Shown one piece after another: positions 1 through 44,523 of a DNA stretch of 44,523 nucleotides. The stretch spans positions 1-44,523 of the IMG/VR virus record IMGVR_UViG_3300032240_000358; one strand, written 5' to 3'. Position 1 is the first letter of the stretch. Every line of letters begins with the position of its first letter. Source of the stretch: a virus. Both the position numbers and the translations under genes were made by a program. Under the pieces are notes generated by a model. The model saw only the letters and a program-made list of their open reading frames with translations. It was not told the DNA's origin and made no database searches.

Positions 1-26
1 AGTTTCAAACCTCGAAGGAGTAACAC

Positions 27-356
27 ATGCTATCTTTTCTAACCATGACCCCCAAGCAGCAAGCTGATGCAACCGCATGGCTTGCAGCAATGCCACGTTC
101 TGTGCGTAAGGCTTACCGGCCGGTGCGCAAAGCATCGGCGTCGAGCAATTCAATCTCTCACGATGCCGTGGACTCTTACATGCAAACCGAGTACCGCACC
201 GACACGTACCACGTTCAAAACCTTGAGTTCCTTGACCGTGCATACGACTACGACGAGTTCGGCGACATCGACAACGAGTATGCCGACCTGACCATTGTGG
301 AGCCAGAGAACGAGGTCGCGCTCTTTGCCTTCTGCACTGGCTACGACAACATCTAA
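27..356 (+). CDS. Small acidic-tailed hypothetical protein
   Basis: This 109-residue protein is not recognised. The start is supported by AAGGAG at 15-20, six bases before the ATG. The first 40 or so residues are basic and rich in Ala, Arg and Lys. The C-terminal half is strongly acidic and Tyr-rich (for example YDYDEFGDIDNEY near residues 71-83). Such charge-split small proteins are common among early phage genes that act on host targets, but nothing here identifies a partner. It is the first complete gene in the window and is followed by a 55-base gap that contains a GNRA-capped hairpin. The coding call is firm because of the ribosome site and the syntenic small genes behind it. The function is unknown. 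Confidence 0.7.
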   Translation: MLSFLTMTPKQQADATAWLAAMPRSVRKAYRPVRKASASSNSISHDAVDSYMQTEYRTDTYHVQNLEFLDRAYDYDEFGDIDNEYADLTIVEPENEVALFAFCTGYDNI

Positions 357-372
357 TTGATTCTTAATCAAA

Positions 373-392
373 GCCTCACGGAGACGTGGGGC
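373..392 (+). promoter_or_regulatory. GNRA-capped hairpin before gene start (copy 1)
   Basis: An 8-bp stem GCCTCACG / CGTGGGGC (one G-U pair) closes a GAGA tetraloop at 381-384. A 24-base block from 369 to 392 is repeated exactly at 4207-4230, and a related hairpin with a GCAA loop lies at 2075-2090. Each copy sits 20 to 30 bases before the ATG of the next gene. This copy has no T-run, so it is unlikely to be a simple terminator. An RNA processing, stability or translation element is possible; that is inference. Confidence 0.6.
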
Positions 393-411
393 ACTAACTG
401 GAGTTTTAACT

Positions 412-651
412 ATGAACTGGAATTACCGAATCGTCAACACCAAGTCGGAGAACAGCGGCGAGGATTGGTACTGTCTGCAAGAGGTGTTCTACAACGACAA
501 GGATGTGCCTTGCGGGTACTCTGCCCCATGCACGGGCTCTGAAAATATGGAGACCTTGAAGGAAGTGTGGGAGATGATGCAGGAGGCTATGGAGTTGCCT
601 CCTCTGCAAGAGGAAGATTTTATCGGTGACTTTGAAGGAGATGAAGAATGA
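412..651 (+). CDS. Small acidic hypothetical phage protein
   Basis: This 79-residue protein begins MNWNYRIVN and ends in a run of acidic residues (EEDFIGDFEGDEE). The ATG follows GGAG at 400-403 and the hairpin at 373-392. The start (W-N-Y-R-I-V, then a YCLQEVFYND stretch) resembles small phage and bacterial proteins with an 'xWNYRVIxxxx...IHEVYYD' pattern, usually annotated as hypothetical. Its stop overlaps the ATG of the next gene by four bases (ATGA), so the two are probably translationally coupled. No catalytic motif or membrane segment is visible. Function unknown. Confidence 0.7.
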   Translation: MNWNYRIVNTKSENSGEDWYCLQEVFYNDKDVPCGYSAPCTGSENMETLKEVWEMMQEAMELPPLQEEDFIGDFEGDEE

Positions 652-872
652 GCAAGACCAAGTCCTACTACTTCGCTGAGGAAGAGATTAACGCATCACC
701 TGACCGTGAGAAGGTAATCATCGTGCAGCAACGTGACGTGTACGGTGAGAAACGTGTCTACCCTGTGTGCAAGGACGCATTGCACTTTGCTGCCATCGCA
801 GGGACAACCACGCTAACCCCGCGTGCCCTTACCAACATCCTTAAGCTGGGCTATGAGATTACTTACCAATAG
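648..872 (+). CDS. Small hypothetical protein
   Basis: This 74-residue protein starts inside the stop codon of its upstream neighbour and has its own ribosome site, AAGGAG at 635-640. The sequence is soluble-looking with no Cys cluster or membrane segment. It has a middle VYGEKRVYPV strand-like segment and a C-terminal LTPRALTNILKLGYEI helix that could pack as a small alpha/beta domain. I do not recognise a family. It sits in a run of five overlapping small genes that are probably co-transcribed. Confidence 0.65.
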   Translation: MSKTKSYYFAEEEINASPDREKVIIVQQRDVYGEKRVYPVCKDALHFAAIAGTTTLTPRALTNILKLGYEITYQ

Positions 873-880
873 GAGCAATC

Positions 881-1057
881 ATGAACAAACAACAAGTAAT
901 CACCGACATAGGTATCGCTGTGCTAGGAACTATCTGCCTGATGTGCGGGTTCACTGGCGATGGATACCTGTCTAAGCTGGCTCTAGTCTGGGGCGGGTTC
1001 TGCATTGGCTACCTGCTGACTGTGTACCTAAACATTGAAGAGGAGACTGACGAATGA
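881..1057 (+). CDS. Small membrane protein with two predicted TM segments
   Basis: This 58-residue open frame starts at an ATG preceded by AGGAG at 871-875, so it is likely to be translated. Two hydrophobic stretches, at about residues 9-24 and 31-50, are joined by a short loop containing GDGY. The acidic tail is NIEEETDE. Its stop overlaps the next ATG (ATGA at 1054-1057). Position among early genes argues against a lysis role, since the lysis cassette is on the other arm. A membrane-active host-takeover or superinfection function is possible but not shown by the sequence. Confidence 0.65.
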   Translation: MNKQQVITDIGIAVLGTICLMCGFTGDGYLSKLALVWGGFCIGYLLTVYLNIEEETDE

Positions 1058-1257
1058 AACACATACCCCATTGCCGCAACTGCGACGAAGAGTACCCCAC
1101 GGCTAGGTGGGCGCTTGGTTACAAGCATTGCATCCCCTGCGCTGAGAAGCTGCCCGAGCCAACCCGCACCATCGTGCCAATGGCAAAGAGTAACTACATC
1201 CTAGTGACTGACCTGACCCTGTTGAAAGGACTGAACAAGTATGCCTCCTCAAACTAA
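1054..1257 (+). CDS. Small zinc-ribbon protein
   Basis: This 67-residue protein has two CxxC knuckles, C7-x2-C10 and C26-x2-C29, separated by 15 residues, which is the pattern of a small treble-clef or zinc-ribbon domain. The C-terminal half, with a TIVPMAKSNYILV strand and LLKGLNK near the end, matches my memory of a conserved tail seen in many small phage zinc-ribbon proteins that are annotated only as hypothetical. The metal site is inferred from spacing. Nucleic-acid or protein binding would be the usual role, but the target is unknown. It overlaps both neighbours and is coupled to the upstream membrane protein. Confidence 0.7.
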   Translation: MKHIPHCRNCDEEYPTARWALGYKHCIPCAEKLPEPTRTIVPMAKSNYILVTDLTLLKGLNKYASSN

Positions 1258-1597
1258 ACGTGAGATGTCCATGCGCATCCTCGCCATGCGTGAAGTGTTT
1301 CTGACGCCATTGTTGCCGTTCAAGGAATACATCGTAGCGCATGGGGAGCATCCGGTGAGTAACGGCGTAGGACTGGGCAATCACTTCTATGCCGACTATT
1401 CGTTCCCGTTCCTCGAACAGCAAATTAATATCTCACTGATACATGGGCCGATGTTTCACTGCTCTCTCGATGCGCCCTACGAGTGGCGAATTACGAACTC
1501 TGATGGGTCAATGGAACCCGAGGGCTACAAGACAGAGGAAGAGTTATACATCTTATTAGCCAAGATACTAGGAGGAAGCTATGGGCTACCGGAGTGA
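1241..1597 (+). CDS. Hypothetical protein
   Basis: This 118-residue protein overlaps the zinc-ribbon gene by 17 bases at its start and the next gene by 17 bases at its end. No family is recognised. The middle section is rich in aromatic residues and His (GNHFYADYSFPFL, HGPMFHCSLDAPYEW) and the C-terminus is a helix (EEELYILLAKILGG). An in-frame ATG nine codons in (MSMRILAMREV) is an alternative start. Coding is supported by tight packing between two convincing genes. Function unknown. Confidence 0.6.
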   Translation: MPPQTKREMSMRILAMREVFLTPLLPFKEYIVAHGEHPVSNGVGLGNHFYADYSFPFLEQQINISLIHGPMFHCSLDAPYEWRITNSDGSMEPEGYKTEEELYILLAKILGGSYGLPE

Positions 1598-1979
1598 TGT
1601 TGCGTACACGATACGCTTTAACCATGATGACGAGCGAGTTGCCTCTCAATCATTCTATACATTCTTATCGGAAGCCAAGAGTCATCCCAACTTCACCGCA
1701 GCGCTATCTGATAAAGAACTAGAGATAGATGAGGCGCGTCGGAGGATTAACTTCTTCTCGCGCGACACCAAGTGGTACCCATCGTATCCCGATGTGAGTT
1801 CGCATGATGCGTTGATTAACCTAGCGGAGGAGTGGTGTACGTCAGTCGCTAATCAGGCTTGTGGATACGTCTTCATTCGGATGGGCGAGAACGACGATGA
1901 CATCGAGCAAAAGTGCGGCGGCAACTACGAGTTTAACTGGATAAATCTTAAGAGAGAACTGGAGGTTGATTGGAACTAA
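1581..1979 (+). CDS. Conserved phage hypothetical protein (MGYRSDVAYTI start)
   Basis: This 132-residue protein is preceded by a strong ribosome site, GGAGGAAG at 1571-1578. The start MGYRSDVAYTI recalls a widespread group of small phage proteins that begin MGYRS(D/N)VA. The remainder has a DEARRRINFFSRDTKWYPSYPDV segment and an acidic GENDDDIEQKCGGN segment. It ends the first block of small genes; the next gene has its own promoter. The family is of unknown function and I infer none. Confidence 0.7.
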   Translation: MGYRSDVAYTIRFNHDDERVASQSFYTFLSEAKSHPNFTAALSDKELEIDEARRRINFFSRDTKWYPSYPDVSSHDALINLAEEWCTSVANQACGYVFIRMGENDDDIEQKCGGNYEFNWINLKRELEVDWN

Positions 1980-2001
1980 ATTAAAAGTTAATGTGAAATG
2001 C

Positions 2002-2030
2002 TTGATGTATATGTCAAGTTGTGTTATACT
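2002..2030 (+). promoter_or_regulatory. Strong sigma70-type promoter with extended -10
   Basis: TTGATG at 2002-2007 and TATACT at 2025-2030 are separated by exactly 17 bases, and a TG at 2022-2023 gives an extended -10. An inverted repeat CTTGA-8 nt-TCAAG (2001-2018) overlaps the -35 and could be an operator; that part is inference. The predicted start site is near 2037, giving a leader of about 80 bases before the gene at 2116. It would be read by host RNA polymerase and would drive the DUF3150/MoxR/VWA module. Confidence 0.75.
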
Positions 2031-2074
2031 ATCAGCAAGTCGGGAAGCATCTCTAAAGCGACCCTACTTAGTCC

Positions 2075-2095
2075 CTCACGGCAACGTGAGTTTTT
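2075..2095 (+). terminator. Leader hairpin with T-run (possible attenuator)
   Basis: The stem CTCACG / CGTGAG with a GCAA tetraloop is followed by TTTTT at 2091-2095. It lies between the promoter at 2002-2030 and the gene at 2116, so it would terminate or pause the new transcript after roughly 55 bases. It is related in sequence and loop type to the hairpins at 373-392 and 4211-4230 but is the only one with a T-run. Confidence 0.55.
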
Positions 2096-2115
2096 AATTA
2101 ATAGAGAGAATCATC

Positions 2116-3030
2116 ATGGAACTACAAAAACCTCAGCACCTTATCAGCTTGGCGTCATCTGCCGTGCTTGTCTGTGTGGATGTCAACGTGTGGTCAGCAA
2201 CCAAGCAAGACCGAGTCATCAGTAATGAAGTTACTGTGGCAAAGCGTGCGGACAAGAACAGCGGACGGTTCGTTCAGAACCTGTTGGCAGACCATCCCAA
2301 GCACAAAGCTTTGCAGAACTATCGGCAGACCGTATATAACTGGCTTCAGCGCCGCACCTATCCTTGGAACAAAGGCAACCACTTGCTGCCATCGGTTGAC
2401 ATCCCATTGTTCAAGAAAGAATACAACGAGCATGAGCTAAAGTTCGCCTCACTGAAGCATGAGTTCTTAACTGACTATGACTCAATCGTCTCTGACATGG
2501 CGTTCAAGCAAGGCGATATGTTCAAGCGTGATGCGTATCCAGCTAAGGAACAGTTGGAGCATCGGTTCGCCATGCAGTTGTTCATCTCCGAAGTGCCGTT
2601 GAACGACTGGCGTTGTGGCATTGCCAATGACATCGCTGATGATTTGTTTGCAACATACAGCAAGCAAGCCGAGCAAATAGTGTCCAACGTGATGAGTGAG
2701 CAACAATCTAGGTTCATCGAGGTGATGGAGAGCATTAGCCATTGCTGCGGTGTCGAGGACATGGGCGTTGACGACAACACCGGAGAGACCAAGGTCAAGA
2801 AGCGCAAGATTTATGACTCTACTATCCAAAAGGCAAAGGATATGTGCGAGTCGTTCAAAGCGTTCAACCTGACTGGTAGTGCGGAGCTGGAGGAAGCGAG
2901 GGCGTCATTGGAGAAAACCTTGAGCGGTGTCGATGCGGAGTTAATCCGCGACTCTGACGCCGTGCGTTCTAATGTGAAGGAGGATGTGGACAATATCTTG
3001 TCGAAGTTCGGGTCGTTTAGCTGCGTGTAA
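2116..3030 (+). CDS. DUF3150-like protein, partner of MoxR ATPase
   Basis: This 304-residue protein is mostly helical after an N-terminal strand segment (VLVCVDVNVWSATKQDR, residues 18-34) that resembles the start of DUF3150, a family found in phages next to AAA+ ATPases. The body (about 90-220) is rich in long helices. Near residue 213 there is a Cys-Cys-Gly (SHCCGVED), followed by a charged VKKRK stretch. Its position directly before a MoxR-type ATPase and a VWA protein fits the known habit of MoxR systems to carry a helical substrate or adaptor subunit. The DUF3150 assignment is from pattern memory plus context. The start is the first ATG after the promoter and leader; only a weak GAGAG ribosome site is visible. 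Confidence 0.65.
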   Translation: MELQKPQHLISLASSAVLVCVDVNVWSATKQDRVISNEVTVAKRADKNSGRFVQNLLADHPKHKALQNYRQTVYNWLQRRTYPWNKGNHLLPSVDIPLFKKEYNEHELKFASLKHEFLTDYDSIVSDMAFKQGDMFKRDAYPAKEQLEHRFAMQLFISEVPLNDWRCGIANDIADDLFATYSKQAEQIVSNVMSEQQSRFIEVMESISHCCGVEDMGVDDNTGETKVKKRKIYDSTIQKAKDMCESFKAFNLTGSAELEEARASLEKTLSGVDAELIRDSDAVRSNVKEDVDNILSKFGSFSCV

Positions 3031-3086
3031 AAAGCGGCAATAAGTAGTAAATTTAGTATCAACCACAGTAAAGAAAGTATCTAATC

Positions 3087-4205
3087 ATGTCTAAAGTTAA
3101 TTTCCAGTTGAACGCAACCATTGACGAGTTGCGTACATTCATTCCGCTAGTAGGTTCAGAACTGACGGTGGTCATACAGTCAGAACCCGGCTGTGGCAAG
3201 ACTTCCCTTCTATCAATGATGGCTGAGGACAACGGCGACAAGTGGCGCAGCCCCAAGGATGGTGCGTCCATCGAGGGTGACAAGTTTGACTACGTGTATG
3301 TGGACTGCCCAGTCAAGGATATGTCTGACATAGGTATGACTATCCCCAACCATGCGACTAGGCAGTTAGAGTATTACGTGTCGTCTCTCTTCAACCTTAC
3401 AGACCCCAAGCCAAAGTTCATCTTGCTTGATGAGTTTATGAAAGCACCCAAGCTATTGCAGGTGGTGTTCACTCGCTTGATGTTGGAGCGCATGGTAGGT
3501 GACAACCCACTGCCACGTGGGTCAGTAATTATGGCGACATCTAACAATGCCTCTGATGGTGTGGGTGACTCCATGCTCGCTCATGCGGGTAATCGCGTGT
3601 GTCTCGTAAGAATGGCTAAGCCATCGGTGAATTCATGGCTGCAATGGGCATCGGCTAATGGCATCTCACGTGTCGTCCGTGCTTTTGTTGCTATGTACCC
3701 ACGCTGCATGGCATCGTACACCGAAGGCGATACACAGAAAGATAATCCATACATCTTCAAGCCATCGTCAGGCGCTATGTCGTTCGTGTCTCCACGTTCG
3801 CTGGCGAAGTGTGATGTCATCGTGAAGAACCGTGACCGCATGACTGAGAACATGGTACACGCAGGTTTGGCAGGTACGATTGGCTTGGCGGCGGCGGGTG
3901 ACATGGCGGCGTTTCTAGTGATGGAGAAATCTCTTACTGACGTGATGGACATCATCAAGTCTCCAATGACCATCCCCTTGGCTAAGGAGATTAGCGCGCA
4001 GTTGATGATTATGTTTCAGGCAGTAGATGTGTTGGAGACGCAAGACCAACTGTCCAAGTTCATGGAGTATGTGGAGCGTATCCCATCGCATGAGGTGCAA
4101 GGCGTGTTCTTCACCATGATGATGCGCAATCAGAAGTCTATCAAGCTGGCTCGTAATAACACCAAGATTGCGGCGTGGGCTATGAACAATCACGAGTTGT
4201 TCTAA
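3087..4205 (+). CDS. MoxR/CobS-like AAA+ ATPase
   Basis: This 372-residue protein has a Walker A motif SEPGCGKTS at residues 32-40 (Lys38), a Walker B motif FILLDE at 111-116 and a sensor-1 segment VIMATSN ending at Asn153. This is the order and spacing of a compact AAA+ module of the MoxR type. Phage homologues are often labelled CobS-like. Known MoxR proteins form hexameric rings that remodel or activate client proteins together with VWA-domain partners. Here the VWA partner is encoded just downstream at 4448-5743, and a DUF3150-like protein lies just upstream. No cobalamin pathway gene is present, so cobalt chelation is unlikely. The first Gly of the usual GPPGxGKT is Ser, a mild deviation. 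The gene starts 56 bases after its neighbour with only an A-rich ribosome site. Confidence 0.82.
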   Translation: MSKVNFQLNATIDELRTFIPLVGSELTVVIQSEPGCGKTSLLSMMAEDNGDKWRSPKDGASIEGDKFDYVYVDCPVKDMSDIGMTIPNHATRQLEYYVSSLFNLTDPKPKFILLDEFMKAPKLLQVVFTRLMLERMVGDNPLPRGSVIMATSNNASDGVGDSMLAHAGNRVCLVRMAKPSVNSWLQWASANGISRVVRAFVAMYPRCMASYTEGDTQKDNPYIFKPSSGAMSFVSPRSLAKCDVIVKNRDRMTENMVHAGLAGTIGLAAAGDMAAFLVMEKSLTDVMDIIKSPMTIPLAKEISAQLMIMFQAVDVLETQDQLSKFMEYVERIPSHEVQGVFFTMMMRNQKSIKLARNNTKIAAWAMNNHELF

Positions 4206-4206
4206 A

Positions 4207-4230
4207 CAAAGCCTCACGGAGACGTGGGGC
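4207..4230 (+). repeat. Exact 24-base repeat with GNRA hairpin (copy 2)
   Basis: This is an exact copy of 369-392. It contains the stem GCCTCACG (4211-4218), loop GAGA (4219-4222) and CGTGGGGC (4223-4230). It begins two bases after the MoxR stop codon and ends 29 bases before the next ATG. Sequence identity in non-coding DNA 3.8 kb apart points to a functional element or a recent copy. No T-run follows. Confidence 0.7.
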
Positions 4231-4259
4231 GCTATCTTATTACCTTTTCAGGAGAAGCT

Positions 4260-4448
4260 ATGGAATTCAGTCTAGCTGAAGTATTCCTTGTCGCATGGGC
4301 TGTCGTCATGACGGTGCTGTGGGTCAAGAGCAAGGAGGAAGCGCGGTTGTTCAGGTTCTTAACCATTATGAATCTACGCCGCCTAATCAAGAAAGAAGTT
4401 GAGTTGGTAGACACAGGTGAATCTTACGAATTTAAGGAGATAAAGTAA
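4260..4448 (+). CDS. Small single-TM protein between MoxR and VWA genes
   Basis: This 62-residue protein starts at an ATG preceded by GGAG at 4251-4254. A longer reading from a GTG at 4224 would run through the hairpin and is less likely. Residues 5-22 (LAEVFLVAWAVVMTVLWV) form one transmembrane helix, followed by a basic segment (LRRLIKK) and an acidic tail. The stop overlaps the ATG of the VWA gene (TAATG), which implies co-translation with the module. An anchor that brings the MoxR/VWA proteins to the membrane is an attractive but unproven idea. Confidence 0.65.
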   Translation: MEFSLAEVFLVAWAVVMTVLWVKSKEEARLFRFLTIMNLRRLIKKEVELVDTGESYEFKEIK

Positions 4449-5743
4449 TGAAAGACAAACAGACTACTCGCGTCAAGCGGGCACACATGACTATGTTCAA
4501 GCATCCGCAGACTGCGCTTTACTCAGGCGTTATGCTGATGGGTTCGAGCGAGGTCATTGACAACTGTCCTACTGCATACACCGATGGGGTGAACAAGAAG
4601 TATGGTCGCGCGTTCTTGGAGAGCATACCCAAAGACTCACAGGTACGTGGGCTGATACTCCACGAGAACCTGCACGTGGCACTCAAGCAAGTAACTCATG
4701 GTCGAGCGATGTTCGAGGAGAACCGCAAGATGGCGAACCTTGCTGCTGACTTCGTGGTGAATGGCATCATCAATAACATCACTGGGACTATTGCTGGCAC
4801 AAACAATGAGCGCATCGTTGAGTTGCCCGATGGCGGCGTCCACGATGATATGTTCAACGATTGGTCTATGCGTGAGGTGTTTAACTATCTCAAGAAACAC
4901 GCCAAGCCCAAGGGAAAGGGGGGTAGCGGCGGTCAGGGCAAGGGTCAAGGTAATCCCCCACCCTCGGGTGAGGGACAAGATAGTGATGAGGATGGAGAGC
5001 AATGGGAATCCGTGACTGTCAACGGCAAGACCTATGACTTGTCTAACTCAGACGAACACGACTTTGTAGACTTAGCTGACCTACCGCATGACAAGCAGAA
5101 GGAAATTTCTAACGAGATTGACCGTGCGCTGCGTGAAGGCGGCATCCTCGCTGGTCGCATGGGTGCGAATATGCCTAGGACTATCTCCGACTTGCTTGTA
5201 CCCAAGGTGGATTGGCGTGAGGCGTTCCGTGAGTTTATTAGCGCATCGACACGTGGCTCAGATGAGTACACATGGCGTCGCATGAACAAGCGTCACGTGG
5301 CTAATGACATCTATCTACCAAGCATGGAGAACGAGACATTGGGCGGGGTTGTCGTGGCTATAGATACTTCTGGCTCAATAGGCGAGAAGCAGCTTAATGA
5401 GTTCGCTACGGAACTGGTCTCAATTTGCGAAGTCGCCTCGCCTGAGCGGGTTCACATCATTTGGTGGGACGGTGAAGTGGCGGGTGTCCAAGAGTTCGTG
5501 GGTAATTACTCCAACATCAAATCTATGTTGAAGCCCGAAGGCGGCGGTGGAACTAGGGTCTCATGTGTCAGTGAGTACATAAATAAGCATCAGATTGCAG
5601 CCGACTGCGTGGTTGTGTTCACTGACGGGTACGTTGAGAACGACGTGAAGTGGGACATTACTATGCCAACTCTGTGGATGGTTACAGACTGTAAGTCTTT
5701 CGAGCCGCCATCTGGTAAGAAAATCATGGTGGACTATGACTGA
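4448..5743 (+). CDS. VWA protein with N-terminal HExxH motif (DUF2201-like)
   Basis: This 431-residue protein has three parts. Residues about 1-150 carry HENLH at 72-76, a zinc metallopeptidase-type HExxH, followed by NLAADFVVNG at 97-106, which is typical of the N-terminal part of DUF2201-like proteins. Residues about 153-185 form a Gly/Lys then acidic linker. Residues about 295-431 form a VWA domain with a full MIDAS: Asp306-x-Ser308-x-Ser310, Thr369 and Asp393 (TDGY). The ribosome site AAGGAGA is at 4434-4440. In characterised MoxR systems the VWA protein binds clients through a metal and the ATPase drives remodelling. The preserved HExxH suggests a protease may be built in, but peptidase activity is inferred only from the motif. 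It overlaps the next gene by eight bases. Confidence 0.85.
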   Translation: MKDKQTTRVKRAHMTMFKHPQTALYSGVMLMGSSEVIDNCPTAYTDGVNKKYGRAFLESIPKDSQVRGLILHENLHVALKQVTHGRAMFEENRKMANLAADFVVNGIINNITGTIAGTNNERIVELPDGGVHDDMFNDWSMREVFNYLKKHAKPKGKGGSGGQGKGQGNPPPSGEGQDSDEDGEQWESVTVNGKTYDLSNSDEHDFVDLADLPHDKQKEISNEIDRALREGGILAGRMGANMPRTISDLLVPKVDWREAFREFISASTRGSDEYTWRRMNKRHVANDIYLPSMENETLGGVVVAIDTSGSIGEKQLNEFATELVSICEVASPERVHIIWWDGEVAGVQEFVGNYSNIKSMLKPEGGGGTRVSCVSEYINKHQIAADCVVVFTDGYVENDVKWDITMPTLWMVTDCKSFEPPSGKKIMVDYD

Positions 5744-5936
5744 TAAGTGGACGCCTATAAAAACAGAGACGGGTATTTCTGTTCGCATGGCCCCACAGTT
5801 AGCTGATGCACTACGCGAGATAAAAGGCGAGATGTCTCATATGCATGCGCTAACAGAACTGATGCAATCTAGTAGGGAAGATGCCAAAAAACTTTGGAGA
5901 GCCGTACTAGAGGAGTTAGATAAACATGGCAAATGA
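5736..5936 (+). CDS. Small tandem paralogue A
   Basis: This 66-residue protein is one of three adjacent related genes. It shares with the next gene the segments ALREIKGEMSH and LEELDKHGK at the same positions and a similar total length. It is helical and charged, without Cys or membrane segments. The ATG lies inside the end of the VWA gene, so it is translationally coupled to the MoxR/VWA module. No family is recognised. A small adaptor, inhibitor or substrate of that module is inferred from linkage only. Confidence 0.65.
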   Translation: MTDKWTPIKTETGISVRMAPQLADALREIKGEMSHMHALTELMQSSREDAKKLWRAVLEELDKHGK

Positions 5937-6130
5937 ATGGGACTGGACTAGGACTACCAACTACGCAATCCGCAAAGCCCCGCAGGTAGCTGCGGCACTA
6001 CGCGAGATAAAAGGCGAGATGTCGCACCTCTATGCGTTGTTGCAAATGGTTGACAGCGAAGATGAAGAAACCAAAAAAATATGGAAGGTAGTACTAGAGG
6101 AGTTAGATAAACATGGCAAGTGAATGGGAC
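5808..6130 (+). repeat. Tandem gene duplication, 187-base offset
   Basis: Two pairs of near-identical segments mark a duplicated unit. Bases 5808-5836 equal 5995-6023 over 29 bases, and 5904-5943 match 6091-6130 at 39 of 40 bases. Both pairs are offset by 187 bases, which is one base more than a multiple of three. This explains why each copy runs in a new frame and overlaps the next by 11 bases. The DNA identity is higher than the protein divergence in between, suggesting a fairly recent duplication or local gene conversion. Confidence 0.85.
5926..6123 (+). CDS. Small tandem paralogue B
   Basis: This 65-residue protein begins MANEWDW and shares ALREIKGEMSH and LEELDKHGK with the preceding gene. 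Its start overlaps the upstream stop by 11 bases and its end overlaps the next start in exactly the same way. The middle (LYALLQMVDSEDEETKKIWK) differs from copy A in charge. Its ribosome site GAGGAG (5910-5915) lies within the shared repeat, so the duplication carried the translation signal with it. Function unknown. Confidence 0.65.
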   Translation: MANEWDWTRTTNYAIRKAPQVAAALREIKGEMSHLYALLQMVDSEDEETKKIWKVVLEELDKHGK

Positions 6131-6376
6131 GTGATTGGAGATAAACCTCGCTCATGGGAATACGCCGTTGCAGAAGCTATCTATATAACGGAGGGTAAGA
6201 ACGCCCATCTATATGTGCTAGAAAAATTAACTAATGGGAGCCATGATTCCTTTGTATCAGGTAAGGGCACTGTGAGTTGGACAGACTGGCGCAAAGTGTT
6301 AGACCATCTAGATTTTTTTGAAAGGAAAGAAAGTGAACTCATTAAACTACAAACGACTGACAAGCATCACGAATAG
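6113..6376 (+). CDS. Divergent third paralogue C
   Basis: This 87-residue protein starts MASEWD, like copy B's MANEWD, and keeps HLYVLEKL and WRKVLDHLD in the positions where copy B has HLYALLQM and WKVVLEELD. An insertion of about 15 residues (SHDSFVSGKGTVSWTD) separates these segments. It is therefore a more diverged member of the same tandem set. Its C-terminal tail is Lys/Glu-rich and overlaps the start region of the next gene. Homology to copies A and B is my reading of these short matches. Confidence 0.6.
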   Translation: MASEWDVIGDKPRSWEYAVAEAIYITEGKNAHLYVLEKLTNGSHDSFVSGKGTVSWTDWRKVLDHLDFFERKESELIKLQTTDKHHE

Positions 6377-7310
6377 TGTCACACCCTATCGTGGGGCGGC
6401 AAATAGGTTCCCTCTCGGAAACCGCAAGGAAAGCCACAAGTATTTTCTTGTCGGTAAGGAAGGTGTCGAACCCATATTCAACATCGTGTATGGGTACAAG
6501 TATGACAGGAAACTTATATCCAAAAATGAATACGACAAGCTAATGTCAGAGGGGAAAAACAGCACAGGGATAACGGACGGCATCTACTACGTGTGGCATA
6601 AAGTGCCTGACATAGTTGGTCGAGTGCGCTCTGACAATAGCTTTCAGTTCACTAGAGACTCTTACAACCAAGGACACAATCACTTTCTAGAGCAGTTTTC
6701 CGCTGGCTACTTTTCTAGCGACTCACGTAGAGGTGGACTCATATATAGCGAGAGAAGTACGCCGTATATGCTACCTATATACAAAGGTATGCGTGTTGAC
6801 TGCGAGACTATGAGACCGCTTGAGCCGTTGGTCATAACAGGCAATCGTGTCGATAGGAAAGCTTCTAAAGAGTTGATGTCTAGGTTCAAAGACTTCTTCA
6901 CCATTTCTGAGACCATGAGCAAGGTCATGACTATGGAATCGTTCCTAGAAACAGCTATGACTGTCTATCATGAATACAACGGCGGGGGGGTTAAAGAGGA
7001 CGAAATCCTAATGAATACGGCTGATACCTTAATACGTGATAAGCCGTTGGATGCAATGTTCTTATACATGATTGCGTGTGACGCTGGGAGGGTAGGCAAC
7101 TACGTGCATAGCGATGGTAGGTGGAGTCGCCCTGAGTCTATCGACGCAGCGTATACGGCAATGAAGCGCAGGCTAGTCAAACATCTGTACGAGACTAATA
7201 AATCAATCTTCAAGGATGTTGAGTTCAAGCTAGGTGAGCCGCTACCCAGTAGTGAGTGGGGTTATAAGTTGACAGTTAACGGTAGAGAAGTTATCCAATA
7301 CGGAGCATAA
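6333..7310 (+). CDS. Unrecognised phage protein, 325 residues
   Basis: I do not recognise this protein. The best start is a GTG at 6333, preceded by AAAGGAAAG at 6321-6329; an earlier in-frame TTG at 6318 has no ribosome site. The sequence is soluble, rich in Lys, Tyr and Ser, with an N-terminal region of alternating strands (residues about 10-180) and a more helical C-terminal half (about 190-300). No Walker, HExxH, PD-(D/E)XK or Cys motif is seen. It overlaps copy C and is followed after two bases by another unrecognised gene of similar size, so the pair may act together. Confidence 0.65.
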   Translation: MNSLNYKRLTSITNSVTPYRGAANRFPLGNRKESHKYFLVGKEGVEPIFNIVYGYKYDRKLISKNEYDKLMSEGKNSTGITDGIYYVWHKVPDIVGRVRSDNSFQFTRDSYNQGHNHFLEQFSAGYFSSDSRRGGLIYSERSTPYMLPIYKGMRVDCETMRPLEPLVITGNRVDRKASKELMSRFKDFFTISETMSKVMTMESFLETAMTVYHEYNGGGVKEDEILMNTADTLIRDKPLDAMFLYMIACDAGRVGNYVHSDGRWSRPESIDAAYTAMKRRLVKHLYETNKSIFKDVEFKLGEPLPSSEWGYKLTVNGREVIQYGA

Positions 7311-7312
7311 AC

Positions 7313-8227
7313 ATGGACTATTTATTTCTTAATGGGTTTCACACGCCCGAGATTGAAGAAGAGTTGAAAGCATCAAGTATCTACCCACTGATACGTGAGA
7401 TAGTATTTAAGTACGAACTGCGTGTGTTGAAGAAAATGGATTCGTGGTGGTTCCTATGCCACAAGAACGGCACGGTGTTGGGCAAAGCGTCAACGAGAAT
7501 GAACGATGACAACAAGCTAGAGTATCAATACTACTCACCGTATCTACTCAAGGCGCGGGGTTCTGACAGTAATGATAAACACACGGCACGTAGTACGAAG
7601 ATAAGTGTGCTGATGGCATCACTAAAGAGACTTGATGCTATCCCCAATCAAGATACCGCAACTCGCGACCAGCTACTACCTGCGTTGAAGAACAGCATGT
7701 CTATCGCTAGGAGGTCGCTTGGCAATTCAAACAAACACGTCAACGTGAGCGCTAATACTGTTCACGCATTGTTAGCGTGTTTCTTTAATGAGGACCCCAA
7801 TAGTCTTGGACTATCAATTTCCGAAAAAGAATGTAAAGATTTGTTTGACAAACTCAATGAAGCTGATAGAGTCAGGGGTATGAAAGAGCAGCTAGTCATG
7901 GACTTGTTTTACAGCCCCTTCTACGTGGTGAGTGTAGATGGGTTCAACGACATCTCTGTTGGCAAACTGAAAGTAACCGAGATTAAAGATGAAGAGCCGG
8001 TCTATGAAACTATCGAGCCATTGCGCCGGTATAAAAACATAATGGAAGACTACCCTGCGCTAGTGCCAATCCTCACTATGGTGAAGGTTGCCTATGAAAG
8101 CAATGTCAAACTGGCTGGTGGGTACATACCTATCACGGATGAATACAACGCACCACTGAGCGCAACATTCAGCTACGACAGGGCGCTTAGTTCCTATGAC
8201 TCTATCTTTATGGTGACCCCATGCTAA
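7313..8227 (+). CDS. Unrecognised phage protein, 304 residues
   Basis: This protein begins two bases after the preceding stop, with GGAG at 7302-7305 as ribosome site. The N-terminal 75 residues look like a mixed alpha/beta domain containing WWFLCHKNGTVLGKAS. The middle (about 90-190) is helical, and the C-terminal third returns to strands (YVVSVDGFNDISVGKLKV). No catalytic motif is visible. Its stop overlaps the start of the VRR-NUC gene, placing it in the same operon as nucleic-acid enzymes. Function unknown. Confidence 0.65.
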   Translation: MDYLFLNGFHTPEIEEELKASSIYPLIREIVFKYELRVLKKMDSWWFLCHKNGTVLGKASTRMNDDNKLEYQYYSPYLLKARGSDSNDKHTARSTKISVLMASLKRLDAIPNQDTATRDQLLPALKNSMSIARRSLGNSNKHVNVSANTVHALLACFFNEDPNSLGLSISEKECKDLFDKLNEADRVRGMKEQLVMDLFYSPFYVVSVDGFNDISVGKLKVTEIKDEEPVYETIEPLRRYKNIMEDYPALVPILTMVKVAYESNVKLAGGYIPITDEYNAPLSATFSYDRALSSYDSIFMVTPC

Positions 8228-8529
8228 CCCCCGAGCGCAAGGTCAAGGAAAAAGTTAGGAAGGTACTCAAGGCGTTGGACGCCTACTACGCCATGCCTGC
8301 TACGGGTGGGTATGGTAGTAGCGGTGTGCCTGACTTCCTTGTTTGTCATAAGGGGAGATTCATCGGCATTGAATGCAAAGCTGGCAGCAACAAACCTACG
8401 GCATTGCAAGAGAAAAACTTACTCGACATTGAGCAACGTGGTGGCATTGCGATTGTTATTAATGAGGACAATGTAGATCGCCTATTACAGATATTACAGA
8501 CAGCATCACTAATGACAGGAAAGATATGA
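8221..8529 (+). CDS. VRR-NUC family nuclease
   Basis: This 102-residue protein matches the short stand-alone VRR-NUC form of the PD-(D/E)XK nuclease fold. A Gly-rich GGYGSSGVPDFL segment holds Asp38, and IGIECKAG holds Glu51 and Lys53; Gln63 follows in the next helix. Phage members of this family are thought to cut branched or flap DNA, such as Holliday junctions, during replication and recombination. Its neighbours (DUF3310 protein, polymerase) suit that role. It starts seven bases before the end of the upstream gene and overlaps the next gene by four bases (ATGA). Confidence 0.88.
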   Translation: MLTPERKVKEKVRKVLKALDAYYAMPATGGYGSSGVPDFLVCHKGRFIGIECKAGSNKPTALQEKNLLDIEQRGGIAIVINEDNVDRLLQILQTASLMTGKI

Positions 8530-8729
8530 ATGAACAAGATTTAGAGCAACTGCGTGAGGTACACGCTGGTTTGGCGATGTTGGGTCTACTGATGAAAGGA
8601 GTTTATGACGAAGACATACCTAAACGAGCGTACCAACTTGCAGACTCTATGTTGATGGCGAGGTCAGAATCCGCTGGCATCGTATCAGTTAAACGTCACT
8701 TAAAGAAAGAGAAACATGAAACAATTTAA
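8526..8729 (+). CDS. Small helical hypothetical protein
   Basis: This 67-residue protein has the ribosome site AGGAAAG at 8518-8524 and an ATGA overlap with the nuclease gene. It is almost entirely helical (LEQLREVHAGLAMLGLLMKGV, then KRAYQLADSMLMA) with a basic tail. It overlaps the next gene by 14 bases. A small partner for the adjacent nuclease or DUF3310 protein is conceivable. No family is recognised. Confidence 0.6.
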   Translation: MNEQDLEQLREVHAGLAMLGLLMKGVYDEDIPKRAYQLADSMLMARSESAGIVSVKRHLKKEKHETI

Positions 8730-9171
8730 ACAAGCCAAAAAGATAGCAGAGGTAGTCTCGATGATTAAAAAATCTCCCGAGACAACTGCGTTTGATGTAG
8801 CTTTTAAGCTCGCCTGCTCCAAGAACTATGCATACCTATTGCTTAAGAAGGCTAAAGAACGTATTGCTAAACCGAAGATGCGCCTGCAAGGGGTGCGAGA
8901 AATGAACGATATAAAAGCACCGGCCCCAGTTAGTACCCCACCCGCACGTGAGGAAGTAATTAATGATGTGGTGAACAGCCCTGCTTACTACAAGGTAGGC
9001 GGCATCGAGACGATTGACTTCATTCAAGCCAAGCTTACTCCAGAGGAATTCAGAGGGTATTTGAAGGGCAACATTCTGAAGTACACGAGTCGTGCGGGGC
9101 ACAAGGATGACATCGCCATCGACATTGGCAAGATGGTCTGGTACGCCAACCGACTGCAATCTACCAAGTAA
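8716..9171 (+). CDS. DUF3310 protein (T7 gp1.7-like domain) with HTH-like N-terminus
   Basis: This 151-residue protein has two parts. Residues about 5-50 look like a helix-turn-helix (SPETTAFDVAFKLACS followed by NYAYLLLKKAKERI). Residues about 83-150 are a DUF3310 domain: VNSPAYYKVGGIETIDFI, then FRGYLKGNILKYTSRAGHK with closing GKMVWYANRL. T7 gp1.7, the characterised relative, is a nucleotide kinase acting on dTMP and dGMP; whether this copy is active cannot be told here. It is the last gene before a strong terminator. The N-terminal domain may bind DNA, which would be a fusion of a regulator with a nucleotide-metabolism domain. Confidence 0.82.
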   Translation: MKQFKQAKKIAEVVSMIKKSPETTAFDVAFKLACSKNYAYLLLKKAKERIAKPKMRLQGVREMNDIKAPAPVSTPPAREEVINDVVNSPAYYKVGGIETIDFIQAKLTPEEFRGYLKGNILKYTSRAGHKDDIAIDIGKMVWYANRLQSTK

Positions 9172-9176
9172 TCTTT

Positions 9177-9203
9177 AAGGCATGGTTCGCCATGCCTTTT
9201 TTT
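9177..9203 (+). terminator. Rho-independent terminator with UUCG loop
   Basis: The stem GGCATGG (9179-9185) pairs with CCATGCC (9190-9196) around a TTCG tetraloop, extended by AA/TT, and is followed by a T-run to 9203. It lies six bases after the DUF3310 stop and closes the 2116-9171 operon. Confidence 0.93.
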
Positions 9204-9236
9204 GTATCTAATGAATTTCTTATTTAAGGAAACCAA

Positions 9237-9644
9237 ATGCTGACAGGACTAGAAATTTTACTCGCACGTGCGAAAGAATACCCCGAAGAATTCTCCAACC
9301 CAAATGGGAAGTGGCGTTTAATCATCAAAGAGATACTGCCATACCTAGACAAAGACGAGATGATGCACCTTGAGATGGCAATGAAGGATGTCATGCGCAA
9401 CAAGTTTAACGAGGCAGTGCTTACTACCCTAGCGGGTGTCGAAGCGCAAGAGCAAGAGCGGTCAGGAGTGTCCGCGCAGATAACGAAAAAGTCCCTAGCA
9501 ATAATAGACACGCAGTTCGATACTGAGTATGCGAGGTATCAGGAAGAACAGGAGTATAAGAAACGGGCTATGGCTGGGCAGCGACGCGAACAGTTTAAAG
9601 ACATGGCAGGACTAAAGAACCCTTATGAAAATAATTACCGTTGA
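9237..9644 (+). CDS. Hypothetical protein upstream of DNA polymerase
   Basis: This 135-residue protein is highly charged and helical. It starts at an ATG 33 bases after the terminator T-run, with AAGGA just upstream. Its C-terminal third (EEQEYKKRAMAGQRREQFKD) is probably a long helix or coiled coil. It overlaps the polymerase gene by 20 bases, so coupling is likely. No promoter is obvious in the short gap after the terminator, so its expression may depend on read-through. No family is recognised; a polymerase accessory role is suggested only by position. Confidence 0.65.
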   Translation: MLTGLEILLARAKEYPEEFSNPNGKWRLIIKEILPYLDKDEMMHLEMAMKDVMRNKFNEAVLTTLAGVEAQEQERSGVSAQITKKSLAIIDTQFDTEYARYQEEQEYKKRAMAGQRREQFKDMAGLKNPYENNYR

Positions 9645-11490
9645 TTTTGAAACCTACTACACCAAGGGACTGGGCTTCAAGACTCAGACCACTGAGGAGT
9701 ACGTGCGTGACCGCCGCTTTGAAGTGATTGGCGTGGGCGTGAAGGTAGACGACGAACCCGCCACTTGGTTCTCAGGTACTAAGGACGAGATTCGTAATTA
9801 CTTACTCACGTATCCGTGGGACGCTAATGCGCTTCTTTGCCACAATACTTTGTTTGATGGCTGCATACTTAGCTGGCACTTTGGCGTGACTCCCGCGCTT
9901 ATGCTAGATACGCTTTGCATGGCTAGGGCTGTCCACGGAGTTGAGGCAGGTGGGTCACTGGCATCACTTGCCTTGCGTTACGGCATCGGTCAAAAGGGTG
10001 ATGAAGTCGTAGCTGCGGAGGGCAAACGTAGGCAAGACTTTACTGAAGAAGAACTTGCTAGATACGGCGAGTACTGCGTCAATGACGTGGAGCTTACTTA
10101 CAAGCTTTGGAAAGGTTTGTCGAGCGCGTTTCCGACTGATGAGTTGGCTCTCATTGACATGACGCTACGTATGTTCACGCATCCGGTGTTCATGGTGGAC
10201 GATGCGCTGTTACAGGATAGAGCGATAGAACTTGAGGAAGAGAAGCTAGCGTTGCTGGAAGGCTTGATGGGCGCGTTGCAATGCAATGATGCTGAGAGTG
10301 TTCGCAAGAAGCTGGCAAGCAACAAACAGTTTGCGAAGATACTGGAGACTCTTGGCGTTGAAGTGCCGATGAAGACTAGTAAGACTACTGGCAAGCAAAC
10401 CCTTGCGCTGGCTAAAAACGACGAGGGGTTCTTGGCGCTGGTGGAGCATGAAGACCCGCACATCCAGCAGTTGTGTGCTGTAAGGCTCGGCACTAAGTCA
10501 ACCATTGAAGAGTCACGGATAGAGAGATTCATAAATGTTGGCAAGCGTAACAAGGGATACCTGCCTATTCCACTCAAGTACTACGGCGCACACACAGGAC
10601 GCTGGGCTGGCATGGACAAGGTTAACTTCCAGAATCTTCCATCGAGAGATAAAAAGAAGAAGGCTTTGAAGAACGCAGTCATTCCGCCCGATGGTCATGT
10701 AGTCATCAACTGTGACTCTTCTCAGATTGAGGCTCGGGTGCTGGTATGGCTAGCTGGTCAGGAAGACGTGGTTCAGCAGTTCGCTAACGGCGAAGATGTG
10801 TACTCTGTGTTCGCAAGCAAGATATACGGCAAGCCCATCTCCAAAGCCAACCCTATCGAGCGGTTCGTGGGTAAGACCTGCATCCTTGGCCTTGGCTATG
10901 GGACTGGCGCATTAAAGTTACAGCACACGCTGAAGACATCTCCACCGGGAGCTATCGTCTCAGAAGAGGAGGCTAAGAAGTATGTAGATACATACCGCGA
11001 AGCCAACGACATGGTGATTCAGCTATGGCGTGATGGCGACAATGTGATTAAAGACTTAGCTGACTGGGGCGACACCAAGCCTTACTACTACGGCAAGAAT
11101 AAATGTTTGAAGGTAACAGCTGATGGAATCTTACTGCCCAATGGTTTGCTGATCCGGTATCCCGAATTGAAACTCAATACTGAAGAGTCTAAAAGCCAAT
11201 ACGTTTACAAGTCACGTAAAGGACCTCTTTCCATCTGGGGCGGTTCGTTAGTAGAAAACGTAGTTCAAGCCTTGGCTCGAATTGTCGTCGGTGAGCAGAT
11301 GCTGAAGATTAACCAACGCTATCGCATGGCGTTAACTGTCCATGACGCAGCGGTGTGCGTGGTTCCCGAAGCTGAGTTAGATGAAGCCGTAGCTTATGTC
11401 GTCGAGTGCATGTCTGCGGCTCCCGACTGGGCTAGGGGTTTACCCGTAGCTTGCGAAGAAAAACACGCAAACAGCTATGGAGAGTGTTAA
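9625..11490 (+). CDS. Family A DNA polymerase with 3'-5' exonuclease
   Basis: This 621-residue replicative polymerase has an N-terminal DnaQ-like proofreading domain with ExoI Asp7/Glu9 (VDFETY), ExoII HN-x2-FD at 73-78 and ExoIII Tyr150/Asp154. The PolA domain has the template-binding HTGRWAG at 323-329, motif A CDSSQIEAR with Asp364, the O-helix RFVGK...YG at 413-426 and motif C VHDA with His573-Asp574. There is no 5'-3' exonuclease domain, as usual for phage PolA. The O-helix position equivalent to E. coli Phe762 is Leu421. That residue class has been linked in viral metagenome work with slower replication and temperate-like phages. The start ATG overlaps the upstream gene. It would work with the primase-helicase at 17645 and the helicase at 14095. 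Confidence 0.96.
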   Translation: MKIITVDFETYYTKGLGFKTQTTEEYVRDRRFEVIGVGVKVDDEPATWFSGTKDEIRNYLLTYPWDANALLCHNTLFDGCILSWHFGVTPALMLDTLCMARAVHGVEAGGSLASLALRYGIGQKGDEVVAAEGKRRQDFTEEELARYGEYCVNDVELTYKLWKGLSSAFPTDELALIDMTLRMFTHPVFMVDDALLQDRAIELEEEKLALLEGLMGALQCNDAESVRKKLASNKQFAKILETLGVEVPMKTSKTTGKQTLALAKNDEGFLALVEHEDPHIQQLCAVRLGTKSTIEESRIERFINVGKRNKGYLPIPLKYYGAHTGRWAGMDKVNFQNLPSRDKKKKALKNAVIPPDGHVVINCDSSQIEARVLVWLAGQEDVVQQFANGEDVYSVFASKIYGKPISKANPIERFVGKTCILGLGYGTGALKLQHTLKTSPPGAIVSEEEAKKYVDTYREANDMVIQLWRDGDNVIKDLADWGDTKPYYYGKNKCLKVTADGILLPNGLLIRYPELKLNTEESKSQYVYKSRKGPLSIWGGSLVENVVQALARIVVGEQMLKINQRYRMALTVHDAAVCVVPEAELDEAVAYVVECMSAAPDWARGLPVACEEKHANSYGEC

Positions 11491-11514
11491 GATATGTCAA
11501 ACGAAAGGATACAT

Positions 11515-11646
11515 ATGATAGAGGACGATTTGAAAGACGCTGATTTGTTTTGGGACGTGATAGAAGGCGCAATCACCCTACTCGCTATGGTCGGAATCAT
11601 TGCTACTCTGTGTTTCATGTTCGGCTATTACTGGTACACGCCATGA
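11515..11646 (+). CDS. Tiny single-TM protein
   Basis: This 43-residue open frame starts at the ATG preceded by AAAGGA at 11504-11509; an in-frame ATG at 11494 is the alternative and would add seven residues. Residues about 17-40 (EGAITLLAMVGIIATLCFMF and YYW) form one transmembrane helix with an acidic N-terminus. It is followed by a proline-rich mini-gene with an ATGA overlap. Both tiny genes are followed without gaps by genuine genes, which supports translation. Function unknown. Confidence 0.55.
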   Translation: MIEDDLKDADLFWDVIEGAITLLAMVGIIATLCFMFGYYWYTP

Positions 11647-11738
11647 CTTGGCCTTTCCCCCCATTCCCGCGCCCGATACCCGCTAAGGCACCACCTAAGA
11701 AACCCAACCCTGATAACTACGAGGAGTCCCCGTTTTGA
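11643..11738 (+). CDS. Proline-rich micro-protein
   Basis: This 31-residue frame starts in an ATGA overlap with the small TM gene and ends by overlapping the TTG start of the next. About one third of its residues are proline (MTWPFPPFPRPIPAK and onward), so it would be extended rather than folded. No own ribosome site is visible; coupling would be required. It may be a short linear peptide that binds another protein, or a spacer frame that keeps ribosomes moving between coupled genes. Evidence is limited to packing and frame. Confidence 0.4.
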   Translation: MTWPFPPFPRPIPAKAPPKKPNPDNYEESPF

Positions 11739-11989
11739 AACTCGATAGAGGCAACCCCAACCTGAAAAAGGCCGCGATGCGTGTGAACCCGCACAATACG
11801 CTTGAGTCTTTTAGTCCCAAACGAAAGCATAGAGCCACAATCGGTTTTGTGCCTACGCCACGAGCCCCCGATGTAGTGCCACCCGCTACAAATTCATTAT
11901 GGGCACAGCCAGTCTATGTACCACCCAAGCAGGGCTACGTTAGACCCGGCGCTAACGACTTCTTAACAATCAAGAGCAGGGGGATGTAA
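11735..11989 (+). CDS. Small basic proline-rich hypothetical protein
   Basis: This 84-residue protein uses a TTG start (11735-11737) overlapping the upstream stop, with GAGGAG at 11721-11726 as ribosome site. It is basic and rich in Pro, Asn and Lys, with little predicted secondary structure (PTPRAPDVVPPATNS near the middle, YVRPGANDFLTIKSRG at the end). The stop overlaps the next ATG (TAATG). No family is recognised. Confidence 0.6.
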   Translation: MKLDRGNPNLKKAAMRVNPHNTLESFSPKRKHRATIGFVPTPRAPDVVPPATNSLWAQPVYVPPKQGYVRPGANDFLTIKSRGM

Positions 11990-12333
11990 TGACGGGATTT
12001 GATAGCAAGCGCCAGATGGCGCAGGACAAAGTGGCACAGCCATCGCAGGCGCCTGTGGCGTGGATGAACAACAAAGATTTTGAACCAATACGAGTACGCA
12101 TCATGCAAGAAGCATACGAACTTGCAGACCGTAATGATTCAGAAGGCTATAACGCAATCAAAGTAATGTGCGGTGATGTTCAAAGGATGTTGCCACCACA
12201 GCGCCCGTGGGTAGAGCTGACGGAGGAAGAGATGTTGGATATTGAAAGGAACACCACTTGTGAGGCGAACGAATCTTGGCTACGCAACGTGACTTGCAAT
12301 ATCGAGGACGCATTACGGAGGAAGAACACATGA
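11989..12333 (+). CDS. Conserved phage hypothetical protein (PQRPWVELTEEE motif)
   Basis: This 114-residue protein has a flexible Gln/Ala-rich N-terminus (about 1-25), a helical middle and the segment PPQRPWVELTEEEMLDI at about 69-85. Similar PWxxLTxEE segments recur in many phage proteins of unknown role. It starts one base inside the upstream stop codon and ends in an ATGA overlap with a winged-helix-like gene. No catalytic residues are evident. Confidence 0.65.
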   Translation: MTGFDSKRQMAQDKVAQPSQAPVAWMNNKDFEPIRVRIMQEAYELADRNDSEGYNAIKVMCGDVQRMLPPQRPWVELTEEEMLDIERNTTCEANESWLRNVTCNIEDALRRKNT

Positions 12334-12575
12334 GGAAGTCCAACCAAGAGAAAATTCGCATGCTGCTGCGTGAGTACACCGATGGGCTTACCGTGTCTCA
12401 GGTAGCCAACATGACTAGCTTAGATGCAAATGGTATTAACCGGTCTCTTAAATGCATGCCCGATACGTACATTGACCGGTGGGAAATCCGACAGCGTGGA
12501 CGACCTTTAAGCGCCGTATGGTGTGTTGTTATCCCTCCCCAAAATTGCCCTAAACCTGAAAGGAATCCAAAATGA
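12330..12575 (+). CDS. Small winged-helix-like DNA-binding protein
   Basis: This 81-residue protein starts in an ATGA overlap, preceded by GGAGGAAG at 12317-12324. Residues 6-40 read as a helix-turn-helix: KIRMLLREYTDGLTVSQVA, a turn, then DANGINRSLKCM as recognition helix. A strand pair follows (IDRWEIRQRGRPLSAVWCV) that could form the wing. This layout suits a small transcription regulator. Whether it acts on phage or host promoters cannot be told. Confidence 0.65.
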   Translation: MRKSNQEKIRMLLREYTDGLTVSQVANMTSLDANGINRSLKCMPDTYIDRWEIRQRGRPLSAVWCVVIPPQNCPKPERNPK

Positions 12576-12862
12576 CTGCTGCTGAAAAACTAATCAATGA
12601 TTGCGTGTCTCCATTTACCGAGGCGCAACGCCAAAGACTAAAAGACCTGAGCAAGGTACGCAAGGATAAAAACTACTCTGCCACGCCTAATGCAAAACTG
12701 GAAGAGTATATTGAGGTACTGCATGACATGTATCCTGAGATGTTTCATACGAAGGAATCTCTTAAGATGCGTGTATTCATGGACACACCGACATCACTTG
12801 CCACGCCATATGCGCGGTGTGTACGTCCTCGGGAGGAATCCCCTATCTTCCTTAAAACTTAA
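12572..12862 (+). CDS. Hypothetical protein
   Basis: This 96-residue protein has the ribosome site AAGGAAT at 12560-12566 and a four-base overlap with the upstream gene. The first 65 residues are helical and charged (EAQRQRLKDLSKVRKDK and later KLEEYIEVLHDMYPEMF); the last 30 are less structured. No family is recognised. It sits directly before the Cas4-like nuclease, two bases apart, in the same operon. Confidence 0.6.
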   Translation: MTAAEKLINDCVSPFTEAQRQRLKDLSKVRKDKNYSATPNAKLEEYIEVLHDMYPEMFHTKESLKMRVFMDTPTSLATPYARCVRPREESPIFLKT

Positions 12863-12864
12863 TT

Positions 12865-13521
12865 ATGAGCTACACATGGTCGTTCTCGTCCCTCAAAGAC
12901 TACATCAACTGCCCCAAGCAGTATCAAGAGATTAAAGTTCTCAAGAGGTTCTACAAAGCGGCTACGCCTCAGATGACGTATGGCAACGAAGCCCACAAGG
13001 CTATGGAGAATTACGTTAGGGACGGAACACCATTAGCTAAAAATTACTCGCAGTATCAACCTGTACTTGATGTGCTGGTAGAGAAGAGCGGCGTAAAGTA
13101 CCCCGAGCATAAGATGGCTCTCGACAAGGACGGCAATGCCTGTGAGTACAACAGCGGGTACTGGGTGCGCGGTATCGTGGACTTGATGATTTTGGATGGC
13201 GACACGGCGTTCATAGTAGACTACAAAACCGGCAGCAACAAGTACGCTGACACTAAGCAGTTGAAGCTAATGGCGCTCATGGTCTTTGCCCACTTCCCCC
13301 AAGTGCAGAAGATCAAAGCGGGGCTCCTCTTTGTGGCTTACAACAGCTTCATAGATGAGTCTTACGAACGAGAAGATATTAAAGAACTGTGGGCCAACTT
13401 CTACCCAGACCTGATGCGCCTTAACAACTCTTACGAGAACAATGTATGGAACCCCAACCCTACCCCGCTATGCGGCTGGTGTCCTGTTAAGACCTGTGAC
13501 TTTTACAAGGAAAAAAGATGA
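12865..13521 (+). CDS. Cas4/RecB-like PD-(D/E)XK exonuclease with Fe-S cysteines
   Basis: This 218-residue protein carries the RecB-family nuclease core: an N-terminal SFSSLKDYINCPKQY segment, His44 in YGNEAHKAM, Asp106 in RGIVDLM, Asp119-Tyr-Lys121 in VDYKTG, and Gln132 in KQLKLMA. Four cysteines are placed as in Cas4 and AddB: Cys16 near the N-terminus and Cys203, Cys206 and Cys211 near the C-terminus (CGWCPVKTC). They would bind a 4Fe-4S cluster that locks the two ends together. Known relatives are 5'-3' or bidirectional DNA exonucleases. No cas1/cas2 or CRISPR array is nearby, so a role in phage recombination or host DNA breakdown is more likely. Confidence 0.88.
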   Translation: MSYTWSFSSLKDYINCPKQYQEIKVLKRFYKAATPQMTYGNEAHKAMENYVRDGTPLAKNYSQYQPVLDVLVEKSGVKYPEHKMALDKDGNACEYNSGYWVRGIVDLMILDGDTAFIVDYKTGSNKYADTKQLKLMALMVFAHFPQVQKIKAGLLFVAYNSFIDESYEREDIKELWANFYPDLMRLNNSYENNVWNPNPTPLCGWCPVKTCDFYKEKR

Positions 13522-13706
13522 GTGAACTAATTGATTACGCCCGACCCCTGATGATGGCTGAGAACGCGCTGAAAAAAGCCCATCAATTTTTGCTGGACGA
13601 AGACTATACACTGGCCTTAGACCAGCTTAAACTAGCCATAGTCGAGACCCGCGCTGCCAGCATGGCGACCATTCATATGCAGGAGAAAGAAGATGCCCTA
13701 CATTAA
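13518..13706 (+). CDS. Small helical hypothetical protein
   Basis: This 62-residue protein has a clear ribosome site (AAGGAA at 13507-13512) and overlaps the nuclease stop by four bases. It is predicted to be two helices (ARPLMMAENALKKAHQFLLD and YTLALDQLKLAIVE), resembling half of a TPR-like hairpin. No family is recognised. It overlaps the HNH-like gene by 14 bases. Confidence 0.6.
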   Translation: MSELIDYARPLMMAENALKKAHQFLLDEDYTLALDQLKLAIVETRAASMATIHMQEKEDALH

Positions 13707-13947
13707 CAAAGCAAGGCCGTACAAGAAAGAGTACGAGCAGCAAAAAGAACGAGGCGAACTGCCTAACCGCATGGAGCGTCAACGCGCGCGGCGCAAGCTA
13801 GATGCCAAGGGTGTAGACCGCACTGGCAAAGATGTAGCCCACGTCAAGGCACTGTCTAAAGGTGGCTCCAACAAAGATGGTGTGCGCCTTGAGAGTCCAC
13901 ACAAGAACCGTTCGTTTGCTCGTAAGTCTGATGGCTCAATGAAGTAA
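13693..13947 (+). CDS. Small HNH-like protein
   Basis: This 84-residue protein has a very basic N-terminal helix (RMERQRARRKLDAKG) followed by DVAHVKALSKGGSN at 47-60 and SPHKNRSF at 68-75. The pattern of His50, Asn60 and Asn72 matches compact phage HNH-type proteins. In canonical HNH nucleases the first His follows another metal ligand; here the motif reads DVAH, so the fold is likely but catalysis is less certain. The ribosome site is AGGAG at 13681-13685. It is the last gene before the structured leader at 13970. Confidence 0.7.
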   Translation: MPYINKARPYKKEYEQQKERGELPNRMERQRARRKLDAKGVDRTGKDVAHVKALSKGGSNKDGVRLESPHKNRSFARKSDGSMK

Positions 13948-13969
13948 GTATCCGCTGTAAGGCATGAGT

Positions 13970-14070
13970 GGGCTAAAGGGAGTTATCTGGTTCTCCCAAA
14001 TTAACCATGTCAGTCAGAGATGTTTTCTCCTTTCGGCATTGATCTGACCGACTAGCCCCCGTAAGGGGCC
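13970..14070 (+). ncRNA. Structured leader RNA, riboswitch-like, upstream of helicase
   Basis: Within the 147-base gap before the helicase gene the RNA can form a closed three-way arrangement. P1 is GGGCTA (13970-13975) with TAGCCC (14053-14058). P2 is GGGAG (13978-13982) with CTCCC (13993-13997). P3 is 14009-14018 with 14043-14052, nine pairs and one mismatch. The 3' strand of P1 also pairs in a competing hairpin, GCCCC (14055-14059) with GGGGC (14065-14069). P1 and that hairpin therefore exclude each other, as in a switch. The ribosome site AAGGA (14085-14089) lies 15 bases further on. No T-run follows, so any control would be translational or through RNA stability. No known riboswitch class is recognised. 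Confidence 0.5.
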
Positions 14071-14094
14071 ATATTTAATTTAGTAAGGAATAGT

Positions 14095-15651
14095 ATGGTT
14101 GTAGTTGAAGATACGGCAGTTCACCTGTCTATACCGTCTAGTGATTTGAAGTACATAGTCGGATACATACACAAGTACGAGGTCCTCAAGGACAATGGAA
14201 AAAATGCTGAACTCCTAGTCTATTGGGGGCTGGAAGAAATGCAGCGGCTAGTCAAGGTCTACGGAGATGCTCCTAACCCAATGGTTAAGGAATACAAATG
14301 GCCTGGTTTGTATACGCCATTCAAGCACCAAGAAACTACTGCCTTATATCTTACATTGCGTGACCGATGCTTCTGTTTTAACGAAGCTGGTACAGGTAAG
14401 ACCTCATCTGTAGTGTGGGCTGCTGATTACCTCATGCAGGTAGGTCAGGTCAAGCGCGTACTCATCATCTGCCCACTATCTATCATGTACTCAGCATGGC
14501 AAGCGGATGTGTTCAAGACAGCGATGCACCGCACAGTTGGTGTGGCATATGGAGACGCAAACAAACGCGCTAAGGTAGTAGGCGGTCAATACGAGTTTGT
14601 CATCATCAACTACGACGGCATAGCTACTGTTATAGATGAGATAGCTGCAGCTAAATTTGACCTCATCGTGGTTGATGAAGCTAACGCCTATAAGACAGTC
14701 ACTACTAAGCGCTGGCGCATCTTGGCGAAGTTAATTACTCCGTCTACAAAGCTATGGATGCTTACCGGCACACCTGCATCTCAATCCCCGCTGGATGCGT
14801 ATGGGCTAGCTAAGCTGGTCAGCCCCGCTATGGTCCCTAAGTACTTCACAGCGTGGCGCGATAAAGTCATGCAGCAGGTAACCCGCTTCAAGTGGACACC
14901 CAGACCATACGCTAAGCAGCTAGTGTTTGAGGCGCTACAGCCAGCCATCCGGTTCGAGAAGGCTCAATGCCTAGACTTACCTCCGCTGGTGTATCAGACA
15001 CGTGAGATACCGCTGACGCCACAGGTGTTGAAGTACTACAAAGAGCTAAAGAACCAACTATTGATCGAGGCTGCTGGCGAACAGATCAGCGCGGTCAATG
15101 CAGCGGCTCAGTTGAGCAAGCTGCTACAGATTTCGGGTGGAGCGATCTACACGGATACGGGAGAAGTGGTGGAGTTTGACGTGTCCCCACGACTTAATGC
15201 ACTGATGGAGGTGCTGGACGAGACAGAGCATAAGGTCATTGTGTTCGTCCCATTCAGGCACACCATCGAACTTGTTTCACGCCACCTAAATGATGAAGGA
15301 GTTACCAATGAAATAATTAACGGAGATGTACCCGCAAGAACCCGTGCTGACATCATCAATAGATTTCAGAACGCAGACCAACCACGTGTATTAGTCATCC
15401 AACCTCAATCTGCCTCGCACGGCGTTACCCTGACTGCTGCGGATACCGTAGTGTTCTGGTCGCCCGTAATGAGCGTGGAGACTTACCTGCAATGCGTTGC
15501 ACGGATTGACCGTGTAGGGCAAGTAAACAGTATGACCGTAGTCCACCTGCAAGGCTCAGAAGCCGAGCGCAAGGTCTATCAGATGCTGCAAAGTAAGGTG
15601 GACTCCCATGAGAAGCTGGTTGATTTGTACCGACAGGAGCTAGGAATATGA
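14095..15651 (+). CDS. SNF2-like superfamily 2 helicase
   Basis: This 518-residue protein has the motifs of an SNF2/DEAD-like SF2 ATPase: Walker A EAGTGKT (97-103), a DEAN box (194-197) in place of DEAH, motif III LTGTP (223-227), a motif V-like SHGVTLTAADTVVFW (441-455) and motif VI QCVARIDRVGQ (466-476). The two RecA-like halves cover about 75-240 and 365-500. Phage proteins of this type are assumed to remodel replication or recombination intermediates by translocating on double-stranded DNA. The ATG follows AAGGAA at 14085-14090 and a structured leader. It overlaps the next gene by four bases. Confidence 0.92.
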   Translation: MVVVEDTAVHLSIPSSDLKYIVGYIHKYEVLKDNGKNAELLVYWGLEEMQRLVKVYGDAPNPMVKEYKWPGLYTPFKHQETTALYLTLRDRCFCFNEAGTGKTSSVVWAADYLMQVGQVKRVLIICPLSIMYSAWQADVFKTAMHRTVGVAYGDANKRAKVVGGQYEFVIINYDGIATVIDEIAAAKFDLIVVDEANAYKTVTTKRWRILAKLITPSTKLWMLTGTPASQSPLDAYGLAKLVSPAMVPKYFTAWRDKVMQQVTRFKWTPRPYAKQLVFEALQPAIRFEKAQCLDLPPLVYQTREIPLTPQVLKYYKELKNQLLIEAAGEQISAVNAAAQLSKLLQISGGAIYTDTGEVVEFDVSPRLNALMEVLDETEHKVIVFVPFRHTIELVSRHLNDEGVTNEIINGDVPARTRADIINRFQNADQPRVLVIQPQSASHGVTLTAADTVVFWSPVMSVETYLQCVARIDRVGQVNSMTVVHLQGSEAERKVYQMLQSKVDSHEKLVDLYRQELGI

Positions 15652-16070
15652 TTGAAGAAGTCGAAGAAATATCTACTACAAAGCTAGACGAATTAGTCAA
15701 AGTCTATTTGACAATACGAAATGAGCGCGATAGGATAGAGGCGGAAAAGAAGGCACAGATCAAGTTGCTTAATGATGAGATGGCTGTGCTAGAGCAGACC
15801 TTCATGGCTACTTGTAACGAGAGCAACGCTAAGAGCATACGGACAACCCACGGCACGGTGATTCGTAGGATGACTGAGCGTTTTACCGTGAACAACGGCG
15901 AAAGCTTTCGTAAGTTTGTGCTAGCCAATGGCGCAGTTGACCTGTTTGAAGCACGTATTCATCAGGGCAACTTCAAGGAATTCCTCAAGGAGAATGCAGC
16001 AGATGGGCTACCTCCCGGAGTGAATGTAATGAGGGAATACGACATCAGTGTTCGGAAACCCTCCAATTAA
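15648..16070 (+). CDS. Conserved phage protein (RIHQGNFKEFL motif)
   Basis: This 140-residue protein begins with a long helix (about 10-65, rich in Glu, Lys and Arg). A compact domain follows, with GTVIRRMTERFTV, SFRKFVLANGAVDLFEARIHQGNFKEFL and PPGVNVMREYDISVR. The closing pattern of 'RIHQxNxKEFLxE...PPGxNV...Y.I.VR' recurs in phage proteins of unknown function encoded next to helicases and ssDNA-binding proteins. A role as a replication accessory is inferred from this neighbourhood. The ribosome site is AGGAG at 15636-15640. Confidence 0.75.
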   Translation: MIEEVEEISTTKLDELVKVYLTIRNERDRIEAEKKAQIKLLNDEMAVLEQTFMATCNESNAKSIRTTHGTVIRRMTERFTVNNGESFRKFVLANGAVDLFEARIHQGNFKEFLKENAADGLPPGVNVMREYDISVRKPSN

Positions 16071-16098
16071 GTAAGTTTAGTAACTAGGAAATTGAAAA

Positions 16099-16962
16099 AT
16101 GAGTAATGATCTCGCAACAATGTTTAGCGGTGCAATGGTTCCAGTCGAGGGTCTTGATGAAGATACCCTTGCCGTAGCTGGTGGGGCGCGTCAGAATAAG
16201 CGCATCTCTATCAAGGGCGGCGTCTTCCGCAAGTTCGCTGGCGGTAAGGAAATCGGCGCTATCGAAGACCGCTACATGAACGTCATTTTTGTCAAGATGG
16301 CACACAAGGCATCGCGTATGTTCTACGAGGGTGCGTTCCAAGAAGGCCAGAAGGTAAGTCCTGCTTGCTGGTCAACCGACTCGGACAAGCCTGACGCTGA
16401 TGTAAAGACACCCTGCGCAGCTACCTGTGGAGAGTGCCCCAAGTCTGTTAAAGGCTCAGGTCAGAACGGTGCTGGCACAGCTTGCCGCTTGTCTTGGCGC
16501 ACTGCGGTGGTTCTCCCCAATGACCCAGCTGGTGATGTGATGCAGTTGATCTTGCCAGCTACTTCGGCCTTCGGTCAAGAAGATAATGGGCGTTGGCCTT
16601 TCCGTCCCTACATCCAGCACTTGGCGTCCCACAACGTCAGCGCAGGTAGGGTAATCACTAAGATGGCTTTCGATACAAAAGCTACCGCACCTAAGTTAGT
16701 ATTCAGTCCCGCCGGTAAAGTGCCTGATGCTGACTTGACCATCATTGCCAAGCAAGCCAAGAGTCCCGCCGCTGAAGCTGCTGTCAAGATGAACGTCTAC
16801 CAAGCAGACACAGTAGATGAAGTCCCTAGTCACCGCAGTGAGACAGTCGAGCCTGAAGCTGGGTCTGATGTTCCTGAGCCAGTCTTGCGTGAGTCTACAA
16901 AGCCCACCGCCTCTACTGACAAAGACATCTCAGATGTAGTTAAAAAATGGTCTAAGAAGTAA
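16099..16962 (+). CDS. Candidate phage ssDNA-binding protein
   Basis: This 287-residue protein is placed between the helicase and the primase-helicase. Residues about 33-220 look like a beta-rich core (RISIKGGVFRKFAGG, DRYMNVIFVKM, WRTAVVLPNDPAGDVMQLILP), interrupted by a Cys-rich loop with Cys90, Cys106, Cys110, Cys113 and Cys129, which could bind zinc. The C-terminal 65 residues are acidic and disordered and end in a basic WSKK. A beta-barrel core plus flexible acidic tail is the usual layout of phage SSBs, and position supports it. The OB-fold itself is inference. The ribosome site is AGGAAATTG at 16087-16095. Confidence 0.6.
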   Translation: MSNDLATMFSGAMVPVEGLDEDTLAVAGGARQNKRISIKGGVFRKFAGGKEIGAIEDRYMNVIFVKMAHKASRMFYEGAFQEGQKVSPACWSTDSDKPDADVKTPCAATCGECPKSVKGSGQNGAGTACRLSWRTAVVLPNDPAGDVMQLILPATSAFGQEDNGRWPFRPYIQHLASHNVSAGRVITKMAFDTKATAPKLVFSPAGKVPDADLTIIAKQAKSPAAEAAVKMNVYQADTVDEVPSHRSETVEPEAGSDVPEPVLRESTKPTASTDKDISDVVKKWSKK

Positions 16963-16971
16963 GGAGTAGGA

Positions 16972-17319
16972 ATGTCACGACCATATAGCGAAGCCTTTCT
17001 TATTGAGCTATACAAAGCTAACCCGAACAGGGCTGGCACTGCGCTTGGCATTGCTTGCGTTAAAGCTAAGCTTCCAGCCAAGTACGTAGCGTGGGCGCTC
17101 GATGTAACAAGAATGACTATGTTCAGTTGGTTCCGTGGCAAACCTATCCGCCATAAGAACCTGCTGAAAGTCGAAACATTTACTGACCTGATTGAGAGTG
17201 ATACCGCTAAAGGAATCTTACCTGTTAAGAACACTGCGGCGGCTATCAAATATCTTGAGGCAATGGTCGGTAAAAAATACGACGGTAACGTAACCCCAAA
17301 AACTAAGGAATCAGTATGA
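16972..17319 (+). CDS. Helix-turn-helix-like regulator
   Basis: This 115-residue protein follows a strong ribosome site (AAGGAG, 16961-16966). Residues about 35-60 (AKYVAWALDVTRMTMFSWFRGKP, in order) have the spacing of an HTH in which AWALDVT is the first helix and RMTMFSWFRG the recognition helix, as in Cro/C1-type domains. A helical C-terminal half follows. Between the SSB-like and primase genes, a small regulator or replication accessory is plausible. It overlaps the next gene by four bases. Confidence 0.6.
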   Translation: MSRPYSEAFLIELYKANPNRAGTALGIACVKAKLPAKYVAWALDVTRMTMFSWFRGKPIRHKNLLKVETFTDLIESDTAKGILPVKNTAAAIKYLEAMVGKKYDGNVTPKTKESV

Positions 17320-17570
17320 AACCGTGGATGGACAAGAACGGCATCAAAGAGGTTGATGTCGAGACAGAAGGTATTACCGCAGACCACGTTTGGTGGCACG
17401 GAGATATTTTGACCCGAAAGATGTCAGGCTGGACGACTGAATTTCAGCGGCTAGTTCAGATAATGGAAGACAGGCACAAAGAACATCTGAAGATGATTGC
17501 CAACCTGCTGGAAGAGCGCAAGCAACTCAAAGAACAACTCAAAACCAAGGAGGAGGCTGACCGCACCTAA
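17316..17570 (+). CDS. Small coiled-coil protein
   Basis: This 84-residue protein has a short N-terminal domain with DHVWWHGDILTRK and then a continuous charged helix from about 38 to 84 (EFQRLVQIMEDRHKEHLK onward to the C-terminus) with heptad-like Leu/Ile spacing, so it probably forms a coiled coil. The ribosome site is AAGGAAT at 17305-17311. It is the last gene before the terminator at 17607. No family is recognised. Confidence 0.6.
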   Translation: MKPWMDKNGIKEVDVETEGITADHVWWHGDILTRKMSGWTTEFQRLVQIMEDRHKEHLKMIANLLEERKQLKEQLKTKEEADRT

Positions 17571-17606
17571 ATAAGTTACGGGGGAAAGCAACCCCACCTT
17601 TCAACC

Positions 17607-17631
17607 GAGCGGGCATTGTCCCGCTCTTTTT
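17607..17631 (+). terminator. Rho-independent terminator before primase gene
   Basis: The stem GAGCGGG (17607-17613) and CCCGCTC (17620-17626) has a CATTGT loop and is followed by TTTTT. A weaker GGGG/CCCC hairpin lies just upstream at 17580-17595. The primase ATG begins only 13 bases after the T-run, so primase expression must rely on read-through or on a signal within this gap. Confidence 0.9.
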
Positions 17632-17644
17632 ACCTCTGCGAGAC

Positions 17645-20476
17645 ATGTTAAAACAATTCTACGAGAAAGCATTACCTTCGCAGGGTGTTTATTGCGTTAG
17701 CTGCATGGACAAGGCAAGTTCCAGACTGAGCAACAAATTCGCAGAAACACTCGACGATGTAATCAACAAAATTGAAAAGCTAAGAGATACGCATAACACA
17801 TATGTAGCTTTAGGAACCTTTGATGGCTACAGTCGCAAAGCAGCTGACTGTGTATTTTTAAAATCATTTTTTATTGACTTAGATGTTGGCCCAGCTAAAG
17901 ACTACCAAGATAAAGGCGAAGCGCATACGGCGCTGTTCAAACTGCAAGCAGCCGCTGAACTGCCAGAGCCGGTAGTAATTGATTCAGGTGGCGGCATCCA
18001 TGCCTACTGGATTATGGATGTAGATATTCCCGCTGATGAGTGGAAGGTCTACGCAGAGAAGTTCAAAGCGCTCTGCATGTCGCATATCAAGATAGACCCA
18101 GTTGTAACTGCCGACGCTGCGCGTATCATGCGCGCCCCAGAGACATTCAACTATAAGACAGACCCGCCGCTCCCAACGTCAGTCATCACCAATGAGATTC
18201 ATGTATATAGCTGGGAAGAGTTCCGAGAGTTTCTAGGTGGGCCAGCAGCTACAGAAGTAGATATCTCAATAGCGGACATCCTTGCCGACATACCAAAAGG
18301 GTTAGACGATGACACCAAGGCGCTACTTAAGCTAGACAACTTTGGTAAGACGTTTTCAGTACTGGCTCAGAAAAGCGTAGATGATGAAGGCGGGTGTGAG
18401 CAGATCAAGCACATACTCATTAATGCCACAACACTTGAGGAACCGATGTGGTTCGCAGGGCTATCCATAGCCAAGTTCTGCGATGACGGAGCCACAGCAA
18501 TACATGAAATATCCAACGAACACCCCGACTATAACTATGATAAAACAGAAGAAAAAGCAAGTCGCTTTCCTGCTCCGCGCACCTGCTCATGGTTCATTGA
18601 TAACTATCCAGAGCGATGCGCAAACTGCCAACACAAAGGAAAAATTGTTAGCCCTATCGTCCTTGGACGAGAATTTAAACCCGCAGCTAAAGTCGATAAA
18701 GAGGAATCAGTTTGGGAAGCACCGAGTACCAAAACGGTTCCAGAGTTTCCAGAATTCTTAATGCCCTTTGTGCAGGGTATCAATGGCGGCATCTACTTTG
18801 TCCCTGCTCCCAAGATAGACAAGAAGGGTAACAAGCACCACGAAGACCCTATCCTCATCCTGCCGCATGACCTGTACCCTGTGCAGCGGATGTTCAGTCC
18901 ACATGATGGTGAGTGCTTGCTAATGCGCCTTGTGCTACCTAAAGACGAGATAAGGAATTTCCTTGTACCGATGAAGCAGGTATACGCCAAGGAAACTTTT
19001 AAATCATTAATGGCGGCTAACGGTGTATTCCCGTCTAACGCCAACACGGAGCATCTTATGAACTATGTAGTCAAGTGGGGGCAGTACATGCAGACTGTCG
19101 CCAAAGCAGATCAGATGCGTATGCAGATGGGTTGGACAGCTGAACGCACCGATGCAGGGGAGTGGGATAAACGTAGCTTTGTTATCGGCAAGAAAGAGAT
19201 TACGCGCAACGGCGATACTATTGACGCGCCATCATCACCCTTCGTTAGAAGCATCGCAAAACACATTGCCCCACACGGTACCTTCGCGCGTTGGCGTGAG
19301 TCTTTGGACTTTTTAAACACGCCAGAGTTTGAGCTACATGCCTTTGCATCTATGAGCGGATTAGGCTCCCCGCTGATGAGTTATACGTCAACTTCGGGTG
19401 TAGCTGTGAGCTTGTTTGGGAAGTCGGGCAATGCCAAGACCGGAGCAATGTATGCGGGTTTGAGCATGTTTGGTAACCCCAAGAATTTGAGCGTAGTGCA
19501 AGCTACCGAGAACGGTTTAACGGGTCGATACCTTGGCTTGCACAACCTGATGTTTGGGCTAGATGAGATTGGCGACAAGAAAGCTGAAGACTTGGGGCGG
19601 CTTATCCACAACGTGTCCCACGGCAAAGCCAAGATCAAAATGCAAGCATCAGTCAATGCAGAACGTGAGTACGAGATGTCTGCATCCATGATCGCTATGT
19701 TCACCACCAACCACACCATCTACGGCAAGCTGGAAGGCATCAAGGCAAATCCTGACGGCGAGGCAGCGCGATTGATTGAGCTTCACGTCCATAAACCTGT
19801 GCTATTGGAGAAGGAAGGTCGATTGGGAGAATATATCTTTGATGCCTTCAACTATAACTACGGTCACGCTGGCCCGATGTTTATTAAAGAGATTATGCGG
19901 CTAGGCGACAACTATGTGCTGGACAATATAGCCAAGTGGAACGATAGGTTTGTCAGCGACTTTGGTATCCATACCCAGTACCGGTTCTACCAAAATCTAG
20001 TGGGCGCTAACTTTGGTGCAGCAACCATCGCTAATGAACATAATATCACTGCGTATGACACAGACCGCATCTACCATGAGGTCGTCCGTTCCATGATCGA
20101 CATTCGGGACAACGTGGTCAAGGTGAACCGCACCGACTACCAAGCCCTGCTTGGCGACTTCGTGAACAAGAACATGGGCAACATCCTCGTCATCAAGAAC
20201 GGCAACGTGTCGATGGAGCCACGTGGTCAGATTGTTGCTAGGATATGCAGCGACGAGAACCTACTGCAAATCTCTAAGTCTGAGTTCAAGCGGTTTCTCG
20301 CCGAGCGCCAAATCAGCCCACGTGAGTTTGAGTTTGAAATGAAGGCTAAGAAAATTTTGGTTGACGACAAGAAGGGCAGACTAACCACTGGCTGGAAGTC
20401 AGCTATCCAAGTAGACCCAGCATACCTGTACTGGTTTAGAACTGAACTGGATATCTTTGATGATTCTGGAACCTGA
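17645..20476 (+). CDS. Primase-helicase fusion (AEP primase plus P-loop helicase)
   Basis: In this 943-residue protein, residues about 15-210 form an archaeo-eukaryotic primase (AEP)-like domain with FFIDLDVG (Asp78, Asp80) and SGGGIHAYW (His119), plus the basic RIMRAPETFNYK near 160-171. A small metal-binding segment follows, with Cys314, Cys325 and Cys328 (CxxC) and nearby His330. The C-terminal ATPase has an atypical Walker A GKSGNAKTG (592-600), with Ala597 where Gly is usual, and Walker B LMFGLDE ending at Asp640-Glu641, similar to DUF927-type phage helicases. It should lay primers and unwind the fork for the polymerase at 9625. No good ribosome site precedes the ATG, and a terminator ends 13 bases upstream. 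Confidence 0.85.
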   Translation: MLKQFYEKALPSQGVYCVSCMDKASSRLSNKFAETLDDVINKIEKLRDTHNTYVALGTFDGYSRKAADCVFLKSFFIDLDVGPAKDYQDKGEAHTALFKLQAAAELPEPVVIDSGGGIHAYWIMDVDIPADEWKVYAEKFKALCMSHIKIDPVVTADAARIMRAPETFNYKTDPPLPTSVITNEIHVYSWEEFREFLGGPAATEVDISIADILADIPKGLDDDTKALLKLDNFGKTFSVLAQKSVDDEGGCEQIKHILINATTLEEPMWFAGLSIAKFCDDGATAIHEISNEHPDYNYDKTEEKASRFPAPRTCSWFIDNYPERCANCQHKGKIVSPIVLGREFKPAAKVDKEESVWEAPSTKTVPEFPEFLMPFVQGINGGIYFVPAPKIDKKGNKHHEDPILILPHDLYPVQRMFSPHDGECLLMRLVLPKDEIRNFLVPMKQVYAKETFKSLMAANGVFPSNANTEHLMNYVVKWGQYMQTVAKADQMRMQMGWTAERTDAGEWDKRSFVIGKKEITRNGDTIDAPSSPFVRSIAKHIAPHGTFARWRESLDFLNTPEFELHAFASMSGLGSPLMSYTSTSGVAVSLFGKSGNAKTGAMYAGLSMFGNPKNLSVVQATENGLTGRYLGLHNLMFGLDEIGDKKAEDLGRLIHNVSHGKAKIKMQASVNAEREYEMSASMIAMFTTNHTIYGKLEGIKANPDGEAARLIELHVHKPVLLEKEGRLGEYIFDAFNYNYGHAGPMFIKEIMRLGDNYVLDNIAKWNDRFVSDFGIHTQYRFYQNLVGANFGAATIANEHNITAYDTDRIYHEVVRSMIDIRDNVVKVNRTDYQALLGDFVNKNMGNILVIKNGNVSMEPRGQIVARICSDENLLQISKSEFKRFLAERQISPREFEFEMKAKKILVDDKKGRLTTGWKSAIQVDPAYLYWFRTELDIFDDSGT

Positions 20477-20654
20477 GTGGATGTTTCCATTTAGCGGTAT
20501 GGAGATTGGTGACAGCTTCTTCATACCGACCCTCCGCTATGCCGAGATGATCTATGCGCTAGATTGCGGGGCAAAGCGTGAGGGCATCCTAGTTAAGTCG
20601 TACATCACCCACAAGGATGGTCACCTTGGGGTGCGTACTTGGCGCGTTCGTTAG
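20460..20654 (+). CDS. Small hypothetical protein, last gene of left arm
   Basis: This 64-residue protein starts at an ATG inside the primase-helicase gene (an in-frame TTG one codon earlier is an alternative). It has a beta-rich look: MEIGDSFFIP, then CGAKREGILVKSYITHKDGHLGVRTWRV. Similar short phage proteins with a 'GDSFFIP' strand and a C-terminal 'GxRxWRV' are common and uncharacterised. Its TAG stop shares bases with the TAA of the convergent giant gene (20651-20654), so the two arms meet with no spacer. Confidence 0.7.
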   Translation: MILEPEWMFPFSGMEIGDSFFIPTLRYAEMIYALDCGAKREGILVKSYITHKDGHLGVRTWRVR

Positions 20655-23600
20655 GGCGCTACGCCGTATGCCTTAATAGTGCTAATAAACTGATGCTTAG
20701 CCATGTTCTGCTGCAAGATATTTATCCGTAGCAGTTGCTCACGTAGTTTGGGGCTATACCCAGCGCCACGTATTTCATTTGCTTCAGCGCGTAGCCTATT
20801 TATATTGGCTATTTCTGAATGGTACAGACCGACCGCCGCATCAGCCATTGGGTTATTAGCAGTGAATTTAGCAAAGGCTACTGGGTCCTTATCCTCTAAC
20901 GTCTTGATGCGCTGACCCAAGTCTTTAACCTTAGTTTCTACCGAAGTAAACTCGCGCGAGTCTACGTTGGACTTAGAGCCAAAGAAAGAACCGAGCAAGG
21001 GTATGTCCGACTTAGGATTAAAAATCTTCTCGCCCTTAGTTAGGTTCACCCAGCTGTAGCTAGATTCTCCTATCCGAGAGATACCATCCATATAGCTGTT
21101 AGCAAAGAAGTACATAGTGTTGGGACTCATATCCCATGCACCTTGCGTAGATGTGTACACACTACGCGATGCGTCTTTGTATAACTCAGGAATCTTGTCG
21201 CCGCCTGTGAATGCTTCACCATACTTGCGGGTATTAGCGCTATTGATAGCCTGACCAATACCGTTTGTATTCATGAGGTACTCAAACAGGGGGCGTAGCG
21301 TTGAGGGTGTAACGCTGTCTATCGCCCACTTCAAAGGCGAGTCAGTAGGAGGTATCCTAGATACTGGGATAGGCAAGAACGAGTCAGACAGAATCGACAT
21401 ACCAATGTTGCCAAGTCCCTGACCCAACGAAGTCTGCCCGTGCATCATGCCGCCAATCTGCGCTCCGATAGCTGCAAACGCGCCAAGTCCATAGCCCCAC
21501 GGCATCTGTAACACAACGTCCTTGGAGTCCTTACCAAATATCAGTTTAGACACAGCATCTGGGATGTGGAACCTAGCAAACTTTGTCCACTGCTGCATGT
21601 CGTCAGACCGCACAGAGTTACGCTTCCACTCATCGTCAGGAGCCATCATCATTGACATCAAGTACGCAACGTACCCCATGCCCATCAAAGCCCCTGTCAT
21701 AACCTGTGCATTTGTGCGCAGCTTCTTGTAGTTTGCTATGTACTTCGCCGCTGCTACCGGATCATCTTGGATATTACCGGGCATGCTACGCTTCATCATG
21801 TCTTCAGTCATGAATGCAGGAGCCACGGTCTCAATAGCACGTGCTGCACCCATAGCCGAGGGACGGAAGAACATGTAGGCAGCGCCAAGTTCACGACCGT
21901 AATCCCCTACCTTTTGGAAGTTGGCTAGATTCAATGTCTCTGCCGCAGCTTGTACCGCAGCCGCTTCTTCCGCTGGCGACATCTCATTATTTGGGCCTTT
22001 TTGGTCTGACATACCAGCGGCCTTGTTTGCTGCATACATCTTCTCTTTGAACATTGAATACGCAGCCGTGCGGCTTGTGAATTCAAACATGTTGTTCCAA
22101 GTATCAAGTAACGCATCAACCTGATCTTTTTTAGCCAAAATCTTATTGCGTTTAATCTCAGATAGTTTTTCGTAGTTAGCCTTTAAGTTCATGCTCTCTA
22201 TGTACGCAGCCCTACCGCCAAAACGTAGCATCTCTACCATGTCTTTGGCAAATGGGTCTTTGTTTACTAGGGCAAGCAACTGCTTTTGGCTGGCTGCATC
22301 GGTCTTATCAAACAGGTGCGCAACCTCCATTGCTTTACCAAGCCCGTTACGCAGGACACTACTAGCAATGTCTTTAACATATATGAGCGAATGCGCTGGC
22401 CCCAATTTACCGCCGCCGATGTTCCATGCGTTGGTTAACAAATCAACGACAAAGTTCTTAGGTGCGAAGTTCAAGTTATATCGGGTATGCATCGAACCAA
22501 AAAACGACGTGATGTTATTTGCAGCGTCAAGCAGGATGTTGTTCTTCTTGTACGAGTACCGGATTGCCGATGCTAATTTAGGTTCAAGAATCCTAATGAC
22601 ATCTATGGAACCATCTTCGTTGTAATGGAACACCGTATTGCTACTGCCTTTGTACTGCTGCAACTTAGAGGTTTCGCGTTCTGGAAACTTAATGTTGTCC
22701 ACAACTTCAGCGTTAATAATCCCAGTGCCGTTAGGGTTCTTAACCTTATCGTATTTAGCTGAGTTTTTAAGTGCCTCAGTAGCCTTAACCACTCCAGCAC
22801 GGTGCGCTGCGCGGAAAGAGTCATACATGACCTGCAAAAGCGGGTTATCCGACACGCTCATACGACCACTAGTAGCATATTCAGTATCTACCAAGGTCTT
22901 GCTCTTGCCTTCGGTCATGCGGCTAGGGTCAATCATCTTATCCATTACGTGCGGTTCTTTAGTCTCGTTGAACTTGGACAGACCTTTAAACGGCACATAG
23001 TGCTGATAGTTGTACATACCCAACAAGTTATCCACAGGGGTAGACCAATAATTACCTATTTGATTAAGCTCTTTTGTAGCATCAGTCAGCTCCTTCACCG
23101 AAGCAAAAATCTTCTGGATAGCATCTTTACGTTCTTGTGGCATCGCGCCATATTCTTGCCTACGAATGGCTACTTCACCTTTGTCAATACCAAGCACGTT
23201 GTATATGTCGTCTTCTTTTTTCAGTCCTACGCCTGCTTTTTTGTTATCAGCGCTAAACGTAAGCCCCCTAGGTGAGTAGCCGCTGTAGTCAGCGTGGGTA
23301 TTAGCAAGCCCTGTGAGAAGGCTCCAGAAGTTTTGTTTCTGTGCGTCAGTCAACTTGTATTTATGGATAATCCCCGATGCTCCGGTAGATGGGTCACCCA
23401 AAATGGCTGTACGTACATCAGCCGCGCCCATCTGCTTGCCGAGGAAGGTCACCGCTTTAGGCCCGGTCTTCTCCGTGCTAAAAGGCACGGTAGTAACCCA
23501 CTTAACTGTGCGGCGCTCATCCTCGCTAAACATTTCAGCCAGCATGTGGAAGTCAATAAAAGCCTCGTCAGTATCCCCATCTCTAAACGCATTGGTATAT

Positions 23601-26600
23601 TCTTGAAACGCTACTTTAAGGTCCCCAAGTGGTTTAGATAGGTAATGGGTAACGTAGTTCTGTATTACGGACGTTGAGGTGTCCATATGTTCAGTGAAGT
23701 TGTTGAACGCCTTAGTCATATCGCGGATAATCTTGCCGCCTAAATCTTGGCGCGCCCACAGGCTTCTAGCTTCATAGGTTTTATCTACGGCAACCCGTGC
23801 AATATTCCTCCATCCAGCGGTGCTGAATAGCTTTTTAAATACCCCACCATTTCCCGACTTACCGGTTTCTTTCTCAGTAGTCTTGTACGCTTTACGCGAC
23901 TCTTTCTTTTCCATGCCGCCTTCGCGTGGCGGCGCTTTAATCGGTGGATTAGATGGAGTTGGAGTTTTCTTAGCCGACAGGTCTTCCAGCGCAATCGCGC
24001 CGGTCTGGGGAGCCATGATGTCCTCAAACGCTGCGGCAATCTCCATTAAGAAGTTTTGGTTCTCAGACCCTGTACTGCCTCGGAACAAAAGACCTTTTAA
24101 AGATATTCTTTCTACCTCTGCTCTTTGACCTGAAGCTCTAATAGCTTCATTTTCCTCTTCGTTTTCGGTTTCGGTTTCTTCCCCATTAATTACTTGTTTA
24201 ACTGCTTTATACCCAGCAGTAATTAAGTCGGCAATACTTAACTTAAATGCAGTCCATGCAGATTCGGGTTTAGTAGATATGTTACTTACATTAGTAACCC
24301 GCTGCTTGCTCTCATTAAATTGTTTAATGAATTGCGTTCTACGTAATTGGCCTTTTAACCCCGGCATATCACGTAAATTCTGTGGCATGGCTTCTTGCGC
24401 CGTTATACCAACAAGATAATTAATTTTGCTAGTGCCCGGTAGATTCATATCCGCCAAAGCATCTTTAAAACTTGAATCAGTCAGAGCATACGAGACAAAC
24501 TCGTAGATATCCTCATATGCGTTGGGGAATCTCTCACCAAGAACTTTTTTGGTCAAGACCATTATCTTTAACAACTGCTCCGCACCAGCTTTTTGCGCTG
24601 CGGTAAGAGAGTCTCTATTGCCTTCAAAGTACGTGTGGAGTACTTGTATAGTTACAGCATGGATAGCCTCATGCAACAAAATTTCAGGCTGCGCAGACCT
24701 GATAGAAATCTTGCCAATTTTGCCTTCACTCACATGGCTTGGGTCATACTGCCCTAAATCATTGTTTGATAATTTATTGACAAGTACCAAAAGGGGAGGC
24801 GACTTCATCCCCTGCAACATAGAACGCACTGCCTTTGCAATAATCCGGTTAAACGGACTTACGGACTTCATCTGGCTAATGTGGCCTAGCGCACCAGACA
24901 AATCTCCGTCGGCAATATATGATTTAAGCTTGTCGTAGTCGTTAAGAGTATTTTTACTAACGCGCTCTTCTCCGCTACCAAAACGGGCAGGTATTCTTTC
25001 ATTTGTATATGGATCACGCTCAATTTCGCCAGTTTCAGGGTCAATTTTAGGACGCCAGCCTTTAGTAGCTTCTTCACGTTTTTTAGTATCTACTTTAGTT
25101 TGTTCTGCAATGCGGTTTAACCGGTCTTGAATCTCTTGACCGATGCGCAGTTTCTCTTGCTCAGATATGGCTTTATTCTGTTCATTGAGGTACTGGGCCA
25201 AATTTCCAAATGACCGATCTAGCTGCAGGCCAGACAAATTGGTAAGGCCTTCTCTAAAAATTTCTTTGGCGTGGTCAGACAGGTCCTTCCACTCGGGGAA
25301 CTTAGTCTTGTACTCTTTACCCAATAAGGTACGAGTTTCTGTATATGCGTTAGATACGCGCTGTTCGGCGTTATCCATCCCGTTCAGCTTTGACCGATGC
25401 TCCATCAGCGCACGCGCAGCTTTGCGGTGTTCTTGCTTGCCGCTACCGAACGTCAGCTTACCGTTCACTACGGGACCAGCTGTAATGCTGCCAAAGTAAA
25501 CATCTTTATCTGAAGCCGACAAGTCCTGCCACCTAGGCATGTCATTAATCTCGGGACCAAGCTGGGTAAGGGCGCTTTCTGCTGCTATCAACTTCTCATG
25601 TAAATTGGACTCTTCTTCCAGCGCCCTACTTGCAGCATCTGTAAGTCTAAGCAACTCACTGTCAGTTTTCTTTAAGCGCCTTGTAGTAGCGTAGTCTGCA
25701 GCCTCAACGTCCTCTTTAATACCTTTAGATTTTTTGTAGGCTTCCACTGCGGTAATTGCAGCATTTGCACGTTTAGTAGCTTCTCTGTACAAGTTATTAG
25801 CAATCTGGCGCGCTTTCTCAAGGACGGGCAGCGCTGCATTACGCTTGTCATTAGCTTCTCGCGCTTTAGCATCATGCTCAGCCTTCTGTTCCAAGTACAG
25901 CGCTTTGTCTTCTTCAGATACTTCGTACTTGCCGACATCAGCCTTATCTGACATCTCAGTCAATTTAGCTTTATGCGCCGCTTGCTCTTTCTCTTCGTTT
26001 TGTGCAATCCCATTAGCTATTTCTTGATTAAGCTCTGGACTTAAATCAGGGTCGTACTCATACGCCGTTGTTTCTGATGGGCGAATCTTTTTCAGTTCTT
26101 GCAGTTCTTGCTGAGCGGTTTTCTTTGCGCTAAGTACTCGGCCTTGGGGGGCCGTAGTCAGAGGCATCCCATGTTTCTTTTCTAATGAATTAATAGTCTG
26201 TAAAGACTTTGTATCGTTAGGGTTAGCGTTGTATTTAGTTAATTCAGCGTCATAGAATTTCTGCGTTGCCGGCATCATAGGCTTAACAGGCGCAGAAGGG
26301 GGTGGCGGTGGAGGCGTAACGGGTGGTGTTTGTACTAGATCAGATGGACGTTTACCTTCAGTAGGAAATACAAACTCATTAAGCCCACCATGCCCTTTAG
26401 CAGCATGTTGAGCTATTACTTCAGCCGGTAAAGTTACATTTGTAACCGTTCCAAATTTTGCAGCTTTGGCAGGGTCAGTTGTCCACCATTGGCCTCCAGC
26501 TACATTTTCCTTATTTTCGCCTCGATACAAAGTTACTTGTTGCCCCGGTTGCATCGTATCCCATGTTATTGGGGCTGTGGACGATTTTTGTCCTTGCGGC

Positions 26601-28135
26601 GTTGTTTGCTTGGCTTCAGTGGTTTCATCGACATTGGCAGTTCCATTTAAATCAGGTATATCAGTGAGTTCATCGGCAGCATTCTTGTTATCCATGTAAT
26701 TACGCAGCGCCGCCATAGCGTCAATGCGAGTCTTACCCGGCTTAGATTTAGGAAGTTCAATCCCTAAGTCTTTAATCAACTTTAATAGTTTATTAACGGT
26801 AAATTCACCGCCCGCTTTGCCTGTAGCAATATTTCCTTCTTGGCCTACTGGAAACTTGGATACAAAGCTATTTGCAAGGACTTCTAGAGGATTATCCCCA
26901 GCAGTCGCGCTAGGCGAGGCGTTGAACTGTTTCTCAAGCTCTTCGTCAGAGATAGTCTGTGCTGAAGCCTTAGTTCCAGCTTTAGTAAACAAGTCTTTAC
27001 CGATGTTTTCACCAGTGTTAGGGCCAGCTGCAGCAAGCTCTTTAGCAATCTGCTCTCGTTTAGCCCCCAGAGCTTCTCTGCCGCCAGACACCGCGCCCAT
27101 ACCCAAACCAGCCAAGCCTTCCATAGTGGCCTGACCAGCAACACCCTGCATGGTTGGTACATCAAAGCCTAGGCGCTGTTGCGCAAGGTTCTGGGCCATC
27201 TGCTCTTGACCGCCTTCAGCAGCTTCTCCTAAAAATTCTTTACCAGCAGTAATAGCGCCATGTTTAATTACGCCACGCTTAGCTGCCTCGACAGCGGCTT
27301 TCTCAGTAGCCAGCTTGACCGCTTCTTTTTGCGCTGCGGTGGAGGCAATCCCTTTGGCTAGTTGCCGCGCTATGACAGGCTCTGCCCCACTTGCTCCACC
27401 AACGGCTCCAAGCCCTGCGCCAAGCAGAATCTGATCTAAGTTCTTACCGTTGTAGGCTTGTGCTTGAACTGCAGCCTTCTCAATTTGCTCAGGCGTCAGC
27501 TGAGTTTTTTCGCTAAGAATTTGCTTAGTCGCATCGTAGATAGAACCTTTAATAGTACCCGCACCCATCGCTGCGCCAGTACCCAGCGTTGCCGCACCAG
27601 CCACAAGAGGCGCGCCGCCGGTCAAAGTTGTTCCCAGTGCAGCAAGAATAGCGGGCGCAGAAGTACCAAGTGCATTAGCAAGAAGGTCTACGGGGGCTAC
27701 GCTAAACGCTTTAACACCAGCCAGTACTTGGTCAGCGACGCCTTTGTCTTCCGCATCTTTCATAATGCGGGCAATCTCTTGGCTATCCTTTTTAGACTGT
27801 GCGCTGTACAGATCAGCAATCCAGTTCTCAACCCCCCTAAGATTCTGGGATACAGGGTTATCTGCGCCAAACGCATCCGCTATTAAACGGACACCAGTTA
27901 CTGCTCCAGCCCCAACCTTCAACGGCACATCAGCAATTTGGCGTGGGATACCACCTAGGATTTCCTTATTCGGTTCTTGTGGTGGAACCAAGGGAGCAGC
28001 CTGAAACCCTACCTTTTGGTAGAAATCATTTACCGGTATGTCAGAGTAGAACTTACTGTGTAGTCCATCAACAAGTTCTTTATCCGGCAAATCGTTGTAC
28101 TGGGGGTACTTTTGCCGAATATCTTGGATGTTCAT
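20651..28135 (-). CDS. Giant polyvalent virion protein: ART-like, HExxH peptidase, LPD38-like
   Basis: This 2494-residue protein is the largest in the window. Residues about 70-350 are Gly/Ala-rich with hydrophobic, glycine-zipper-like stretches that may insert in membranes. Around 532-590 an ADP-ribosyltransferase-like pattern occurs: VTLYRGE with Arg538, then GGQWWTTDPAKAAKFG at 548-563. Residues about 680-1050 are coiled coil. HEAIH at 1155-1159, with acidic EDIYEF following (Glu1208/Glu1212), is a gluzincin-type metallopeptidase signature. From about 1860 onward the sequence resembles the large-polyvalent-protein domain LPD38 (RTAAYSMFKEKM, RELGAAYMFFRPSAMGAARA). Polyvalent proteins are thought to be injected with the DNA to counter host defences. 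The catalytic Glu of the ART could not be placed. The start follows AGGA in a TAATG overlap. Confidence 0.8.
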   Translation of the reverse strand: MNIQDIRQKYPQYNDLPDKELVDGLHSKFYSDIPVNDFYQKVGFQAAPLVPPQEPNKEILGGIPRQIADVPLKVGAGAVTGVRLIADAFGADNPVSQNLRGVENWIADLYSAQSKKDSQEIARIMKDAEDKGVADQVLAGVKAFSVAPVDLLANALGTSAPAILAALGTTLTGGAPLVAGAATLGTGAAMGAGTIKGSIYDATKQILSEKTQLTPEQIEKAAVQAQAYNGKNLDQILLGAGLGAVGGASGAEPVIARQLAKGIASTAAQKEAVKLATEKAAVEAAKRGVIKHGAITAGKEFLGEAAEGGQEQMAQNLAQQRLGFDVPTMQGVAGQATMEGLAGLGMGAVSGGREALGAKREQIAKELAAAGPNTGENIGKDLFTKAGTKASAQTISDEELEKQFNASPSATAGDNPLEVLANSFVSKFPVGQEGNIATGKAGGEFTVNKLLKLIKDLGIELPKSKPGKTRIDAMAALRNYMDNKNAADELTDIPDLNGTANVDETTEAKQTTPQGQKSSTAPITWDTMQPGQQVTLYRGENKENVAGGQWWTTDPAKAAKFGTVTNVTLPAEVIAQHAAKGHGGLNEFVFPTEGKRPSDLVQTPPVTPPPPPPSAPVKPMMPATQKFYDAELTKYNANPNDTKSLQTINSLEKKHGMPLTTAPQGRVLSAKKTAQQELQELKKIRPSETTAYEYDPDLSPELNQEIANGIAQNEEKEQAAHKAKLTEMSDKADVGKYEVSEEDKALYLEQKAEHDAKAREANDKRNAALPVLEKARQIANNLYREATKRANAAITAVEAYKKSKGIKEDVEAADYATTRRLKKTDSELLRLTDAASRALEEESNLHEKLIAAESALTQLGPEINDMPRWQDLSASDKDVYFGSITAGPVVNGKLTFGSGKQEHRKAARALMEHRSKLNGMDNAEQRVSNAYTETRTLLGKEYKTKFPEWKDLSDHAKEIFREGLTNLSGLQLDRSFGNLAQYLNEQNKAISEQEKLRIGQEIQDRLNRIAEQTKVDTKKREEATKGWRPKIDPETGEIERDPYTNERIPARFGSGEERVSKNTLNDYDKLKSYIADGDLSGALGHISQMKSVSPFNRIIAKAVRSMLQGMKSPPLLVLVNKLSNNDLGQYDPSHVSEGKIGKISIRSAQPEILLHEAIHAVTIQVLHTYFEGNRDSLTAAQKAGAEQLLKIMVLTKKVLGERFPNAYEDIYEFVSYALTDSSFKDALADMNLPGTSKINYLVGITAQEAMPQNLRDMPGLKGQLRRTQFIKQFNESKQRVTNVSNISTKPESAWTAFKLSIADLITAGYKAVKQVINGEETETENEEENEAIRASGQRAEVERISLKGLLFRGSTGSENQNFLMEIAAAFEDIMAPQTGAIALEDLSAKKTPTPSNPPIKAPPREGGMEKKESRKAYKTTEKETGKSGNGGVFKKLFSTAGWRNIARVAVDKTYEARSLWARQDLGGKIIRDMTKAFNNFTEHMDTSTSVIQNYVTHYLSKPLGDLKVAFQEYTNAFRDGDTDEAFIDFHMLAEMFSEDERRTVKWVTTVPFSTEKTGPKAVTFLGKQMGAADVRTAILGDPSTGASGIIHKYKLTDAQKQNFWSLLTGLANTHADYSGYSPRGLTFSADNKKAGVGLKKEDDIYNVLGIDKGEVAIRRQEYGAMPQERKDAIQKIFASVKELTDATKELNQIGNYWSTPVDNLLGMYNYQHYVPFKGLSKFNETKEPHVMDKMIDPSRMTEGKSKTLVDTEYATSGRMSVSDNPLLQVMYDSFRAAHRAGVVKATEALKNSAKYDKVKNPNGTGIINAEVVDNIKFPERETSKLQQYKGSSNTVFHYNEDGSIDVIRILEPKLASAIRYSYKKNNILLDAANNITSFFGSMHTRYNLNFAPKNFVVDLLTNAWNIGGGKLGPAHSLIYVKDIASSVLRNGLGKAMEVAHLFDKTDAASQKQLLALVNKDPFAKDMVEMLRFGGRAAYIESMNLKANYEKLSEIKRNKILAKKDQVDALLDTWNNMFEFTSRTAAYSMFKEKMYAANKAAGMSDQKGPNNEMSPAEEAAAVQAAAETLNLANFQKVGDYGRELGAAYMFFRPSAMGAARAIETVAPAFMTEDMMKRSMPGNIQDDPVAAAKYIANYKKLRTNAQVMTGALMGMGYVAYLMSMMMAPDDEWKRNSVRSDDMQQWTKFARFHIPDAVSKLIFGKDSKDVVLQMPWGYGLGAFAAIGAQIGGMMHGQTSLGQGLGNIGMSILSDSFLPIPVSRIPPTDSPLKWAIDSVTPSTLRPLFEYLMNTNGIGQAINSANTRKYGEAFTGGDKIPELYKDASRSVYTSTQGAWDMSPNTMYFFANSYMDGISRIGESSYSWVNLTKGEKIFNPKSDIPLLGSFFGSKSNVDSREFTSVETKVKDLGQRIKTLEDKDPVAFAKFTANNPMADAAVGLYHSEIANINRLRAEANEIRGAGYSPKLREQLLRINILQQNMAKHQFISTIKAYGVAP

Positions 28136-31056
28136 TATCGTAGTCCTAGTGGGTCAGCTGCGGAAGTAGAAGGTGTAGGCGAGAATGGTACAAAGTCTGC
28201 CCCAAACGCTTTTTTAGCTAGGGCATCCACTTGTGCTTGCATTCTACCTATCACTTCAGCATCAGATTTTCTATACGAGCCAAGTTTTTCTTGCGCCTTA
28301 CCATATTCTGCCAACAGGTCTTTATTAGTTGGGTCATTCGCCAACTGGGCTTTAAGCATGGATTCTTGACGTACCGCAGCTTCGTACTCTTTATTACCCG
28401 CACGACCACGCTCAAGTCTAGCTGGTAGATTAGCCAGCTGCTCCGATGCATGAGTAAGGGCAGTAAACTGTGTTCCAGCAAGACGACCTTTAGCCATCTC
28501 TTCGCGTGCTTTGTCCTGCATATTAGCTGCGTATCTTTGAGCGCCCGCCACGATTTCTGCATGACGTACAGATGCGTCGGCGCTAATCTCATGGCCCCTA
28601 ATAGCCGCAGCGGCGGAAATCTTATGGCCTGCAAGACCCGCTTTGGCAGTGGTAAGGTTTGTGTTCAGGTGCATTGCAAGCTCTGCAGCCTTATCCTTCT
28701 GCTTCGCAGCTTCGTCAAACTGGCCGAGGTCTTCTTTACGCTTGGCTTGACCCAGTTCGTACAAAACTTTATCTGCCTCACCCATAGCTTTTCGTTGTTC
28801 CTTGACATCAGCAATCATGTCAGGAATCTTGTTCTTCAACGCAGTCATACCAGCAACAAGGGTATTACCGGGCGTAGAACCCCACGATGCGAAGAACTCA
28901 GCAAGGCGTAGGTGCTTGTTACGTTCAGCCTCCGCTTTGATATCAGCCTTTTGATCCATGATACTTTTCATGTACGCGGATTGGGCTTCATTTTTGTCAA
29001 GCCCTAAAGCAGCCCTTGCTTCTTGATTTTCTTTAATGCGATCAGCTATTGATTTTTTACCCTCTTCCGTAGCCCTTTTTGCTTCTGCCTCTGCTCCTGC
29101 TAGAGGATCAACTTCAGGCGCAGCAGTGGCAGTTTGAGGTACGGTAGGAATCCCTGTTTTTGGCACAGTAGGCGTAGAACTAGGAGCAGCGGGACCAGCT
29201 TGAGAAGGCGTAGCAGGACCAGCTTGAGGAGCTTGAGGAGCTTGACTGTTTCTTGCAGCGGCAAGTTCGGCTGCTCTAGGTGAACGTGGCGAAGCAGCGG
29301 GCAAGGATGTAATAGCTGCGGGAGACGGGGCCGAAGCAGGGGGAGCTTGGTAATCCCGCGCAGCGGCTAGTTCCGCTTCTCTAGGGGAACGGCGTACAGA
29401 GGCAATTCCAGTAGGAACAGGGGTAGTATCAGCAGCAGCGACAGCAGCAGCAAGCGCAGGGGAAGGAGTATTGTCACTGACAGGCACAAAGGAAGGGTCA
29501 GTCCTGCTTCTGATGCGGTTCCGTGTATTTGCCATCCGCTCTGTCAGCGACAAGTTTTCATTATCAGCGTAGGGATTAGGTGGTACTTCTGCGCGATACT
29601 GTTCTGGGGTACGAACTTGTCTATCATCAACAGCGGAAGCAGCACGAAGTTCTGAGCGTTGGCGAATTTCTTGGTCAGTCGCGTTTAATTGGCTTAATAA
29701 CTCATCAGCTGTGTCACCTGCTAGAGTTGATTTAACTTGGTTCCCTGTCTGAAACGCAATGATGCCGCCACCAGCATAGTTGGCGTTGTAGTCCACATTA
29801 CTTGCATCAGGCTGCGACTGAGGGACGTTCTCCCGGTTCATACCAGCTTGGCGTTGCTTAAGGATAGCTTGAGCCATGCGCTTAATCTCTGGGCTTGGCG
29901 ACTCCTTAGCCTCACGTGCCAAAGACTGGTCATCCATGTTCATCAGCTGGCTTTGCACCGCGCCGCCAATATCGTAGCGAGGAACAGAAGTAATGCCACC
30001 CGAAGCATATTTAAACTCACTAGGCAAACCCCCTTCAGCGCCGCCCCTAGGGTTGTAGGCGTTGTACAAAGACGCAACAGAGCCAGCCATGCCAATACCC
30101 TGAGTGATCGGGTTAGCTTGAGCTTGGTATTGCTGGGTCGTACTAGCTTGCATCGGCAAGCCACGGATCATGTTAGACATGGTGCCCAACTGCATCAATG
30201 GGTACTGCTGAGCGTTAGCGTAATCCTGCATAGCTTGATTAAGTTTTTGCTGTTCCAACGACTGCTGCTCTTTACCAAACTGATTCTGAAGGCCGTAAAT
30301 GCCTTGCTGAGCTTGTAGTCCTTGACCTGCCAACGCGCCTGCTTGACCATAACCAGCCAATTGGTTCTGGAGATTCTGGTTGTACTGCTGTTGAGCCGAT
30401 TGAAACGCTGCTTGGCTTCCTTGCGCCTGAATATCATTCATTTGCTGGCCAAGATTGCGCTCACGTTCAGCACGCATAATGGCATCACGACTACCGCCAA
30501 AAGCGCCAGCGCCAGCAGCTTGTGCTTGCTGTTGAACACCCTGCATACCAGACTGACGCGCAGCTTCACGTTTCTGGATGTCCGTAACATTCTGCATGTA
30601 CGGAGACATATATCCGCCAACTTGGTTCTGGAATCCACCAACATTGGCCTGCCCAGCAACATCCATAGAGCCTTGAGCGCCCTGCATAATTTGACCGGGT
30701 ACTTGCAGCCCTGCAACGCCACGCTGCGCCGCCTGCTGAAGCGGTTGAAACCCAGCTATGCCTTTGCTGGGGTCGTAGGAAGTTTGATTACCTGCCGCAT
30801 CGTAAGTACCGCCATACGCTTTGTATGGCTGAAACCCAGTAATATTAAAATTACCTCCTTCGTCTGTATTACCTTGGAACAACTGCTTTTGAGTTGCTCC
30901 CAGCATGGTTTCTACATACGGACGCGCATACTCAGGAATATTGCTCTGGTTAACATTGCTTGTAGTCTGAGTAGGTGTGCCCCCACCACCACCGCCCATA
31001 AAGAGTAAGCGGCGACCATCTGGGGAGTACCCATTATGTTTTGATAGGATAATCAC
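28135..31056 (-). CDS. Large Gln/Ala-rich internal virion protein
   Basis: This 973-residue protein starts at a GTG that overlaps the GNAT-like gene's stop (GTGA), with AGGA 7 bases upstream; a later ATG (MGGGGGG) has no ribosome site. The N-terminal third is rich in Gly, Gln and Ala (QQQAQAAGAGAFGG; many GLQ/QQ stretches) and resembles helical virion proteins of podoviruses. The middle holds YASGGITSVPRYDIGG and YAGGGIIAF and a Pro/Ala-rich linker with a duplicated SPRxAELAAARxxQAP. The C-terminal 280 residues are a long charged coiled coil (RHAEIVAGAQRYAANMQDK). Position between the polyvalent protein and tail genes suggests an ejected internal core protein. Exact homology is not established. 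Confidence 0.7.
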   Translation of the reverse strand: MIILSKHNGYSPDGRRLLFMGGGGGGTPTQTTSNVNQSNIPEYARPYVETMLGATQKQLFQGNTDEGGNFNITGFQPYKAYGGTYDAAGNQTSYDPSKGIAGFQPLQQAAQRGVAGLQVPGQIMQGAQGSMDVAGQANVGGFQNQVGGYMSPYMQNVTDIQKREAARQSGMQGVQQQAQAAGAGAFGGSRDAIMRAERERNLGQQMNDIQAQGSQAAFQSAQQQYNQNLQNQLAGYGQAGALAGQGLQAQQGIYGLQNQFGKEQQSLEQQKLNQAMQDYANAQQYPLMQLGTMSNMIRGLPMQASTTQQYQAQANPITQGIGMAGSVASLYNAYNPRGGAEGGLPSEFKYASGGITSVPRYDIGGAVQSQLMNMDDQSLAREAKESPSPEIKRMAQAILKQRQAGMNRENVPQSQPDASNVDYNANYAGGGIIAFQTGNQVKSTLAGDTADELLSQLNATDQEIRQRSELRAASAVDDRQVRTPEQYRAEVPPNPYADNENLSLTERMANTRNRIRSRTDPSFVPVSDNTPSPALAAAVAAADTTPVPTGIASVRRSPREAELAAARDYQAPPASAPSPAAITSLPAASPRSPRAAELAAARNSQAPQAPQAGPATPSQAGPAAPSSTPTVPKTGIPTVPQTATAAPEVDPLAGAEAEAKRATEEGKKSIADRIKENQEARAALGLDKNEAQSAYMKSIMDQKADIKAEAERNKHLRLAEFFASWGSTPGNTLVAGMTALKNKIPDMIADVKEQRKAMGEADKVLYELGQAKRKEDLGQFDEAAKQKDKAAELAMHLNTNLTTAKAGLAGHKISAAAAIRGHEISADASVRHAEIVAGAQRYAANMQDKAREEMAKGRLAGTQFTALTHASEQLANLPARLERGRAGNKEYEAAVRQESMLKAQLANDPTNKDLLAEYGKAQEKLGSYRKSDAEVIGRMQAQVDALAKKAFGADFVPFSPTPSTSAADPLGLR

Positions 31057-31460
31057 AGTTCAATCCTCATGACTTGGTGGGTAACTTTTAACCCAAATTT
31101 CTCGTACATATTAACTAAAGACCCTCTAGCCCAGACTTGCGCTTTAGTAGCCCCGTGGAGCTTCATCCACTTATACATCTCTTCAATCACATGTGGGCGC
31201 ATAATGCCCTTACCACCCATTAGATTCCCGTGCCCAATTCGCTCACGTGGAAAATCTATGAAATCTACAACAGCTGCCCCAGTAATGCCTTCACCCGGTT
31301 CATCCCAAACTACCAAATATGTACGGCCCGTGCGAACTGCGTATTCAACCTGTTCAATAGTAATTTCTTGCGGGTCAAGATCAATCGCCCGCTGCAACAT
31401 GGGAGCAGCGATGGGCCAAACAGTTGGTAGTTCTCTGGGGTCGACTTGATAGAGTGGCAT
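31053..31460 (-). CDS. GNAT-like acetyltransferase fold protein (T7 gp13-like position)
   Basis: This 135-residue protein has the layout of a small GNAT domain: an N-terminal helix pair, strands VRTGRTYLVVWDEPGEG and TGAAVVDFIDFP, an acetyl-CoA-site-like loop GGKGIMRPHVIEEMYKW, and a final AQVWARGSLVNMYEKFGLKV. The canonical Q/RxxGxG/A loop is degenerate, so enzymatic activity is uncertain. GNAT-like proteins at this place in podovirus virion operons, next to internal core proteins, are often compared with T7 gp13. It is coupled to neighbours on both sides (TAATG upstream, GTGA downstream). Confidence 0.65.
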   Translation of the reverse strand: MPLYQVDPRELPTVWPIAAPMLQRAIDLDPQEITIEQVEYAVRTGRTYLVVWDEPGEGITGAAVVDFIDFPRERIGHGNLMGGKGIMRPHVIEEMYKWMKLHGATKAQVWARGSLVNMYEKFGLKVTHQVMRIEL

Positions 31461-32824
31461 TATTTGGGCATGAACCTATGAGGATTAATCTCTTTGCCTT
31501 GCTTTGGGTTGCCTGTCCTAGCTTTGCGAACTTGAGTCATCATCTCGTGTAGCTTATCAGCGCCAGCTTCCGTGGAACCATTACCTAAGTGCGACACTAC
31601 ATCAGCGGGGACAACAAACTCTCCGTCAGCAAGACGCGCCGGTTGACGATTGTTAATCGTAGCCGGTATGTTATCACTCATCCCATCACCGGGTCCACGC
31701 AAAAGGCGAGGATTTCCACCAGCGGCATAACCCCCAAGACTGCTAGCGCCCATGATACCGCCATGCGCAGCCGCCACAGGCTTGAAGTTCAACGAACCCA
31801 TAGGCGTAGGCTTATTAAAATTAGCAGGTGTATTTACGTAACTACGGCTATTAAGTTTAGATTGGCGCACCATCGCAGCGGTAAGCGGGTCTAAATACCT
31901 AGTGTCGGGATCATCGTCACGCGCAATCTCACCATGATAGACCGGCAGTTCTGGATGCTTTTGGTCAATCATGTCCGTCCAGTAGGACGTGTCAACCGTA
32001 CTACCCTTAGCATACCCGGGGATTTGTGCAATACCGCCAGCAGCCATGTTGTACACACGTGGTGTGTACCGATAATCTTCAGGATTAGCATACCGCCCTT
32101 GGAAGTTAGGGGACATGCGGTATTTAGACAGCGGGCCACTATACGGCGCAGGGGCATCCATGCCTTTTTGATCTAATAGCCCAAGCTTTGACGCGCCTAT
32201 GTAGGCAAGTCCAGCAGTTTGGAAAGGATTTTTTTCGGCCCATGCCGATGCTTTATCCCAACCTCTTTCTAGCGCACTTTGGGGATTTGCAGAAGCATAC
32301 TCTCCAGTAGCAGGGTTGTACTGATATGCAGCTGGATTTGATGCGACAGGCGGTGTAGCGCCGGGTACGTTAGCAGGCATTGTATTAGTAAACCCAGTAC
32401 CTGTAGACGCGGGGTTACTAAACTGCTGAATATCTTGAACCCCACTAGCCATTGGGGTTGGTGTATTTAATGGGCCAATACGCCCATATGTATCAGGCGT
32501 TATTTGTGGAGGAGTAGGAATTTGTGGCACGGTTTGCCCAAGATTAGCTCTTTTAATCCCAGCCAACTGTTCCGACTCTGGGCCATACATGCTAGTAGGT
32601 GGTGAGAAATTAGCTACACTTTCCATTAGCTCAGGATTAGCCGCGTTCATAATCCCACTACCCATTTGAGAGGCTTCGGCGGCTTGGGCTATTTGAGCAG
32701 CTTGAGCAGCTTCGGCGGCTTCAGCAGCGGCGGCAGCTTCGGCGGCAGTAGTGGTAGCGGCGGCGGCTTCGGTAGCACCAGCGATTTCAGGCGCAGCGGC
32801 TAGGAAAATTTCAAATATGGGCAT
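31460..32824 (-). CDS. Internal virion protein with Ala-rich N-terminus and GEFVVPADVV motif
   Basis: This 454-residue protein starts with a short hydrophobic segment and a low-complexity Ala/Glu/Thr run at about 8-50. A Pro/Thr/Asn-rich stretch follows to about 190. The glycine motif recurs as MAAGGIAQIPGY, AAHGGIMGASSLGG and YAAGGNPRLLRG. The C-terminal 70 residues contain MSDNIPATINN, ARLADGEFVVPADVVSHLGNGS and HEMMTQVRKARTGNP, a conserved tail found in many environmental phage virion proteins. The low-complexity N-terminus suggests a flexible or membrane-interacting end. Function is structural by context, not by known fold. Confidence 0.7.
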   Translation of the reverse strand: MPIFEIFLAAAPEIAGATEAAAATTTAAEAAAAAEAAEAAQAAQIAQAAEASQMGSGIMNAANPELMESVANFSPPTSMYGPESEQLAGIKRANLGQTVPQIPTPPQITPDTYGRIGPLNTPTPMASGVQDIQQFSNPASTGTGFTNTMPANVPGATPPVASNPAAYQYNPATGEYASANPQSALERGWDKASAWAEKNPFQTAGLAYIGASKLGLLDQKGMDAPAPYSGPLSKYRMSPNFQGRYANPEDYRYTPRVYNMAAGGIAQIPGYAKGSTVDTSYWTDMIDQKHPELPVYHGEIARDDDPDTRYLDPLTAAMVRQSKLNSRSYVNTPANFNKPTPMGSLNFKPVAAAHGGIMGASSLGGYAAGGNPRLLRGPGDGMSDNIPATINNRQPARLADGEFVVPADVVSHLGNGSTEAGADKLHEMMTQVRKARTGNPKQGKEINPHRFMPK

Positions 32825-33155
32825 GGGATACCTCTTCCGGTAAAACTTGCGGAGACTCTAGTCCTGTACCGCGTAGATTATGTAAACAGCAAAGCACAAC
32901 ATTGTCTGTCAACGCTAGAAACTTATGCCGACACCCAGCCGGGATAGTAATGACTGCTGGGGCATGGTGGTCTCCAGTAACTACATCATCCTGCCATACA
33001 CGCACTGACCCGCTAGAAACCAACGTGATGTGGTCATGGACATGGACGTGCTGAACTACGATTGAGTTGGCTTTATCGACTGTATAAGCGCGCACCCAGA
33101 TGTCGTCTACCTCAGCAAACTCTACGTAGTTAGGTGGGATTTTTTGTAAGTTCAT
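32811..33155 (-). CDS. Cupin-domain protein
   Basis: This 114-residue protein is a single cupin barrel. Motif 1 reads QHVHVHDHITLVSSG (His36, His38, His40/His42, Gly49) and motif 2 reads IPAGCRHKF (Pro72, Gly74, His77). The His-rich motif 1 could hold a metal. Phage cupins occur among tail and virion genes, where they are thought to be structural or to modify sugars. No partner enzyme is seen, so a role in tail assembly or receptor interaction is only a guess. It overlaps the next gene by 14 bases. Confidence 0.8.
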   Translation of the reverse strand: MNLQKIPPNYVEFAEVDDIWVRAYTVDKANSIVVQHVHVHDHITLVSSGSVRVWQDDVVTGDHHAPAVITIPAGCRHKFLALTDNVVLCCLHNLRGTGLESPQVLPEEVSHAHI

Positions 33156-33157
33156 AG

Positions 33158-33829
33158 TTAAGCTGGAAGGGCTGAAACAAAGCTTAGTGTAGCAACCACT
33201 GAAGCGGTTGACGGGCGAACTGGGCCGGTAGCAGCAGCATAGGTTTGGATTGTCACGGCGGCATTAGTGGTTGACCAGTAAATTTGGACATAGTCATTAG
33301 CAGCCATACTCAAGTAGTAGTTCCAGCCAAAGATACCATGACCCTCGTTACCTGCCCCTGCGGACTTTCTAGCTGGGATAGATATAAGACCTGTTGAGCC
33401 AGTTATATCTGCAGAGGAACCACCATCATTGCCTTGGCGCAACCAAATACTAACGTCCTGTTGTGCATTGTCCGTATTTTGAATTTGCACGCTAAACTGC
33501 AAATTGTAGATACCAGAATTGACCACACGGATTTTTGAGGTATCCAGACTGACTTGGTTGCTAAAGTCCGTAGTAGACAGCTGCATCAAGGTAGCTGTGT
33601 TAGCCGTTGTAGTCTGACTACTATAGCTTGAGAAGGCCCCGTAGGGGTTGCTTATAAACCGCCCACCGTTGCCTGCTAATAATGACTGCGTGAAGTTATC
33701 CAACTGTGCAAAGTACAGTCGGAGAATATTATTCTCTTCGTCAATCATTTTCGGGTCATATGCAGGCGTAGCCGAAGGTAGCCGGGGGGCTACTGTAGGA
33801 CGTACCGTCAACGTGTTAGTTGTAGCCAT
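33158..33829 (-). CDS. Jelly-roll (C1q/TNF-like) tail-associated protein
   Basis: In this 223-residue protein, residues 1-60 are Pro/Thr-rich then helical (ENNILRLYFAQLDNFTQSLLAG), a possible attachment segment. Residues about 75-215 look like an all-beta jelly roll: DTSKIRVVNSGIYNLQFSVQI, DVSIWLRQGN and the late YYLSMAANDYVQIYWSTTNAAVTIQ with ANDYVQIYW typical of C1q/TNF-like trimers found in phage fibres and baseplates. It lies between the large tail protein and the cupin. A trimeric tail appendage is likely. Fold is inferred from the strand pattern. Confidence 0.65.
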   Translation of the reverse strand: MATTNTLTVRPTVAPRLPSATPAYDPKMIDEENNILRLYFAQLDNFTQSLLAGNGGRFISNPYGAFSSYSSQTTTANTATLMQLSTTDFSNQVSLDTSKIRVVNSGIYNLQFSVQIQNTDNAQQDVSIWLRQGNDGGSSADITGSTGLISIPARKSAGAGNEGHGIFGWNYYLSMAANDYVQIYWSTTNAAVTIQTYAAATGPVRPSTASVVATLSFVSALPA

Positions 33830-36276
33830 TACCCGCCCCTCCGTCCATCAGGCCGTATATCAATACGTGGAGCGCCTAGCTGCCATTGGGTACCTTTAAC
33901 ATTACAAGCAATCCGCATAGACATCTGCCGCCCCCGAACGCGGATGTTAAGTTGGCCCGTAAAAATATCGGGGTCTTGCGGATAGACATAAAGAGGGGAA
34001 ACCCCGTCCTTAGCCGTGTTCACTGTCTGCGTTCCATTTGCGCTAGTCCCACCAATGGAAACTGGGTCATTATATGAGGAACCAGAGTTTTGCAGTGGCT
34101 GAAGTTGTATAGTCAAACTTGGTTGTGAACCGTCTGTAGAGCCACGGAAAGTTAAATCTGGCAATAGCCGCCACACAAACGCAAAGTTGTGCCCATCGCC
34201 AATATCAAACTGGGAAGTAGTAATTGAAGAGTTTATGGCAACAGCAGGAAGAGTAGTCCCGTCATCAACACCGTATTCGTGATACACCAAGTTGTTTGAG
34301 TACGTAGCTGCTATAGGGTAATCCCTTAGAGATGAATCAAGCCATGCTGTACGCTGCATAGAGCCATAATACCAAACATCTTCCACGTAGTTGTACACCA
34401 CATACCGATCAATCCTTGGTACGCCATTATCCTTTGGTGCATTTTCTGTGCAGTAAAACCACCAGACTTCATTAAAGCCTTCGTTGGTGCTAGCAAAAAT
34501 TTGACTGAACTGAGTACGATCTATGTCATCGTAAATAAATTGACGTAAGTCACAACGTAGAGTTTGAACCCGCCCGTCGTATTTATAGAACTTGTCCTGT
34601 CCCATCCAGTACGCCGAACCATTAGTGTAGGCGGCGGCATTAATACTAACAATGGAAATATTGTCTGACAGAATTTGAGAACTCCAGACATATGGCGCAC
34701 CCAAATACTGTAGGGAGTAAAGCGCAGCATCGGTAAAAACCAGAATCTCTTGGCGTGACTGCAATACTGCTCGAATGTTTGATCCATGCGATAAGCGAAT
34801 ACTGCCTGCTTGATTTGTAGCTGAAGGCGTCCAGTTAGTTAAACTTTCTTGGTCAGACCAGCGTATCACCATCGGGTCATAAGTCGTACTAAGGTATTCA
34901 TTAGTACCAAAAGCAAACGTAAACCTACTTGCATCGGACACAAGCAAAGTATTTTGGGAAAGGGGTACATTAGACGCGCCAGTTAGCGAGGATACCGGTA
35001 TAGCGCGGATGGAAATTGTCTGCGTACCAGACCCCGCAGAGGATGTTATTATTACAGTGACTGCGCCCATAGTAGTGCTGGATATTGAACCGCCCCCACT
35101 AACTGTATAAGTACCGGCCCCACCTGTACCCGTACCAAACGCCGTTATAGTGCCAAGGGATAGTTGGTTATCCCCAGTCCCTGTATAGTAATAGATCGAC
35201 ATCCCAACTGCCAAAGTACCGGTAACGGAATACACAGTCAGTGTAGTTCCTGAGCAACTAGCAAACGGATAAATAACTTCTGACCCAACTGACAAATTAA
35301 ATGTAGTCGATGTTAAGTACCGTACATAGTACACAGTATACGGAGCCAAAGGCAGCGGTAGTGCAGCTACTGTAGGTGCAGTAGCTGTAGTCTCAAACAT
35401 AATGGCTGTACCATCAGGTATAGGCGTGGTTGTGTTAGAAGTAAGTGTTACAACAGCAGGCGCAGTACTGGCCCCGTTAGATATTGTTACCGTAGTGGGA
35501 GCCGATAATGTAGGAGACGTAACAGCGTTCCACAAATACATAGCTCCCTTTTTTGGACCAAATAGTAAATTTTCACCAAAGTTATATTGAGTCCATAGCT
35601 TTGTTGTGGTGGGGATCGCCGTTGTTACTATACCTCCCCATGTACCATCATTCCAATTTCCATCCCCCCAAGCTGTAGTCGTATTACTAGTGGTAGTGCC
35701 TACATTAAGCAAATAAGCGGCAAAAGAATTTGCCCCTCCACCACCGGTATAAGTCCCAGTACCAGTAGTAGCAGTAGTTCCTGAATCGACTGTATAAGTA
35801 GTATTAGATGGGGTGCTAACTATTTTATATTGTCCATTTAACGTAATACCGTGGAATAGCGTCATCCCCGAAAAAATAACATAGTCACCGCTATAAGGGT
35901 GGTATGTGTTATCAGTTATAGTAACTATAGAAGACCCAATGGTTACACTCAAAGGCCCAGAAGCAAGGGCATGTGAACTAATGATGGGTGTTACATCATA
36001 GTAAGCGTCGGTTTTGTTATCCGTCTGTTGACTGATATAGAACTTTACTTCTGAGCCTACACCAATAAGATTAGCTTCTGCTAATGTTGTCCAGTTCCAC
36101 AGTGAACGACATAAGCCCGTGTAAGTATTCGGTGAAATTTGCTGCCAGCCACCAATCTTTTCTGGCGTGCCTTGCCGAAACCGAACTAAGTTAGACTCAT
36201 AGTAACCGCCCTCGTTGGTGTAGCGAGTGTTTTCCCGGTTGACCCCGGGCTTGAGGGTGATCTTTTGTAAAGGCAT
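33829..36276 (-). CDS. Large tail structural protein, nozzle-like candidate
   Basis: This 815-residue protein begins MPLQKITLKPGVNREN and continues VRFRQGTPEKIGGWQQIS, a start shared by many podovirus-like tail proteins. Residues about 25-215 and 430-815 look like beta-propeller or barrel blades (SLWNWTT, ILVFTDAALYSLQYLGAPYVW, YWMGQDKFYKYDGRV). Residues about 215-420 are a Thr/Gly-rich insertion with Ig-like repeats, including GTGTGGAGTYTVSGGG, a fragment typical of phage adhesin domains. By size and place it may be the tail nozzle (gp12-like) or a DNA-stabilising tail protein. The specific assignment is uncertain. Confidence 0.65.
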   Translation of the reverse strand: MPLQKITLKPGVNRENTRYTNEGGYYESNLVRFRQGTPEKIGGWQQISPNTYTGLCRSLWNWTTLAEANLIGVGSEVKFYISQQTDNKTDAYYDVTPIISSHALASGPLSVTIGSSIVTITDNTYHPYSGDYVIFSGMTLFHGITLNGQYKIVSTPSNTTYTVDSGTTATTGTGTYTGGGGANSFAAYLLNVGTTTSNTTTAWGDGNWNDGTWGGIVTTAIPTTTKLWTQYNFGENLLFGPKKGAMYLWNAVTSPTLSAPTTVTISNGASTAPAVVTLTSNTTTPIPDGTAIMFETTATAPTVAALPLPLAPYTVYYVRYLTSTTFNLSVGSEVIYPFASCSGTTLTVYSVTGTLAVGMSIYYYTGTGDNQLSLGTITAFGTGTGGAGTYTVSGGGSISSTTMGAVTVIITSSAGSGTQTISIRAIPVSSLTGASNVPLSQNTLLVSDASRFTFAFGTNEYLSTTYDPMVIRWSDQESLTNWTPSATNQAGSIRLSHGSNIRAVLQSRQEILVFTDAALYSLQYLGAPYVWSSQILSDNISIVSINAAAYTNGSAYWMGQDKFYKYDGRVQTLRCDLRQFIYDDIDRTQFSQIFASTNEGFNEVWWFYCTENAPKDNGVPRIDRYVVYNYVEDVWYYGSMQRTAWLDSSLRDYPIAATYSNNLVYHEYGVDDGTTLPAVAINSSITTSQFDIGDGHNFAFVWRLLPDLTFRGSTDGSQPSLTIQLQPLQNSGSSYNDPVSIGGTSANGTQTVNTAKDGVSPLYVYPQDPDIFTGQLNIRVRGRQMSMRIACNVKGTQWQLGAPRIDIRPDGRRGG

Positions 36277-36294
36277 GGCTCATTTTCCCACGGA

Positions 36295-36717
36295 TCAGGC
36301 AAATGCGCGAGTGCCTGTTTTGTCAATGATAAGCGCTTGTCGGCGGGGTTTCAACGCTGTAGTATTGGGTACGCTGATGTGCGTCCAAGCATCAAACTCG
36401 CGAATGATTTGGTCAAAGGGAAGATTGGCTGCAAGGATTGCACGCACCACCTGATCGGGGGTCATTCCGGGAACACGGATGTCCGCAGCACAGCCCACTC
36501 GATGTTGGGACGTATCTTTAGAACCAACGGCGTCGTTGACCGCTTTAGATCGGAAGGCGGAGTTGACCATGATGGGTTTACCTCCAAGCGCCACCTTGAC
36601 CAACTCCAGAAACTCAGCCAGTCGTTGAAGATTTGCACATTCTGCATCATTGGGTGTATTGTCAAACTCACGGTGGTCAGTATGAGTCAGTTCAGAAAGG
36701 GTGAAATTGGGCGTCAT
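36295..36717 (-). CDS. Endolysin, M15 peptidase (D-Ala-D-Ala carboxypeptidase-like)
   Basis: This 140-residue endolysin matches the compact M15 peptidase fold: NSAFRSKAVNDAVGS at 52-66, SQHRVGCAADIRV at 70-82 with zinc ligands His72 and Asp79, and WTHISV at 111-116 with His113. It should cleave peptide cross-links in peptidoglycan. It has no signal peptide or TM segment, so it depends on the holin encoded immediately upstream, whose stop overlaps its ATG (ATGA). Lysis genes placed inside the tail gene block are usual for this type of phage. Confidence 0.92.
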   Translation of the reverse strand: MTPNFTLSELTHTDHREFDNTPNDAECANLQRLAEFLELVKVALGGKPIMVNSAFRSKAVNDAVGSKDTSQHRVGCAADIRVPGMTPDQVVRAILAANLPFDQIIREFDAWTHISVPNTTALKPRRQALIIDKTGTRAFA

Positions 36718-37118
36718 TTTGTCTTCATCGCAATGATGTTTTCAAGCGTTTTGCCACCAAAGTACGCCGACATAATGAGCATACCCCATTGACCAAGTAG
36801 GTTAACGTAACCTTCATTGGCGTTGTAACCAAAAGCTGACATAAGCGCAAACAGAAAATAACCAACAAAAATAGCGACAAGAGACAAAGGACGAATGTTT
36901 TTATTAAGCCAGCTATCAGTTGCATCATCAGCTTTCCAACGCTCAGTAACATTGTTTTGCTCCGTTTTGTAAATATCAGTCTCGTTTGCCATCTTGGCAA
37001 GTTCGCCATTTTGAGCAAGCGTTGCCAATTCTAATTGCGCCTTAGCTTTGGCTTCAGGGTCAGGAATCAGTTTGTCAATCAGCTTGTTGCCAATACCTAA
37101 AATTGAATCAAGTAACAT
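36714..37118 (-). CDS. Holin (3TM/GTA-type)
   Basis: This 134-residue protein has an N-terminal amphipathic segment (LDSILGIGNKLIDKLIPD), a charged helical middle (AKAKAQLELATLAQNG) and, after WLNKNIRPLSL, two hydrophobic helices at about 78-97 and 105-120 (NLLGQWGMLIMSAYFGG). This arrangement fits the Holin_3TM/GTA holin family. It would form membrane pores that time lysis and release the endolysin encoded next. The gene is four-base coupled to the endolysin and two bases after the upstream membrane protein. Confidence 0.85.
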   Translation of the reverse strand: MLLDSILGIGNKLIDKLIPDPEAKAKAQLELATLAQNGELAKMANETDIYKTEQNNVTERWKADDATDSWLNKNIRPLSLVAIFVGYFLFALMSAFGYNANEGYVNLLGQWGMLIMSAYFGGKTLENIIAMKTK

Positions 37119-37120
37119 GA

Positions 37121-37591
37121 TTACCTCCGCATAAAATCAACGTATTCCATAGTACCCCAAGCCACTAGGGTAATTACTAACGCAATCAAAGCCACCAGTA
37201 GCACCATCTCAATGGCCTCGCCGATTTCTTTCTTGCGCTTGGCGGCTACCTTTTCAGCCTCAATTTCATCTGCTTTTTGTTGTGCCACGATTCGGTTCCT
37301 TTCCCGCAGAAAGTCCATCCAAAGATTAGTCTTGCCGCGCCGCATGAAGGATTTTTTAATCTCCTCCTCAATCTGCTGCATCTCTTCTGCAAGCTGAATA
37401 AACTGCATCGCCTGCGAGTTTACCGACTGAAACGCTTTCTTGGTAGGCTTGGCCTTCTCCTTCATCACTGCATCTTTGGCATCAAAGAATTGATGAAAAA
37501 GTTCGGAGGCGTCCTTCCCTAGCGCGATGGCCTGTTTGACCCCTGCTATCGTAGCCCGCGCGGTGGCGATGAGCGTGATGGGGTCGATCAT
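37121..37591 (-). CDS. C-tail anchored coiled-coil membrane protein in lysis cassette
   Basis: This 156-residue protein has a helical N-terminal segment (ITLIATARATIAGVKQAIALGKDASELF), a long charged coiled coil (about 60-125) and one transmembrane helix near the C-terminus (about 128-146, EMVLLVALIALVITLVAWG). The order coiled coil then C-terminal TM is opposite to classical i-spanins, whose TM is at the N-terminus. Its place directly before holin and endolysin suggests a lysis accessory. Virion or superinfection-exclusion roles remain possible. Confidence 0.6.
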   Translation of the reverse strand: MIDPITLIATARATIAGVKQAIALGKDASELFHQFFDAKDAVMKEKAKPTKKAFQSVNSQAMQFIQLAEEMQQIEEEIKKSFMRRGKTNLWMDFLRERNRIVAQQKADEIEAEKVAAKRKKEIGEAIEMVLLVALIALVITLVAWGTMEYVDFMRR

Positions 37592-37594
37592 GAT

Positions 37595-38662
37595 CTATGG
37601 GAAAACACCGTATGCAGACACAGGTACACCGACAGTGAACGCTGTAAGCCCAACTGCTACAAATAGACCAGAAGAATTAACTGTTACATCTTGCATCATA
37701 GAAGGGGAAGTTGACCCATTCATTAATGCTGGTGTAATCCATGTAGTCCCGTCAGTTGACGTAGCGTACAAAGGTGCGTTAGTAGAGTCATACCCAACTG
37801 CTACAAATTTCCCAGAAGAGTTAACTGTTACACTATACATATACGCCGCAGTAGTTGATCCGTTCATGAGTGCTGGCGTAGTCCATGTAGACCCATTAGA
37901 CGATGTGGCATATACAGGGTAACCACTACCGTTGTACCCAACAGCTACAAATAGCCCAGAAGAATTAACTGTTACACCATACATAAGGGCAGTGGCAGTT
38001 GACCCATTCATTAATGCTGGTGTAGTCCATGTAGTCCCGTCAGTTGACGTAGCGTACAAAGGGTAACTACTAGCATTGTACCCAACAGCTACAAATAGAC
38101 TAGAAGAGTTAACTGTTACACTTGCCATTGAAGCCCTAACAGTAGACCCATTCATTGCTGCTGGTGTAGTCCATGTAGACCCATTAGCTGATGCAGCAAA
38201 TATGGGTTGATTAGTACTACCGTTTCCAACTGCTACAAATAATGAAAGTCCGGGATCAAATACTACATCCCGTATAACTGCAATTGCAGATGAACCGGCC
38301 ATGCGTGCTGGTGTACTCCATGTATACCCATTAGAAGACGTGGCATACAAAGGCGCGTTAGTATTATCTCTTCCAACTGCTACAAATATCACAGGGGAAG
38401 CCGTTACACTTACCATATTGGCGACTGCGGATGAACTATTCATACGTGCTGGTGTACTCCATGTATACCCGTCATTTGACGTAGCGTACAAAGGTGCGAT
38501 AGAAGAGTCAACTCCAACAGCTACAAATAAGCCAGACGAATTTCTTACTGTTACAGCCTGTATATTGGCATAGGTAGTTGACCCATTCATTGACGCAGGC
38601 GTAGTAAAATTATTTACCCCCTGTTGAGAAGTGTAGCCAAGCGTACGCGCAGCGAAAGTCAT
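37595..38662 (-). CDS. Seven-bladed repeat propeller tail fibre protein
   Basis: The protein has 355 residues. The start is the ATG at 38660-38662, preceded by AAGGA and overlapping the upstream stop (ATGA); an upstream TTG is less likely. Six complete blades of 47-49 residues follow one pattern: LFVAVG, PLYATS, TDGTTWTTP, ALMNGST, VTVNSSG. The S-x-(D/N)-G-x-T-W element resembles an Asp-box of sialidase-type propellers. The N-terminal 44 residues are the second half of a blade and the C-terminal 23 residues the first half, so the ends would close a seventh blade by velcro. A receptor-binding or adhesin role at the tail tip is likely. Confidence 0.8.
   Translation of the reverse strand: MTFAARTLGYTSQQGVNNFTTPASMNGSTTYANIQAVTVRNSSGLFVAVGVDSSIAPLYATSNDGYTWSTPARMNSSSAVANMVSVTASPVIFVAVGRDNTNAPLYATSSNGYTWSTPARMAGSSAIAVIRDVVFDPGLSLFVAVGNGSTNQPIFAASANGSTWTTPAAMNGSTVRASMASVTVNSSSLFVAVGYNASSYPLYATSTDGTTWTTPALMNGSTATALMYGVTVNSSGLFVAVGYNGSGYPVYATSSNGSTWTTPALMNGSTTAAYMYSVTVNSSGKFVAVGYDSTNAPLYATSTDGTTWITPALMNGSTSPSMMQDVTVNSSGLFVAVGLTAFTVGVPVSAYGVFP
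37700..38600 (-). repeat. Tandem 144-base coding repeats
   Basis: Six units of about 144 bases encode the propeller blades. Identity between some units is very high: bases 37710-37774 and 37998-38062 differ at one position of 65, at an offset of exactly two units. Other units are more diverged, especially the upstream (N-terminal) ones. The pattern indicates recent unit duplication or gene conversion and the potential to gain or lose blades by recombination. Confidence 0.9.
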
Positions 38663-39507
38663 GCAAATCCTTTTGATAAAGAAGCATACCAATAACCCGT
38701 GGCGCTACGGTAAGTTGCTATAAGTAAGTCTACAGCATTAGCCCCAGTGCTAAGAGTCTGTATCAAGCCACCAGCCCATTTAAAACTACTAGGCCAAGTC
38801 ATGGTGCGACTACCTGTAGCATCTTGGGTAATAAACCAGTTGATGGTTTGCCCATCGTTAAGGTTTGAAAAAGTTGGCGCAACAGTTACGTTAGCTGTGA
38901 AAGTAGTAGTAAACACATTGGACAGAGCGCAATTAACTGCCATTGCTGTAGCCGAGAACGTAACATCAACAGGGGCAGTAGCCGCAGAGCCACTCAAGCT
39001 TAGAGTAGTAAAAGAAGCAGCCCCGCCTGTACTAGCAATTTTTACGTAGTCTGAACCGTTCCAAGCAACGACGGCTTTTTCGCCGTCAACCATAGTAAAA
39101 CCGGTGGTAGGAGTAACACCTCTTACAGTTAGTAAATATGGCCCGCTTACGTCGCTTCCACCTGAATTGTTGATGTAGTACCGTTTACCATTAATAGCTA
39201 AACCTGCTAAGTTAGTAACCGGCAAATTTAAAGTACGCGCTGCTGTTTTAGTTCCTGTGATATTTAGGATGGCATACTGCGCAGAACTTCCTGTAGCCCC
39301 TGTAGAAACAATGCCTGGGCTACTCGCTGTACCAGTGGTATCCACAAGTGTTACGTTACCTGACGTAATTGGTATAGTTAGGCCACCGCTAATAGCAATG
39401 TCAAGATATTCCGTAAGGGCATTATTAGTAATATTGCCCCAATTTCCAGATTCAGTGCCTGACCCAATAAGTGATAGGTCAAGATTTTTAGTATAAGTAA
39501 TTGACAT
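38659..39507 (-). CDS. Tail fibre/virion protein
   Basis: This 282-residue beta-rich protein starts MSITYTKNLDLSLIGSGTESGNWG, a pattern common at the start of environmental phage virion proteins (SxTGTExGxWG...TN). The C-terminal domain has FSNLNDGQTINWFITQD, SRTMTWPSSFKWAGG and YRSATGYWYASLSKGF, a conserved fibre tail module. Gly, Ser and Thr are abundant and there are no Cys or TM segments apart from one internal Cys. It is next to two other fibre genes, so it probably belongs to the same host-recognition apparatus. Confidence 0.72.
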   Translation of the reverse strand: MSITYTKNLDLSLIGSGTESGNWGNITNNALTEYLDIAISGGLTIPITSGNVTLVDTTGTASSPGIVSTGATGSSAQYAILNITGTKTAARTLNLPVTNLAGLAINGKRYYINNSGGSDVSGPYLLTVRGVTPTTGFTMVDGEKAVVAWNGSDYVKIASTGGAASFTTLSLSGSAATAPVDVTFSATAMAVNCALSNVFTTTFTANVTVAPTFSNLNDGQTINWFITQDATGSRTMTWPSSFKWAGGLIQTLSTGANAVDLLIATYRSATGYWYASLSKGFA

Positions 39508-39516
39508 AAGAATCCT

Positions 39517-40683
39517 TTATGGCTGAGTAATGTTAGCCCATGATGGTGTTTGACTATTATTAATAATAGCCCAACTTAAATATATCCAGCCAGAGTTATT
39601 GCCCCCATCAACTGTTCCAGACGAGTTAGTAGCTCTCCAGACCGCGCCACCTGTAGCATTGGAGTCTCGTAAAGTAATGTTGTACGCGTTGTTGGTCCCA
39701 CTTGCCGCAGAAATAGTGGCCTGTACCCCCGGCGTTGTAGCCTGCAAGTAAATTTGATTGCTGCCCGGAGTCACAAAAGAACCCACGGTGTTTGTTGTCC
39801 CAGATTGTAGCTGCAAAGTTCCGTTGGTCAAAGTCAATGCTTTGGTGGACGCCATAGTTAAAGCATTTTGAAACGCCCAAGTCCCACCTACTCCGTTAAA
39901 GTTCAACGGGCAATTAAAGGTTCTCCCCGGTGTAGTGATAGTACGCGGAGTAGCGTTGGTAGATGCAAAAATTAACCCGCTAGCTGCTGTAGCGCCATAG
40001 GTTACACCAGAAGGAATAACTAGGTCCCCAAACAGGGTGAAGTCCGAACCAGAAATGATTGTCCCAGTAAACCCAGTAAGGTCTATAGTTCTGTAATACC
40101 TATTATTTGTACCAAAAGTAATAGTATCTGACCCATTTGTAATATAAATATTTAACGCTTTAGCTTCTGTCCCAGTAGTATAGGTAGGCCCGCTAATAGT
40201 GCGAGTGCCGGTTGAGGGATTCCCCGTAACTTCAATTCTTGATGTACCTGTATAAGAGAAGTTAGTACTTGTAGCAAAACTAACTACTGTAGTATTAGTT
40301 CCATTAGCCACAATTTTTCCTGATGTGCCAAACGCAATAGACCGTGTGTTGGAATTACTAGAACTAAATATTCCTGTAGTTAATGTATAATTATTTAAAC
40401 TAAGCGTACCAGCAGTAAGCGTACAAGTGCCCGCCGCCGTGCATAACGTAGGGCTTCCAGACAGTGATAAATTTATGTCTGCCTTATTGATCGTGGTACT
40501 TAAAGATACTGCGGTAGACGTAACCGTAACTATAGCTGCTGTGCCTGAGTTAGCGTTAAAAATTACCGTATCAGCATTAGTAGGGGGGCCTGCGGGCGCG
40601 ATTACGCCAGACGTAAGTGACCAATTGTTGGTATTGACGTTATTCCAAGTGCCTGTTCCACCGACCCAATAATAGGTTGCCAT
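39517..40683 (-). CDS. Beta-helix-like adhesin, tail fibre
   Basis: The start of this 388-residue protein, ATYYWVGGTGTWNNVNTNNWS, is the signature of a group of repetitive phage and bacterial surface proteins. The body is an extended series of Thr/Ser/Gly/Asn-rich strands (LTAGTLSLNNYTLTTG, GSDFTLFGDLVIPSGV) consistent with a parallel beta-helix or solenoid. It lacks recognisable enzyme motifs. The C-terminus repeats aromatic and Asn-rich strands (NNSGWIYLSWAIINN). Receptor binding is the usual role for such proteins; the receptor is unknown. The ribosome site is GGGG at 40690-40693. Confidence 0.7.
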   Translation of the reverse strand: MATYYWVGGTGTWNNVNTNNWSLTSGVIAPAGPPTNADTVIFNANSGTAAIVTVTSTAVSLSTTINKADINLSLSGSPTLCTAAGTCTLTAGTLSLNNYTLTTGIFSSSNSNTRSIAFGTSGKIVANGTNTTVVSFATSTNFSYTGTSRIEVTGNPSTGTRTISGPTYTTGTEAKALNIYITNGSDTITFGTNNRYYRTIDLTGFTGTIISGSDFTLFGDLVIPSGVTYGATAASGLIFASTNATPRTITTPGRTFNCPLNFNGVGGTWAFQNALTMASTKALTLTNGTLQLQSGTTNTVGSFVTPGSNQIYLQATTPGVQATISAASGTNNAYNITLRDSNATGGAVWRATNSSGTVDGGNNSGWIYLSWAIINNSQTPSWANITQP

Positions 40684-40714
40684 GTTTACCCCGCAACAGG
40701 CTCATATATGGCTA

Positions 40715-41137
40715 TCAATTTGAACTCCTGATAAGCGCAGTAGTTGAGGTATTGGCTGGCATGGCGATGAGGAACGTCGTGGTTGAAGTTTTATCTGCGC
40801 CAAAGTCAAGAACCGCAATTGCGCGATTGGCTTTACTGACGTTATAGATCAGAGCGCATCTAGCCGTTACGGCCCCAGTCCAACTTACATTTGCCCAGTT
40901 AACATAGGCCACAGACCCAGAAGAACTGATAGCAACCCCGGTGAGCACTTTGCCACCTGTTAAATAACTACCTGATCCGTTAGGCACCTCATTTGTGCTG
41001 CTATATACGGTAGTAGTCTCATTCAAGTTGGCATTACCCGTATACAAAGCAATATAGATTGTGTCCGTAGACAGGTCATGGATGCCTTGATACAGCTCCT
41101 TCTTGAAGCTGGTGCATTGTGTTTGGACTATGCTCAT
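40715..41137 (-). CDS. Conserved tail-associated beta protein
   Basis: This 140-residue protein opens with a helical head (MSIVQTQCTSFKKELYQGIHDL) and continues as a beta sandwich (TIYIALYTGNANL, GKVLTGVAISSSGSVAYVNWANVSW, RAIAVLDFG, then a final strand FLIAMP). The pattern 'SFKKELYxGxHDLSTDTIYIALYTGNA' recurs among phage structural proteins placed between adaptors and fibres. Its start overlaps the adaptor gene's end by four bases. A fibre-attachment or tail hub component is inferred. Confidence 0.7.
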   Translation of the reverse strand: MSIVQTQCTSFKKELYQGIHDLSTDTIYIALYTGNANLNETTTVYSSTNEVPNGSGSYLTGGKVLTGVAISSSGSVAYVNWANVSWTGAVTARCALIYNVSKANRAIAVLDFGADKTSTTTFLIAMPANTSTTALIRSSN

Positions 41138-41796
41138 GTGACCGCCTGACGGAATTGACCGCTACGGTATGCGTCTTGACGTTCCATACCATCACCCAGA
41201 CGTTTAGCAAGGGCCAAAGCTTCTTTGTACTTTGCATCAATGCCCATAATGATATCGGTTTCACCTTTTAGGTAGGTGTATGCCTCAACAAGGGAGCCGT
41301 ACAACAGTACAGAGTCAAAATTATCACCCAGCCATGTAGTATTGGCAGTGGTAATGGATTCTGGGTAATAGTAGTAATGAAGCTCTACACCGTAGTCAGT
41401 GTCTGGTGTAGGCCCAACAATTATTGATAGTTCTGTAGTAATAGTAACGCCAGAAACAACAGGCCCAAACAAAGCATAATATTTTGGGTTGCCAGTGCTA
41501 GATGGGCTTGGATACGCTTCACGTATGAAGTTAACATCTTTATTAAGCAGGTACGTGTAATCGCCGCCACCCAAAGGGTAAATAGCAATTGAATACGTAG
41601 CCAAAAAATCATTCGGGCAGGCAAGGTATTTATTATTAGCCGTCACTGCCCCAGTTACGTTTTTACGTAGTGAGGGAAACTGAACTGTGTTATAGATGCG
41701 CTGCTCTGCCTGCGTAATGAACGTGTTCATCGCAGTTGTCGGGAACGTATTCTCCGTGTAAGTGGAGATCGCAGTGACTAGAGCAGCGTAGTTCAT
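41134..41796 (-). CDS. Head-tail adaptor-like protein
   Basis: This 220-residue protein has the start MNYAALVTAISTYTENTFPTTAMN, then FITQAEQRIYNTVQFPSLRKNV. The later VELHYYYYPESIT and GSLVEAYTYLKGETDIIMGIDAKYKEALALAKRL follow the pattern of podovirus adaptor (gp11-like) proteins that join portal and tail. The helix bundle at both ends with a beta insert between fits that fold. It is one of two such proteins here; the other is at 42698. Assignment is from pattern memory and position. Confidence 0.72.
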   Translation of the reverse strand: MNYAALVTAISTYTENTFPTTAMNTFITQAEQRIYNTVQFPSLRKNVTGAVTANNKYLACPNDFLATYSIAIYPLGGGDYTYLLNKDVNFIREAYPSPSSTGNPKYYALFGPVVSGVTITTELSIIVGPTPDTDYGVELHYYYYPESITTANTTWLGDNFDSVLLYGSLVEAYTYLKGETDIIMGIDAKYKEALALAKRLGDGMERQDAYRSGQFRQAVT

Positions 41797-42071
41797 GCCA
41801 TCGGGCCTCGCGCCATCACGCCTTTAGTAGCTGCGCCGGTACCACGGATTTTGATACCAGTTGTTTTAACAGGCTCATTGCCAGCAGATTTACTGATTGC
41901 GCCAACAGCCATATCAAGGGTATCAGCCTTGCTGCGGTTTGGGGGGATGCCGGGATTGGTACCGGCTCCTTGTGGGGCTTTAGTCATTTTCTTTCCATCC
42001 ATCGTATGAGGTTGCGCATAGACATCGGCAGGGCCAACTTCTTTGCCGCCCTTTTTCATGCTATAGGCCAT
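41793..42071 (-). CDS. Small Gly/Lys-rich virion-cluster protein
   Basis: This 92-residue protein is basic, Gly-rich and likely disordered, beginning MAYSMKKGGKEVGPADVY and ending KIRGTGAATKGVMARGPMA. This ending is familiar from small proteins in many environmental phage structural operons, usually hypothetical. It overlaps the adaptor gene by four bases and contains one KKGG motif shared with neighbouring small proteins. A minor virion component or DNA-binding core protein is possible. Confidence 0.65.
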   Translation of the reverse strand: MAYSMKKGGKEVGPADVYAQPHTMDGKKMTKAPQGAGTNPGIPPNRSKADTLDMAVGAISKSAGNEPVKTTGIKIRGTGAATKGVMARGPMA

Positions 42072-42073
42072 GA

Positions 42074-42298
42074 TTAACCTGTCTTTTGGTTATTAACACG
42101 AGCCATGTTACGTCCTACTTTTACCATAGACTCAGAAGTAACACCACCTTTTGCCATCTTAGTAGCCCCGCCTTTTTTGAGCTTCAGGGAAGTACCTTTA
42201 CCGCCTTTATGCTCTTGAGCATCGTGCTGCTTGAACGCTTTTTTAATCATGGCTTTATCTTGCGCCATGTCGCTCTTCGTATCTTCTTTAGCCATCAT
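42074..42298 (-). CDS. Small Lys-rich KKGG protein
   Basis: This 74-residue, strongly basic protein has LKLKKGGATKMAKGGVTSESMVKVGRNMARVNNQ near the C-terminus, split here as two KGG units. The related 'KKGGVTSExMxKxGRNMARxxNQ' pattern is common in phage structural operons. Two start codons stand in a row; AGGAG at 42301-42305 on the minus strand is closer to ideal for the second (42295). Probably a minor virion or DNA-associated protein. Confidence 0.65.
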   Translation of the reverse strand: MMAKEDTKSDMAQDKAMIKKAFKQHDAQEHKGGKGTSLKLKKGGATKMAKGGVTSESMVKVGRNMARVNNQKTG

Positions 42299-42304
42299 AA
42301 ACTC

Positions 42305-42694
42305 CTATGAAACCGTTACCGTTACTGTGCCAACACTTGTGGTTCCTACCAAGTAGTTGGGTGTTAAAACCGCATCAAAGCTACTAGCCCCGCCTACAGG
42401 CGCCCAGCCCCACTGAATGTCCCTAGAACCCCCAGCTGGGAAACCATTAATGTCTACCCCAGACGCTACATACGATGTATCAGGCCTAGGCTCACGCACC
42501 GCCTGCGGATCGTTTACTGGGTACAGCCCCAATGATAACTGAGGTTGGTCCGGGTCCCAACAGGTAGGGCATACTTTAATGTTAAACAACTTAGTCTTGA
42601 TTACTTCTCTCTTAAGCTCACTCAACTTATAGCGTTGCCCGCACCGATCACACTCGGCAATCGAGTTCTTACCGGAAGCGTATTTACTAGGCAT
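42305..42694 (-). CDS. Zinc-ribbon virion-cluster protein
   Basis: This 129-residue protein has two CxxC pairs, Cys15/Cys18 and Cys42/Cys45 (CDRCGQRYK; KVCPTCWDPDQPQ), forming a clear zinc ribbon. A loop follows with QLSLGLYPVNDPQAVREPRPD, and then a beta-rich Gly/Ser/Val tail (VGTTSVGTVTVTVS). The ribbon plus 'DPDQPQ' segment recurs in phage proteins encoded between adaptors. A structural zinc-stabilised head completion or tail component is likely; no enzyme motif is present. Confidence 0.75.
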   Translation of the reverse strand: MPSKYASGKNSIAECDRCGQRYKLSELKREVIKTKLFNIKVCPTCWDPDQPQLSLGLYPVNDPQAVREPRPDTSYVASGVDINGFPAGGSRDIQWGWAPVGGASSFDAVLTPNYLVGTTSVGTVTVTVS

Positions 42695-42697
42695 GGC

Positions 42698-43621
42698 TTA
42701 ATAGAATAACTGTCTAGGAACAAACCTGTCAGGAGATTTATCCCGGTCTTCATCCGACGCCAATGTCCATTGCTGTTCGTATTCTTGCTTCAAGAACATC
42801 ACGCGATCAGGGTTAGCATCCGGTCTTTTTGCAGCGATGTAAAACGCCAATCCTGCAACCATGCAGGGGATCAAGCGAAACGGAATATCTTCGACATTCA
42901 CGCCATTGCCAGCATCTTGCAAGCGGCGTAGACGCCAGTAAACAAACGTGTAGTCGCCGCCAGCATTAGGGGTAGGCCAGACGTTGATACAGGGGAGGTT
43001 CTGAACGTAGATTGCTGCTCCAGCCGTATGCGCTGCTGCTGTAGTGCCATTCTGCCCACGAGTACAGTTAATAAGGCTGTTACCGCTTACGTTGGTGTAG
43101 CCAATAGTCTCGCTATCAATTTGGATGAATCCAGTAGTAGTCAGGTTTGACGCATCGCTAACCGTAATAGTTGTATCTGTACTTGTGACTGTAGTGCTTA
43201 GCGTTACAGAAGTAGCATTGGTCTGCGCAGATTGGCGGTTAACCCATACCTGAATAGGCCGTCCATTTGCCAGCTTATTGGGGATCGTGGAGTACGTAGA
43301 CTCAGAGATACGAGAGATGTTGATGTCTGACTGATTGCTAGTCGAGCCATTGTTTTGCCGTACAACATGGTCCAGCAAGTCAATCGTATCGGCAGGTAGT
43401 GGGTAGACAGCCTGCCCAGCCACTAAGGTAATAGCGCCTTCTTGGATGGTCCACAGGTTGATACCCCGATTGGCCCACTCGATGGTCAATAGGTTCAGCG
43501 ATCTACGTGCTGTACGAAATTCATAGCCTGTACGTACCTCAACACCGGCCCGCTCATAAGCCTCCTCAATGAGATCATTAAGGTCTAGATTAAAACTAGT
43601 AGAGCCGGTGGTGTAGGCCAT
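42698..43621 (-). CDS. Head-tail adaptor/tail tubular-like protein with inserted beta domain
   Basis: The N-terminal helices of this 307-residue protein (DLNDLIEEAYERAGVEV, then RRSLNLLTIEWANRG) and its C-terminal helices (LIPCMVAGLAFYIAAKRPD, VMFLKQEYEQQW) make a helical adaptor core like podovirus gp4/gp11. Between them, residues about 135-205 are a Thr-rich beta insertion (TTVTSTDTTITVSDASNL and NSLINCTRGQNGTTAAAH) of a type seen repeatedly in tail proteins. It should bridge the portal and the tail. It is one of two adaptor-like genes in the cluster. Confidence 0.75.
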   Translation of the reverse strand: MAYTTGSTSFNLDLNDLIEEAYERAGVEVRTGYEFRTARRSLNLLTIEWANRGINLWTIQEGAITLVAGQAVYPLPADTIDLLDHVVRQNNGSTSNQSDINISRISESTYSTIPNKLANGRPIQVWVNRQSAQTNATSVTLSTTVTSTDTTITVSDASNLTTTGFIQIDSETIGYTNVSGNSLINCTRGQNGTTAAAHTAGAAIYVQNLPCINVWPTPNAGGDYTFVYWRLRRLQDAGNGVNVEDIPFRLIPCMVAGLAFYIAAKRPDANPDRVMFLKQEYEQQWTLASDEDRDKSPDRFVPRQLFY

Positions 43622-43794
43622 TACTTCATACCTTTAAGCGTCTGTGCAAGACGGGCACGCTGGCCTTCTTTGCCGGGCTTTTTAGCTGCCGCTGCTAGTT
43701 TAGCTGCAGGAATTTTCTTGCCTGCGGGGACGCCAAGTTCTTTATGCAACGCACCGGGCTTTTTGATAGCCTTTTGAATCCATTTTTCAGCCAT
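43621..43794 (-). CDS. Small basic conserved virion-cluster protein
   Basis: This 57-residue protein begins MAEKWIQKAIKKPGALHKEL and ends RARLAQTLKGMK, with AGKKIPAAKLAAAAKKPGKEG between. This pattern is well known in environmental phages among structural genes, always as a small basic protein of unknown function. It overlaps both neighbours by one base (stop of this gene at the ATG of the adaptor; its ATG at the stop of the DUF5872-like second half). It is helical and Lys/Ala-rich and could bind DNA. Confidence 0.75.
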   Translation of the reverse strand: MAEKWIQKAIKKPGALHKELGVPAGKKIPAAKLAAAAKKPGKEGQRARLAQTLKGMK

Positions 43795-44027
43795 TATCTG
43801 AACCCCGCTGTTTTCTTTGCTATGGTTTTAGGTTGCGCCACAAACTGTTTGCCTGCTGCTTTACCCGCACGTTTTGCTTTGGTGGTAGCTGCGTACTCAG
43901 CCGGTGATAGAGATTTTATAGCAGCTTCAGGTAAGTAACGCTCACCTGTTTTTGACGACGGCTTTCCCGACTTAGTGCGCCATTTCTGGTCGCCCCAAGC
44001 TTTAAGGGATTGCTGCGGCGCTTTCAA
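43794..44027 (-). CDS. DUF5872-like protein, second half (split gene)
   Basis: This 77-residue protein carries QSLKAWGDQKWRTKSGKP, ERYLPEAAIKSLSPAEYAAT and GKQFVAQPKTIAKKT. In DUF5872 proteins, as I recall them, these segments follow directly after a 'GQWSARKAQLVAxxYKxxGGGY' half, which here is encoded by the separate upstream frame. The frame opens at a TTG (44027-44025) that overlaps the upstream TGA, with GGGGGA (44040-44036) as possible ribosome site. Reinitiation is therefore the likely way of expression. Confidence 0.65.
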   Translation of the reverse strand: MKAPQQSLKAWGDQKWRTKSGKPSSKTGERYLPEAAIKSLSPAEYAATTKAKRAGKAAGKQFVAQPKTIAKKTAGFR

Positions 44028-44299
44028 TCTCTATATCCCCCGCCCGCTGCTTTGTACTTTTTGGCAACAAGCTGCGCCTTACGTGCTGACCACTGACCTG
44101 CCCCAGTACCCTGTGTTGCCGCTGCTTTTACCTGTGACACAATCTTCTTGCGAAGACTAGGTTTTGTGTAGTTTCCTGCAGCATTAACCGTACCGCCTTC
44201 AGCATACTGCGTGAAGTCAGTATTATCCCTACGTGCTTTCTTTTTAGCGCCGGGCATCTTGGATGGGGCTATGTCACCCATACCCCGAGAGGCTCTCAT
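44024..44299 (-). CDS. DUF5872-like protein, first half (split gene)
   Basis: This 91-residue protein starts at the ATG overlapping the upstream TGA at 44296-44299; a GTG at 44323 is an alternative. After a basic linker with YAEGGTVNAAG, residues about 42-91 read YTKPSLRKKIVSQVKAAAT, then GQWSARKAQLVAKKYKAAGG, the first half of DUF5872 as I know it. The frame stops after GGGYRD and the second half continues in the -1 frame. The family's function is unknown. Confidence 0.65.
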   Translation of the reverse strand: MRASRGMGDIAPSKMPGAKKKARRDNTDFTQYAEGGTVNAAGNYTKPSLRKKIVSQVKAAATQGTGAGQWSARKAQLVAKKYKAAGGGYRD

Positions 44300-44523
44300 T
44301 TTCGAGCCATTCCACCGCCGCACATGACCATAGTGCCACGAGTCTTACCACGTTCAGCGCAGCCATCAGCACGAGCAGAAGCAGACCCGCCCTTAGCTAG
44401 TTTCTTAGGAGCCGAGGCTGGAGGAGCAGGGTTAGGGGCTACCGAACTAGCAGCGTTATACGCTTTTTCCTGTTTAGGAGCATTGCGCATATCTTCAATT
44501 TCTTGTTGCGATGGACGTGATGG
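44296..44523 (-). CDS. Partial KGG virion-cluster protein, 5' end beyond window
   Basis: The frame is open from the right edge; an internal ATG at 44490 exists, but the eleven codons upstream of it are also open and rich in Gln, Glu, Pro and Ser, so the gene probably continues beyond the window. The visible C-terminus has a Pro/Ala-rich linker (VAPNPAPPASAPKK) and a conserved end, LAKGGSASARADGCAERGKTRGT and MCGGGMARK, split here. This ADGCAxRGKTRG ending is frequent among phage structural-operon small proteins. Function unknown. Confidence 0.65.
   Translation of the reverse strand, partial: PSRPSQQEIEDMRNAPKQEKAYNAASSVAPNPAPPASAPKKLAKGGSASARADGCAERGKTRGTMVMCGGGMARK

Follow-up and report, generated by a model that had tools for sequence, protein, structure and literature searches.

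A DUF3150-related gene accompanies a MoxR-type ATPase and a VWA/putative metallopeptidase gene at the head of the replication arm of a freshwater phage

The window analyzed here, a 44,523-nucleotide stretch of freshwater phage DNA, was found to contain at positions 2116-5743 a module that adjoins DNA-replication genes and has the gene order D, A, T, V, with a conserved sigma-70-type promoter ahead of it. All four genes lie on the plus strand. D (2116-3030) encodes a mostly helical, DUF3150-related protein of 304 aa, and A (3087-4205) a MoxR-type AAA+ ATPase of 372 aa. T (4260-4448), which is not a constant member, encodes 62 aa with a single hydrophobic segment; its start was taken as the ATG at 4260, the mechanical ORF beginning at a GTG at 4224. 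V (4448-5743) encodes a DUF2201 protein of 431 aa with an N-terminal putative metallopeptidase domain and a C-terminal VWA domain. The original prediction placed these genes in one operon. The four ORFs are indeed present, but the transcription unit extends past V, which overlaps a gene at 5736-5936 and is followed by further genes. Genes for a DNA polymerase A, a PD-(D/E)XK nuclease, an SNF2 helicase and a DUF927 protein were found 3' of the trio D, A and V on the same strand. The virion genes of the window are on the opposite strand, and the trio heads the replication arm.

The promoter, TTGATG-N17-TATACT (2002-2030, plus strand), is conserved in close relatives as TTGACT-N17-TATACT. Since the region contains fewer promoter-like sites than shuffled sequences (6 compared to 14.4), the site by itself proves little, and the earlier claim that the module has its own promoter gains its support from the conservation. 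The 5' leader contains a hairpin, CTCACG-GCAA-CGTGAG (2075-2090, plus strand), with a T-rich tail in the window. Four stem pairs were preserved in all 28 leaders aligned, and compensatory changes were seen in two of these pairs. A function as a plain terminator is doubtful, as the closest relatives do not have the T run of the window. A hairpin of the same type, GCCTCACGGAGACGTGGGGC, is located between A and T (4211-4230, plus strand). No Rfam family was matched.

The complete MoxR-type ATPase of the original prediction was borne out for A. It carries the full AAA+ motif set, comprising Walker A ((S)EPGCGKT, residues 32-39; 3180-3203, plus strand), Walker B with the acidic pair D115-E116 (3429-3434, plus strand), sensor 1, the NR arginine and the sensor 2 region. 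Residues S32, G35, G37, K38, D115, E116, N153, N154, N169, R170, P236 and R237 were invariant in 46 ATPases. A matched phrog_1297 (1e-49), no Pfam AAA model scored above cut-off, and the best sequence match among solved structures was Midasin (E 2e-6).

V was assigned to DUF2201 by two sequence models above their curated cut-offs, PF13203 (9e-26, 91.4 bits compared to 23.2) and PF09967 (2e-18, 67.3 bits compared to 26.4). Both sites that had been described as intact in V were shown to be so: the HENLH at residues 72-76 (4661-4675, plus strand) and the MIDAS, consisting of DTSGS at residues 306-310 (5363-5377), Thr369 (5552-5554) and Asp393 (5624-5626), all on the plus strand. H72, E73, H76 and the MIDAS residues D306, S308, S310, T369 and D393 never varied in 53 V proteins, and HExxH was present in all 144 V proteins examined, and also in those encoded at 12 annotated phage loci representing diverse groups. 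The HENLH lies in a predicted helix (residues 63-78). The next long helix (residues 93-110) contains an NxAxDxxxN motif, and its Asp101 (4748-4750, plus strand), invariant in 53 of 53 V proteins, is the probable third metal ligand; the motif is also present in N4 and in most other phage relatives. At the level of sequence and predicted secondary structure, this arrangement would suit a zincin-like metallopeptidase. A VWA protein with a MIDAS thus adjoins A, which agrees with the proposed MoxR-VWA remodelling pair, here with an intact HExxH domain in V.

The structure model of V matched solved VWA domains (Z 12.7 over 137 residues), and Foldseek matches included MDN1-MIDAS and the NorD of the NorQD complex. 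The N-terminal domain was modelled with high confidence; the fold-search lists were filled by VWA domains, for which reason they showed no solved zincin, and a sequence search of solved structures detected no relative of V. Scanning genome contigs with V gave three loci: a 65% match on a short actinobacterial MAG contig that is possibly phage DNA, an A-V pair lacking D on a Spiribacter contig, and a weak match.

D scored 11.4 bits with PF11348 (DUF3150), below the curated cut-off of 24.9, and the DUF3150-like label therefore needed profile evidence. Among the D relatives, 18 of 51 matched the DUF3150 model at E up to 1 (best 3.8e-4). Comparison of D with plasmid DUF3150 proteins by hhalign gave P 4.7e-6 over 227 columns, and unrelated pairs with D gave P 0.15 or worse. 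The best fold match of the D model among viral proteins (E 9e-15) was a protein named DUF3150 domain-containing. D is thus remotely homologous to plasmid DUF3150 and is labelled DUF3150-related rather than a DUF3150 member; the helical DUF3150-like partner originally claimed is upheld by the profile comparison and not by the Pfam score. Its relatives came only from IMG/VR, from cyanophage MinM2 (by profile) and, remotely, from plasmids. No relative of D was detected by sequence search of solved structures, by tblastn against annotated phages or, below E 0.6, by a Foldseek search of the PDB with the D model. A D profile search of 398 genomes was empty but, having no positive control, carries no information, and the term DUF3150 was absent from 5.39 million texts. 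VIA-align comparisons of the D model were set aside, as the best Z of 9.2 is in the range of common helical arrangements. The VMAP/iSTAND ternary MoxR-vWA system, with VMAP as third component, was rejected as an identity, only 2 of 51 D proteins touching VMAP-M1 at E about 0.1.

The co-occurrence of the three genes in relatives, on which the original prediction had been made to depend, was confirmed: the order D-A-V was kept in each of the 88 distinct related loci long enough to show it, and in 59 of 59 loci of a further set that partly overlaps the 88. In 23 of the 88 there is no room for T between A and V, which led us to reject the transmembrane protein as a fixed anchor of the module. Since many relatives have another gene in place of T or none at all, yet retain D-A-V, the suggestion that the 62-residue protein serves as a membrane anchor is unsupported.

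Conjugative plasmids (IncC, pCAR1) also encode a DUF3150 protein, flanked by a MoxR ATPase on one side and a CobT-like VWA/HExxH protein on the other. A MoxR/AAA ATPase gene lies upstream of DUF3150 in all seven inspected plasmids and in pCAR1, and a VWA protein follows in seven of these eight. In most of the eight, genes for SSB, RecT or Bet, or a lambda-type/YqaJ exonuclease are close to the cluster. The MoxR and VWA genes of pCAR1 were noted in 2009, and the cluster is conserved in R478, Rts1, SXT and R391 (PMC2642839). The plasmid cluster (pCAR1 ORF101-103, IncC and others) likewise consists of three kinds of protein, and its VWA protein contains HExxH and a MIDAS-type motif. However, the plasmid order is A-D-V, the ATPase is of the AAA_5/CbbQ_C type, and the VWA protein matches CobT and shows HExxH...LEDxRIE, whereas phage V shows HExxH...NxAxDxxxN. 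A profile comparison of V with the plasmid CobT-like proteins (P 0.034) aligned only around TDG...HExxH and is only suggestive of a link, and A aligned with the plasmid ATPases at Walker A only. As the V and A families of the plasmids and the window phage are not close, a point against the reading favoured below, the phage and plasmid trios may have joined DUF3150 independently.

We tentatively favour, at somewhat below even confidence, a reading in which D-A-V is an AAA+/VWA remodelling complex with a zinc-peptidase domain and its target is a protein involved in the replication or recombination of phage DNA. By analogy with RavA-ViaA, NorQ-NorD and Midasin, D, A and V would assemble into a single complex in which A would form the ATP-powered ring and the VWA half of V would dock on this ring or on a client via the MIDAS metal site. 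In its HExxH half, V may hold a metal, probably zinc, via His72, His76 and Asp101, and this half would cut or partly unfold the target. D, probably a third subunit or adaptor, would bring the target or join V to A. The complex would be expressed from its own host-type promoter together with the replication genes, and we infer that the target is most likely a protein that binds phage DNA, or that this DNA requires, while it is being replicated or recombined. Gene neighbourhood by itself is no proof of function. A broader proposal, speculative and in our judgement improbable, is that DUF3150 is a dedicated third subunit of an AAA+/VWA/metallopeptidase machine processing proteins on the replicating or recombining DNA of phages and conjugative plasmids, for example by clearing bound or cross-linked proteins (a functional parallel is SPRTN with p97), and that this machine was built twice around DUF3150, with DUF2201-type and with CobT-type partners.

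The complex could also be a virion-assembly chaperone-protease that matures or clips a structural protein, which we consider rather unlikely. Such a role was proposed for the jumbo phages of group 2.2 on the model of the archaeal virus ATV, whose tail assembly requires a MoxR-vWA system (PMC7824862). The ATPase of the related PA5oct pair is annotated as detected by mass spectrometry, like PA5oct structural proteins, which fits a virion role and speaks against a DNA role; the pair of cyanophage S-TIM61 is near structural genes and Hsp20, and the gp24/gp25 homologues of roseophage RPP1 are near the genes of four virion proteins (PMC4193335). However, in the window phage and its relatives the trio heads the replication arm and the virion genes occupy the other strand, N4 gp24 and gp25 are middle-gene transcripts (PMC4193335), and the counterpart trio is carried by conjugative plasmids, which build no virion.

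Occurrence in phages and conjugative plasmids alike, together with the early position and host-type promoter, would also suit a takeover or counter-defence protease that eliminates or inactivates a host protein at an early stage of infection, and conflict systems use MoxR-vWA modules with peptidases (PMC7159879). This is unlikely, however, as the trio is very strictly conserved within one lineage and the pair is core in N4-like phages, both of which suggest a target that stays constant and not one in an arms race, and no defence link was found. A cofactor-insertion chaperone, which like CobS/CobT or NorQ/NorD would help to load a phage or host enzyme with a metal or cofactor, and in which HExxH would be a metal site lacking protease activity, would agree with the resemblance of the VWA domain of V to NorD and with the matches of the plasmid partners to CobT and CbbQ_C models. 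This alternative is quite improbable, since Glu73 of HExxH was never lost and neither the window nor the plasmid stretches contained a recognisable cobalamin, NO-reductase or CO-dehydrogenase gene. Among the genes scanned nearby, the lack of a cobalamin context noted originally thus held; membership in the CobS/CobT cobaltochelatase was rejected for the same reason and as V matches DUF2201, not CobT.

The A-V pair is already known in phages, as N4 gp24-gp25 (PMC4193335, PMC7650795), a core pair of N4-like phages, and as the MoxR/vWA-metallopeptidase pair for which the virion-assembly role was proposed in 2021 (PMC7824862). The V profile recovered gp25 at 5e-32 and the A profile gp24 at 9e-20. 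The pair occurs in hundreds of phage records, where it often carries the wrong label 'HNH endonuclease'; the main text of the CRISPRi-ART paper, which covers N4 and EdH4, has no passage on it. The less familiar part of the module is D and its link to the plasmid trio beside recombination genes. This shared component ties the plasmid version to an SSB/RecT/exonuclease recombination module, and, being common to phages and antibiotic-resistance plasmids, gives one hypothesis for both that can be tested in the laboratory with phage N4 and with pCAR1-type plasmids.

Compared to the window, the jumbo-phage and N4 pairs likewise consist of an AAA+ ATPase and a VWA protein with an N-terminal metallopeptidase-like domain, whereas the window alone adds a DUF3150-related gene in fixed order. 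No D counterpart was detected in N4 or in the Schitoviridae, Vequintavirinae and other non-cyanophage loci examined, which counts against the favoured reading; when tested, neither the Schitoviridae genes between A and V nor the Vequintavirinae 'anti-sigma factor' next to V proved to be a hidden homologue of D. RavA-ViaA, NorQ-NorD, CbbQ-CbbO and Midasin (Rea1) likewise combine a MoxR-type ring with a VWA/MIDAS partner, but differ in having no DUF3150, and to our knowledge no HExxH domain has been described in their VWA partners. Synechococcus phage MinM2 (OQ594354) likewise contains MoxR, DUF3150 and VWA-like genes, and its DUF3150-annotated protein matched the D profile at 1.5e-19, but the order is A-D-V, with small genes in between.

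The 44,523-base window, an IMG/VR virus record, consists of a plus-strand gene arm from the start to about 20.5 kb, including genes for DNA polymerase A, a PD-(D/E)XK nuclease, an SNF2 helicase and a DUF927 protein, and a minus-strand arm from 20.6 kb onward, including genes for an SU10-type adaptor, an M15 peptidase and a 2494-aa protein (20651–28135) whose sole Pfam match was an LPD38 polyvalent-protein domain near the C-terminus. The genes for a DUF3150-related protein (D), a MoxR-type ATPase (A), a small membrane-type protein (T) and a DUF2201 protein (V) are located at 2116–5743 on the plus strand. The V gene overlaps the next gene, and the transcription unit therefore probably extends past V towards the replication genes. 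V is directly followed by two tandem paralogous small genes (5736–5936 and 5926–6123) showing 83–87% DNA identity in two blocks of 66–67 nt. The genes at 6336–7310 and 7313–8227, whose products showed no Pfam match over cut-off and no PHROG match, usually come after V in the loci of relatives, in most loci followed by a small gene (8221–8529 in the window); their products are possible further partners of the D-A-V trio.

The original prediction of a phage DUF3150-like/MoxR/VWA-HExxH module was confirmed as an observation, with every named motif found at its residues, and its interpretation was partly supported. These motifs are strongly constrained: across 53 V proteins with 47–78% identity to that of the window, no change was seen in HENLH, at Asp101 or at any of the five MIDAS residues, and the Walker A/B, sensor and arginine residues were invariant in 46 ATPases, except that residue 39 was Thr or Ser. 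HExxH was present in 144/144 V proteins of the window's lineage, as well as in the V proteins encoded at 12 annotated phage loci; these loci came from N4, PA5oct, Vequintavirinae, cyanophages, Bacillus phage G and a Staphylococcus phage, among others. The order D-A-V was found in all 88 distinct relatives having enough sequence and in 59/59 loci of another set that shared some members with the first. T, the proposed membrane anchor, was variable, with homologues detectable in some loci, a different small hydrophobic ORF in others and an A-V gap too small for it in 23 of the 88, and is therefore not a defining part of the module.

V belongs to the Pfam family DUF2201. Its VWA half was clear by structure (Foldseek matches included MDN1-MIDAS and NorD), and its N-terminal half was modelled with block pLDDT values of 83–96 over residues 1–150, HENLH lying in helix 63–78 and Asp101, a putative third metal ligand, in helix 93–110. 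The Asp101 motif NxAxDxxxN is shared by N4 gp25 (as NYACDIYIN) and most other phage relatives. PHROG phrog_1314 gives this metallopeptidase/VWA family the name "HNH endonuclease", as do numerous RefSeq phage records, among them that of N4 gp25 (3165–4307 of the N4 stretch L174); the name found no support in this analysis. For A, Midasin was the top sequence match among solved structures. D is mostly helical and scored under the DUF3150 cut-off; profile-profile comparison with plasmid-type DUF3150 gave P 4.7e-6 over 227 columns (unrelated pairs with D, 0.15 or worse), and its fold matched a viral protein named DUF3150 domain-containing (E 9e-15).

The promoter TTGATG-N17-TATACT, kept as TTGACT-N17-TATACT in relatives, is separated from the operon by a leader of about 85 nt (2031–2115) showing no Rfam match. 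Its short hairpin was intact in 28/28 aligned leaders, with compensatory changes (stem CAC/GTG to CAT/ATG, both sides in step). The closest relatives do not retain the T run of the window's leader, and a role in regulation or stability is thus as likely for the hairpin as one in attenuation. Two intergenic gaps (373–392 and 4211–4230) share an identical 20-nt hairpin, GCCTCACGGAGACGTGGGGC, of which a variant, CTCACGGCAACGTGAG, is present at 2075–2090, all three with GNRA-type loops; when up to 2 mismatches were allowed, the core pattern occurred 18 times, compared to 2.9 expected.

The A-V pair is already known. N4 gp24 and gp25 belong to the core gene set of N4-like phages and are both middle-gene transcripts, and gp25 is entered there as a vWFA protein (PMC4193335, PMC7650795). 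A 2021 survey described group 2.2 jumbo phages as carrying a MoxR/vWA pair that includes an N-terminal metallopeptidase (PMC7824862). Since the pair is published and V was matched by 652 phage records, the module is no new kind of system. DUF3150 was undetectable beside the MoxR-DUF2201 pairs of the bacterial contigs examined. A close A-V pair, matched by the profiles at E 4e-83 and 2e-102, was located on a Spiribacter salilacus contig (L183:5872–8140) with no detectable D gene; it could be chromosomal or prophage. A V protein with 65% identity was encoded on a short actinobacterial MAG contig (L182, 7.6 kb), a sequence that may come from a phage and have been binned with bacterial DNA.

MoxR rings in relatives engage a client via the MIDAS of the VWA partner. 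In the trio, D would serve as adaptor, the HExxH half of V would add peptidase activity or a metal-dependent grip, and the client would be part of DNA replication or recombination. Such a DNA-linked role, which we favor tentatively and short of calling it probable, is suggested by the replication-arm position, the own promoter, the N4 middle-gene timing and the plasmid neighbourhood of DUF3150 (SSB, RecT or Bet, and lambda-type or YqaJ exonuclease genes nearby in most inspected plasmids). Detection of the PA5oct ATPase by mass spectrometry and structural neighbours in some phages (also PMC4193335) argue against it. Virion assembly, proposed for the group 2.2 jumbo-phage pair (PMC7824862), is a less likely role for the trio; takeover or counter-defence is slightly less likely again, and cofactor insertion distinctly improbable.

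Matches to DUF3150 came from 1,168 plasmid records, of which 978 are predicted to be conjugative. In all seven inspected plasmids and pCAR1, a MoxR/AAA ATPase gene was found upstream of DUF3150, directly followed by a VWA gene except in the Vibrio furnissii plasmid. HExxH was present in the VWA protein of the IncC and IncP plasmids (translated) and of three further bacterial contigs, and the scanned proteins among these matched VWA, CobT or CobT_C models. The pCAR1 MoxR and VWA genes were noted in 2009 (PMC2642839), and the gene between them is annotated as DUF3150. DUF3150, unnamed in the literature searched although older or subscription papers may name it, appears to be a companion of the MoxR/VWA/HExxH module carried by mobile elements. 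The phage trio that includes DUF3150 is less known than the A-V pair, as is its counterpart on plasmids: the partners seem to be of DUF2201 type in the window's phage lineage and cyanophage MinM2 and of CobT type on plasmids.
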